Source of the DNA: Lineus longissimus | Taxonomy: Eukaryota > Nemertea > Pilidiophora > Heteronemertea > Lineidae | DNA: 64,000 nucleotides | Assembly (NCBI RefSeq): GCF_910592395.1 | Contig: NC_088310.1 | Span: forward strand, 12,533,501 to 12,597,500 | Reading direction: 5' to 3' | Part shown: positions 1 to 64,000 of the stretch, piece after piece | Numbering within the stretch: position 1 is the stretch's first letter | How the letters are laid out: the number at the start of each line of letters is the position of its first letter | Notes under the pieces: generated by a model | What the model saw: the letters and a program-made list of their open reading frames with translations, nothing else | Told to the model about the DNA's origin: nothing | The model's database searches: none | Program-made: the position numbers and the translations under genes

Positions 1-325
1 AACTCATGGAAAACATAATCATCGTTCCCATGGGATCGGCTACCATGGGTCTAATATACACATGGGTTACACATGGGTAGGAGAAACCCATTTTGCCCGG
101 TTACCTAAGTCACTATTGCCCATCTACGTTTGCTACCCATGGAATTGTAGAACCCACAAGGTGCTTGTGCCCACTGCGGCCCACCTGGGGCGTCACATCC
201 AAGCTCACTGAACCCCACCTAGGTGTATTTTACCCATTTCTAGGTTCAAGTAGCTTTGGTGGGTCAACTGAACCCACAGGAAAATTAATCCTCGTACCCA
301 TGGGACCGGACTAATTTTTACAGTT
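1..325. repeat. Diverged repeat rich in CCATGGG/ACCCA motifs
   Basis: The stretch contains many scattered copies of short words such as CCCATGGG, ACCCATG and GAACCCAC in both orientations, which looks like an old degenerate repeat. It abuts the truncated Gypsy-like pol sequence at about position 325 and runs off the left edge, so it may be another insertion into that element. There is no credible coding sequence. The family is not recognised. Confidence 0.4.
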
Positions 326-581
326 TAGCTAGAGTTTGATTTGCGCATAATCCCCCTCCTGGTGAGATCCTCTAAATGTTCACGGATTTCTTAATATAAT
401 GGCTTAGGCACAGTTCGGTAATGTTGGTTGCATGGGGTAGGGTCTTTGAGTTTGATATGCATTTGCAAACCAGGCATACAATGTCAGACTCATCCTTTGC
501 AAAGGCATCACTGCATTCCCTTAGCATGTCCTCGACCTTGACCCTCTGCTCAGGTTCTAAATGACTTAAATCCACTGGATA
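326..581 (-). pseudogene. Ty3/Gypsy-like pol, N-terminal fragment of the reverse transcriptase region
   Basis: Read on the minus strand, this encodes the start of a Gypsy-type pol region, with motifs such as DLSHLEPEQ and AFAKDESDI followed, after a frame change, by a KPLY-like and REHLEDL stretch. These precede the reverse transcriptase core in Ty3/Gypsy polyproteins. The first 8 bases at its upstream edge (582-589) are duplicated at 8132-8139, next to the end of the protease fragment, so pol was continuous with the protease before the 590-8131 insertion. It is frameshifted, and truncated near 326, so the RT catalytic core is absent from the window. Confidence 0.75.
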
Positions 582-705
582 GACTAGTCAAATTTCTGGG
601 AAACGTGAATTCATGAGGCATTTTTGAGTAAAAGCAAGCAAGCCACTTTTTAGCTCAGCTGAAAAGCTGAGCTATTCATATGAGTAAATGGTAGAATGAG
701 TGTCC

Positions 706-748
<43 letters not shown>
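706..748 (+). repeat. (TGTC)n microsatellite
   Basis: About ten consecutive TGTC units near the 5' end of the surrounding Helentron-like element. This is the same relative place where other copies in this window carry CGT or ATCC microsatellites. Confidence 0.9.
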
Positions 749-1147
749 CGTTAAACAGGCACGTTTCAAAACTATGGCGGATAGGCGATAGATCTTCCCT
801 CTGAGGCGTTGAGACCCTTCAGGACTCCTGAATAGACCAAATGTGGGTCCGGCAGGATGAGCAGTTTGGCCACTAGGTGGCACCGAGCGAAATTTTCCAA
901 AAACTTTTCCAGCAGCTGATTTCTCAGTTGGGGATCATGAATCAAATCTAATTTTATAGGGCAAAGCTTTCTCTTTCATTATCAATAGGCGTAGTTCATG
1001 AATTTCTCACCAGGTGGTGTTACTGGCGCAATTTAGTGAGCACCCCCAAGAAGAGCATTTTAAATTTCGCGCGAGTTATCCCACGTCCAATCACACGTGC
1101 AGCGAACGTCACGTCTCGAGTCTGCGCAGTTCAGACGTAAGGAGACC

Positions 1148-1976
1148 ATGCTATGGAATAGATCGCGTTCTGTCAATTCAGAGGTAAGTTCTCATTAAAT
1201 TCACAATTTCAAAGGCGATAATATTTGGCTGCTTGTGTTATTGCATGTTGATGACATTAGGAAAGGCTTGGATTGTTTAATTGGATGTGATTAATTTGAA
1301 ATAGTTCGTCGACGATCGTTGAAAAACGATCTGCGAAATGCAGCTTGGTTGGTCTGAGAAACGATGTCAAAGTCCGGCTTTAAATCATGGATTTCTTAAC
1401 AAATAACTCTTGTCACATAGCAGAACTAATGTGAATAAACAAGACAATAATAAACATCGTTCTGATATCATCGGGTAAGGTTGCCAATGTACATAAACAG
1501 TGTAATTGAGGATCGACTCCAGCGATTTGAAATGTCAACAAACAATAAATGCGCTATGATACACACTGACACTTGCACACTGTACATAGCACAATGCTTC
1601 AAACGGGGCCGATTCATCACTCTTATCACAATGTATTCCCAATCATATCATCAATGAACTTCCTTGATCATTCGGCCCTAGCGCCTTATCAGTTGTTGTT
1701 GGCCTTGTATTTGATATAAAACTTGGCTAGCTTACCTATTCTATCAAAATTAAAATGTTATCTCCTCATCATGTTTTGCAGGACAGGAATGATCTGCAGC
1801 TGCATTTGAACATATTTGGTGACCACATCTCAAAGATGACCAAGAGAGAGGATCGAGCTATGACCTTGCACATCCCATCGACTTGGTGTTCACCAGTGCA
1901 ATCATCAGAAGAGCCAGGCAATTCTAGTATTCAAGTATTTCATTCTGTAATACTTACCTCAAAATTTACTAAATAA
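1148..1976 (+). CDS. Putative two-exon mini-gene inside a Helentron-like element
   Basis: Exon 1 runs from an ATG at 1148 to 1183 and is followed by a consensus donor GTAAGT. Exon 2 starts after TTTTGCAG at 1782 and runs to TAA at 1974-1976, overlapping an AATAAA signal at 1972-1977. The join is in frame (phase 0) and gives about 77 residues. A CpG-rich stretch with CACGTG/CACGTC-like words lies just upstream at 1070-1140 and could be a promoter. The product has no recognised domain. It may be a captured host gene fragment or a chance arrangement, and the coding claim rests only on splice and poly(A) signals. Confidence 0.35.
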
Positions 1977-2107
1977 AGAAAACCGCATGTGGCAGTTGGT
2001 TAAAAAAATCAAGTCTATCTGTTTAAAGTTTTTACTTGCTATCATTATTATCAACATTTCAATGGTGGCATTCTGCTAAGGTTTGTCAAGAGTTTCACTT
2101 GACTTAA

Positions 2108-3428
2108 GCAGGGTGTACACTAGTAAAATATTAGCAACATTTTACCAACATTTTACCAACATTTTACCAACATTTTTACAACAATTTTGCAACAAGCCCT
2201 TCAAGGCCCTGTGTTCACTAGCAACAAAATTGCAACAAATTAGCAACATTTTTACAACATGTTGGTAAATTGTTGCAAACTTTTTAGTGGGAACAAAGGG
2301 AAATAGGTATTTTGGAGGGAAAATGGATGATTCCAAGGAGAGAAGATGTGTTTTGAGTGCTTCTGCAGCAATTTTAGCTGTCATTGTTGAGAGACGGAAG
2401 AGGCGGCGAAATAACCAAAGAGAATATGGACCAGGCCCTGGATCAAAATGAGGGTGGATGATGGGGCATACCACTGCCTGTTAAGGCCGCGTATCCATAG
2501 GGTATGCCCTTGTGTAGTGTGGCGTTATGGCGTAACAGCCTTGTGACCTGGCACTATGCCCTGAGTCTCCATTGGATATTCCTTTTTGGTCATGTAGGCC
2601 TTTGTAGTCCTCATTTCGCAGCGGTCAATCGCGTTTATCCGCACGCTGTCATTATTTCAGAAGACAATTTCTTATGAATATTGAAAATGAAAATACAAGT
2701 AACTTGTATTTTCACTTGCAACATCAAATTGACATGTACATGTATATAAAACCTGACTTTTAAGCAACAAATTACAGGTTTGTGCTTGTTATGATAATCA
2801 TCAGTTTCGGGGTCCCAGAGTAGTTCCCGTTGATGAACCTCTTGAATAAATTTCGCCCCAGACATTGCTTCCGTGTTGTTCACTCGCAAAAGAATGGACA
2901 TGTTCAATCCCAATATGGGCCTATATTCCCAATCCACAGTGCATATATGCCCGCAATGTGACACGGCATAACATATGGGAACGATCAATAACACCAACGA
3001 AGGTTCATTGTCCGTGTGGCGCGCCAGGCGGTAAAAAGGGAATGTTGTGCAGGGCACGGAACAGCCGATGGATACGCAGCCTAAAGGAGTTGCGGCTGAC
3101 TGACAAGCCGTCATACAAAAACTTCTAGAAAAGGTTTCATCACCCTACGAAGCAAGACACTCACTTGAGAGTTGCTATACCTGCTTCTTGTTCAAGTCAC
3201 ATGAACTCCGGTAGATCACATGACGCAAATCCTATTTCTGATTGGCTGAAGAGTTTGCAACATTTTTACAACATGCAACAAGGAATTGCATTGCATTTAA
3301 TTTGCAACAATTTTACAACATGTTGTAAGACGCGTTTTGCTCTGTACACACTACGCAACATTTTTGCAACATTTGTTGCAACTGGAAATGTAAAAATGTT
3401 GCTAATATTTTACTAGTGTACACGGGCC
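2108..3428 (+). mobile_element. TTAA-type TIR element, copy A
   Basis: The ends are inverted: the left reads GTGTACACTAGTAAAATATT after TTAA at 2104-2107, and the right end reads the complement, ending in GTGTACACGGGCC before TTTA. The interior has repeated CAACATTTTTACAACA-type words in both halves. There is no transposase, so it is non-autonomous. A second copy lies at 9347-12582. TTAA targets are typical of piggyBac and Kolobok, but the superfamily is not assigned. Comparison with copy B shows that 2485-3081 is a later insertion. Confidence 0.75.
2485..3081 (+). mobile_element. PIF/Harbinger-like MITE, 597 bp
   Basis: It is flanked by a TAA duplication (2482-2484 and 3082-3084). Its ends are inverted repeats beginning GGCCGCGTATCCAT on the left and GGCTGCGTATCCAT (reverse complement) on the right. 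The sister copy of the surrounding element at about 9685-9700 reads CTGTTAAAGTAGTTGCGG with no insertion, which is an empty-site proof. The 3-bp TAA TSD and GGCCGCG-type termini are the Harbinger pattern. The interior has only shadow reading frames. Confidence 0.8.
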
Positions 3429-3439
3429 TTTAGGCAATA

Positions 3440-4030
3440 ATAGAGTTGGGTAGAGCATTTTGTTAATGTTACCCTTTTAGTTAGGGAAACTGGTGCCTTC
3501 TGCATTAGGTGGACCCCACTTACTCATCTGTCAGACCGGCCTCACACGTCGGCAGTAGAGTTTAAGGTCCAGTCTGCGAGATTTACCCATTTCTACCCAG
3601 CCAAAAGCGGGTGATTGGGCTAGTCTCTCCATGTGATCCAATTCGCATGGATTCTTGTGTCCCGGTGCTGAAAGGATCCCTCCACAAGGGCAGACTACAT
3701 TCGGTGGCACTGAGGTATGGAAGAAAGACAGAAGACGACCAATTTGCGAAAAGGATCATCATCATCATCATCATGGTAACAGCTGAGGATGAATCATGTT
3801 GCTGTGTGTAGAATTGATGGTCCAATATAGGTTAGGTTATCTGTTTGCGCACACATTGCAAGGGTGGAGCTTGCTTGAAGTAGATTGCGCCAGTCTACCG
3901 TAATTCACTGTTACACATCCAGAAGCTAATATCCTTAGGCTTTGAGTCCTTAGTTTAGTAGAGTTTGACGAGTAATGTAATATATACGAACAACGCAGCA
4001 ACAACTCAGCTGAGCGCCAGGCCCTTGGGC
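3440..4030. other. Non-coding 3' portion of Helentron-like copy 1
   Basis: No protein-coding signal was found. There is a short ATC trinucleotide run near 3757-3775. The 3' end carries the palindromic GGCCCTTGGGCC hairpin shared with the element ending at 32880. Confidence 0.5.
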
Positions 4031-4685
4031 CTCTTGTTCTGGGGTAGTTTTTCGTGCTGAATACGAATCTGTTGTTTGCTAAGCCCAAAAATGCGTAAAT
4101 AGGTCACTAATTAAGGTCAAAGGTCAATGAGTGCAAAATTCAAAATTTTTTAAAAAATATTTTATTTTACATCACCTATCTGTACATTTCAATTATTTTA
4201 CAGTATTTTGTCTGGTAAGGTTACTACAGCTTTTCACAATTATGAAAGTAAAGGGAATTGTGAAGGGAAAAAATCAGATTTTTGTGAATATATCCGTAAT
4301 GAAGCAACTTTTCGTTTTTTTGACATACTTTTTTAATTCACTTGAATTGTTGCCTTAAATACCATCAGTGAAGTGGTTTACCTGAGTCCTATATAATAGT
4401 GGTGTTGAAGCAATATTGTTTTCTACACTAAATGCCAATATTTGACTAATTATCCACTTAATTAAGGCCAACGGTCACAAGGCGCAAAGTGCACTTACAT
4501 GGCACAAAAGGCGCAAAATGCACTTCATGGCAAACATGTTTGGATTGCAGGCAGTTGATCATTATCACATGTATTCTTAATTAATCCTGAATCAATTGCA
4601 GTCTGTCAGACTGATTGGCTGGAAGGAGGAGCCATCCAGGGGAATGCCAATTAGCTTAACTGTGTAAGCTCTGACCCCCCCCCCC

Positions 4686-7436
4686 CTACTTTGGCCTGTT
4701 TGGACATGGTGTTTCACTGGCATTGCACTTGCAGGCCTCAGTGCAGAACTGTTTCCCCCACTTCCGACATGAGCAACTTTCAGAACTGCAACCTTTCTTG
4801 CAACCACACTGAGTAAGTTCTCGGCATCCCTTTGGAATTGACGGTAAAGTTGTAAGAACCGGTGACAACTTGTCATCAACGAGTTTCCATCCACAATCAG
4901 TCGGCGGTGGCAGATCTGTCATTGGATTACTGGCCTCTCTCCAAATGAAACTTTGGTAGTTTGCACGCTCTATGTGGAACTTTGCTGCATCACTAGAGGG
5001 AGGTAGGGTCTCCGTTGCATGGCATTTGTTGAACAGTTTAATGCGGGCTTGATTACAATTCTCAGATGGTTCCTTGTAGATATGGCAAATGAACTTTTCA
5101 GCATCTTCTGTGACCTTCTTTGATGGTGTCGGAAACTTGCCAAGATCTTGAAGCAGACTGTTGTGTTCAAGGAAGATACCCCATTCTGTTTTCTTTGAGT
5201 GTCCTGAGAAAAATGAAACCGTATCGCATCCTGTCAACGCATGAAATGCTGGTAATGTCTCATAGACATGATCAGCAAGTCCAAGTTCCAACTTTATGTC
5301 ATGCACAGGAACATACTTCGGTTTCTTAATTGTTCCTGCTCTCATCCAAAGTTTTACGCAAGACATTTTACTGAAGTTGGCAAGCAACAGCACCAACACA
5401 TCTGTGTCACGCGCTGCGACCACAATGTTTGGTGCATCGGCATGAAGGCAGTGTACAATCATTCTGGTATCTGCTTCCTCGTGATTGCTTTGTAGCAAAG
5501 TAGTGTTCATTGCAGGATCTGAACTCTGGACTTCTGTTTCAGAAGCGAAACCTCCACCAACAACAACCACTTTTTCAGGGGGTGCCGCTGCCAGGAGTGC
5601 ATTCGACAGGAACTGACCAAGCTCTGTCTTGTTATCAGTTGATGCGAGAAAGTCAGGCCATTTGTTGGGGAGTGGCACATCTCTATCTTCAATCAGGCGA
5701 CGAACTGGCCTTGACTTCTTCGTACGTTTGACCCTAGTTCCAACTTTGATTGAAATGTCTCTATATCGATCGAAGGTAACATCAATTCGGCTGTAAGCCC
5801 GGCCTTGCCAGAAAATGAACTTTACAAATTCGTCTGCATAATCACCAAAGGTGTTCGCCGTGTAAGGTTTTCCAAGTGACATAACTGCAGCTTGCCCATC
5901 AATGATCAAACAGGAAGGCCCATAAAAGGCGATTTCTGAGGGGCATGATACACTCTTGATAAGAATGTCAAATAAAATGGCCTTAACACCCGTTCTAAGT
6001 TCGCCAGACGTATCAACAATGCTGATTGGCACCTTCATCAGTTCATAGTTAAGTATTCTAGCCAGTTCAACTGGTCTTCCAGCTCTGTACGCTACAGTTA
6101 GTCTCTGCAAAAAGTTTCTGTCTGCTTTTGTGGTTTCGATCTTTCCATTGGGTTTCTTGGTTCCTATTTCATAGAGTGAGGAAAACGTGGGAGCCTTCAC
6201 CTTCGGAAGTCGATCTCAGTAATCAGTTGATTTTTCAACAAGTCTCACTTTGACAAAGTTTTCCACCTGCTGCTGCCCTAATGTTTTTGCGTTCAGCAGT
6301 GACTCTTCTATTTCAGAAGTTGCAACATCTTTTGTTGCGCAGTTAAGGAGGTTTGGTCGACTAGAAGATTCCTCAGCAAATACTTTGAATCGCAGGAGAG
6401 TTTGAAGTATGAGTTCTTCGTCGCAGTTGTCACGTTTAGTGCGGGATGAGTTGGCTTCATTATGGACGTAACCAGTGTCCACTCCAACATTCATCATTTC
6501 ATACGTCTGCATTGAAATGCATGTCCTGTGGTTGTACGAGAGTGTCCATCTTGCCAGGGCTGAATTTGTTTTGGTTATTCCGATGATTCCACCACTTTTT
6601 TTCCCTACACCATTAAGCCATTCCAGGCTATGATCTGGATCTACTTGGTTGAATCTTTGGTCCGACCCTTTAACAACACAGTTGCCAAGAAGGAACTCCT
6701 CCTCCACTTCTGGTGGGAGCTGATGCATCTGTGACAGGTAAACACAGCCCCATCTTGCGTAATTCACGTGATCGTATCGAAAGAAGAATGGCAACATTTC
6801 TCGGAACGATTCCAAGTGTAGCGTCCACAACCCTTCTCTCTGTGCCCGAACGAATGCAAGCAGTATAGTCACCATCCTTAGGTATTCCCTAGAGAACTTG
6901 AAGTTTGGATCTGTCCGTTGATTTTCAACGAAGACAGCGAGATGTTGCCGAAGGGTCTCAGAACCCACTATGTCCAGTAAAGTGTCAAACTCTTTGTTAG
7001 CTAGTGAATTCTCCAGTGTTTGGCATGTTTTGGGATCTTGACTCTGCAGATTGTTTTTGAAATGCGGAATCAAGATTAGCCATAGCGCTTGCCAAGTTAA
7101 TTTGTGTGGCCTCATTGCTTTTGCGTAAGATTTTCCGTCTTTAACCTTGTCAGCCGAATTTGGCCCAAGTAAACCACTTTCAACCCACAGCTCATGTATA
7201 CCAGAATCTTCTGTATGTTGCCCTAGCACTTTCAAAAAATTCATAGTGATATGTAACCCACCTAGTCTTGGAATTAGGGTATCTCTAAAGGCGGGCACTG
7301 ACCATTTCAGCTCCATCAGTTGGGGATACAACCCCTGATCAACTGTTATCACAGCGTAGCGGTTATTCAAGACCCTTACCTGTACTCCTGAAATGTTTAA
7401 TGCCTGATGCCTAGGGTACGAACTAGATGGCCGGTG
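4686..7436 (-). pseudogene. Transposon protein: RNase H-like/nuclease-type region plus C-terminal CXC (tesmin/TSO1-like) cysteine motif
   Basis: The minus-strand reading frame is open from 7436 to 4686 except for a single in-frame TGA at 6218-6216, giving about 900 residues. The C-terminal third contains HEEADTRM, DTDVLVLLL and LTGCDTVSFFSGHSKKT. I infer these Asp/Glu clusters to be an active site of a PIN/FEN-like nuclease fold. The last 50 residues carry a Cys array (CGCKKGCSSESCSCRKW...CKCN) like tesmin/TSO1 CXC domains. The N-terminal part (GLYPQL, RLGGLH, DHVNYARW, LARWTLSYNHR) belongs to the same unnamed family, seen in many invertebrate genomes. A plausible splice acceptor (CATTTCAG) lies at about 7391, so upstream exons may be missing. 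Near-intactness implies recent activity. Confidence 0.75.
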
Positions 7437-8139
7437 CTAGGCTATTGGATTCATTCTTCATCATTAAGGGTCTATTGAAGAACACCCTGCTCTCTCTGAA
7501 TGGAAATGATTTGACAAACATGGCAAATGCATTGGGGTCAGAAAGATGAAGCCACTTTCACTGTTGAGTGCACTTTCACTGTTGAGTGAAAGGGATAGTT
7601 TCAAGTGCAAGTAACTGTTGCGTCATTGCAAGACTTTCGCACTCATTGACCTTTGACCTATGTTGTTTACCGGTGACTTTTAGATTCTGTCTTTATAAAA
7701 TCTATCTCTAGACCATCAATAGGAGCATAAAACTCTGCCCCATTGTGCATTTAGAGGTTAAACTGCAAGGAAATTACGCAAAAACTAATTGTCGCCCCTT
7801 ACAGAGATAAAGGCAAATGAGCATAGATGTGTCCTCACGTTTTCCTTTAAAAATAAGATTTTGAAAAGCTTTAGCAACCTTACTAGACAAAATATTGTAA
7901 AATAATTGAAATGTTAGGATAGGGAATGTAAAATAAAGCATTTTTTCGAAAAAAATTGAATTTTGCACTCATTGACCTTTGACCTTGATTAGTGACCTAA
8001 TTACGCATTTTTGGGCTTGGCAAACAACAGATTCATATTCAGCATGAAAAACTACCCCAGAAAAAGTGGATTGCTTGCTTTTACTCAAAAATGCCTCAAT
8101 CATTCTATAAAGGCACATTTTCAGATTTTTTGACTAGTC

Positions 8140-9346
8140 TAGGAGGCAACCAAGTTTTATCCTCGGATGCATGAATACTATTCCTACTATCGTTCCTATC
8201 ATCCATATGACTTCCAAGACCAACTGTGTGTACTTTGGCATTCTTAGAATCACTATCAAAGTCACATGGGTAAGACCCATCCCATTCATATATATCGCTT
8301 TGACAAAACTTACAGATCCGAGAACAGTTTTTGCCCTGAGTCGAACTGTATGATTGGTAGGGTTATTAACAAATATCTGAACTTTGGATGAAGAACCTGG
8401 AGACAATGACACAACAGAGGCTGGGATTACAAGTTCACTGAGTTCATTACTTTCATCAACCACGTCAAATCCCTCAAACAGCACTGGAGTTTCCTTGATA
8501 ACTGGCCCTGCATGTGCACGACACACTACATTGAGGTCGCTCTTAGGACCTACTACAATGTCTTTCCTACCAGTTTTGACTAAAAACTTAGTAGGACCCT
8601 GCTGTGAAACAGACAAAAGTTCCACCCGAGTTTTCTCTTTCACTGTAGGTAACAAACATCTCAATTCATCAGAGTCAGCATTACATTCCTTTAGGATCTC
8701 TTCAATCACATTGTAACCTATGATTGGATAGCTAATGTAATTTGTGCTGACTAAAACTTGGACCCGAAAGCAAGGTTTATCAGTACTGATATCAGACTCG
8801 GGCTCATGTTCAGTTCTCCTTACATGTTTCAAGTCCAGTTCCACCCATCCCAAGTATGGAATTTGCTGTCCATTTGCAGCATTCAGCTCTAAAGGCTCAT
8901 TCAACAATTCAACTATACCTCTGATTTCTGTGGTGGGCAGGTTATCCTTAAGCCATTTTTGTGACACTATCGACACCTGCGCCCCTGTATCCCAAAGTGC
9001 AATCGTAGCAACGTCATTAAACTGGCATCTGATAAGACACTGCTTGCCTACCAATTCCGAATACTTTTTAACATTGCACATGTTCATATTTGACTCACAT
9101 ACACTACTTATGTGAGCACCACTGTCAGAAATTCTACTACTAGTTGAACTTGTAAATTCCGTCTTTTCTACATGGGACTGACTACGAACAGGTTCGGGGC
9201 CTACACCGTGTCCCCTCGGGAAGACCCTCTCAGGTTTCCCCTTCTGCGGCCACGGAAGAAATGTTCACTGGAACCACAGGCCCAGCAATGGTCACATTCA
9301 GATTGACCGGCCTGTTGACACTTTTCACATAATTTCTTTTGCTTAA
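8140..9346 (-). pseudogene. Ty3/Gypsy-like gag zinc knuckle and aspartic protease fragment
   Basis: From 9346 downward on the minus strand, one frame carries a cysteine/histidine cluster (CEKCQ...CDHCWACGSSEHF) like a gag nucleocapsid knuckle. A different frame, open from 9087, encodes a retropepsin-like domain with the active-site motif WDTGAQVS and the flap/IIGYNVIEEIL region typical of Ty3/Gypsy proteases. Frame changes separate the two. The frame shifts again near 8290, and the sequence stops at 8140 where the 590-8131 transposon begins. The continuation of pol lies at 326-581. This is an inactive, fragmented copy. Confidence 0.8.
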
Positions 9347-9780
9347 AGCAGGGTGTACACTAGTAAAATAATGGCAACATTTTACCAACATTTTACCAAC
9401 ATTTTTACAACAATTTTGCAACAAGCCCCTCAAGGCCCTGTGTACACTAGCAAGAAAATAGCAACAAATTAGCAACATTTTTACAACATGTTGGTAAATT
9501 GTTGCGAACTTTTTAGTGGGAACAAAGGGAAATTTTGAGGGGAAAATGGATTATTCCAAGGAGAGAAGATGTGTTTTGAGTGCTTCTGCAGCAATTTTAG
9601 CTGTCATTGTTGAGAGGCGGAAGAGGGGGCGAAATAAAACAAAGAGAATATGGACCATGGTGGATCATGGGGCATATCACTGCCTGTTAAAGTAGTTGCG
9701 GCTGACTGACTAGCCATCATACAAAAACTTCCTGCGAATGGATGAAACTTCTTGAAAAGGTTTCACCACCCATTACAAAG

Positions 9781-10689
9781 GGGTATTAATAAACAGAGAA
9801 ACAGAGAAACGAAGAAATCGAGAACTTCCCCCATCGACTAGTTAGGCCTCGTCTCCCAATGCATTGCTGCACAAAATCAGTACTTGTGTGCCAACAGCCA
9901 TTTTGTTTTGTTCAAAATGAAGTAGCATCAATTCAAAACAATTAAGGGGCGTATAGCCATGTAGCAAATCCTGACCTAGCTTGGACAGTTTTGACTGTGT
10001 ATTAGGTTATTAAAACCAAGAAAACAACCACTAAAAACCAATCAACCAAGACTTTAGTTGGGCAATTTTAGACCTGGTAACCTCGTCCCTCCTGCTTGTT
10101 TGGTCCTGGGGACGAGGCTTGTTTCGTAAGGCGGGAAGCGTCTGGCAGGGCAACAGAGTCGAGAATATCGGAGATGAAATGCTTTATTTCTCACGTCGGA
10201 CTACGATCTACTGTTACACCGGGTAGATCTAAAATGCAGACTTTGCTAATTAAGACTGGACTATGCTGAATACTCAACAAGGCTGAAATGAGATATGAAG
10301 TGGGGGTGCAACTTCGCCGTGCTAGGTGTACATCGGTGCTTTGAGAAGGGACGCAGATGGGAACCATTTTACTGACACTTCTCTTAATAACTGAATGGTT
10401 TCATTCTCCTATCCAACCAGTAAATAAACGGTCTTAACTTCTGCACTGGACATATTATACACCTCCAGAAATGCACAATCACTCTGTCTGCAATGTGGAA
10501 TTAGCATACTAGAAGGGCCTTCTGTGCCCGGCTACAGTGTTTCTCCCTCATGGGTTGAGCCAAAAATAGCATGCCAAATAGTATTAAATTTCACGCCGTA
10601 TATTATAGACATAGGTTTTAGGGCCTAACTACTCGATATGGGAATTTCTCGATTTCTTCGCTTCTCTGTTTCTCTGTTTATTAATACCC
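9781..10689. mobile_element. 909-bp TIR element with 9-bp TSD
   Basis: Both ends read GGGTATTAATAAACAGAG inward, and the inverted match extends for about 45 bp with one or two differences. The 9-mer ATTACAAAG is present at 9772-9780 and 10690-10698. Copy A of the host element has the corresponding uninterrupted sequence at about 3140-3160. There is no coding capacity, so it is non-autonomous. An 8-9 bp TSD fits hAT- or MULE-type transposition; the superfamily is not decided. Confidence 0.85.
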
Positions 10690-10813
10690 ATTACAAAGCA
10701 AGACCCTCACTTGAGAGTTGCTATACCAGCTGCTTGTTCAAGTCACATGACCTCAGGTAGATCACATGACGCAAATCGTATTTCTGATTGGCTGAAGAGT
10801 TTGCAACATTTTT

Positions 10814-10857
10814 GGCTCACCGTAGGGGAGTCTATACGATACCGCAGTGTCCGTCGT

Positions 10858-10889
<32 letters not shown>

Positions 10890-12483
10890 CGTCGTATCCT
10901 ATTTCAAAAACAGTGGCACGTTTTTTAACCGCTAGGCCTATGAACTTAAAACTTTGTACACATGACCCCCTAGGTCAGATGACCCGTGACACTAAATTTT
11001 TGTCTGATCTGATTCTCTACTTGGCCACCAGGGGGCCAAATGTGGATATCTAAAAAGTGTGATATCTCGCTTATTAGTGACTTGTTTTCGATAAAACTTT
11101 TGTGGTAGGTACTCATAGCAAGGATACATCATATATCTTACGGGTTTTTAATTTGATCTACTTTTCAAGGTCGCAGAGGTCAAATGGCGTGAATTGGCCG
11201 TTTGAGTGTAACTATGGCACGTTTCTCAACCACCAAAGCTATGAGCTTGAAACTTGGTACATATAACCCCCTATATCAGATAACCTCTGGTGCTGAATTT
11301 CAGCCTGATCTGATTCTTGACTTTGCCACCAGGGGGCCAAAACAGAAAAAGTAAGAAGTGCAATAGCCTGCTTATTAGCAAATTGTTTTTGATGAAATTT
11401 TTATGGAAGGGACCCCTAGCAAGGTTACCTCAGATGTTGCACGATTTTTCGGATTTGACCTACTTTTTAAGGTCGCAGAGGTCAAATGGCGTAAATTTGC
11501 TGTTTGAGTGTAACTATGGCACGTTTCTCAACCGCAACAGTTATTAACTTGAAACTTTGAACAAATGACCCCCTAGGTCAGTTGACCTCTTACACTGAAT
11601 TTTGGTTCGGTCTGATTATTGACTTGGCCACCAGGGAGGGGGCCCAAACTCAAAACTCAAAAAGTGTGATTTCTCGCTTATTACTGATTTGTTTTTGATA
11701 AAAGTTTCATGGTAGGTACTCCCAGCAAGGATACATCACATATCTTACGGGTTTTTGATTTGACCCACCTTTCAAGTTCACAGAGGTCAAAGTTGAAAAC
11801 TTTACCGTTCTTGGTACGTTTTGTCGTTGTTCAATGTAAAGAGTTTTAATTTTGTGTAATGATGCATCTAAGAAGCCACTATTTGTATGCCAAGTTTCAG
11901 CCAGATCGGAATTCAAATATGGCCGAAATTGCATGTTTTGTGGGTTTTTCCTCGTATTGTGGCAATCCAAAGGTCGTGAGTTCAAACCCCGGTCAAGGAC
12001 AGCCAAAAATATTTTTATTTGTCATCTTTTCCTTTTTTCTTTTCTGAGTTCTATCTTACATTTTCTTCATTATTTGATTTATTTGGTGCCATAGATTTAA
12101 TTAGGCGGCCATCTTGGAAATCGTTTTTTGCCGATTGCTGTAGTGTAACGAGTGATGAAATTGTTATGGTCAGGTGGATGTGTCTACATCACATATCACC
12201 CTGGTTTGTTATTTGACCTACCTGTCAGGGTCACTGAGGTCAAAGTTAAAAATATATTCACCGTGACCATTGTCATGGAGTGGCACGTTTCTTCACTATC
12301 ATTTTCACCTAGACTCTACAAGCTTGGAACCACAAGTCTCGGATTCACCACTTGGCCAGGGCCGGCTCTAAACTGGTCACAGATGCATGTATAAATTATG
12401 AGAGGCCTACATACTGTAGCACTTTCTGTAACTGTCTACTAAAAATACTTACGGTGAGCACAATGGCCCCTGGCCGTTTCATT
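10814..12483 (+). mobile_element. Helentron-like element, copy 2
   Basis: Copy A of the host element reads CATTTTTACAACATG. Here CATTTTT is followed by this insertion, and ACAACATG resumes at 12484. It opens with GGCTCACCG, then a CGT trinucleotide microsatellite (10855-10890), then about 300-bp tandem core units, and ends in GTGAGCACAATGGCCCCTGGCC followed by GTTTCATT. No target duplication is seen. The structure parallels copy 1. Confidence 0.65.
10913..11815 (+). repeat. Three ~302-bp tandem core units
   Basis: Units begin GGCACGTTT at 10917, 11218 and 11519. Each contains TTGGCCACCAGGGGGCC, GGTAGGTACTC, CATATATCTTACGGG and GGTCGCAGAGGTCAAATGG in the same order. Related units occur at 15617, 17439, 17742 and 46807. 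Two more degenerate starts follow at about 11812 and 12282. Confidence 0.85.
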
Positions 12484-12582
12484 ACAACATGCAACAAAGA
12501 ATTGTATTGCATTTTATTTGCAACAATTTTGCGACAATTTTACAACATGTTGTAAGACGCGTTTTGCTCTGTACACACTACG

Positions 12583-12850
12583 CTTCTCGTTCTTGCTCCT
12601 TGGCTGTTGCATGGTGTAGGGCTTCCAACAATTTCTCGTCAGTTATGTCTTGATCCTCAAGCGCGGATTGTAACTATAGACTGATACTGGTGTTACGTAA
12701 ACCTGTGGCTACTGCGTGAAGGAACATGTTTTTAACCAGCTTTTGATCGTAAACTAAAGAAGAATCAGCCTCCTTTGAGGCAAAACAGACCTTTTGCCTC
12801 AAGTCCATTGCCCGAAAGATGGATTCTTGGGCACTTTCTTTTTAGCGGCC
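12583..12850 (-). pseudogene. Ty3/Gypsy-like gag fragment
   Basis: The minus strand encodes a gag-like stretch including LRQKVCFASKEA, YDQKLVKNMFLHAV and DEKLLEALHHATAKEQE, a pattern common in Gypsy gag proteins of invertebrates. One in-frame TAG is present near 12673. The sequence is cut at 12583 by the TTAA-type element, and the gag zinc knuckle continues at 9346. The upstream gag and LTR are not recognisable. Confidence 0.65.
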
Positions 12851-13047
12851 CGGGTAGGGTTGGATGAAGTTTGCATTATACCGGGCTGGTCCGTGATATG
12901 TAGTTAGGAGGTTGCGTTATACCGGGTCACCCGGTTAGGGTTGAGTGGAGATTGTGGTATACCCGGGACGGTTTGTTCGACAACGATGCTACCTGTGGTT
13001 GGAGTAATTTTATTAATGATCACCTTGGTTTCTTTTGATGATTAGTT
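12851..13047. other. No gene seen
   Basis: A short stretch with several TATACCGGG/ACCCGG words in loose repetition. No coding or structural feature could be supported. It may be the degenerate gag leader or LTR region. Confidence 0.3.
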
Positions 13048-13925
13048 AGCCTATGACCGCAGTGGGGTCTCTAAAATGCGCTACCGGTTTCACGACAAAT
13101 CAACCGAATTTCGTAAATATGATATCAAATCGCATGCAGACACAAGCTAGACTTCAGTCATAATTTTGAAGCCTGGATAAAAGATACAATGTACATGTGC
13201 ATGTAGTACAAATATATTGGCCTGGCAAAGTCATTAAGTAATAGGCCTTGCTTCAGAGATGTTATGGACATATTAGGTCATTGTCATCCGTTCTTCCTTT
13301 CTGTCTGGATTCTCTCTTGGGATGAGGCACTGCTCTTGATAGGTCTACTGCATGCCATCTCAACCAGGATAGGTTCTACCAGGCCTACCCCCTCAGAGGA
13401 GACTATCTATGCAACTGTAATGTCAAACAGGGACATCTTCTAGAAGGATTCTCCTTTGGTTGGGGCACTCCGCCCTTGATAGGCCTACGTCTACTGCATA
13501 CCATGTCATCCACGGTGTGGGTTCTACCAGGCCTACCCCCTCAGAGGAGACTATCCATGCAACTGTTATGTCGACCAGGGACATCGTCTAGAAGGATTCT
13601 CCTTTGGGTTGGGGCACTTCGCCCTTGATAGGCCTACGTCTACAGCATGTCATGTCATCCACGGTGTGGGTTCTACCAGGCCTACCCCCTCAGAGGAGAC
13701 TATCCATGCAACTGTTATGTCGACCAGGGACATCTTCTAGAAGGATTCTCCTTTGGGTGGGGGCACTCTTGATAGGTCTATTGCATGCCATGTCATCCAG
13801 TTCTACCAGGCCTGCCCCTCAGAGGAGACTATCCCTGTAACTGTAATATCGACCAGGGACATCTTCTAGAAGTATTCTCCGTTTGGTTGGGGCACCCTTG
13901 ATGGGTCTATTGCATGCCATCTCAG
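13048..13925 (+). repeat. Element with ~148-bp tandem array
   Basis: About four units with starts (TTCTACCAGGCCTACC) at 13374, 13522, 13671 and 13801 are preceded by a unique 250-bp block (13048-13300). Both the block and part of a unit recur in reverse orientation at 43075-43531, so this is a dispersed repeat with an internal satellite. Reading frames through the array are repeat shadows. Confidence 0.8.
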
Positions 13926-14276
13926 GATGGATTTTTGTACTGCGAAGTCAATCAGGCACATTAGGAAGGATTTCCTTAACCTTATAGTAGACCAGCTTTA
14001 GTAGCCGCCAGGCCATGTCCATGCGAGACGTCTCAAGGATTCTCCTTGTCCTTGTAAGGCCATCCCGATCTACCAGGGACAAGCTTATGCCCGGGAGATA
14101 TGCGTGTTTCGTCTCTCTCTGAAACATACACCCAATCCTGTTTCTGTGGGGACTATTGAGATGCTACTTGAGTCGAGCAGTCTAGACAGCCTAATGCGTA
14201 CGCTTTATACCTGAAAACAAAGGGCCTTTGCTAATGGCCCCCTTTCCTCAAAATGAATGTTATTTCAGTATTAAGT

Positions 14277-14672
14277 GCAGGCGACCCGCAACGGGCTTAA
14301 ACCCACAGACAGAGTATATTATTATACATCTAGGCCTAAGCCTAGGCCTTTTTAGCCAGCAATTGATCGAGGATGAGAAGATGAATAATGTCTTCTGTGT
14401 CCGCGGGTTATAGCCGGTGCTAGGCATGTCACTGCACATAGGCATATTACAGGTAAAACCAGGTATTATACCGGTAGGCTTACTAGTCTAGGCTACTGTG
14501 TCCGCGGGTTTTAGCCGTTTGCGGGTCGCCTGTAAAAATACCTTTTTTTATGCCTGTAATAGGCCTATGTGTGGTGCTATTCTAGCACCGGCTAAAACCT
14601 GCGGACACAGTAGGCGTATACAATTATTTATTTTGTACAGGCGACCTGCAACCGGTAACCCGCGGTCACAGT
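14277..14672. repeat. Cluster of five alternating copies of a ~35-bp terminal motif
   Basis: The motif CTGTGTCCGCGGGTTTTAGC...GCGGGTCGCCTGTA, or its complement, occurs at about 14277-14305, 14396-14424, 14498-14542, 14581-14610 and 14636-14671 in alternating orientation. This looks like TIRs of small MITEs inserted into or beside one another. Confidence 0.7.
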
Positions 14673-14879
14673 AGTTGGCCTATCTCGATGTAGCTCCACT
14701 TTGCTTTGCTCGAATAATTATATAATTCGGGGACAAGCACTTCAGTTTAAAAATAAACTTTTTCATGCCGGATCCACAGGGCTAAATCAGAGTCATTCTA
14801 AACAACTGTTTAGAATGACTCTGGCTAAATGAATCAGATACAGTACCAGGATTATTATCATGAAGCATAGGCCTATGAG

Positions 14880-15318
14880 GAGAGACAAAATATACTGTGG
14901 CCGCTCAGTTAAGCGGCCTTCTCGTCTATAACACCTCTTTATAATATCGCCAACCCGTAGTTCCCTTGCTGGCATGGGATTGGGCAGATAATTTGAGTAG
15001 GCATTGGTCAAAGATAGAAGACATGGATTGGCAGGCGGCCTCACGAAAATTGACACAGTTTTAGTATGAACAGGCTGCTCTTGGTTTATAATCATGAAAT
15101 TAACATCTAGGACCTTTGTGGCCGTATGTTGACCTGTTTTCCATACAATTGGCCATGTGAGGTTTGTGGCAAATGTCATTGAGGAGTAATTCATATCCTC
15201 CGTAACAAAATCTTGGACAAATTAACTCTTCAATCACAGCTTCAGAATTTTTACTTCGAATTCGTTTTCTGCTGAGGTACGGGTTTTTGTTCACATTCTT
15301 AACCGACTGACCTATCAA
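14880..15318 (-). pseudogene. Unknown protein fragment, paralogous to 33950-34140
   Basis: Minus-strand frames contain RPPANPCLLSL, NPMPARELRVGD and RLTERPQY. The plus strand at 33950-34140 encodes a close relative (RPPANPGLLSL, ...RLTERPQY) with frameshifts. The shared part is over 80 percent identical by eye at the DNA level, up to and including GCTTAACTGAGCGGCCACAG. No domain is recognised. Both are probably remnants of the same mobile element or duplicated gene. Confidence 0.5.
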
Positions 15319-16027
15319 CTTAAAACTTGGTGTGTGGGTACCTTATGGTAACACCAAAACTTGCAAACCAAAAACCAGGCAAATAAAATCACACTTTGGC
15401 CTGTAGGGGGCGCTTTGTAAAATCTCATGTCTCATGAATGCTGCTAGCGACAATCATGATTTCTTGGGTTCCTCTCATGAGAACAATGATATAAACATTA
15501 CCTATGTTTTTGATATGACCTACTTTTTAGCTCACCTCTTAGCAGAGGTGAGCTTATCCCATACCGTGGCGTCCGTCGTCCGTCGTCGTCGTCGTCCGTC
15601 GTCCGTTAGCAGGGCACGTTTCGTAACTGTTGGAGCTATTGAGTTGAAACTTGGTACACATGTACCCTTATGTAATGACACCTTGGAGACCAAGTTTCGG
15701 TCCGATTCGTTTCATGGTTTGGCCACCAGGGGGCCAAACGTTAAAAGTGAAAATATGCAATATCTCCCTTAATAGTATGTGTACAGTACATACTAGTCTA
15801 GGACATTGAGTCCCAGCGTGGCTACCCTGCACCACTTGTAGAGACAGCCCTCATCCGGGCCTACCGCACCTCTAGATCTGATCTCATCAGAGATGAGGCC
15901 CCACTGGACACGGACGATCAACCAGGGACGACTGAGGACAATTTCTTCCTTATATCGACCTTTATCCCGGGTTTCCAAGCATTACAGCGCATTGTTAGCC
16001 ACAACTGGCCCGTGCTCCTGAAATCCA

Positions 16028-16627
16028 TTGCAACGCGTCAGCTACATGTCTCTCGCATCACATTTGGCCACAGAAAAACCTCCCAATCTCCGGGATCTTC
16101 TGGTCAGAGCCAAATTCACCGACACCGCAACACAATCAGGGGGAGCTACAATCCCCACTGCCGGCTCAACCCGTTTGCCTCCGGGTTCCCGCAACGCGTG
16201 CCCAAGAGCTAACACCTCTTGTCGTTACTGCCCTAAACTCAACCTGACAGGAAGGATGGGCAGCACAACTACCACGCGCTCATACACGGCCATGAAGCAC
16301 ATCACATGCAAAAGCAGTAACCTCATTTACTGCATCACATGCAAAAGATGCAACCAACAATACGTTGGTCAAACCAAGCTCCGCCTCATGGACAGATTTG
16401 TAAAACACTTTTACAATATCTCCAAGGGCAACAAAGATGACACCATCGGCCGGCACTTCACCAGCCATAACCACGCAGGCATTGATGATGGGTCCATATC
16501 AATCCTGTCCTTCATCCACACCCACCCAGAATCGCCCCAAAGTGATGTACTCAGGGACACCATCGAAATCAGATGGATCCATAGATTGCGCACTGTAGCT
16601 CCGCTGGGACTCAATGTCCTAGACTAG
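16028..16627 (+). CDS. GIY-YIG endonuclease domain of a Penelope-like element (partial ORF)
   Basis: The roughly 200-residue frame encodes a Cys-rich linker (CRYCPKLN...) followed by the GIY-YIG signature NLIYCITCKRCNQQYVGQT with the downstream Arg (RLMDRF) and HNH-like HFTSHNHAG, and ends PLGLNVLD. This is the C-terminal endonuclease of Penelope-like retroelements, which nicks target DNA for primed reverse transcription. The upstream RT domain is missing, so the start shown is just the first Met of a 5'-truncated frame. Confidence 0.85.
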   Translation: MQRVSYMSLASHLATEKPPNLRDLLVRAKFTDTATQSGGATIPTAGSTRLPPGSRNACPRANTSCRYCPKLNLTGRMGSTTTTRSYTAMKHITCKSSNLIYCITCKRCNQQYVGQTKLRLMDRFVKHFYNISKGNKDDTIGRHFTSHNHAGIDDGSISILSFIHTHPESPQSDVLRDTIEIRWIHRLRTVAPLGLNVLD

Positions 16628-17098
16628 TATGTACTGTACACATACATTGCCACGTCTTTTAACAACTTTTCCCTATGTGTACTCTACAGGGTTCCCCCAG
16701 TCTTACTCCAAAGACAGGGGCAGCATTACTTAAACCGTATCCCGACACACTCCATGTCACATCCTATCCACTCAGGACAGGCTATCCGTCAAGCTATTGA
16801 CCCCTGGAACTAATATCGGGACCATTCCGGTCCCAGACTGTCCGACGTGTAAAATACCTACAGGTCAACTGGATATGCGGCCTTTTACTCCCCACAGCCG
16901 CACATCTAGGATAGGAAGATTTTTCTATCAACAGTCCACGGCCCGCCTCTGCAGGGCCAACCCATCTTGATCAATATCGCCTTTATAAGTGTCTGATGAG
17001 CAACTCCTGCGAAACCGTTCACACCACCCCTGGCATAACCCACATGGCGCGCCTCCCCGCCATTCCGCGCAATTTTGCCGCCATGCTCCCTAGGAGCA

Positions 17099-17174
17099 TG
17101 ACGTCATGTCCGTCTCAAAGCCATGACGTCATAAAGGGGCCCAGCATCACGTCAACCACTGCGTCTTGACGTCA
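17099..17174. promoter_or_regulatory. Cluster of three CRE-like TGACGTCA palindromes
   Basis: Perfect TGACGTCA 8-mers occur at 17099-17106, 17124-17131 and 17167-17174 within the non-coding part of the Penelope-like element. This is the classic CREB/ATF site. Whether it drives the element is inference. Confidence 0.5.
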
Positions 17175-18380
17175 GTTCCAACACCTCACACGGTTTAAGA
17201 GATCAAGCGAAGACTTTTGAGCCTTCACAACGGTCACACAAGCCAATTAAGCTGGTCGCATCTCACCGCATTGCCACGTCAAAAATATCTCCCTTAATAG
17301 TAGTCGGGAAATTTTGAAAAAAATATGGTAGGTACTTCTAGCAAAGGTGCATCATATATCCTCCGCGTTTTTGATTTGCCCTCCTTTTCAAGGTCACAGA
17401 GGTCAAATAGTGTAAATTGGCCGTTAGGATGTAACGATGGCACGTTTCTAAACTGCAATGACTATTGATCCCAAATTTGGTACACATTTACCCCTTAATC
17501 AGGTAATCTCAGGGACTGAAGTTTGGTCCAATATGATTCACCACTTGACCACCAGAGGGCAAAATCCAAAAACCTTAAAAATGTGATTATTCCTTAACTT
17601 CTTGCCCGATTGCCACCAATTTGATATCATGGGTACATCTAACCACCATACAGTATATGTCACACAGGTTTTTAATTTGACCTTCTTGTCAAGGTCACAG
17701 AGGTCAAATGGCGTAAATTGGCCGTCAGGCCGTAACTATGGCACGTTTCTTAACTGCAATGACTATTGATCACAAATTAAGTACACATGTACCCCTTGGT
17801 CAGGTGGTCTCAGGTACTGAAGTTTGGTGTGATCTGATTTGCCGTTTGGCCTCCAGGGAGGGGGCCAAATCCTAAATTCTTCAAAATGCCATTATTCCTA
17901 GTATTACTTGCCCGATTGGCACCAATTTTATATCATAGGTTCATCTAATTCTAACAACCATTCAATGTGTCACCCGGGTCTTCTTTGATTTGACCTACTT
18001 TTCAAGGTCACAGAGGTCGAATGTACTGTAAATTGGCCATTTTGGGGAAATTGTAATTGCTTGGACCTACATCAAACCTAACACTACATGACACAATACC
18101 ATGCTCTTTATCCATCTTTCCTCCACATGAGGTGAGCACAATGGCCCTGGCCATTTCATTAAGGTCAGAAGTCACATTCGAAAACCTCCACAAATGTGTC
18201 ACGTTTTGTTGCTTTTTGACCCAGATCGTTTCAAACATAAGGTGCTTCTGGGTAGCTCCTACAAAAACTCAACAAATGAAATTTGGCAATTGAAGACAAA
18301 AACACCTAAGGCAATGAATCCATATTAATACAACCTTTATTGATATCAATATCAAAGCGCACTCTCTCAAGTCCTCATTT

Positions 18381-19636
18381 TCACTGTCTCATATCAGGTT
18401 CAACATCAAACCGTATGTCCTCATCATCATCTGACAATTCCTCCGCGAGCAACAGATCTTCAGCAGGCTGCGCATCCCCTTAACAACTGGGCTGCCTGAA
18501 AGGCACGATCTGGCGCTTCAGGTGATACATCAGCCCAAGCTTCACTCACAATGTTAATCACGTCTGTTAATGTAATCCGTGGGCACTGACCATCAGCAGC
18601 TGTGTGCTGCCATTTCCATAGCTTCCATTTGCTCCTTACGATGCATTTAAATCCATGGATAACCGTTAAATCCAAAGGTTGTACCAAGGATGTACATCGG
18701 GCTGGTATGAAGTCGACAACAACACCTGACTCAACTAATGGAAGGTTAAAGTCCTCCGCCTGATGTGGACGAAACTGGTCGTGAAGCAGCAAAGTTCTTC
18801 CGGGCTCAGCATCCTCAAGTTGTGGCAAGAAAATCTCGTGAAGCCAATGTTGCATTGTTTCCGCATTTTGCCATCCACTACGAGATGACGTTACCCTTAC
18901 GTTGTCGGGGATGTTGTCCAATGCTCTTATTTCTTTGATGAAACCAGGCTGTCTAAATATGATCTGCGCAGGAGCTTCACGCCCATTCGTCCCGATCGCA
19001 AGAGTGACGGTACAACCCAGCTTATGATTACCACGACTGGTTTTGATATCCACATTTGGGGTTCCTTGAGTTTCGGCTGTATAGAGCGGGCGAAAGTCCA
19101 ACTGCATGAATGTTTCATTCATATTCCAAATTGTTTGAATTTCTAAAGCGTGAACAGTGTCTCTCACTCTGTCACGGAAGTTCAGTACCCGTTCATTGGC
19201 GTCAGCGGGAAGTACCGTAGAATTTGTCGTCCGGCGACGGAAAACAATGCGTTTCCTCTGCATAAACCTGGTGGTCCATCCATCGCTGGCCCGAAACAAC
19301 GAACGCTGAGGTCGATTTTGGTATAGTTCTTGTCTCTCCTGTAGCGGCAAGTCGTCCACCCAGTCTTGAAAGATTCGAAGGGCCGCATCGCGCAAGTCAC
19401 TCCTTGAGACCGGCAGTGCAATTCTCCTCTGATCAATAAGTGACTGATGGACACTTTCTTCCAATTCCGGCCAACACCCGTTGTGATCTTCTCTGATTCG
19501 TCGAGAATGGAAATTTCTTTCCATCTGTTCCATTAAATTGTCAATATCGTTTATCCATCGTCTGAAGGTGGTGACAGGTATGTGGTACCGTCTCGCGTAT
19601 TCTGCAGGGTTAAGGAGTCGGCCTTGTAGAATTAAA
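18381..19636 (-). pseudogene. pogo/Tigger-like (Tc1/mariner, CENP-B-type) transposase
   Basis: Minus strand, open from 19636. It begins with a psq-like helix-turn-helix (NPAEYARRYHIPVTTFRRW), then a CENP-B/Tc5-type region ending ASDGWTTRFMQRKRI, then a DDE domain with IWNMNETF, LLLHDQFRPHQ and TSLVQPLD. The family first catalytic Asp (normally in a MDET-type motif) is Asn here, so the protein should be catalytically dead. A one-base shift in the C4 run at 18476-18479 moves the acidic tail (EELSDDDEDIRFD) into another frame, ending at 18381. No TIRs were found. A domesticated relative is possible but the frameshift argues for decay. Confidence 0.8.
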
Positions 19637-19712
19637 CCCTAGCACTCCAAGACATGTCGGACCTTGGCCTCCACTGTATAACTATGGTGCCTCCTTGGTA
19701 GGCCTCTTGGAG

Positions 19713-20157
19713 GAGACAAGACCACTAATGAATATTCATAGGTTGGAGGGTGAGGCCTATCAATTAGACGAGTGCATGTTTTTAACTCTCAAGTACATAT
19801 TTGGAGAGGTATTGAAAAAATATTTGTTGTGGCAAGTCTACAGATATAAAGAAATTATTTGATGAAAAAATTAATTTCGAATTTTGCTAATTGGGTAATA
19901 GCCAATAGTTTTGAGTTTTTTCTGCCAGTTGGCTGAAAAGAGTGGAAATATCAAAGTCTGTCTAATTTGTCGATTATCAAAAAATTTCCGTAGTCAATCA
20001 CCAGTTTATTTTTCACCATTTACTTGCCCGACTGTCCGGAATAACATAATCTAAATTTCAGATTCACAACCCCACGCATTATTTGATGCGTCGCGGTCAA
20101 ACATTGACAATTTAACTGCTAAAAAAGGCTTAAAAAATCAATTGAGGTCTTGCCTCC
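19713..20157. repeat. 445-bp dispersed repeat, copy 1
   Basis: Over 95 percent identical by eye to 33245-33691 in the same orientation. It starts GAGACAAGAC and ends GTCTTGCCTC, giving a 10-bp imperfect TIR. There is no coding sequence. It could be a MITE or a solo LTR (the termini approximate TG...CA). It is AT-rich. Confidence 0.75.
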
Positions 20158-20838
20158 ATTTACACTACATTTTGGGTCAATTTAGTAAAAAATTTGAATG
20201 TGCTCAAATCACTCTAATTCATTTAGAATATTGTATTGCTGATGATTTAAGGTCAAAACCAGCTAAAATAATGAGAAAAAAACTTAATTTGACCCAAATA
20301 TGAGTCAACCTAGCCCCGGTCTAAGTTCGGTTTCATTTTCCTTTGGGTGCGTTTTTATTAGCTCAGCTGACAAAGTCAGCGGAGCTAGTAGAATAGCTGT
20401 TCAAATGGTGTCCGTCCTGCAATCCATCCATCCATCCATCCATCTAGGGACCCATCTGTGGACTAAATGGACATTTCTGACCGGAAAGGCCGAGCCACTT
20501 CGTTGACGGTGCTAAATTAGGAGTTGCCCAAGGTGAACTCAGAAACGAAAAATCAGCGTGATCCAACCTGTATTAAGAGAATGAGGTCATTTCGCATTCA
20601 GATTTCTTTCCCTTTTTACCTCGGTCCACAGAGCAAATATTGTTTTCAAATGTGGCTGAATATTTTTAAATATTTTTTCATTTTTTACTTTTAATGGAAT
20701 TAATATAGTTTTCACCGCCAGTTGGCGCTGCAGGCACATTGACTGAATTTTGGCGATTTCAAATTTGGCGGTGGCTCAACTTTTTGCAAGCAGTGCCGCT
20801 GATTGGCCGATCGATAGAAGAGATGCCACCATTTCAAA

Positions 20839-23800
20839 ATGGCGGTAGTCGCTGCTTCAATGAAGGTGAGTGAAATTTCTCGTGTTCAATCGGTTGATAC
20901 TCTTTTAATCAACATGACCATGTACCTGAAGTTTGTTTAGGTACTGAAAAGAGTCTATTATATAATTCAGATTTATCAATAGTTTTTTATAGTATTGCGG
21001 AAATTTTGTGCGCAAATTAGCGAAAGTTGGTGCTCGTCTCGTGTCATTTTAGAGCGAGAAATTTGTTTCCGTCGATCTCTACCAGTGAAAAATCGCTTGC
21101 ATAGCTTCGAATTTTTGTGAAAATAAGTATCTGAACTTGGTTTCAAATAGTCTAGAGAGTTACCTTTGTGGTGATACATGGTATGTGATAAATATTTGTG
21201 GAATTTGTGAAATTCGGGTTTTCAAATGATGCAAGCGATCTCGCGTGAATTTTGCAAGTCCTGATAGTGATATGTCGACCGGGCACAGGCCCTTGAGTAT
21301 TTATAATAGGGGTAGAAGGCGTAAAATAGGGGTATAAGCCCAGGAACTAGGCTAGCATAGAGAAAAATTAAAGGTATGAAAGCGCGGCAAAGTTTTGAAA
21401 CGGTAGACACCTCCACTTCGTGCACAAAATACGGCCCGTAAGAGCCGAGGAAAACACAATTTTTTGCTTACTACGCCATCTACACACCTTCAATCATCAC
21501 CAGAATGCATGTTTATAATCCTACTTTGAATATCAAAGGCCCACGCGGCATCGTTTGTTTGCGAATTTTCCGGTCTGATGATCGCTAACGGCCGTCCGCC
21601 ATCCCCTCTCCGTAGCAACGTAATAGCAACGGAAATCACTGTTTTGAAGTAGAGGAAACACTGCGCTCTGATTGGCTAAAAGTTGGGCGCATAATTCCTG
21701 ATAAATCCTTCAGCGTGGCGTTTTTGTGGAGAAATAAATACAAAACGTACCTTTTTGCACGACTCGAACTGATATATATCCGTCTGATTGTCGATCATTC
21801 GTCATAAAAGTTATTTACACCATCAGAAAAATGTGTTTCCTTCAGTCGTCGCCGATCACGTGATATGCTGGTTTTCCCCATGACGTCACATTAAAAAAAA
21901 ACGTAGCGGTAGTTTCGAATTCGTTCCAGAGCTGTCAAACACAAAAACGTAAATTTTTTCGTTCAATTACAGATTTTTCAGTCTGAAATGGCTAATGCTA
22001 CAGCGGACACAAGTGTTTGCAGTTGGTAGGTACTATTTACATTCACTGTTATCCCGAAATGGAATTTAAAATTATGATTTTATGGGAATAAATGTCACCC
22101 CAACTGGTCAAGCTAATGTTTACTATACTACATGATGTACATCCACGTATTCAATGAGGCAAATTTGTATCAATCACTCTAGTAGCATTGTTGATTGTAC
22201 ATTGTTTATGATGTATTGCCTCCTGGCAATTGCATCATCATAATCACAAAAAAGCATGGTAACCTACTGTTTTGATGTCTTCTTCCCCCTACCCTCTCCT
22301 TTCTGCATTTTTTTTAAACATAAGCCACAAAACCATTTTGAATTTTTCCTCGTTAGAAAAGGTTCATCACCGGCAATGTCTTCACATCCGTAATGATACC
22401 AAAGCCCGCACTGGTCGCATCCAATGCTTTCTTCAGCTGGTACTTTGGGTTCCTTTATACATATTTAACTACAAGCCCCACACAAGTAGTCACCTGATTC
22501 ATCTTGGGCCACAGGTGAAACACTAGCAGCAGGCCTACTTGAGCCTCTGGACCCAGTGATGCCCGGAGGGCCTGCTTTTTTTTCCGCGGCATCTCTTCTT
22601 TCATGAGGACCAACATTTCCTTAAACATAATCCTGGTGAAATGATACGAAATGCTGTGGAAGAGGTCCTCAACGGTGACCAGAAATAGGTCCTCCATGTC
22701 CTCATCTGATTCAGCCTGTAACGTAAACAAACTGAACCATTTCTGTATCAGATCCTCATTGTTGGTAACACTGTTCCTAGCAATCACAAGCAACTCTTCT
22801 CCAAATAAGTGATACCTCTCGACCGACAAATGTTTTCCCAACAATATAAAAAGGTCAATGAAAAAGAGAAATGTATCATCTGAGATGTTGATTAGTCCTC
22901 GATTAGCACCTTGCCTCCAAGCAGTCTCCTCAAGACTATCAAGAAAGTCACTGCAGCTCAAGATATCCTGTTCTTTGACCTTTAGCTGGGAAAGAATGAT
23001 TCGCTGATTGTAGGCAACTCTCCTTTTAGTGGATTTCCTGATGCACCGCTGCACACTTTGTGACAACTTATACAGACATTTTGCTACACAGGCACCCCCT
23101 ATGTAACGGATCTTTGATTGCATGGCATGATCAATACCCTCGATATTTTCCGGCATTCGGACCACATGAATGTCTCCTGACTGTTTCTCAATCACTTTCT
23201 GGGCATCTTTATGAATGATCTTTGCTATCACATGGCGTGCAATCCTCGTGGCACATTTGAACTCAAGTGAGGAGCATTCTGTCTTTGCAAACAGAAGTTC
23301 CAACTTTCTCCGGAAATCTTTTGATGTCAACAACTCATACTCCCCACCTGTACCAAAAACTTTGTACCAACCTTTTGAGGTGGTTGGCTTCTCCCTCTCC
23401 AAGATAACACTGTAATGCGTAAATATCCATCCAAGAAATTGCATCAGTTGGTTGTTACGTTCTTGCGTAAGGTAATATATTTTCTCACGGAGATTTTGCT
23501 GCTCCGGTTCCTCCCCTACTGGTCTCACACTCTCCATAATTTCATTTACGTTGAAGGGGAAGATCCTCAGGTCTTCATCATTAATGTCAGGTATCTGCTG
23601 TGGCTCCTCAGCAAACATCCCAGGCAAGCTAGGCTCAGTCCCCATGAATGCAGTTCCCTCTGGCTCTGCAACCTCACCATCTGTGGTCTTCAGAAATGCA
23701 CCTGGAAGAAAATTATCATCAGATTAGCCTATACTTCAGATTTAATTATTTCAAATCAGTTTGTTCACTGCTCCCTTGCTATACTAAACTCTTTGAGGAC

Positions 23801-26800
23801 CATGGTAAAAAACTGTGGTACCGAGTACCGTACCCAATAAAAATGTAGTGTATGTGTACATTCCTGTAAATAAATGTACAGGACGGTACTGTACTCACCA
23901 TCTTCCTCTTCTACAACCTCCTGGCAGCAAGTCATTCCTTCATCGGGAAGATGTCTCGTCTCTCTTCATAGAACAAGTACACAGCTGCTGAATGCCTCAT
24001 TTTTGCACCACCCAGGTCAAAGTTGATTATTTAAAGGCCAGCTGAATGTGTTGCGCGACCGACTGCCACCCCCATCTGGCCAGGCTGAAAGAAATTGTGG
24101 CAGTCAACCTTTAGGTTATGAATTGTCTTTCCTTGAGCCCTGTGAACAGTTATCGCATATGCCAGCTTCATTGGAAACTGTTCCCTTATTGCACCAACTT
24201 TTCCTGTCCTGTCAACACCCTCAAACCTATGGCGCTCAACTGTGGTTCGTCTCCCGTCAAAATCAACAGTAATTTCATCATCTCCGCCAAATGCTACCAC
24301 TGTCCCTGTCAGACCATTGACCAACTTTTCACTCACAGTACGAATGATAATGATGGGACAACCAACTTTCAGTTGCAGAACCTTTGGTGCAGGGCATTTG
24401 AGCAGTAATGTCTTTTTCCCAGAGTCACGGCAGGATAGTTCTTGATTTCTCCTTGTTGGGTGTCCAGTTCCTCTGCATTATAGAATTCGCAATCTAGGTT
24501 TGTGCTGCATATCCTTGTAAAAGTAATGCCACTCTCATCCTGAATAGGTCTCTGTAGATACTTTAAGTAACTGACAGTTTCATCTGATGGGCTTCCCTCG
24601 CACAGTTCATGTATAGCTTGAACAAGTTCTGCTTCATTTTGTCTCTTCACTTCCGTCAAATTAACATGATGAGGGAAACACAATTTAAAAGTAGCCGACA
24701 GAAATGAAAATTCACCAAAATCACCATAATGGGGGGCAGCAACAGGTGGTAGTTGTTTGAAGTCTCCACTAGCAATCACCTGTAGTCCACCAAAAACTCT
24801 GTTGTCCTTTCTCACTTTCCTACACACATATTCCGCTTGATTCCATGTTCTTCGTGAAATCATTGAAATTTCATCGATCACCAACACATCAGTCACTCTT
24901 ATCCTTTCTGCACAGCCTCTCCATTTGTCGTCATGGATGATCAGCTTTACTAAGTCCTCATTGCTGTGGCGTCCATCTTGTAGCCCAGCCCAGTGGTGCA
25001 GCGTTGTCACACCGACAAATTGCATACTTGATATGCCCGTAGAGGATGTCATGGCAACTTTCCTCTGGTTGTTCTTCAGATCTAGTGATATTCTTCTGCA
25101 ATTAGAAGATACAAAATACTTAGTTGATTTTACAGTCATAGTCATAATGTCAATAGAATGATGTAATTCTTTATTTCTTTTGCAGGTTGATGTACCACAT
25201 AAAGCAAGCAAATCCAGCTGACCGACTACATGTGAGGACAGCCTATAACGAATATTGCAAGGACAGTGGCGACCAAATATCAGCAACTCTGCAATGCTTC
25301 GGGGAAGTCATCAGAAATATTTATCCGAAAACTACACGGAACCACAAGGAACATTACTATGGACTACAGTTTATTCCATCAGCTGAAGTGAATTTGCCCC
25401 GGCCTGTGTCATTTCCAAGTTACTGTCATGTTTTACAAGGTGATGGTGGTGTTGGGAACAGCATCATTGAAATTAAGGTGCCCACTACTTATGTATGTGA
25501 TGAAAAATGTGTTTTCGTTCATGTGGCTTTCAAATCATTCACTAACATTAACAATCTCAGTTTACGCATACTAGACAAGGACATAGATGTAGAGAAACTT
25601 GGAATCAGCTCAAAATTTGTCATGAATCAATCAAATATAGATGGTCTTCTGAACGGCCTTAGTGCACTAAAACTGTGCGAAGGACTGCAGTGGGATCAAT
25701 CATATTCTAAAGGAGAGACTGTACTAGAACATATTTGGGCACAGTCACCAAATTTGAATGAAAAGACAAAAAGGCTTCATGGGAAGAAATGTATTATAAC
25801 CTTGTTCTTTCACAGGCCTGGAAATTGTTGCCATCCTTGCCAGCGTGTCAACAAATGGATTAAAGAGAAGGCTACTGCGAAGGACAAGGTCAGTAGCAAT
25901 GATAAAAACACTCCTCCAGTTCCAGATTCAGACACTATAAATGACAGGGGACACAATTAAGCTCACAGAACAAAGTCATGATGAGTTTTTTGAACTGTTA
26001 CATAAGGCAATGCCTAATGCACCATCAGAGCTAAAAACCCTCCTAGAAGCTCAAGTAAGGAACTCCAGCAATGACAAGGACCCAAGACACAGACAGTGGG
26101 ATCCCAAAGTAATAAACATTTGCTTGTCTCTTTGGTCCCGATCACCCCAGGCTTATGAAGACATGAAGGCTTCTGATGTACTCATCTTACCAACAGGTAG
26201 ATTACTGGCATATTACAAAAACACTGTGCGACAGAGACCAGGCTTCAACAAAGACAACCTGAAGTGGATGGCAGCTGAAGCTAAAAGAAGGGACATTCCA
26301 TCACATGGACTAATTGCAATAGATGAGATGATCTATTGCAATAGATGAGATGAAAATACAAGATGACTTACAAATTGTTCGTAAAGGAGACTCATGGGAT
26401 ATAATTGGCGCCTGTGATTTGAGTGAATTATGTCAGGACATAGACACTTTGCGCAAGAAGAAGAAGCAATGCACCATGGCTACCGAGGTGTTACAAATGA
26501 TATTTCATGGATTGACTGGCTTTCGGTGGCCAGTAGCTTATTTTGCATCAAGCACAGCTACCGCTTATGAGATATATAACATATTTTAGGATGCTGTTGA
26601 CCTCCTTGGTCAATATGGCTTTGTAGTGGATTACTGTTCTGTGGATGGAGCTGCAACTAATAGGGCATTCATTCGGATGCACTTTTCTGGTGACCCAATC
26701 AAAGTTAATTTTCGAACCCAGGACATCTATGACTTCAATCATCACATTGTGTTCATTCAGGATATAAAACATACCTTGAAAAAGGTACGCAATGGCATTT

Positions 26801-29800
26801 CATCCAGGAGTCTCGAATTGAAAGGGAAGCCCATCATCTGGGAACACTGGGAATCGGCTTACAACTACAACAAGAGACTGGGATTGAGGTTGCATAAAAA
26901 GTTAACAAGAGAGCACATCCACTTGACAACAACCTTAAAAATGAGGAATCAGTTGGCACTAGATGTATTGGACAAAGAAATGCTCAAGCTAATGAAGGCC
27001 TATGCACAGACACTTGAATCAGATGAAAGGGACAAATTGGGTAGTTCCATCCTCCTTTTGGAGAAGACCAGTTTGTTGGTTGACATTTTCTGTGATTGTA
27101 ACAGGACAATGGATTTCAATGATTCACGTGTGAGACAGATATTGGAGGTGCAGGACTTTTTTCGTGCATGGGAGCAGGAGGAGAAGAGGAAGGAGAAGCT
27201 GCTTACAGAGCAAACAAGGGAGGACCTCCATTATTATTATTATTTATTATTTATTAAATCCAAATAAACAAAATTACATATTGAGACAATTGCCAGGGCT
27301 TAGGCTGAAAGCATTAATAGCCCTGGTTACAATGGTATACAAAGAACAAGTTGAATCAAGATAAGGTAACATACTTTGAATGGAAAGAAAGGGATGCAAG
27401 TAAAGGTAAAGTAACACAAATAGTTATAGTTTGTACAAAGGTAGTGATTGATGAGGGGTTCCATTGATCTGGCACTAGTTACCAGAAAAGACGATAATAT
27501 TACTGAGAAAAGTGGCTGTTTTTTCTACAACAAGCCTGTTTGAAGTAAGGTCCAATGAAAATTGACCATTAAGAAGAAAATGGAGCCACTCATCAACACG
27601 AAGATTGAAAAACCTAACAGAAGTAAGGTGTGGCAGCAAACCAGGATCATTCAAGAAATTGTTACGTAAATCATTTAATAAAGGGCAATTAAAGAGAAGG
27701 TGTTTAGTAGATTGGGAGTGAGCCCCGCAATCACAAGATGGACTTAAAACGTTGGTAAAATTGTGGGAATAAAAGTGACACCGAAAAACTAAGTCACACC
27801 TTGTCCTATTGAGTGAAAGTTCATTTTTACGAGTAAGAGCCAATTTTGTAGAAGTAAGAAGGTTATGTTTACCTCTCAGAAAAATTCGGATATTGTATTT
27901 AAATGAGTTTCTTGAGAAGCAGTTTTTTATATTGACAGGCACAGACTCCCAATCTCTAATTACACATGGCACAGTTGACTTGCTAAATCTTGCAGATGAT
28001 CTAGGGGGAAGTACATAGTCTCGCTGGGTCCTTAAACGGCCAGGAGGCGCCCGATTACGATAAATGTCAAAGATTTCATTGACATAACATGGTACCAAAT
28101 TGTGTTGTACCTCATACATAAGCACCAATCTTTTTTCCCTGCGCCGAGCAGAAAGTGTCATCCAATCCAAACATTTTAAAACCTTTTGGGTGTTAGTCCC
28201 ATGAATACAACCACTGACTATAATGGCACCCCTATAGTGGATTTTATCTAATTGAGAAAGTAGACCCTGATTGGTAAAGTCAAATATAATAGATCCATAT
28301 TCAAGATGAGGTAATATAAATGATAGATACATGCGTTCAAGATGCCTTGATTGAACCGTAAACTTCAAAGCATTCACATTACCAGCAATCCCCAACTTTA
28401 TTATGCCGCTGCTAAATGCAGGCGCTACGATCGAGTTTGACACGTGACCCAATTTAGCCAATCAGAGCGTTCATCAATAATAAAATATATTTTTAGTACA
28501 AGAAATCAATGCCTTGTGTCAGTTTTATGCCTTCATTGTGGGTTCACAATTTTGAATGTACAGTGTTCCAGCTCATCAAAAGAACAGGATTTTGTCTAGA
28601 ATCACGGTTTTCCGAGTTTCTCCTTGTCAACACTGTCAGGAACCCCCCCCCCCCCCCATCCTATCTACCTAGCCAACACCCAGACAGAGGTTACCAAATG
28701 ACAGAGCTGAGAGAGCCCAAACATCGGAGGAATCCATGCAACAGCAAAAGCTTTGGCAAATATGCTGAAGAGAAGGATGCAATATAATATTTCGGGCTTG
28801 GTCACCCGCCTACCCCCCCCCCCCCCCGACATGACCCTTCCCAGCCCTAGTGTCCTTAATTGAACCATCCAAAGATAGGGATCTTAGGCCATAAAGTGGA
28901 CAAATAAAGCAAGAAGTTATCAAAGGGCAGTCATTCTCATATCTTCAAAGATCACTTGAGGTCCAGCTTTTCATGTATGTTGATGTTTGGACATATATTC
29001 TCTCCTCAAATCCACTTGGGACGCCAATTTGGACCCCCCTGTGGACATGGAAAAATTTTCAATTTTCCCAATGGCATGTGTTTCAGTATACTCAGTATGA
29101 TGCTGCCTTCTGCAGGAGCTATCGGCAAACTAAATTTGCAAACTCTATGTGATTCAAAAAGGCCACAGAAGTCGGCCAATTTTCATGTTTTCTTAGAATT
29201 TACATTAGGAAAAATTGCAATTCACGTGGTATTTTCAACCCATAGGTGGACATGGAAAAATTTTCACCAATCAACTCAAAATTTGGCCTGCAAATGCCTT
29301 GATAGTCATAGAATCACATACGCTATCGGCAACTAGGCTTTAGTTACACAGAAAACCGTGAGATGTCTCTCACCTCGATCTGCTATAGAAAACGTATGCT
29401 TGGCCCTGGAAGGGAGTTTGGCGCATGCGCAGTTAAAAGGTTGGGAATTGCTGGTAATGAGTGGATTTAACATGTTGTTACATGTTGTTAGGACCTCCAT
29501 TCATCTCTCCTTGGATTTGTTGCTCTGGTCCAGCACATAACTATGCTTGGTTTTGCCATAACCCCTGGATTTATTAATTCAGATATCATTGAGAACTTTT
29601 TTGCCAGCAGAGAGGAATATGCAACGGAAACAACACGAATCCCACTGTGGCACAATTTGGGCCAGGTGTAAATGCGATTGTGCTGGGAAGTGCTACCATA
29701 TCCAAGAAAGGCAACGCTGGAGCACCAGCCAAACGAGCAAATCCTGCCCACAAGTTGTTTCCCCTGAACCCAAGGAAAAAGATCCGAGTATAGACTTCTA

Positions 29801-32513
29801 ACTCCATAGTTCATGGACTGGGTAAGTTGAGATGAATTATTTCTTGCATCTACATAGTAGGACCATGCTGCACCACCACAAGACTAAGACTAAAGGATGG
29901 AGGTATTATTAAGAATGGGCTAAGAGAGAGAACTTCTGGATAGGGGGTCCTAACAACAGCAGCTGTGATCTTATTATTCACCTGATTAAACTTAATTTTG
30001 ACTGATTTTGTAGTGTGCATTTGATATTACTTTTCAAAGCAATTAATGTCAATGATTTAATTCCCTGCTTCCCAGCCACGAGGTCCAACTAGATCACTGA
30101 TCATGCAGGGATGGAGAGACAGAATTCACTAAATGATTCCTGGTCTTGTACAATGCATAGTATATGTACACTGCTATGCTAAAGAGATACTGCAACTCTT
30201 ATTTTCTTAAGACAATGCATGCATCCACTGCCCTGGGACTGGCCTGGACATTGGTAGGCCTGCTGGCCCTGGCGCTGGATGTTGAAATTTTGATGATTAA
30301 ATTCACCCTAAAAATACCTCAAAAGATGCGATTTTCCAGTTCCACAACGTCCAGTTATTAGCACATTGTGCCCTTGGAGGGCATAGCCATGAGCTTTCTC
30401 TTGCAAAGTGTTCATTTTATACTCGATTCTACGCTTGAAACAATGACTCGAAATGACAGAAAATACACACGTGTAATACGTTCCTAGAAATGTAAACAAA
30501 CAAACCTCGTTTTTATGGGCTTCTCTATAACATAAAATACATGGTGGCTGTCTCTTCGTCGAAATGGGGTGCGAGGTTGACATCGATGGCAGATAAGCCA
30601 ATCAGCGCGCGTTATTCCATTCACAGCGGGGCAACCTTGTTCATTGTTGCCAAGGCCGTCTTCCACGTCATCGGAGAGGGGATGGCGGACGGCCGTTAGC
30701 GATCATCAGACCGGAAAATTCGCAAACAAACGATGCCGCGTGGGCCTTTGATATTCAAAGTAGGATTATAAACATGCATTCTGGTGATGATTGAAGGTGT
30801 GTAGATGGCGTAGTAAGCAAAAAATTGTGTTTTCCTCGGCTCTTACGGGCCGTATTTTGTGCGCGAAGTGGAGGTGTCTACCGCTTCAAAACTTCGCCGT
30901 GCTTTCATACCTTTAATTTTTCTCTATGCTAGCCTAGTTCCTGGGCTTATACCCCTATTTTACGCCTTCTACCCCTATTATAAATACTCAAGGTGTCAAA
31001 AATCACTCGCCTAAATTCAATTCAAAGATCAAAAATAATATCTGAACTTAGTTTCAAATAGCCTACGCAATTATCATTTCGGTGATATATAATGCATGCA
31101 TGTAATAATTGATTAATCTGCCTAAAACGCGCAATTAAAACGGCGAAAGATCTTGATAAACACTCTGGTGGCGGTCGCACTAAATAACGACCGGTAGGGC
31201 CCGGAGTCTGGCGGCGAAAAAAAGGTAGCGCCCGGAGGTTGAATCCGGATTTTTATGCACTTTTAACTGTATATATATGTTGTTAAGATGTATTTCTAAC
31301 AGTTCTGTAACTTTGATGACCAAGCTTGCACCCAAAGTTGGTGAAATTGATTCCTTTTTATGGACTGCGCTAGCGACCGGAGAATTCGCCGTCAGTCATT
31401 TTGGCTACGGTCCCCGAGTAAAAAAAAGTCACGGAGTTGTTGTGGTTGGCAATTTTGCAACAAATCTCGCCATTTACGTTTGTTTTCTCCCTGTCTGGTC
31501 ATTGGCCGTGACAACAATTATTCTGAAAGTCACATTATGACATCGTAGTATGAATTCCACTGCAGTTTCGTTACGCAGCAATGCTCATGTTTTTAATTTG
31601 CAATCCTGTACTGTCTGTACACTGCGCTGTGCATGGCTGTGCTGTAGGTTGTAAAAAAGACAAAAACGATAGCCTAGCCCTAGGCTATAGGATAGGCTTA
31701 CAGTATAACTCAACAGGCCCTCATGATTCATTTGATGGACACCTTATTTGATAGTACCTCATCATTAAGTCCACTAGATCCTGTTCTGTCACATGTCGTA
31801 GACGATAGACAATTTTCAAAATGTAGTACACCACTCGCTCATCTTTAAGCCCAGCTCTCGGCTCACATCATGTGGGCACGGTTGGTTGTTTAGTGTTATG
31901 GTTCAGTCTGTGAGACTAATTTAAAGAGGTTACACTTTTATTTTGAATTGGAAAACAGCCCACAGGACTGACTTTTCACTGAGTAATAAGTGTGCCCTTC
32001 GAAGGTTAAGTCTCTTTTTGGATTTGCTTCCATAGATGTCTTGTTCAGGATATCATCTGACAAATGCCTGATCAAGCACAGACTGCATCCGGTGGTGTAC
32101 ATTTCCCCGTCTATGTGATGTCACCCTTTTTTATTCAGTCAGTGTTAATTTCTCTTCTCTTTTTACAGATTAACTGTTGTTGGTTATTGCTGTGGTTGTG
32201 GTTGCTGTGGTTGTTGGCACATTTCAAGTCCAGGAAAGCACTTGCTGTTCCCACATTCAGAGTAAGGTGTGCTTACTCGTTTTACTGCTTTCCATTCCCG
32301 GAGAGCATTATCAAATATCTGCCACAAGGCAACAAATATATGCCGCAAGGCGCTTCAAATATCTGCCGAAAGGCATCAAATATCTGCCACACCAATAAAG
32401 TTCATTTTGTTAACCAACTCTTTATTTTATTTTCTTCACATACAAAAAAGACCATCCCAGACATTTGGCTGCATCCACTTCATCAATGTATAGACAACAG
32501 TCGGTTCATTTGA
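20839..32513 (+). CDS. Putative two-exon gene carried by Helentron-like copy 4
   Basis: Exon 1 runs from ATG at 20839 to 20865, followed by GTGAGT. Exon 2 starts after CTTTTTACAG at 32169 and stays open in phase 0 to about 32513. Exon 2 opens with a very hydrophobic run (CCWLLLWLWLLWLLAHF) that could be a membrane helix, followed by a basic KSRK. An AATAAA lies at 32393-32398. The intron would hold the whole P-type transposon. The layout mirrors the two-exon unit in copy 1. No homology is recognised and this could be coincidence. Confidence 0.25.
21291..21612 (+). repeat. Left TIR of the P-type transposon
   Basis: Inverted copy of 30672-30993, about 97 percent identical by eye. It contains CCCACGCGGCATCGTTTGTT and GGACGGCCGTTAGC-type blocks near its inner end. 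Confidence 0.9.
27475..28461 (-). pseudogene. C-terminal part of non-LTR retrotransposon ORF2 (5' truncated)
   Basis: The frame encodes the thumb/post-RT segment typical of Jockey/CR1/I-like ORF2: LSFILPHLEYGSIIFD, LSARRREKRLVLMYEV and a terminal Cys/His cluster CDCGAHSQSTKHLLFNCP. The RT catalytic core is absent because of 5' truncation. The first about 15 residues probably come from unrelated sequence. It ends with TAA near 27475, followed by a short 3' UTR and the (AAT)n tail at 27233. Confidence 0.8.
28462..29489. other. Unassigned sequence inside the retroelement insertion
   Basis: Two poly(C) tracts (28637-28652 and 28816-28830) and a repeated phrase GGACATGGAAAAATTTTCA at about 29042 and 29247 are visible. 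No coding sequence is supported. Confidence 0.4.
30672..30993 (-). repeat. Right TIR of the P-type transposon
   Basis: Inverted copy of 21291-21612, ending ...AAATACTCAAGG at 30993. Confidence 0.9.
31100..32160. other. Non-coding interior of Helentron-like copy 4
   Basis: No credible coding region. It would be intronic to the putative two-exon unit. GC-rich patches occur at 31130-31260. Confidence 0.35.
32313..32395 (+). repeat. Four imperfect ~20-bp tandem units
   Basis: Units of the form CAAATATCTGCC..AAGGC occur at about 32315, 32335, 32357 and 32377 inside the last exon-like segment of Helentron-like copy 4. Confidence 0.7.
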
Positions 32514-32614
32514 CCATTCACCTCACAAAATACACTGTAATAATTATGTACCTTGAGTCAATGTGCATGTTATTAGTTCCACCTACGCTGCATGAAGACA
32601 AGGACTCCACTCTT

Positions 32615-32708
32615 TGACGTCACCACACAACTCCTTGACGTCATCACACACCCCACTACTGCAACAGCAATAGAAATGACTTTACGTCATAATAGCAGGG
32701 TGACGTCA
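32615..32708. promoter_or_regulatory. Cluster of CRE-like sites
   Basis: TGACGTCA at 32615-32622, 32636-32643 and 32701-32708, and TTACGTCA at 32682-32689, all within 94 bp. These are CREB/ATF-type motifs near the 3' end of Helentron-like copy 4. Function unknown. Confidence 0.45.
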
Positions 32709-33244
32709 ACTCAGTACTTCAGCATGCACTGATATAGCAAGAAGGTCTTTCGCACCAGCACTTCTTGCGTGCTAGACGTTACAGCTTCACGTTGCCTCAT
32801 AATAACGGTACCAACACACACTTGGCCCTTGCCTTCAGCTATCCATTTCAGCTGAGTGCCAGGCACTTGGACCTCTTGTTACAAGTCTTGTTGTGTTGCC
32901 ATTCATTTTGTAGTTTCTTTGAAACTACTTAGGCCTTGATTCTGAAAGTTTTGCCCTAAGCAGCAAAGATATTCCTAAATCACATCCTAAACTTTCAGCT
33001 CCATAGCTTGCTTATTCTGGCCAGGGCTGGTCTTTGAATTTGGTGCTGTTGGCTGCAAAATCATGACTTTTTGTCCCTTTTGTCCTCTTTCGTCGCTTTT
33101 GGCACAGTGTACCACTCTTGGAAATGTCTCTCATTTCTCCCAAAATGTCCAGATATGTCTTTCCTTTGTTGGAGAGTTGTGGGATGTCATGTATATTGGT
33201 TTGAAAAAATTCTCAAAATGTTAACCCCTGAAATGTACCTTCAT

Positions 33245-33691
33245 TGAGACAAGACTACTAATGAATATTCATAGGTTGGCGGGTCGAGGCCTATCAATTA
33301 GACGAGTGCATGTTTTTAACTCTCAAGTACATATTTGGAGAGGTATTGAAAAAATATTTGTTGTGGCAAGTCTACAGATATAAAGAAATTATTTGATGAA
33401 AAAAATTAATTTCGAATTTTGCTAATTGGGTAATAGGGGGCGTGTTTTGAGTTTTTTCTGCCAGTTGGCTGAAAAGAGTGGAAATATCAAAGTCTGTCTA
33501 ATTTGTCGATTATCAAAAAATTTCCGTGGTCAATCACCAGTTTATTTTTCACCATTTACTTGCCCGACTGTCCGGAATAACATAATCTAAATTTCAGATT
33601 CACAACCCCACGCATTATTTGATGCGTCGCGGTCAAACATTGACAATTTAACTGCTAAAAGGCTTAAAAAATCAATTGAGGTCTTGCCTCC
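33245..33691. repeat. 447-bp dispersed repeat, copy 2
   Basis: Direct copy of 19713-20157. The main internal difference is a short replaced segment (TAGGGGGCGTG in place of TAGCCAATAG) near 33434. Confidence 0.75.
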
Positions 33692-33699
33692 AAGCATCA

Positions 33700-34140
33700 T
33701 CCCCGTTATCTGGGTCCATGAGCCAAGCGGTTGCAAGGAATGCAACCAAAAATATCGCTGTCAACTTTAACGTTATCTCTAAAATCTTTAGCATTACAGA
33801 ATGGGACATACTGCAGGTTGAAGCCTGTGGTCATTACACAAATTTCACACAACGGCCTGGGGAAAATTACCAAAGATCTTTTTTATTCTTATTCATAACC
33901 AAAATGACCACAACACGTAGAAGTGGGATGAAGGCACATCGATTTCATACTAGCACTGAACTGCCGGGTGTAAATTTCGTAAGGCCGCCTGCCAATCCAG
34001 GTCTTTTATCTTTGGTCATACCTACTCAACTTATGTGCCCAATCCCGTGCCAGCAAGGGAACTATGGGTTGGCTATATTATAAATAGGTATTAGACTAGA
34101 AGACCGCTTAACTGAGCGGCCACAGTATGTTCAGTAGGGG
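33700..34140 (+). pseudogene. Unknown protein fragment, paralogous to 14880-15318
   Basis: It carries VNFVRPPANPGLLSL and, after frameshifts, RLTERPQY, matching the minus-strand fragment at 14880-15318. The first part (33700-33930) has no counterpart that I can see. No domain is recognised. Confidence 0.45.
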
Positions 34141-34734
34141 CCTATGTAGGCCTTTACCCTACAGCTTGGTAGGCCTATAGTACAGGACGCCAACACACGA
34201 CCCCCAATAAGCAACCCAGTTCCTCACCCCAACCGCTTAATAAACGCGTGGGGATTACATAAAAGGCCTGAATTCACCCATGTGTATGCCACGCGATTGT
34301 GTTGTAGCTTGGAGGAATTATACTTGGATACAGGCCTAATTATTGTGTTTGTTAGAACCAGCTTGCCTTGAACCAAGCAGCGTGTATTATTATAGGCTCT
34401 TTTGGGCTGCCATCTTGGATAGGTTTAGGCATGCACTGTAGTGTATAAAAGATGACTTTAATGGAGTTTTTTCTGTAGAAATATTGATGATTGTTTGCAC
34501 CTCTTTTATGCTTCAGCCCAGATACAAAATCTTCTGAAAATAGCATTTTAATATTCTGCTTATAACATAGCTTTGTATGACTGTGATTAGATTAAGTTTT
34601 CACCAAAGGAAAGGCAAATAAATTACATTTAAGGCCCTACTTGTTATTCGTTGTGAAGATGATAGTCATTCAAAAATGTCATGCTCATACATAATATGGT
34701 ATGAAATATTGGTGTCCTATTGTACCAAAATGAA

Positions 34735-35430
34735 ACCGATAGTCGCAAAGGACATGTAAACCTTTGATAAAAGGCAGGGCAAGGTGTCGTGTTGTATATA
34801 CTAAGATGAGACCACAGACTCGCAGAGGACATATAATATCATAGACAGAACCAAGGTGTCCTGTTGCAACACGATGACACAGTAGTCGCAAAGCTAGGGC
34901 ATGTCACAACCTTTAATATCATAGCCAGAACCAATGTGTCCTGTGGGAGGGGGGGGGTAGGCCTACCAAGATGAGACAGATATTCGCAAAGGGCAGCCAC
35001 AACCTATAATATCCATAGACAGGACCAATGTGTCATGCTGTACCAAGATGAGACAGATAGTCGCAAAGGGCAGCCACAACCTATTATATCATAGACAGAA
35101 CAAAAGTGTCCTGTGGGGGGGGGGGCTAGACCTACCAAGATGAGACAGATAGTCGCAAAGGGCAGCCACAACCTATAATATCATAGACAGAACCAATGTG
35201 TCCTGTGGGGGGGGCCTAGGCGTACCAAGATGAGACAGATAGTCGCAAAGGACAGTCACAACCTATAATATCCATAGACAGGACCAATGTGTCCTGTGGG
35301 GAGGGGGGGCTAGGCCTACCAAGATGAGACAGATAGTCGCAAAGGAGACAGAACCAATGTGTCCTGTGGGGAGGGGGGGGGGCTAGGCCTACCAAGATGA
35401 GACAGATAGTCGCAAAGGGCATGTCACAAC
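34735..35430 (-). repeat. Minisatellite of eight or nine 65-95 bp units with poly(G) runs
   Basis: Units contain AGTCGCAAAGG, CACAACCTATAATATCATAG, ACCAATGTGTCCTGTGGGG and CTACCAAGATGAGACAGA. The G run varies from 6 to 10 in different units. Reading frames across it are repeat shadows. Confidence 0.9.
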
Positions 35431-35479
35431 CTATGATATGATGTGTCGAGGAACAATAGGCTGGGAAGTCAGTAACCAA

Positions 35480-36076
35480 TCCATGTGTTATAGATCTGTG
35501 ACGTAATACATTTCACTATTGTCTGCTTCTGTGAAATAATAGTACAGCAATACATAATTCTGTTGTTCTCATTTTGGATCATATTTTGTGCAGCAGTTGC
35601 ATTTAGCATTGTTTAGGCTTGGTTTTCTTGGTCTGGAGAAGGTCGCTTTTTTGAGATATTTCAGCATCATCATGCATACATTAGGCCCCAAATTAAAAGA
35701 CTACCTCACTTTGAAAATGTTTGCAATTGTTTTTTAGTCAACTCCCACTGGGATAAAGTCACAAGTCCAGGCAACATTTTGAAGATCTTTGTTGGCCTGC
35801 ATCAGACTAGAGGGCAATGCTTCAAGCTAGGCTACGAGGTGAAAATATATACTTTGGCGAGGCATCATCCCAGAATCACCTGTAATGCTGCATTACAGCT
35901 CATTGAGCACCAGCTTAGAAGTTTACGAAAGGGATTGACAAAAAACAACGATAAGACTTGCACATAACATGATTTATTAACAGAGTAAAAAGGAATTACA
36001 TCAACTAGGGGCAAACTTTGAAGTTAACCTATTTACATGTTTGTTTTTGAAGCACTTCTTAAATTAGGTATCAGCT
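35480..36076. other. No gene seen
   Basis: AT-rich unique-looking sequence with no supported feature, between the minisatellite and the 36086 element. Confidence 0.3.
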
Positions 36077-36085
36077 TGACTATTG

Positions 36086-37963
36086 CGGCTGTTATAAAAC
36101 GCGGATTCCGCGGAAATCCGCGGAAAAATCACAAAGCTGCCAGTAAATACGCGCATAATATTTAATGATAATCATATTATACAAATAACAACATAAATCA
36201 TAAATCGGAGGCAAGAACTACCAGTTATCTGCACATTTCATCGGTCAGATTTTAATCCTCTAGAGCGCCATTCATGCCATTCCGATCGACTCTTTCCTCT
36301 TGCTTTTTTTCTTGGTGTTGATAAACTTTGCATGTTATCTCGACACCACCGTGGTTCCTTCCCTATAACGGAACACATTACGAGGCTGCTTTCAAGTGTG
36401 ACTGTTGCCCGGATTGATGTACGTTACGGTATATGCCTCCTTCAAATATAAGTCGATGATGAACTGAATTCTGGTCTACGAAATTTTTTAGGACAATCAA
36501 CCTAACCAACCGAACCTAACCAACCATATGCGACTGCACATTGGAGTCTATTTTAAGCAATCACAAAAACTTACTTCGCGGCCCGTCTAGAGTATAAGTT
36601 TATTTCAAACTACAAGGTGCTTGTGATTTACGGCGCATACAGCGCACCATATAACGGGGATTCCCAAAGACCTTGTCACCAGGAGTACTTCATGCGCACA
36701 ACAATGCACACTACTAATATGAAAAACTCTCACCTGCGGTTCAGGTAGCCACCTTGTAACTCACACAACGTAGTGAGTGTAATGGTTACGTATGTATATA
36801 AAGTGTAAACAAAATTCATATATCCATCATGTCCATCGAATCTGAAAAAATTTGTGCAGACCCATGACAATTCCGGTTCCGGTACAGTTTGTCGCATTCC
36901 ATACGGGCCGCGCTGGCCGATCCTGCTTTCACGACGCACCGCAACCACAGTTACCATGATTCCCATTGTTTCCTTCCTCGTCACGCAATTATTTCATGAC
37001 GTCATGAGCCATTGACCAATCACGCAAGTAGATTTATTCACACCGGCGCCACTGTCTTGAAGTGCGGGTGTGGGACGTCATGTATCTAAAAATCGTCTGC
37101 TAGAACATACAGGACAACAACGTCGGCGGAGACAGTTGTGACATTTCATTGCAGACGAAGTAAACGTCCTCTTCTTCTCGATTTACGTACTTTACTTCAA
37201 AAAGTCAGTTTTAACACTACTGCACAAATATAGAGTGGTCTTAAAGTTCCATTTGGATAGAGATTTGACGGACTGATTTGGAAATTCATTCCAACCATGC
37301 AACTGTTTCAGAAATGAGAAAAAGCTCCAGGGTGTCATGACATGCATGATGTGTCTTGCCTCTGCATTTTCGTACTCGAGGGTTTTCAACTTTCATATCA
37401 TTGAAGAAATAATTCATTCCAATCTAGTATATCAATCACATCATTTATTTAAAAATCGTCTGCTAGGACATACAGGACAACGTCGGTGGAGACAGTTGTG
37501 ACATTTCAATTTTCATTGCATAGAGATTTGACGGACTGATTTGGAAATTCATTTCAACCATGCAACTGTTTCAGAAATGAGAAAAAGCTCCTGGGTGTCA
37601 TGACATGCATTCAATTATTATTTCACCACAAAGAGCTGCTTCTTCCAGCAGATATGAGACAGCTACCGGGGCGGGGACTATTTCTTTATGGGGCCTTATT
37701 GTTCAGCGTCTCCAAGGAATTCTATTTTTAGAGTCCAATGGGGGGGTTGGGGGGGCCTTCCCCCCAATGTACTGACTAAAACCTGTCACTTTCAGAGAAC
37801 GGGGGAGGGGGTTTGGGGGACTCATCCCCCAATGTACTGGCTATATATGTCAGAAGGACGGGGGTTTGGGGGGCTCCCCCATGTCAAACAGTTGTGTGAG
37901 TTCACTAGAGATTGCTCTTTACATATTAGCCAAGTTAGATTTTTCCGCGGATTATAACAGCCG
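36086..37963. mobile_element. 1.9-kb TIR element with 9-bp TSD
   Basis: TGACTATTG at 36077-36085 is repeated at 37964-37972. The termini are inverted: CGGCTGTTATAA inward at both ends, followed by a shared CCGCGGAAAAATC block. No transposase is seen. Internally, 37082-37160 and 37255-37350 recur at 37442-37610 with the intervening about 100 bp missing. Near the right end (37739-37880) three phrases rich in G and C runs alternate (GGGGGGTTGGGGGGG and CCCCCCAATGTACTG). A 9-bp TSD is usual in MULE elements; this is only a suggestion. Confidence 0.75.
36730..36984 (-). other. Short open frame with promoter-like upstream region
   Basis: A minus-strand frame of about 84 codons with a CRE-like TGACGTCA and a CCAAT box (ATTGG) just upstream (about 36993-37025). 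No homology is recognised and a TTTTTTCAG acceptor-like site sits within it, so it may be a first exon or chance. Confidence 0.2.
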
Positions 37964-38363
37964 TGACTATTGTCTAAGGTTTAATTTATTTTCTGCTGGA
38001 TAAATATATCCCCAAACGCGATGACTGTATTTCAGTCAATGCTTCTCTTTTGCAAACACTTCAAATTGCTCCGCATTCATGTACATGTAGTAAAGTCTAA
38101 AATAATTGCTTTCCGCAGCAAGTACAACGTAACACTTTGACATTTTATAACAGAGTTGGAAGAGGCCCATAGAGCTGCTGATATTTGTCACTCTCATGTT
38201 GCTTCAATTATAGTCTGCGGTATTATCTTCCTCATCATCATCAAAATAGTATGGATCAGAAGAAGTGTCCATTGCACTGGATTTGGAGCCACAAGCGTCT
38301 GTATCACTGCTGTCTGAAGGATGGTCGTTATCAATGTCAGCAGTTCTGGACTGATCGGCATAT

Positions 38364-41300
38364 TCACGAGTTGTCATCACTTTCGATTGATTTAACAGCC
38401 GGACACTGGAGCTCTTTGAGTTTTTCAATCATTGATCGTTTCGCTTCGTCCATGATTCTCAGCATTTCATCCGTGTATTTGATGGCCTTTCCACTTTTCT
38501 CAGTCACTCGAATGTGAATTTTGTATGCATCCCCTGGTGGTGGCTGTTCGGCTTTTGCATCATCGCAGAATTTGAGGAACTCCAATGGACAGCTGGGCTT
38601 TATTTTGTGACCGTCTGAAAAGAGAATCATGTACCTTTACAATACAAAGTTTGGTGTTACTCTACATGTTTTACATGTTCTTGAAGTAATTACCCTCCAA
38701 ATTTTGGCCTTTGACATCTTTGAATGCGGGCAGAAACTGTTCCAGTACTCTATCTGCTGCATGGTTGGGGAAGGATTTACGCGCATCCTCCCATGTTGGG
38801 GCTTTCACTATGAAGGTGAAGGTAGAGCGGATGATGTCCATTTTCTTCATGTTGATGGCCGCTTGCCCGGCTGCGCTAAGGGTAATTTGTTTTGTTGCCA
38901 CTTTCTGGAGGAGTTCATAGAGGTTTGGCTCATCTAGGCCCTGGAACATCAGGAATGGCTGAAAGTATTTAATACAGTTTGTCAATAGAGTAAATAAGAT
39001 AATTCATGATGGGTGTAAAGTTAGTTGTCCTTAGTTCTCCTTAGATGCCTAGGTGCATTGCTGCAATCAGCCTAACCTGACGACCGAGACCACGAACGCA
39101 AACTTCCTTGACCGGTGCATCCAGGCAAGAAGACTGAGAAGTGACAGAATAGTATATCTTCCAATGAGATAAGCTTATACTGTAGACAATGCGCAATTTG
39201 AATATTCCAGTGAAACTTATTTTTTAAAATATGAAAGAGGTACTCACAGTCTGCTTAATCATAGCAAGTCCAAAATAGCGTCGGTATTTCTCAAGTTGAC
39301 CATGTGTGTATTCAAAGATTTCCAGCACCTTGTAGAGTATCTCGCCACATGGAAAACTGTGCTGTACGAGCTTGTCTGAAATGGGACAAAAATAGCTTAT
39401 TTATATATGTTTATGATGGTGGTTATAGTAGAAGTCTCCTTTTGAACAATGTTTCCATTGTTTCATTCAGTTTGGATGAATGCTGAAAAAGAACTTAGTA
39501 TGAGATCCGCCTGCCTTCTTGACCTGTTGTAAGAAACTGCAAATTTTAGGAACATCAATAACTCTGTGCCAACAATATATTAATATCGATAAATTCATTT
39601 GTAACTGACTAAAGGTGAGTTTAAAAACCTGCCAAGCAGTGAAGAAATATACCACTGTTATCAAAACTTATTCACGTTATTGATCACTACTCATGAAACA
39701 AAAATGATCAAACGATTCAAACCTTTTTGATTTTTTGTTGAGTTGGAATAAACACTTACTACTTTGGGGTCAAGAGCCAGCTCTTGAACGAACTTTTCCC
39801 GGAAGCTTTTGTTTTGGGCCTGGTCATATGCTTCTTGGAAGGGGTCATCTGATCCTGACTCCTTAAGCAATCTTCTGGCCTGGATGCATCGGTCCAGGAA
39901 GTTCGTCTTGGCCGTCTCTGTCGTCAGGTTGTGTTGATTGGCAATTCTCCGAGATTCCATTTTTGAAAGGCCAGCATACAATGCTATCTCAACATTTTTC
40001 ACATGGTTCGTCACGAAGGTTGACATTGAGTCTTTCTGTTCTTCCAGAAGGCTTGTCACCGCAGTACGGAGGTGGTTGCCGCCTAAAGTACAGATGCGGT
40101 ACTCATTCCTTACAAATTTTTGCTTCTGAAAGTTATCTTTGGTCACTCCCTCATCCAAAATAAGGCATGGTATTATAATAGTTGGTTTTGTAGGGGTTGT
40201 CATAAGGGATTGTTTAATTTGGTTGACCCACACTGTTGACACTTGTCTAATTGACAATTTATTTGGTGGGGCCACTAAGTTGTCCATCCGATATTCGAAA
40301 TGACCTGGAAAATACGAGATTGGTAAATGGATTGTGGTGAGGTTCATGATCCACATGAAGATAATTGGGCAAGGGATGTAGTCTTTTTTGGCTGCACTAC
40401 TTAGGGGCAAATAACAACTTAAAACATTTCAAGAGTGACCCCCCTCCACCCAACAGCTACAACTCCATTTTTTTTCTTTTAACTTTTCAACTGGCTGTGA
40501 TATTTCATTCAGTGAGGAATTTTTGTTCAAGGCAACCATGGCTCTGAAAAGACATCATCCTTCCCATTAAGCCAGACTACATACTGGCAATAAATGTATA
40601 AACTTACCAATATACTTTCTGGTTATGGTCTTGTCTTCTACACTCATCTGTATATCCTCCTTTGTTTTCACTATTGGCACCTGACTCATTTTCAAGCGTT
40701 TGTTTGGGTTATCGTGTCTCTTCAGTTCAGTTACCGCTGTTTCGTTTATCAATTCATTGATTTGATAAACAGCCGATTCGTGGTAGCAACCTTGAGGCGA
40801 GCGCACAGTGCATTGTTGTCAGGGGCAAAGAAATACTGCCGCCTGAGGCGCAGGCCTTTTTCTTCATTGGCGAAGTGAAGCTAAAAAGAATTGAGACAAT
40901 GGTTAGATACTTTTACTAACTGTTTTTTGAGGGGCATCTGAGAGAAATTCAAGGAGTTGATGACACTGGATAACTACCAGACAGTGTATTCCTGTTAAGT
41001 GCTGAAAAGCAAATAAACTCTCTCACCATCTTACTATTTTTAGCCTAATGACATGTGGGCGATTTCTGAATGAGATTGTCGTGTTTGATCGGTCAAACGC
41101 AACTTAAAAATGCAAATGTTTCATCTAGTAAGTGCAATAACCATTTCATTGCAGTAGGACTACTGATATGTATGTGGAGATGTTTCAAAATCAGCGGGCC
41201 TTTTTTCAGAAAACAACACGTTACAGTGGTCCAGCCTCAATATTTGTGGATGCAGATATGATATTTTGAGATTTTTATGGAATATTAAATCATTGATCAT

Positions 41301-42978
41301 AAGTAAACTTATCAATATTTTTCGTATCTACCACAGTTGGTAGTTTGTTTTGTAATGGGCTTCACCTGGCTTCCAATAATGACCAAAGAAGCCGATGGTT
41401 ATAAAGAAAAGTATCACCAATGATTTATAAACAATGGATTGACAACTGGTTTCTGAGTCTTTTGTTTTATAGAAACACCCATCAGGCAGTCAAGAAGAGG
41501 TCCCACTCTTTTGAACACTGGTTTATTGCAAGACTTAAGCAAAATATTGCATCTGAAACTTTTAAAACCTATTGTTTTCTCCGGAAAATACCCGTATCAA
41601 ATGAATAGCAAGTATATTAATAATTGCCCTTGTTCATCTAACATTGAACTCATATGAGGTAACTGTGCTAGGCCTGAATTTTGGCCAGTATGATGTAAAA
41701 TGCATGTTAGATTGCTTTTCAAAAACCTGGGTGTTTGTTCTCCTTAATGCTATCTCCTCAAGTCTGATGCAAATCTACCAAAAATTCTGATCGATTATTT
41801 TGTTTTCTTCATATCTCTAATTTCAAGTCAAGTTTAAATTGTTTAACTAAAGGGTGTTTTTCTTTTATGTTAAATTGCAGTAATTCATTTTTTGGTTCAT
41901 TGATTTTCAGGAAAATTACTGATCCTATCGATTTTGTTTGTCTTTTTTTCTCATATCTAAAAATTACGGTGCAAAAATGATCAAATACTTATTTAGTTTT
42001 ATTTTAATACATGTAGTATAATGTTTCGCAGAATTTGACCCATTCAATTAGACCCATCCAATACTAGGCAATTAACCCAATTACTATGTCCATTAATTCT
42101 GTCTTTAGATATGGGCAATTAGTGCTTAAATAGCATAATTGACCAAACAACTCTATGATTTCGGGTAATTTGGTGTGAGCAACAAGAATTAGCTAATTAA
42201 AACAATTTGTTTATTAGACGCTCGTCAAACTATGTAACCAATTGGAAACTTAATTTACATTACCTTCAGAGCAAATTATTCATGTGTGTATATTTATATC
42301 ATTTGGCAACTTTCAATCTACACAAAAAGACGGATGAACATTGCTTTGCATCAGATTTAGGCCCTTGTAATATTATGTCGGCACGCTTATTTTAAAGGAT
42401 TTGAGTTGGTTGGATATAAATAGTAGCGTCATGCAAGCTTTCATTCCTCTTACAAGTTGTCAAAATGAGAACTAAAGTAATTCCTTATCGTTTTGTGATG
42501 AAGTTGGAATATCTGGGGTCTTACCGAATCTATCTGACCGTAATGATATGAATAATTTGAATGTTTAGACGATCCGACCACTTCTATTGTACTTGTTTGC
42601 TGTTATTAACGTGTGACTATATCATGTAGATTACTAGATGCCTGTACTACAATAAACATGATTGATATAAATGAGAAGAGTTACTTTCTTTCATTGAAAA
42701 CTGATAGTAAGCTGCAAAGGACATCATGCATTAGCATTGTCTGAATAACTGGAAAATACGGATGAGTGATATGGAAATGCCGGGACCTAAATCGGTTGAG
42801 GTGTACCTACCTTGATCTCTTCACTGTTGTCACCCATCCCGATTCCTGTCACTTCTTGAAATTTACCGCCTCGACTATTGTTGGCCTGCTTTAGGCCAAC
42901 AAACAGATACATTTTCGAGTCCTCTTCGGCAAAATGCCAGGACCTCAGGCTTCGGGGCGAACTAGCTTCAAAAGACAT
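38364..42978 (-). CDS. Multi-exon gene with ParB-like domain
   Basis: Minus-strand exons with consensus splice sites: 42978-42811 (ATG start), 40880-40608, 40304-39760, 39375-39248, 38958-38694 and 38614-38364. Phases agree at 40608/40304, 39248/38958 and 38694/38614. The link from 39760 to 39375 needs a further exon, possibly within 39467-39664, that I could not place. The third exon contains PPNKLSIRQVSTVWVNQIKQ...RICTLGGNHLRTAV, the layout of ParB/Srx-like nucleotide-binding folds (GGNHR-type motif). A one-base shift is implied near 40755. Downstream at 38363-38204 another frame gives an acidic tail (YYFDDDEEDN), suggesting an alternative or shifted end. Gene structure suggests a host gene or a domesticated element; its job is unknown. 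Confidence 0.6.
40900..42800. other. First intron of the ParB-like gene; AT-rich
   Basis: No credible coding region on either strand. Several AATTA-rich runs occur. Nothing else is recognised. Confidence 0.5.
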
Positions 42979-43074
42979 GATCTTGTCTTGTTCAAAATAT
43001 CGAGGTAATGAAGATCGTTAACATTAACATATAAGGACAAAAGGTTTCAAAATCAATAAGAAAATATGAAACGG

Positions 43075-43531
43075 ACGGAAGAAAGAACAGATGACAAGGA
43101 CCTAATAAATATGTCCATAACATCTCTGAAACAAGGCCTATTACTTCATGACTTTGCCAGGCCAATATATTTGTACTACATGCACATGTACATTGTATCT
43201 TTTATCCAGGCTTCAAAATTATGTTTGTCTGAAGTCTAGCTTGTGTCTGCATGCGATTTGATATCATATTTACGAAATTCGGTTGATTTGTCGTGAAACC
43301 GGTAGCGCATTTTAGAGAACCCACTGCGGTCATAGGCTTTCATACTTTCAGAGATTTAGTTTCAAAGTTGAGTTGGTGTCTTTCAGAGTTGAAACTGTTT
43401 CAGAGTTGATCCGTAACAGACGTAGGCCTATCAAGGGCGGAGTGCCCTAACCCAAAGGAGAATCCTTAAAGATGTCCCTGGTCGATATTACAGTTACAGG
43501 GATAGTCTCCTCTGAGGGGGCAGGCCAAAGA
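43075..43531 (-). repeat. Inverted partial copy of the 13048-13925 repeat
   Basis: Read on the minus strand, 43344-43075 matches 13048-13300 and 43531-43429 matches one 148-bp array unit. The order of block and unit is permuted relative to the first copy. Confidence 0.8.
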
Positions 43532-45567
43532 AGAAGCCATCTCTGACCACAGCCTCCAATCCTTGATGGCAAGCTACTTTTGCTGAATTCCTGTTGAGGT
43601 CACTATTGAGGATGATGTCGAAGGCAAATTGAAGGTAAGCCATGTCATGTGATGTAAGGAGGCTTCCGTCTAATATTCGTGTGGTCAAGTGGTGCTTCAG
43701 GGGTGCCAAGGTCTTTTGGTGGCTATTTTGGATGACATTCGTGTAGAAGACTGAGGGAATGGCACCTACGACACAGTGGCCTTCTGCAGCCCAGAAGATG
43801 CGAGGGAATAGCATGCCTTCAGGATAAATGAGCGGCACACTCCAGTCTGGCATTTTACTGCACACGTTCTGCAACAGTTGGAGAGTTGGCACAGGAGGCT
43901 TGTGCGCAAAATATGTTCTAGCCATTACACGTAAATGGTGGTTGAGGTAGAAGTGGCCTGACGTGGTGGAGCTGTTTTCTGTCATGAACAGAGGAGTGAT
44001 ATCTGTTGATGTCGAAAGGGGACAGAAATTGTCCATATGATTTGTGTTGCCAATAGGGTACAGGTCCTGTGGGTCATCATCAACCTGGTTATCATGCACA
44101 GCTGGATGGAAGTCAACAGAGAAAGTTATGTCTTCGTCTTCGTCTGCATCATCTTCATCTGAAAGTTTTTCACTGTCATATTCAATGCGACGTTTCTTGC
44201 TTGGAGTTGGTAGTGATGGAGTTTGAAGTGCAGGACCATAGTGACCCACAGTAAAGGTTCAATCTGGGTGATCCTTAATTGCCAATTTGAAGTGCTTCTG
44301 ACATAATCCGAAAACACACTGTTCTGTCTCCCTGAAGTTGTGAGGACAACACCAGAAAAGGAAACATTTGCATGCTGCTGCACTGCATTTGATGTGAAGT
44401 CCCTGTGCCTGACGAATAAGCAATTGATTGTGAGTATGCTTGAGTTTGACCACAGCATCGCTGTAGCATGAGCCTCAGAGCTGGCTGAATGCGATACCCA
44501 GCTCACACTAGGAGGAGGTGTTGCTTTGTTGGAAGAGGGTTGTCCATTGGTTGTCCAAGTGATTGCCATGTGGTGTTGATGTTCCAACGTACATTCATTT
44601 GAAAGTTGTCTCTGGCAGTAAGTGAAAACATGAGGTGCCACTGGGGTTGAAGAGCCTCGGTTGGGAGATTCAGAGCTTGAACGTCAGCTGCATCAGTAGT
44701 CAACAATACAATGTCCTTTTCAGCAGTGGCTAGTATTCTTTCCAAGTCATGTCGGGTTTCAATGGTGTATGAGGTGACTTTGTGGCATGCCTGTTGGATG
44801 AGTTCTGCAATGCGCTGTTCAGGGAAATTGCCATGCACTGTAGCAAGCGCATCATTCAAGGGGCGAGTGAGTTGAAAATTGATTGGGGCGTCTGCATGGG
44901 AGGCCCTTAACTTCTGAAGACATGACACTAATGTCTTCTGAAAGACAGACTGATTGTTGGCTGTGCGCATGTGCTGCAAAATTGCTTCATACAGGTGTGA
45001 GCTGTTGAGGAAGGTCATCAATGTTGAGTATATGATTGGTCCAAGACTATTATTCCGCCTGCCAAGGAATTGTGCATTTGGAATATGAAATATTTCTGAA
45101 CCAATGCCATCAGCAGGGTGTACTGTAAGTATGCAGTCTTTGGCTTGTAACTGGCCGGTTTGAGTGTTGTCATTTCGTTGCTGTTGTTGAGTGGGTGCAT
45201 TGTACAAGGCGTTGCAGATGTCTGATAAGAAGAAAGCATCCTCCATGTCTATATATGAACCTGTCTGTTTGTGGAAGGCGATATCGAGGTCATTGGGACG
45301 GTTAGGTGAATGTCCATAGTAATGAAGAATGTCCGGAATTGAAGAAGCAAGGTGTTTCGTTTGCTTCGCTGAATGTAAAATATCACTGCGATGTTCCAAC
45401 ACCAAGCCTTTGGCAGCAGCTATGTCTGCTGATGGAGTGTAGGTTTGCAATTTGGATGATAAGCGAAAGGTAGACAAGCCTGCAGTATTGCCAGTTTGCC
45501 TGTAGACTGGAAATGATGAATTGTATTGACCTGTGCGACCAGGTCTGCATATGTTGCTGGTGAGAAC
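43494..45567 (-). pseudogene. Cys-rich mobile-element protein remnant, possibly Helitron/Helentron-like N-terminal region
   Basis: Minus-strand reading begins after an acceptor TGTGTGCAG at about 45568 and stays open to 44503. It shifts frame into a Cys/His-rich stretch (IKCSAAACKCFLFWCC...CQKHF, about 44410-44270), then into a third frame open from 44249 with an acidic run (KLSDEDDADEDED) and YPEGMLFPRIFW...GAIPSVFY...LLTSHDMAYLQFAFD. The last segment recalls sequences that precede helicase-like domains in Helitron-type proteins. The match is from memory of family style and is weak. It ends against the 148-bp repeat. Confidence 0.4.
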
Positions 45568-45604
45568 TGCACACAAAAAACTAAATGGGCGAAATCCACC
45601 CAAA

Positions 45605-45880
45605 AATGTGGGTAATTTCCTTGTCCTCACAATTACCAAGATAATGGGTAATTTGACGTACTTGTAACAGTAATCCTAGCTCATTCCGGATGGGCAGGGC
45701 CAGCCTAGTGCAGGTTTCCGAATTACCCATCTCATTGGTAAAATTCACTCCAAGGCAATATTGGGTAATTTCCTTGTCCTCACAATTTTACCGAGTTAGT
45801 GGGTAATCCAACAGCCCATCATGGGCTGGCCTTGCCCATTAACGGTGTGCCCGTCCCACATGGGCATGCAATGCCAGTTC
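45605..45880. repeat. Degenerate repeats with GGGTAATTTCCTTGTCCTCA
   Basis: The phrase GGGTAATTTCCTTGTCCTCA recurs at about 45610 and 45764. Other GGGTAAT/ATTACCC and GATGGGC words recur in both orientations. Its style is similar to 1-325. Confidence 0.55.
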
Positions 45881-46034
45881 ATGATGGGCTGTCGAATTTC
45901 CCCCTCCCATTTAAAAAGCAACAGAACCATGGCAATAACACTATGTCTAAAATAACGTTTATTTTCTCAAAAAAATGCTTTAACAAAACTTGAAACATTC
46001 ATTGTAATTATCATCATCATCATCGTTATAAATG

Positions 46035-46560
46035 CAAAATAGTAATAAAATCACAGTTTTATCAAAACTTCCATTCATTATCATTATCACTGTTATCATT
46101 AATCAAATGCAACACGGCGCAAAGATGCACCTTTATGGTCATAGCAATCAAAATCACAGTAACAGCTGTGAAAATCATGGCAAATTATTATATAAAAGAC
46201 ATTTTCTATCAAAACCTCTCCCATTGATTATCATCATCATTTCTCACAATAAACATGGCACAAAGATGCACCTTTATGGTTATAGTAATCAAAATCACAG
46301 TGACAGCTGTGAAAATCACGGCAAATTACTATATATATAAAAAATATTTTTTATCAAAACCTCTTCCATTGATTATCATCATCATTTCTCACAATAAACT
46401 TGAAGCCTGAAAGATGGCGCAAAGATGCATCTTTATGGTTACAGATGTATAGTAATCAAAATCACAGTAAGAGCTGTGAAAATCACGCCAATTTTTTTTT
46501 AAAACAAAACCTCTTCCATTCATCATCATTTATAGGGACCTTCTCAAAATAAACTTGAAG
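46035..46560 (+). repeat. Tandem array of ~142-167 bp units
   Basis: AAAATCACAG at about 46149, 46291 and 46458 anchors three units containing AGCTGTGAAAATCA, ATCAAAACCTC and GATGCACCTTTATGG. Confidence 0.8.
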
Positions 46561-46716
46561 CCTGGAAGATAATTTCCTTTTTAACTCTCTGTGTACACAC
46601 TACCCCCCCCCCCCCCCCCAGATGAAAAATTGAAGATGTCTGGCTTCAACTTTAGGCATGGTGAAGCAAAAGCGACATTTGGCCTTAAAGTGACCCCCCC
46701 TAAAATCATCTTTTTT

Positions 46717-47560
46717 AGCTCACCTCTCAGGAGAGGTGAGCTTATCCTATACCGTGGCGTCCGTCGTCCGTCGTCGTCGGCGTCGTCCGTCGTCGTCGTC
46801 CGTAAGCAGGGCATGTTTCGTAACTGTTAGAGCTGTTGAGTTGAAACTTGGTACACATGTACCCTTATATAATGGGACCTTAGAGACGAACTTTTGGTCC
46901 GGTCTGATTCATGGTTTGGCCACCAGGGGGCCAAATGTCAAAAGTGAAAATATGCAATATCTCCTCTAATTACTGGTTTGAAAATTTTGAAAAAAATATG
47001 GTAGGTCCTTCTAGCAAGGGTACATCATATATCCTCTGGGTTTTTTATTTGACCTACTTTTCAAGGTCACAGAGGTCAAAATTCACTCAATCACTGATAC
47101 GTGGCATGTTTCGTTCGTATTTGAGGTACAAACTTCTAAACTTGTGTGGACATGTATCTAGTGAGCGTCTATGCTACCCCTAAAATTTGGCCCCAGCGGA
47201 CATCAAATATGGCCGCCAGGCAGCCATCTTGAAAAATAAACAAAGTCCGTACCCGGTACTCTGAAACTTTACTAATGATTGGACCCAGTACTCTGAAACT
47301 TTACTAATGATTGGATTGCAAACAAATTTCTTGTGATTATATATGTACTCTCTATAATGCCCCTAATTTTGAATCAAATGCGATAACCAATATGGCTGCC
47401 AGGGGCTGTCTTGAAAAATAAACAAAGCCATCTCTGCAACTAATGATTGGGTTGAAACCAAATTTAATGTGATTTATATATCTATGTACTCGTAACGCCA
47501 GTTTTAAATGCAATCCAATGACAAGTACGGCAGCCAGGCCGCCATCTTGAAAATTCAACA
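46717..47560 (+). mobile_element. Helentron-like element, copy 5 (5' part)
   Basis: It begins AGCTCACCTCTCAGGAGAGG followed by GTCCGTCGTC microsatellite and one core unit (GGGCATGTTTCGTAACTG at 46807, GGCCACCAGGGGGCC). It degrades after about 47100 into three imperfect units sharing GGCAGCCATCTTGAAAAATA. The 3' hairpin end was not found. A poly(C) tract (46602-46617) lies just upstream. Confidence 0.55.
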
Positions 47561-47561
47561 A

Positions 47562-48440
47562 ATTCCTATTGGCTACTTCTAACTGTTGAACAGGTCAGCC
47601 AGTTTCCTTGTGACATGTACATCCAATGCAAATGACATGCATTAACATTACCTTAAAGGTCAGCACATGGTCGCTAGACCTTTCATTGGATTATAGCTGT
47701 AAATATTTTTGAATCATAAGACCCCCCCCCAAATTTTTAAATGCAACAAATTGGTGCACAGAAGGCGCCCCATAGGTAAGTGGACCTCATGTATTATCAT
47801 TTTTTAAATGTTTTCGTTGCTATGATTATTACAAGTCAGTTGGGTTGAAATTTAGTAGAAATCTGATATCTTCTTAAATTCAGGCTGGACAGATCTTTGA
47901 AACTGAAAATATACATACTTGAAAAAATGTCACAAGAGAATTTCTCTAGTAAAGGCACCCCATAATTGGTCACATTTTTTGTCTGCATATTTTCTCAATC
48001 ACAAGTCCATGCATCATTAGATTCTTCATGCATTCACTTCCTGGCTGAATCAAAGCGTTGTTATTGTGTTTTTAGTAAGTCAAATGCAACATTTCGGACA
48101 TAAACATTGATTTCAATCTTTTTAGATTAGCCAGTGCAAAGTACATTGATGGATGGTTATTATTAATGGCGATTTTAGGTGTTTTAAGGGTGAATCACTG
48201 AATGTAAAAAATTCCAAATGGTGGCTGGGCTACTTTTCTTCCACTTCAAAGTTTAGCAAGTGTCTTTCTCCTTCATAACTTGGAGTAAATGTGGAGCGAC
48301 TGTAGAATAGCCGGGACACTCGTATTCTTCCTGTACTTTAAGTCAATAGTGTGTACATAATGTACAGCGGGACAATCTGTTCCAAAAGTAGTTCCCCAGT
48401 TTACATGTGATCATGGTATTGGTAGATAAGGTTGTGGGTA
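47562..48440. other. No gene seen
   Basis: AT-rich sequence without a credible coding region or repeat boundary. Confidence 0.3.
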
Positions 48441-48458
48441 GAATGTTTATGTTGAAGG

Positions 48459-48690
48459 GTATGTTATGAGCAAGATGATGGTCGAAGGTTGTAGGTTGTA
48501 TGTTGAGGGTTTGGTATGAGCAAGATGATGGTCGAAGGATGTAGGTTGTATGTTGAAGGTTTGGTATGAGCAAGATGATGGTCGAAGGATGTAGGTTGTA
48601 TGTTGAAGGTTTGGTATGAGCAAGATGATGGTCGAATGTTGTAAGTTAGTATGAGCAAGATGATCGAATGTTGTAGGTTGTATGTTAAAT
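48459..48690 (-). repeat. 50-bp tandem array
   Basis: GGTATGAGCAAGATGATGG recurs at 48512, 48562 and 48612, with degenerate flanking units, spacing exactly 50 bp. Confidence 0.9.
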
Positions 48691-48739
48691 ACACAAAGTA
48701 GAGGCAGCAAACCATGCAGATAGGCAAGAAGTTACCCGA

Positions 48740-49065
48740 TATAGACAGCTCGAGAGACCACAACTTTTCAATAGGGGGAAACACAGACTTGTCAATCTAT
48801 GAACACTCAAAATCATTACACCGGTGTGACATCTCTGGTTGTTCCCCATGTGTCAGTGTTTTCCAAACAATATACAGCTAGAGAGACCATGACTTTTCAA
48901 TAGGGGGGAAACACAGACTTGTCAATCTATGAACACTCAAAATCATTACACCGGTGTGACATCTCTGGTTGTTCCCCATGTGTCAGTGTTTTCCAAACAA
49001 TAGACAGCTAGAGAGACCACGGCTTTTCAATAGGGGGAACACAGAAAAACTTGTCAATCTATCTT
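48740..49065 (-). repeat. 130-bp tandem array, about 2.5 units
   Basis: GAGAGACCA at 48752, 48881 and 49011. Units also share TTTTCAATAGGGGG, CACCGGTGTGACATC and GTTGTTCCCCATGTG. Confidence 0.9.
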
Positions 49066-49242
49066 TCCAGGTGGACTAGGATCACACCAATCTGTATTTG
49101 AGGGGTCCAGCTGGATCCCGCTGGATCCCTTATATTATAAGGAGTAATAAACTTGCAAGAAATAAACCACATATATATTTTTGAACTGTTTATTGCTACA
49201 ATTGGGCTAATTGCCCAGTATCATCAGTCTTACATGTGGAAC

Positions 49243-49966
49243 TTACTCGTCACTATTATGTTGGCTGTCCTGAGTTTGGGACAAAATAGTATCGAGAATC
49301 TCGATATGGGGACGGTCTTTGCAAAGCCTCCTCATTCTATCCGACATAGCGGATGTTTTATTGAAGTTAACTTTATAAAGTTCCAACGACACATTTGCCT
49401 CCAGTAATACTTTATGGGTCGGAGTAAGCGTGTCCGGTGCCGGCTTGTAGAAAATCAATGAATCCTTCCTGTCTGGCGGCACCTGAACTTGTCCCCAACT
49501 ATCTCTCTGCAAGGATTCCAGCTGGTCTGCATGTATATAGAAAATAAAGAACCATCAAGTCTACAATAACATAACGTCAGGGAAACACTATTGCCAATAG
49601 TTATACAATCTATTACGATAAATTTTAAACCGCCTCATTGTTCATATAGTGATGCAGAGGGATTTATACATGATGGCCATGTCTTAGGTTGAATAGTACC
49701 AGTATACATGTATTCGCAACCTTTTTTTTGGTACATCAAGGTCCACAGATTGTCAAGTTTGATATCATTTTATTGTTTCACAAAACCATTGTGAAAGCAA
49801 GATTACCTTTAACATCCATGACCACCGAATTTTTGACGTGTCGCTGGACATCCGAAGCTGTCACAAGGGGTGACGGCAGGCGACAGATAGCCCTGATTAT
49901 TCTTTGTCTTAGAGTCTTCACCGTCCCCAGGCTGGCTTTTGCCTCTTCGTTAGTGTTGTGAATTGA
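49243..49966 (-). CDS. Last two exons of an unknown minus-strand gene
   Basis: Exon 49966-49807 (after TTTATCTCCAG, ending AAAG before GTAATC) joins exon 49526-49243 (after ATACATGCAG) in phase 1 and ends at a stop at 49243. The 148 residues are hydrophilic and helix-prone (SLGTVKTLRQRIIRAICRL; VLLEANVSLELYKVNFNK). No domain is recognised. Upstream exons were not found. They may lie past the tandem array at 50.3-51.3 kb, or this may be an alternative 3' end of the large gene further right. Confidence 0.5.
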
Positions 49967-50339
49967 CTGGAGATAAATGGGATGTTAGTTAAGTGCAAAC
50001 AGAGGCGCAGTAACAAACGTACATGTATGTACTAAATGTTGAATATCAAATAATTCTGCGAATAAACACAACTTAGGTGTAGATGAATGAATGATATTTT
50101 TTGTTTTGTTGTAATTTCTGTATTGGAATTAGTGTTCATATCCGGATGATTTAGCATGAATTAACATTGTACATTGTACAAAGAAAATGAATTGGCCGTA
50201 TTATACAGTTAACGATGTCGTAAGATGACCTTGTCAAACATCATGGTGCCAGATGATGGTGACGACGTAACTTCACCTGGCCTCGTTTTCCTAATGGAAA
50301 TAGGAAAACAAGTCAGTCATAGAACTCATGTGCGAGGGT

Positions 50340-51310
50340 GCTCCACCAATTTCCTAATGTGTTTGACACAAAGGGGACAGACAGCTCGTTTCAACACCCC
50401 ATGAATTCAAAATCAGATGAATTTATATCATACATCTACAGTAAGTACTGATGCGCAGGGTGCTCTAGCCATCATTACAAGCATTTGGCACACTTTGCCA
50501 TCATAACTCTGTAATCAGCTTCACTAAAACTACTTTACTATCAGAAATTATTCCACCATACACATGTACCTTTTCATCGTAATATAATCATCTTATTGTT
50601 ATGCTTACTTCTGGTTAACTTGGCAGGCTAAAATAAAATATTCTGGAGTCTCCAGACTTGTAATCAAAACCAACTTAACAATGGCATGAGGCATGCTTTC
50701 CTGATAATAGAATGGTCTTTGTTGTTCACTTGATAGGCTAAATAAAAAATATTCCGGAAATTCCGTACACATATTCAAAACCAGCGATTCCAGCAACTAC
50801 ATCATGTGCTTAAGTATTTTCATAACACTCAGCTGCTAAGCAAGAAAAACATTACATTCATATCCAAGTGGGACAGACTGCTTGTTTGGACACCCTGTAC
50901 ATTATATTCAAAACCAGATAACTTTGACAAGCAAGAAAAACCTTTTACAATTTATCCAAGTCAGTTACATCATACATCTACAGTACTCATGGATTTGGTG
51001 CTCCAACCATCACCACAAGCGTGGGGCGGCTGCTTATTTGGACACCCCGTACATACAAAACCAGAAAACGTTGATAAGCAAGAAAAACATCTTACAATTT
51101 ATCCAAGTCAGTTACATCATACATCTACAATACTCATGGACATGGTGCTCCGACCATCACCACAAGAGTGGACTGCTTGTTTGGACACCCCGTACATTCA
51201 AAACCAGAAAACTGTTACTAGCAAGAAAAAAAAACATCTTACAATTTATCCAAGTCAGTTACATCATACATCTACAGTACTCATGGACATGGTGCTCTGA
51301 CCATCACCAC
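50340..51310 (-). repeat. 147-bp tandem array
   Basis: TCCAAGTCAGTTACATCATA recurs at 50955, 51102 and 51249. More diverged units extend left to about 50340 (CATACATCTACAGTA at 50432). Frames through it are repeat shadows. Confidence 0.85.
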
Positions 51311-51549
51311 ATTAACGCAGTAATATTTTCAGATTCATTCATCGCCAAACATTTTATCTCTCTTGCCATGGATAAACCTTCATCACCAAAAATTCTTATG
51401 TTCAACAATGAAGATAATAAAAAAATATTGAATCAATGAAAGCTTTTTTGCTATGTCCTTTCACCGTGTTAGTGATGACTACAAATACAGTGAATACAAC
51501 ACACAAGGCAGTATACATGATGTTCATTTGCTGACAGAGACCTCGGGGT

Positions 51550-54500
51550 CTACTTTTGCTTCTTTGGTTTTCTCCGTTGAACTTCATTGTAAACGTATGA
51601 CTTGATGACTAGCCACGACCGTCCCTGCAGAACTGACTCCGCTGCAATGGCCTTGTCGATGTCACGTCGTCCTGGTACTTTAAGGCATTGAAGAAAATGT
51701 CCCAAATGCTTAGCAACAGCCTTCCTCTCCACATCAGACCAAGGACGTCTTTCACCTATATTACAGTGTACAAGTACATCAGCATGAAAAGAGAAAGACT
51801 GCCCTATTCACCATCACATATTTTTGAATGCATGCACAGCTATTTCACTACATTAGTGGCCCAGAGTGTGACGCATCATGCACACTATGGAAGATGATAT
51901 TTTCAGCGGTTACAAAACCATGTTACAACACCCATGTCTTATGATGACGACAGACACCGCATGAAGGCTCACAGGTGAGCCAAAAATGTATGTAAAACCA
52001 CAGGCAGCCCAGGCATTTTGGGCAGTTTCCATTTCCTTTTTGCCATGCAGGGGGAAATAACTGGCTAAATCCGAAGAAATGAACAAAAGGCCGATATTGG
52101 GAAGAGGCAAGCCTCCATTAAATAATACCGAAACAGTAAATCTATCTGACAATCTGTATTTTATCCGAGGTGACCGCGCTCATGAGGCGACGTGAAGTCT
52201 CCAGCCTTTAGCAAAATATTCATTGAGCGCGCGGCAGGTGAATGACGTCATCGGGCGGAATTCCCTCGAGTTCGGTGACGTCTTGACGCCACCAAAACAG
52301 CGGGAAGCGCAAATTGCGGGCACGCTTTTAAAGAGCACCCAAAAACATGTGGGACAGATTATTTTTCACCTATCATAATGTTTTCTTCATGGGTATGACC
52401 AGATTCATTCTTCAAATATGTTTAGAACCACTATAAGGTTTTGGCAATTTATTTTAATCACTCAGTACTGAATAGGCTAGTGACTTTCCCCTTGCGTTGC
52501 GGGAAGGAATTGGACTGCCTAATATGCCTGGGCTGCCTGTGGTAAAACATCCATATTCTGAGGTACATGTATAAAGATGATCATAGATGCTGGGTAGTAG
52601 CACATTCTTAACTACATTCTTAATTCTTCACATACTTTAGACCGATGCAGATACCGTATTCTCAAGTTTGTATGGTACAAATAGACACACCTCCAAAGGC
52701 AGATCAGTGAATCAATCAAAGACCTGTCTTTTCAAAACGGAACAGGACTATCACATCTTTCCCTCTCTGATTGGCTCCTAATCCCTTCCCATTGAGGCAC
52801 TTTGTCAATTGATGTTATTCTAAAAGGGTCATAGTGGGCATTGCCAGTAGATTGATTCAATATATCCCTTAAGAACTTTTGTTCGCCACTTCGTTGATAG
52901 GCGGCTTTCCTAGAAGCACCGAGGAAATGGCACATGCGCACTCATTGGGAGGAAGAGACAGCGCAAAGATTTGGCAAGCAAACTTCGCTGAAAATTGGCC
53001 GAATTCGTCGGTATTTCAACGAATTTTGTTCAAACCACATCGATCCTCAATGTCCCAACACTTCTTTTTAGGATTCTCTGGAATAATACTCAAAATACTT
53101 GCAAAATCTACGAAAAAAAGATGAAAATGCAGACCAGGTGGCTGTTTTGAAATCGGATCCATACATCTCCTTCCTACCAGTCACTGCGCCTGTGCAAAGT
53201 CCCGTTGCCACAGCGCTTCTAGGAAAGCCACCTATCAAACTCTGGAACTGAGTCCTAAATGGGTCTATATCTCATGAAAACTGGAGAATAACTGCCCAAC
53301 TTAAAATTTTCCATTTACCGTTCCACCTTTTTGGGTGTGTCTAATTACATTAGGCGAGTGCTATATTGATGCATTTCAAAATGTGGATTATTTTCACCTA
53401 CCTTGAACAGGAACAGAACGTTTCTTAATCCTTCCTTTCTGCGATTTCTGTTTCTTGTCACTTGTATTACATGCAGATTCTGGCATTACTTTCTCTGTTA
53501 CGAAAAAAAAACAATAGATTTCAAATACTTCTGAATCGGAACACAACAATCAAGATCGGCAAGTGGAAGGGACACCATTTGAATGACTTTTCTCCAGTGC
53601 GAATAATTCGTAGTCATAACACAACAATGGAGAAGGAGAAGCAGTGAAGGCACAGGCCTACAACGACTTCATTCCTACTGGAGAAAAGCCATTGGAACAA
53701 TGTTTTGTCAGCTTGCCCTTCTCAATTTTTGTGATATGACAGAAACATATTAATGAATGAATGAGCAGAATTGTATTTCAATGATAGATTATTCCAATAC
53801 AGCTAGTACCATAAATAAGTATCACATCGTAGCGCCCGTGACACGATTACGACACGATGACGATATGTACGTCGCACTGCATGGCGTCATGACGTCACGG
53901 ACGACGTCAAGCATGACGTGATGTATGGTGTGACATAGAGAGCTTGCATTGATTCGTATCACACGATACGCTACGAAGCTACTACGACACGATGAGGACA
54001 CGCTACGATTTGATACGTACTTACGGTACTAGCTGTATATACAGTTCCTACTTCAAAAGGTGTTAAGGATCAATTTTGTTGTCGATTGTTTGATACACTG
54101 GTCCTCTTCCATCTAGGAACTCAAGCAGTCTCTTCAGTCCGTGCCCTGTCGTCGTACCCGTACGGTGTTGGGTGGCCATGCTTCGGTTCGCTCCTCGGGT
54201 CCTCATGCGAGCTCTATTCCCCGGAATGTCCGTGCCCCTCCCTGAGCCACTGTAGTGAGAATGTTGACTCTCCATACCCCTTTCTCTGATTTCTGCTGAG
54301 ATGGAGGCGAGTACGTCTGTTTGGGTCAGGACCAATTCCATGTCTTGCTAACCAGTCAGCCTTCTCGTTATATCTATAATTTTGTTACTTACCAGCATCT
54401 GTTCTATCCCGAGGTGCCCAACTGTTCTCATCGGAGGCTTGAAGAATTGCGGTAGAGTCATCTGAGGAAGTTGCAGACACAGGGACTGAATCGTTCATTT

Positions 54501-57500
54501 CAGTATCTGCAAAGTTGAAATGCACTTGTAACAGCCCATCCTGAGGACTTCATCAGTTATGTCGAACTGAGTATACTGGGTTTTCACAGTATGCTATACC
54601 ATGATGCAATGCGCGGAGGCCAATTTGCATAAAAGTTTGCTGCAAAAATCGTTCACACCTGGACACAAAATAATTATTCCATCTTATCTTCGCTACAAAT
54701 ATTCGACATATATTCCTAAAGGCAATCTTGTTGTCAATTTGGACTTTTTTTAGGCTTCTACGCGGTGAGTAATCCTTGCATGTGTTATGCACTGTGGCCT
54801 GCGATGTACGTGATCGTGTACATTATGCGCATGGCGAGCACACCAGTGAATTCCGTCTGCTTCCTGAATTAATTTCTCGGAACCCGCAGTTAGCAGCTAA
54901 ATAACCCGGCAGTTTTCTAAAATTAATGCATCTCGGAAGCTAACCTTACAACTTAAAACCAGCATAACGTCTTGTCATGCTGCCTAACATCTTGTTTTGA
55001 AGGTCCAAAATACCCTGTAAACTCAGTGCAATGGCGGCCGCATACTGCGTTTTCTGAGTACGAGAGTGGCGCCCCCTACACTAATTGGTACTCAGTTTGG
55101 CGTTTCTAACCAGACTGTTCACCACATGCAAGATTTTGATAAAAACCCGGCTTAAAAGTGATTTTTTGGTAATTCATGCAGATCATGTTACATTTGATGC
55201 TCCAAACCATAATTTGGTGATTACAACCCGAGGGAGATAAACAGTCAATTAGATGACGCGTGTCTGTGTCCTCAGATTGCTGCATACTGTCAGGGCGGGA
55301 GCAGGAAGGAAGGAAAGTGTAGGCTAACCTGATTATATGAACCCAATTATTATGTGTTTTTTTCGCTGGTGGAGCAGGGAAATATGGGGGTTTACAACTT
55401 GTAAATGATTACAACTTGTAAATGATTTTAATGCATGGGACTGAGCTCGACCAAAATATTTAAAGCTTTGTACATGAAAATCACACAAAACTCAACACAG
55501 TACCCGCCTATTGAGGAAGGCACGGATCCATTTGATATTGTGTACGGCCCCAGGGCCCGGTTGCTGCCTGGTAAAGCTAGTGCTGTCTGCCATGGAGTAA
55601 GGTGTGTAGATTCACTTACAGCGTTGACTGCAATCACAGATGCAATTTGTCTATCGTCCTAAAAAATCCACACAATCCATATGAGATACAGTCAACCTCG
55701 CCCAAGTTGAACTCACAAAAGTCTAATTCTGACCAAGTCGAACAAAATTCCCAGGATAGTTGGTGCTGTTCTTTTCAATACTAATAATCATCACCTATGT
55801 TGAATTTGTCCAAGTCAGAGAAAAATCTCTGGTCAGCCTAGGCGAGGTTGATAGTAGTATGATGTAGGTTTTTCTCACCTGAGTCTTCATCACCTTCGCC
55901 ACCACCATTGTCCATTTCCCACTCTTGCACTGAAAGATAGAAGGTGAATACCCGTCATGCACCAAAGCAAATATGCCAATGCTGTTACTATACATTTTGA
56001 AACATTGTCCATAACAAAATAGCATCTCTTACTCATCCATCAATTAGCAATCATTGAAGTCGATCCTTGTTGTTAACGCAACAAACTTGGCCAAGTTTAG
56101 AAATAAGATGTCTGACATCATGTGTTCATAGAGTCAAACTGACACAACATTCTTTCCCAGGGGCATTTCAGAGGGGCTTAGTCCTTGAAAGGCCTTAATT
56201 CATGATCATACATGGACACAAACTTCTTATGATGGTCACAAAGGACATTGGCATTTTCAGGAAATACTAATGATCCTACAGATTACAAGTGTAGGTGATC
56301 TTTCAATACATGGATGGACACTGCAAGGACAATAGGCCTATAGATCCACGTCGGTAATTGGGAACACCCAGAGAAAATATATAAGCTTCACCACTCCAGC
56401 TCCAAAATTTTCATGCTCAGGAATATTTCCAGTGACCATGCTGCTTCGTCAAGACGCAATGACGTCGCAGCAATGTGGGCCACTCTATTGTCATAACAAA
56501 GACGTCATCCCATGTGCGCCTCACGAGGGGTAGAATTTGGCCAAATTTGAGGGGAAATCACATATTTCTGAGACGTGCCTGCAGTAATGGCCTTTACGCC
56601 CTTATAGAAAAGGGCCTGTTCGTTTTCGTTTTGAAGGACTGTGGAACAGGGGTTTGTGATCACTTTTACTCAAGAGATAATGTTGTGTCATTTTTAGGAC
56701 AAGAAATAGATTATATAATCAGTTTCTCTTGTCCAAAGTAGGACCATTCTATTCTCTGTCAGGGTGGAAGCCTACACAGTAACATGCTATGAATGAATGT
56801 GGAATACTAAGCTCAGCTGCTGATCATAAGGTAAAACAACCTACCATTAGTCCTTTTATTGAACAGTGATATTTCAATTTTAGGAGCAGGTTCAATCAGG
56901 AAAGGTTTTGCATGTTCTTTTACAATAAAGTGGAGTTTTGTCATTCAAAGCTTCAAAGCTTCAGTCCATTCATTGTGTAGCAAGCAACACCCCTCAGTTC
57001 ATGTTATGAATGCCTTTTATTATTACTAGGCCTGAGGGTATAGTTCATCTGAGGTCAACTCTCTCTTAAACAAAGAATTTCAAACTCTTTTTTCTCTGTG
57101 TTTTTGGTAATCATCATTGAATGAATTATTTGGAACTCTCATGAGCTGCACAACCAATTTCTGAAGTCGTATTGAGATTATTATGGCATTTGTTCGAGGT
57201 CTAACCACTTTGATTAGCCTTTTGTCTTAGATAATGACTTATAACTGAATTGAAAATACATGCAATATTAATCATTTCTACCATAGAATCATCCCTGTAA
57301 TTTTCAAATTCATAGCTTTTCCCCGTTTTCCCAAGGATCACAAATCTTGGTCCCAAAACGAAAGCGAACATGCCCTTACTGACATGCACAACAGTTGTAC
57401 TACTTGGAAGTACTGTGTGTCAGATTGCCAAATGAAAGAGGGCAGTGTGATCATTGGTATGCTTTATACATTGATAAAATGACTGTCCTGCCCTCTATAA

Positions 57501-60500
57501 TCTCACAATCTGACACAGAGTACTCTCCAGTAATGGTTGGATATCAATCTGCTGGGATTCAGTGAAATTTTGAGCCATCATTGAGTTTCGTAGGTGCTAT
57601 AGTTTGGATACTATGAGCGTTTTCGGAAATAACACACCTCCCCAAACACTGAAACTTAGGGTCCCAATTAGAAACATGGATCTATAGCTTTATCAGTGAG
57701 AAGACAAACATAACTTTAAAAAAAAGGCAAAACAGCTACCGTAAGTAAGTATCAGATCATAGCGTATCCTGATCATGTCATAGTCAAGCCAAAGTTTTCC
57801 CTGCTCCAGATGTCGCACCATACATCACATCATTCATGACATCACCCATGACATCTATCAATTTTTCTCGACGTCATACAGTTTTGGGCGTGCAGTCCCA
57901 GATAGTATAATCGTGTTGTAGGCGCTAGTATCTGATACAATACTTACTTATGGGCTGTATCTCCAAACTTGATACTCACATGTAGTTTCAGGATCCATCA
58001 CTATCTCTTCCAGGGACTTCCCAGCATAACTTGCGACTCCCCTTTCCATAGCCAGCAGCAGACGGCTCACCTTGGTCATTTGCAGCGTGTCGTCAGGCAG
58101 GCGGTAATACTCCCGGTGAACACGAATGTCGTGGCCCATGTAATTCGCCAGCATGTCTAGTTCATTATCCTTTAAATTCAAGATCTGGCTCATCGTTGCA
58201 ATGTGCTTTCGAAGGCGGGTTGACGTTAACGCCTCTGGCTGACTTGCACCACAAGCTTTTGAAATATTGCGCAGGCAGTCGCTCCCCCTCATTGGTGTTT
58301 TGGCAGACATGTGTGCCCTGGCAAATACATAGGGATTCTCTGCAGCGACTCCAACATCTTTGCGTTTCGAAATGAGCAATTCGATCTGTCTTTTCATGTT
58401 TTCTGTTAGCAGAATCGGAACACCTCGTCCCTTCTTTCCCCTAGTTTCGATTCGTAAGAAAGATGCTGACAGTTTCTTCTCGAGAGGGGACAAAGCTTCG
58501 TTAACATCACTGCTGCCGATGGATGCAGCGGCACCCTTCGCTTGGCAATATGTGGCAAGTGTTAACTTGCTAGCCTCCCCAGACCGTCTCCTATTAAACA
58601 TGATGATCTGTGCCAGTGTCGTTTTACAAAGTTCAGACCAAACTTCTACGTTGCAGTTTTCTTTGGATTGTATCCGAGCTACATTCTCTTCTGCTATCTG
58701 CGACATGAACACATGCATCTTCTTGACATCATTCCCAAGGGGTAGCAGCTTTGGTTTGTTGAACTTCTCTTCTCGTACTGTTCTAAGGGCGGTCCTAGAA
58801 ACACATTCGTTCCACTTCAGTTCAGAAAGGCGGAGGAAATCAACAGCCATTGTCACCTTGCCACCATCACCATTCATCAGTCCTGCACATCTGTTTAAGC
58901 TGTGACCAATTTTAAGAGCTAAGTTTGGCTTCACATAGGTACCCATCTCCTTGTTGAACCCAGCAACAGCTTGCACAGCAGTGACGACTTCAGTAAATCT
59001 AACTGGACTGATAGCACTTTCCAAGGGGCTTTTGAACTCTTTCACAAATCTACCTAACTGGCGTAGCTTCTTACGAATATAATCATTCTGGTTTGCATCA
59101 TGCCCGACTTTGTTGTACAACCTTGTTCCCATCTTCAGAATCAGTGGATCACCTTTTACCACAAGTTTGATGTCATCATTTTTCATAGCTCCAACTATCT
59201 CCCTCAATTCCACCGAAAGGTTTGCAGCATGGAAGCTCTTGCCTGGACTCTTCCACCTTTGGCATTGTCTGGGCGCTTGGTACAGGTCTTCTGATGACGC
59301 CACAGATCTTTCCTCAGGAAAAATCCAAGGCAGTGTTCGCAGGCAAGATAGTCAGAACACTGAGCGGCATTCTTCTGTTTCTCGGAGGGGCGCTTGTAGA
59401 CGATCAGTTCGCCGTCACCAGACTTCAGACATTGAACATTGTGGTTGTAGTCACCTAATTTTCTAAGTCCATCCAGCAGATGATTCTTTTCTTTTCCTGC
59501 AGACAAGGCCATGATTCTCGCCACCTCAATTTCAGACAGATGAACATCATAAAAGTGTCTCGGAAGTTTCGAAAACGGTTTCTCACAAAACACACAAAAA
59601 TGGGACCTGTCCCATACACGTTTGTTGTCGTCATTGTACTTTGCAGATGGGACAAATACCTGTGATTCTTTTTTCTCTGAATCAGTCTTTTCCTCACAGT
59701 CAGCCTCTTTTTGTCTGCGTTGACAAACACGTTTTCCATGGGGTTCTCCAATAGATTCAGAATGTTTCTGGACATTTACTTGAACACGATCACTCCGTAG
59801 AGATCCATTCTGATCAGGGACTGATAGTTTCGCTTGCTCCACAACACTACCAGAGACAAGAAACTTTGAAAGGTCTACAATAACAGTAGAGGCATCAGAA
59901 TCAGACTCGGAATCAGGGATCACATCAGGCCCTGGCACATATTCAGGATCAGCATCTGTGTCGTCAACATCTGTACTATCGAAACTTGCATCCATTACAT
60001 CACCTGATGAAATAGTGATATCGGACTGCGTTACTCCAACATCCCGTACTTTTTGAGGGGTGACAACAGCGACCTTGGGCTTCTTACTTGTTACTACCCG
60101 TTGATCGGCAAACACAGCTGCAATGAAAACACTATGTAATTGAGTGTATTGCGCATAAAAAAGTTAATAACTATGATGCTACAATGGCTTAGTTAAGCCG
60201 GCTATGGCACAATTGCGCGCACCATACTGAACTCTTCATCATGAGTGACACCTGACATCATTTTACTGGAATAAGACGTTACTCCAACAGGGCTTCATCA
60301 TAGTGAAGTGTGCACCTGCAAACAGGCTTCAGTACCAGGTAGTAAAATTGCTAAGGAAATATCATTAATTATATGCTGTATGCTGCATGAAATGTAGCAA
60401 ATTATATAAAAACACACTAACAAAACTTTCTACCACAGCATTTAGATAGAAAGTTCTTCTTTTGAGCCACAGCATAACTCACGGGTATCCACAGCATCTG

Positions 60501-63500
60501 CTGAGAGTAGGCCTACCTTAGGTAATCTTTGGCTCTCAAGATGAAGAGCAGTTATGTACCAGCAGGTGTTTTACTCGTGGATCATAGATCAAGGAATGGA
60601 CACAGAGGCTAGCAGATGTTTTCAGTTCTTTGAGACTTGGATTACAAATTGATTGTTACTCACGGTTCTAACCATGTCAGGAATGGAGGCAGTACATGTA
60701 TTCAAAAGCATGTAATGAAGCCCTGCAAAATATTGATGTGATCCTCACCTGTAGTTGCAACATGCGAGCTGGGAGGGTCATCCTGGATCCCTGGCTTAGA
60801 AGACACAACAGAGGACTTGTTAGCAGACGTACTGGCACAACCTTTAGAGCGAGGAACTGGAAAACAAGGACATTTTTAAGTGAAGTACTAAGCATAGGAA
60901 TGAACATGGACCACCATTGGAAGCCAAATTGGCAGTGAATACTCCAGTGGTACCCTGAGCCAATGTAGTCTAGGCATGAACCACAGCAGGGGGTTTAGGA
61001 GCCTCCCCTTGGAAATTTTGAAATCTAGAACTAACACTCCTAAAGTTAGCTTTTTCCTGGTATCTGACGAGTGCAATTCACCTGTCTCCAAACACGCATT
61101 GCTAGAAAATTTGGCACAACGGGGTAAAAAAACACACTTCATGAAGCACTGGAGGTGATGAGAATTGAGATCCTCGTATGCTGCAGTGGTCAAGTCAGAA
61201 AATGAATCCACAGAATACTGAATGGTAAGCTAGGAAAAAAACTAAGCAGTCTGGACAAAAATACAGCCATTCTTAAAAGCCCCTTTCAATTTGGTAATTT
61301 TCCCAAACCGGATGAAAAATTTCAAAGTAAAGGGTTAAAAACAAAGAGCTTTTTAAAGGCTATTGAAGGGATTTTCCAAATTTTCCAGGTTTTCAAGGGC
61401 CTGGGAACCCTAGAGACCTCAATATGATCACCACAGTAAGGTGTGATGATCATAAGGCCATACGTGTTAAGTTCTATGTTTCATGTCCCACGCACCGCTT
61501 TTGCCATCACCTCAGAAACATCATTCAATGTAAATTACCCCACATTAATTTTTTATGACTTTGAAAATTCTCAACACATACTTTTCTCAGATATAATGAA
61601 ATACCTGTAACATAAGGTAGGCTACTGTGTAGCAAATCACTTTCGTGTTGTGTTTACCTCGCGCACGCACAATTTTCATATCCTGCATGACATGAAACTG
61701 AAAAGTTTACACGCATGGCCTAAATAAAAAGAGTGAACATTCACTTACTTTGTTTGGCAATATCGAAGGCGTCAACGTCTTCCTTGGGGGAAGCCATGGA
61801 TTTACTTTGCTCTCCCTCAATCTCATCCTGTGGATGGTCAATAACAGATGGACCTGGAAATGAAGGGTATTGTTTTCACTTGGAATCCTCACTTTGGAAC
61901 ATAGATAACTAGACATTCTGAAAGAGGCACAACTTACAAAGCAGTGAAAAAATGGGCATATTCGAATCCCTAACGTGAGTCAATTTGAGGGTTGGTGTGT
62001 TGCGAACAGACAAGATCTCGCCATCACGAGTCGGGGCAGTTGCGCAAGTCCATGGCTGTTTCCATTCGGCATTCCAGACCCGAGTTGACGAAAACATAGG
62101 ATTTGAACGTAACCATCAGAGAGAAAAACAGACCACCAGAGGCTCCTGCTTGCCCCAAGTTCATCATAAAAATCATACTTATCCACCAGTGAAACAACCG
62201 TTTGCGCAGAATATAAAGCCCCAAAAAGTGAAATTTGCAAAATAAACAGGGACCCGAGATCAATGGAGATGTGACTAGAGAGCAGGGATCAAGTGACCAC
62301 CCTCGCCCGAGGAATCCCCGGCAAAGATTAGGATCTTGGCCTCAACTCTGGTTGGATATTGGCTGTTCACATTGCCAAATCGACCAGTGCCTAGATCCGG
62401 ATCTTTGGAGTGGTTCGAATACGCCAAAAGATGTTTGGTATATAGGGGGGGGGGGATGATTACTTTCATGTGTTGCGTCAACTACTTCACTTTCTAACTA
62501 ATCATCACGTGTACGGTACCATTTTTCCTACATTTCCCATACTAGTAATGGGTGATACATTCAGAACTATTGGATTTAAGAAGTCCTTGAGATGTTTGAT
62601 GTCTTGTTTTGATGCAGGTCCTCGGTATGCTGCGATCACAGCAAGGCTATCAACTTCCCATGAACATGAAATACTACCAGGAGACCTCAGACTGATGGGT
62701 TCCTTACCTTGCACTTTGCAAGTTTTCTATGTATAGATCTATCAAATACTAGAAGTATACACACAATTCAGACGGACAGTCCTCAGTTTGCCAGATGCCA
62801 TCCTGTGCTAACACGTCCTCGGTATGGAGCAATCATGACATCACCATCAAAATCACCTTACTATGATCTGATTTATCTGAACACCACTTAGGATACTCCT
62901 AACACTGAATATTTTCTTCGCTTGATTGGATGGTCCTCCAGATGTTTGATATTGTCTTTCTTTGATGACAGGTCCTCGGTATGCCAGATGCCCTCCTGTG
63001 CTAACAGGTCTATCAGTATGCTACAATCACAGCAATATCACAAGGCTGTTAACTTCCTATGAACATGAAAGTCTACAAGGAGACCTCAGACTCTGTTGGA
63101 TTTCCTTACCTTCAGGGATAACAGCTGACTTGAAGACGTCCTTACCCAGGCCTTCAGTAGCACACCTGCTCGCTTCACTAGAAGGTACTGAAAATGAATA
63201 AAATCAAGCATAAGTTTTCTATGTATAGATCTATCAACTACTAGAAGTTTACAGACAATTCAGACGGACAGTCCTCAGTTTGCCAGATGCCATCCTGTGC
63301 TAACAGGTCCTCGGTATGGAGCGATCATGACAGCACCATAAAAAATCACCTATGATCTTATGCATCAGAACACTACTCCTTCCAATGCAGAATGTTATTT
63401 CAGCTTGACAGACGTCTATTGCCACATCTAACAATGGGGTTACCAACCCAATTTTCTGCCCTCAATAAAGAAATCAAAAGGAAGACCTGGATCAATGAAG

Positions 63501-64000
63501 GCCTCTGCTTCATGCCAAGTTTTTTTTAAAATGAGAGATATTGGGTGTTACAGATGTAAATTTTTTTAAGAAATTCAAATCTTATATTCATGTGTACACA
63601 AAAACAAAAGGGCCTACTTAGGAGGAGTATTGTTGTTGTGCACCCAAGTATAAAATACATCAAATTTATCAAAAACTAGATTTGTAGCACACGATTTTGT
63701 AGTATATAGATGGTTACCTGATCTACATTTCATAAAAATGTTTGGTGAAAATTGGCCCAGTAGATTTTGATATATGTAGATTCCCATTATTTCATTAGAA
63801 TCCACCCGCAATAGGAGGAGGCTACACTATTGTGATTGGCCTATAAATAACGTTGCAGATTGAGGATGGAAGTGACATCTGTCATCAATGTTAACTTACC
63901 AGCACTCCCTGCACACATCCGATTGTGAAAATCTTCGAATACATGGTCCGACAGAACGATAAACGGGCGGCCACTTTCATAAGCTCCTCCTAGGAGATGC
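51550..64000 (-). CDS. Large multi-exon gene with tyrosine-recombinase (Crypton-like) domain, 5' end beyond window
   Basis: Nine minus-strand exons: 64000-63900 (partial), 63187-63110, 61853-61749, 60856-60749, 60117-57980, 55929-55879, 54506-54393, 53494-53402 and 51755-51550 (stop). All introns are phase 1 with GT/AG ends. The largest exon encodes two Cys/His motifs (CVFCEKPFSKLPRHFYDVH; CEHCLGFFLRKDLWRHQKTC), then a tyrosine-recombinase fold with FNRRRSGEA, IETRGKKGRG, STRLRKHIATM, MGHD and the HREYYRLP Tyr. The last exon gives RRPWSDVERKAV...GRSWLVIKSYVYN, a basic, possibly Myb/SANT-like domain. Known relatives include Crypton recombinases and proteins derived from them. One base is missing (frameshift) at about 59215-59300, so it is either a recent pseudogene or a sequencing error. 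Regulation not visible. Confidence 0.75.
52894..53238. mobile_element. MITE, ~345 bp, in an intron
   Basis: Inverted ends TTGATAGGCGGCTTTCCTAG (left) and TTGATAGGTGGCTTTCCTAG (right, reversed) extend to AGAAGC. No coding sequence and no clear TSD. It lies between exons 53494-53402 and 51755-51550 of the recombinase-like gene. Confidence 0.7.
53800..54035. mobile_element. MITE with TA target, copy 1
   Basis: TIR CAGCTAGTACC.TAA.TA, then GTATCA.ATCGTAGCG at both ends, flanked by TA on each side. The interior holds several ACGTCA words. A TA duplication with CAG...CTG ends suggests a Tc1/mariner-type MITE. It lies in an intron of the recombinase-like gene. Confidence 0.75.
54063..54345 (-). other. 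Unclassified open frame in an intron
   Basis: A minus-strand frame of about 92 codons, and an overlapping frame with LARHGIGPDPNRRTRLHL, run through a GC-richer patch beside the MITE. It is not joined to neighbouring exons by splice sites that I can see. Possibly a remnant of another element. Confidence 0.25.
55000..55870. other. Intronic sequence without a supported gene
   Basis: A plus-strand frame at 55435-55662 exists but has no recognised homology or splice context on that strand. Otherwise nothing was found. Confidence 0.3.
55940..57730. other. Intron of the recombinase-like gene
   Basis: No credible coding region or repeat boundary was recognised. Confidence 0.4.
57733..57957. mobile_element. 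MITE with TA target, copy 2
   Basis: Same termini as 53800-54035 (CAGCTACCGTAAGTAAGTAT at the left, its diverged complement at the right). It lies 23 bp downstream of the large exon's splice donor in the same gene. Confidence 0.7.
62617..63370. repeat. Local duplication around a short exon
   Basis: 62725-62880 matches 63212-63370 almost base for base. 62617-62710 resembles 62997-63108, including the TTCCTTACC that forms the splice donor of exon 63187-63110. The duplicated left copy has lost the exon body. Confidence 0.7.

Follow-up and report, generated by a model that had tools for sequence, protein, structure and literature searches.

Closest described systems

No gene other than the transposase is known in the P element and in Galileo. 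Helitrons, which are not known to have terminal inverted repeats (TIRs) or target site duplications (TSDs), carry a Rep/HUH nuclease joined with a helicase. RAG-like transposons combine a RAG1-type transposase with the RAG2 kelch protein, which has a PHD finger; they are not known to carry a helicase, and their genes lie side by side, not interlocked.

The P element has a THAP domain and 8-bp TSDs, and the break left by its excision is closed by host repair pathways in which the Bloom helicase takes part (PMC7776569). Galileo combines a THAP domain with long TIRs and mostly 7-bp TSDs, and the D(2)H and DDE motifs are named for the P superfamily in the same source (PMC4168063). KolobokH has a RecQ helicase, as has Kolobok-1_CCri, where it is encoded on the complementary strand (PMC9587614), so that DDE transposons with a helicase have precedent.

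The element described here lies in a stretch of 64,000 nucleotides (the window) from the nemertean Lineus longissimus (contig NC_088310.1, positions 12,533,501 to 12,597,500 of the forward strand). With a probability of about 85%, it is a broken two-gene DNA transposon of the P superfamily, whose RFX/RNase H transposase gene and accessory PIF1-PHD helicase gene are reciprocally nested in each other's first introns. The window element and its relatives (the window clade) have, like the P element and Galileo/1360, a P-type RNase H transposase (PF21787) with D(2)H and D-x-x-E regions. They share long TIRs and 7-bp TSDs with Galileo (PMC4168063), but where the transposases of the P element and Galileo start with THAP (PMC7776569, PMC4168063), that of family 2 (see below) has an RFX domain and that of the window an RFX-like region. 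A further difference from both is the addition of a second, interlocked helicase gene.

Other transposons share single traits with the window clade. KolobokH and Kolobok-1_CCri are DDD/E transposons carrying a helicase, but this is RecQ and not PIF1, they belong to another superfamily with TTAA TSDs, and the available text of their description mentions no reciprocal intron nesting (PMC9587614); the TSDs of the window clade are 7 bp long and differ in sequence. Helitrons also have a PIF1-type helicase, and that of Helraiser matches the helicase of a related family (family 2, see below) with an E-value of 4.5e-20. The window clade differs from them by its separate DDE transposase, TIRs and 7-bp TSDs, and no Rep domain was present among the Pfam matches listed, which for the family 2 helicase were 25 of 46 families. 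RAG-like transposons (ProtoRAG) have two convergent genes per transposon (PMC7204232). IS3EU elements with alpha-kinase and TET/JBP genes have their accessory gene opposite to the transposase, as here, but they belong to another superfamily with other accessory enzymes and no interlock is described in the text available (PMC12730594). No P-superfamily element with a PIF1 helicase, an RFX domain or an interlock appeared among the titles and abstracts listed in literature searches, and an earlier description may exist.

Organization of the window element

The features of the element are the following:

21284..21612, plus strand: left TIR; terminus CACAGG at 21284 (the 322 nt of the sequence-only reading start at 21291)
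21988..22025, plus strand: predicted transposase exon 1, MANATADTSVCSW, last codon TG/G split by the intron; 376 nt inside the inner edge of the TIR
22026..25185, plus strand: transposase intron 1, enclosing helicase exons 2 and 3 (opposite strand)
22264..23701, minus strand: helicase exon 3, middle domain without Pfam match, then PHD finger; broken
23899..25095, minus strand: helicase exon 2, PIF1 ATPase core, 2B domain and C-terminal helicase motifs; broken
25096..30317, minus strand: helicase intron 1, enclosing transposase exon 2 (opposite strand)
25186..27232, plus strand: transposase exon 2, first part, RFX-like region, then P-type RNase H region; broken
27221..29501, no strand assigned: later insertion in transposase exon 2, retrotransposon-like DNA between 12-bp TSDs AGGACCTCCATT (27221-27232 and 29490-29501)
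29492..29793, plus strand: transposase exon 2, last part, SDIIENFF, D-x-x-E region, ending KKIRV*; one frameshift
30318..30415, minus strand: predicted helicase exon 1, start codon and Walker A GRCGTGKS; 257 nt inside the inner edge of the right TIR
30672..30993, minus strand: right TIR, outermost bases not preserved; 318/322 nt identical to the left TIR

Near-identical TIRs of 322 bp had been noted from the sequence alone, and the two arms (21291-21612 and 30672-30993) indeed align over 322 nt without gaps and with 4 mismatches. The family terminus is CACAGGCCCTTGAG, as defined from other genomic copies; because these copies share it, the left end of the window element is placed at 21284. The matching last bases are absent at the right end, and a search for a TSD at the window copy found none.

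All splice junctions that the same reading had proposed, with phases in agreement, have GT/AG borders. Those of transposase intron 1 (22025/GT, AG/25186) are in phase 2 and give the translation MANATADTSVCSW followed by LMYHI. The helicase borders are 30318/GT, AG/25095, 23899/GT and AG/23701; its intron 1 is also in phase 2 and the translation across it reads GKSHLLR followed by RISLDL. Splice sites, phase and conservation are the grounds on which the first exon of each gene is predicted. Both genes are read inwards, from start codons 130-380 nt inside the TIRs.

The assignment of the two genes to a P-type transposase and a PIF1-PHD helicase agrees with their Pfam matches. The window segment 26332-26586 matches TNP-like_RNaseH_N (PF21787; E = 2.7e-6, 28.2 bits, cutoff 24.6), a domain matched by the family 2 transposase with 68 bits (E = 1.4e-18). 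The D(2)H and D-x-x-E regions, identified by eye in the alignment, read QDIKH and SDIIE in the window and QDIKH and SDVVE in family 2. The N-terminus of the family 2 transposase matches RFX (PF02257; 28.4 bits, cutoff 27, E = 2.6e-6), and the window transposase is similar to this counterpart with a score of its own that lies below cutoff (15.4 bits, cutoff 27, E = 0.03). No THAP domain was matched by Pfam at E ≤ 1 in either transposase. The GTP-binding domain PF21788 was likewise unmatched in both; it was matched at a distant P-type locus of the same genome. The N-terminal region of the window transposase, used as a genome query, matched only the window itself, and a sequence search did not reach a solved P-element structure. 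A piece of the family 2 transposase found no relatives in viral contigs, in a single-sequence query that detects close relatives only.

In the helicase of the window, PIF1 (PF05970, E = 2e-19) and Pif1_2B (PF21530, E = 3.9e-8) are matched, covering an ATPase core with Walker A/B, the 2B domain and the C-terminal motifs. The family 2 helicase matches PIF1 in Pfam with E = 9.9e-29 and solved Pif1 structures with E = 2e-52, aligning to a Pif1 structure at residues 4-298 and 309-414. A PHD finger (PF00628, E = 1.3e-7) is found at 22267-22464; the corresponding region of family 2 has weak matches to the fingers of KMT2D and Pygopus. The middle domain (22458-23699, minus strand) is kept in family 2 and has no Pfam match. 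Its single-sequence fold prediction (one run, mean pLDDT 37.7) was set aside as evidence, and a single-sequence query of viral contigs with the window domain, sensitive to close relatives only, found none.

The impression that each gene had only a few lesions has to be revised, as the window copy is more damaged than that and both genes are broken. The transposase, which ends at 29793, has frameshifts at about 25.95, 26.34 and 29.6 kb, a stop codon at 26587-26589, and is split by the 2.27-kb insertion. In the helicase, the reading frame is shifted at about 24.4 and 22.5 kb, and stop codons lie at about 24.03 kb and, in frame, where the PHD finger begins.

ORFs resembling those of other mobile elements were noted by eye in the window. 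A minus-strand ORF in the insertion (27475-28461) has the look of a reverse-transcriptase C-terminus, with no Pfam match above cutoff. Outside the element, an ORF at 18460-19638 (minus strand) resembles a pogo/Tigger-type DDE transposase, and ORFs at 57948-60163 (minus strand) resemble a Crypton-type tyrosine recombinase.

Relatives in the genome and recurrence of the interlock

Other copies were searched for in 391 Mb of the genome (30 contigs; the window copy is on C3). The TIR of the window gave 51 matches, from which 12 other loci were fetched. Five of them are short elements of about 0.1-1.1 kb with both ends and perfect 7-bp TSDs (ATCAAAC, GTCAAGG, GTGTGAT, ACTGAAT, CTATATG), one has both ends without a TSD, and at six a single end was recognised by the search pattern. 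Copies with these TIRs and no helicase exons, which the sequence-only reading had named as evidence against itself, are therefore present; those five that have both ends and a TSD lack the length for either gene.

Genome queries with the middle region of the helicase and with the transposase core hit 7 and 11 places, respectively. The transposase loci of the window clade are eight: the window, C12, C20, C16, two on C17, C2 and C6. A helicase exon with the start and Walker A lies antisense past the 3′ end of the transposase at all eight. The helicase body is at least partially present at seven, with only a part at C20; none was found at C12 in the fetched stretch or in genome searches, one of which scored 150 of 167 candidates. 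Transposase exon 1 is present at five loci (the window, C16, both on C17, C2), has been lost with the element end at C6 and was not located at C20 or C12. All four landmarks of the interlock are found at five of the eight loci, so the reciprocal nesting that had been proposed for the window holds and extends beyond it. These correspond to four independent insertions, since the second C17 copy duplicates the first, with like flanks. Recurrence of the four-part arrangement at independent loci argues that the layout did not arise by chance.

The loci on C16, C17, C2 and C6 form family 2. Relative to the window, 291 of 724 aligned positions (40%) are identical in the transposase and 296 of 839 (35%) in the helicase, counts that include a small number of residues read out of frame where the broken pieces of the window genes end. 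The layout of family 2 is that of the window and intron 1 of each gene is at the identical place and phase, although more introns are present in family 2 than in the window copy. Transposase intron 1 splits a Trp codon (TG/G) at one site in the window and in family 2 (MDVISDACGW in the latter), and the donor of helicase intron 1 follows an identical phase-2 codon in the window, C12, C20 and family 2. The C20 locus represents a further family, whose transposase core is 51% identical to that of the window; there, an apparent other transposon with 192-bp inverted repeats separates the transposase from the helicase body. On the predicted exons, two sequence families have the complete reciprocal interlock, and a third has the helicase half of it.

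The elements of family 2 are 9.7 kb long at C16 and C17 and longer at C2, which carries an insert. Their TIRs are 369-374 bp (measured in C16 and in the first C17 copy), and, over aligned blocks, copies share 97.6-99.1% identity with C16. Three insertions are flanked by 7-bp TSDs (GTGACAG at C16, CATAGAG at C17, GTCTCTT at C2). As shown by TIRs, 7-bp TSDs and near-identical copies, the relatives of the window element are mobile. The C16 copy, at C16:8908073-8917757, keeps both genes open, with a transposase of 781 aa in 5 exons and a helicase of 904 aa in 7 exons. Its predicted first exons are 8908677-8908705 for the transposase, joined to 8913552, and 8917258-8917152 for the helicase, joined to 8913289. 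It is the only one of five copies with both genes open; at least one gene is broken in the other four. The transposase is open in two of the five (C16 and the second C17 copy) and the helicase in two (C16, C6). The sequence-only reading had the arrangement functional until recently, a view well served by family 2 with its near-identical copies, three insertions with TSDs and open C16 genes; the window copy is poorer evidence for it. TIRs with 7- or 8-bp TSDs are a trait of the P superfamily, and 7-bp TSDs are seen here at five short copies of the window family and three family 2 insertions, with none at the window copy; the clade departs from a P element in the strict sense by the lack of a THAP match and by a transposase that is not the sole gene (helicase exon 1 at all eight loci).

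The two C17 copies (C17:2402393-2412063 and C17:2497666-2507302) are situated inside one segmental duplication. The second is bordered left and right by one and the same flank sequence in inverted order, pointing to either recombination between TIRs or a fault in the assembly.

Three distant P-type transposase loci were also found (C6:7551395, C8:13281503, C13:10717570). The two that were scanned with Pfam match the P-type RNase H domain, and one of the three has an open frame of 828 aa. No PIF1 match was found within 100 kb of any of them (150 of 167 candidates scored; very diverged helicases may escape).

Selection on the two genes

Between the window and C12, the transposase has a dN/dS of 0.096 over 204 codons. 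The helicase, compared between the window and C13, gives pN 0.187 and pS 0.758 over 698 codons, with saturated synonymous sites and with some overlapping alignment blocks counted twice in the sums; the single part with measurable dS has a ratio of 0.117. Synonymous sites are saturated between the window and C20 and between the window and family 2. Within family 2 there are few changes (dS 0.002-0.016) and the ratios range from 0.4 to 4.5, so that no selection is shown inside this family. Judged from these sequence comparisons, both genes are under purifying selection. Selection on each gene, a check suggested by the sequence-only reading, is seen in the comparisons with C12 (transposase) and C13 (helicase), and not within family 2.

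Two other accounts were discarded in the analysis. Chance ORFs were ruled out by recurrence, intron phase and dN/dS, and a helicase acquired as a separate insertion by the recurrence of the layout in diverged families.

Alternative explanations and a possible mechanism

The genome contains at least 63 PIF1-like matches, and at C13 a decayed helicase body is found with no transposase detected in 20 kb. Both observations would suit a passenger helicase, either a PIF1 gene of host or Helitron origin or an independent element, brought by chance into a P-element intron. This is improbable. The same layout and intron phase are common to families that are only 35-40% identical, which makes the association of helicase and transposase old, and both genes bear the marks of purifying selection. 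The closest relatives of the window helicase, among the matches listed, are those of C13, C20 and family 2, and no inverted repeat of at least 20 nt other than the TIRs was found in positions 20000-33000 of the window. The sequence-only reading had itself allowed for a helicase with termini of its own; instead, exon 1 is found at eight of eight loci and the body at the same place in both of the diverged families. It is more improbable still that the nesting results from a gene-model error, with the real starts elsewhere and the small first exons being chance ORFs. Transposase exon 1 is short, with 10-13 residues, and the first exons are predictions from sequence. The Walker A motif that a PIF1 ATPase requires is, however, encoded in helicase exon 1 at each of the eight loci, and in two families an identical split Trp codon closes transposase exon 1, where the RFX-matching region starts.

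In the probable two-gene transposon, each gene starts just inside one TIR and is spliced over a long first intron that holds the body of the other. The TIRs probably contain both promoters, because they are nearly identical, the start codons follow at 130-380 nt and the genes are read inwards. The transposase would bind the TIRs via its RFX domain and cut and paste the element with a 7-bp stagger, while the helicase would come in once excision has occurred or during strand transfer. We propose that it helps with donor-site repair synthesis, because displacement-loop synthesis is driven by PIF1 helicases in other systems. In the simplest form, the helicase would drive this synthesis over the donor gap with the sister chromatid as template, which would copy the element back into place, and the PHD finger would tether the helicase to histone tails. 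We infer the copying or repair role, as well as a coupled expression of the two genes.

The main rival to the repair role is a choice of target by the PHD finger. The helicase would then serve regulation or targeting, its PHD finger and DNA remodelling selecting target chromatin or assembling the transpososome, in the way that RAG2 or AAA+ regulators act for other transposases. In RAG-like transposons, too, two convergent genes are paired (PMC7204232), and a PHD finger ends the helicase in both families, as seen by Pfam in the window, by alignment and by the weak KMT2D and Pygopus matches. The presence of PIF1 motifs in both families and selection on the core favour a true unwinding role, and we consider the regulatory explanation unlikely, with perhaps one chance in its favour for several against.

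If either end of the element were lost, both genes would suffer, one through its exon 1 and the other, further in, through its body. A clean internal deletion confined to one body would do no harm to the second gene, and linkage alone may therefore not explain why the interlock is retained. As read from the map, a single inversion in an ordinary convergent pair could not have produced the interlock: the two bodies have traded places, yet each keeps its orientation. A tentative and more ambitious proposal, to which we give clearly less than even odds, partly on account of such clean deletions, is that the clade represents an undescribed P-superfamily lineage in which the PIF1-PHD helicase is obligatory and the nesting is itself selected, through inward-directed promoters in duplicated TIRs, antisense-coupled outputs and the cost to both genes of losing an end.

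Significance

The gene pair consists of two genes, each inside intron 1 of the other, kept over deeply diverged families. The RFX region in place of THAP would show that a P-type core can swap its DNA-binding domain. If a P-type lineage brings its own PIF1 helicase, copy-back after excision becomes testable from the side of the element.
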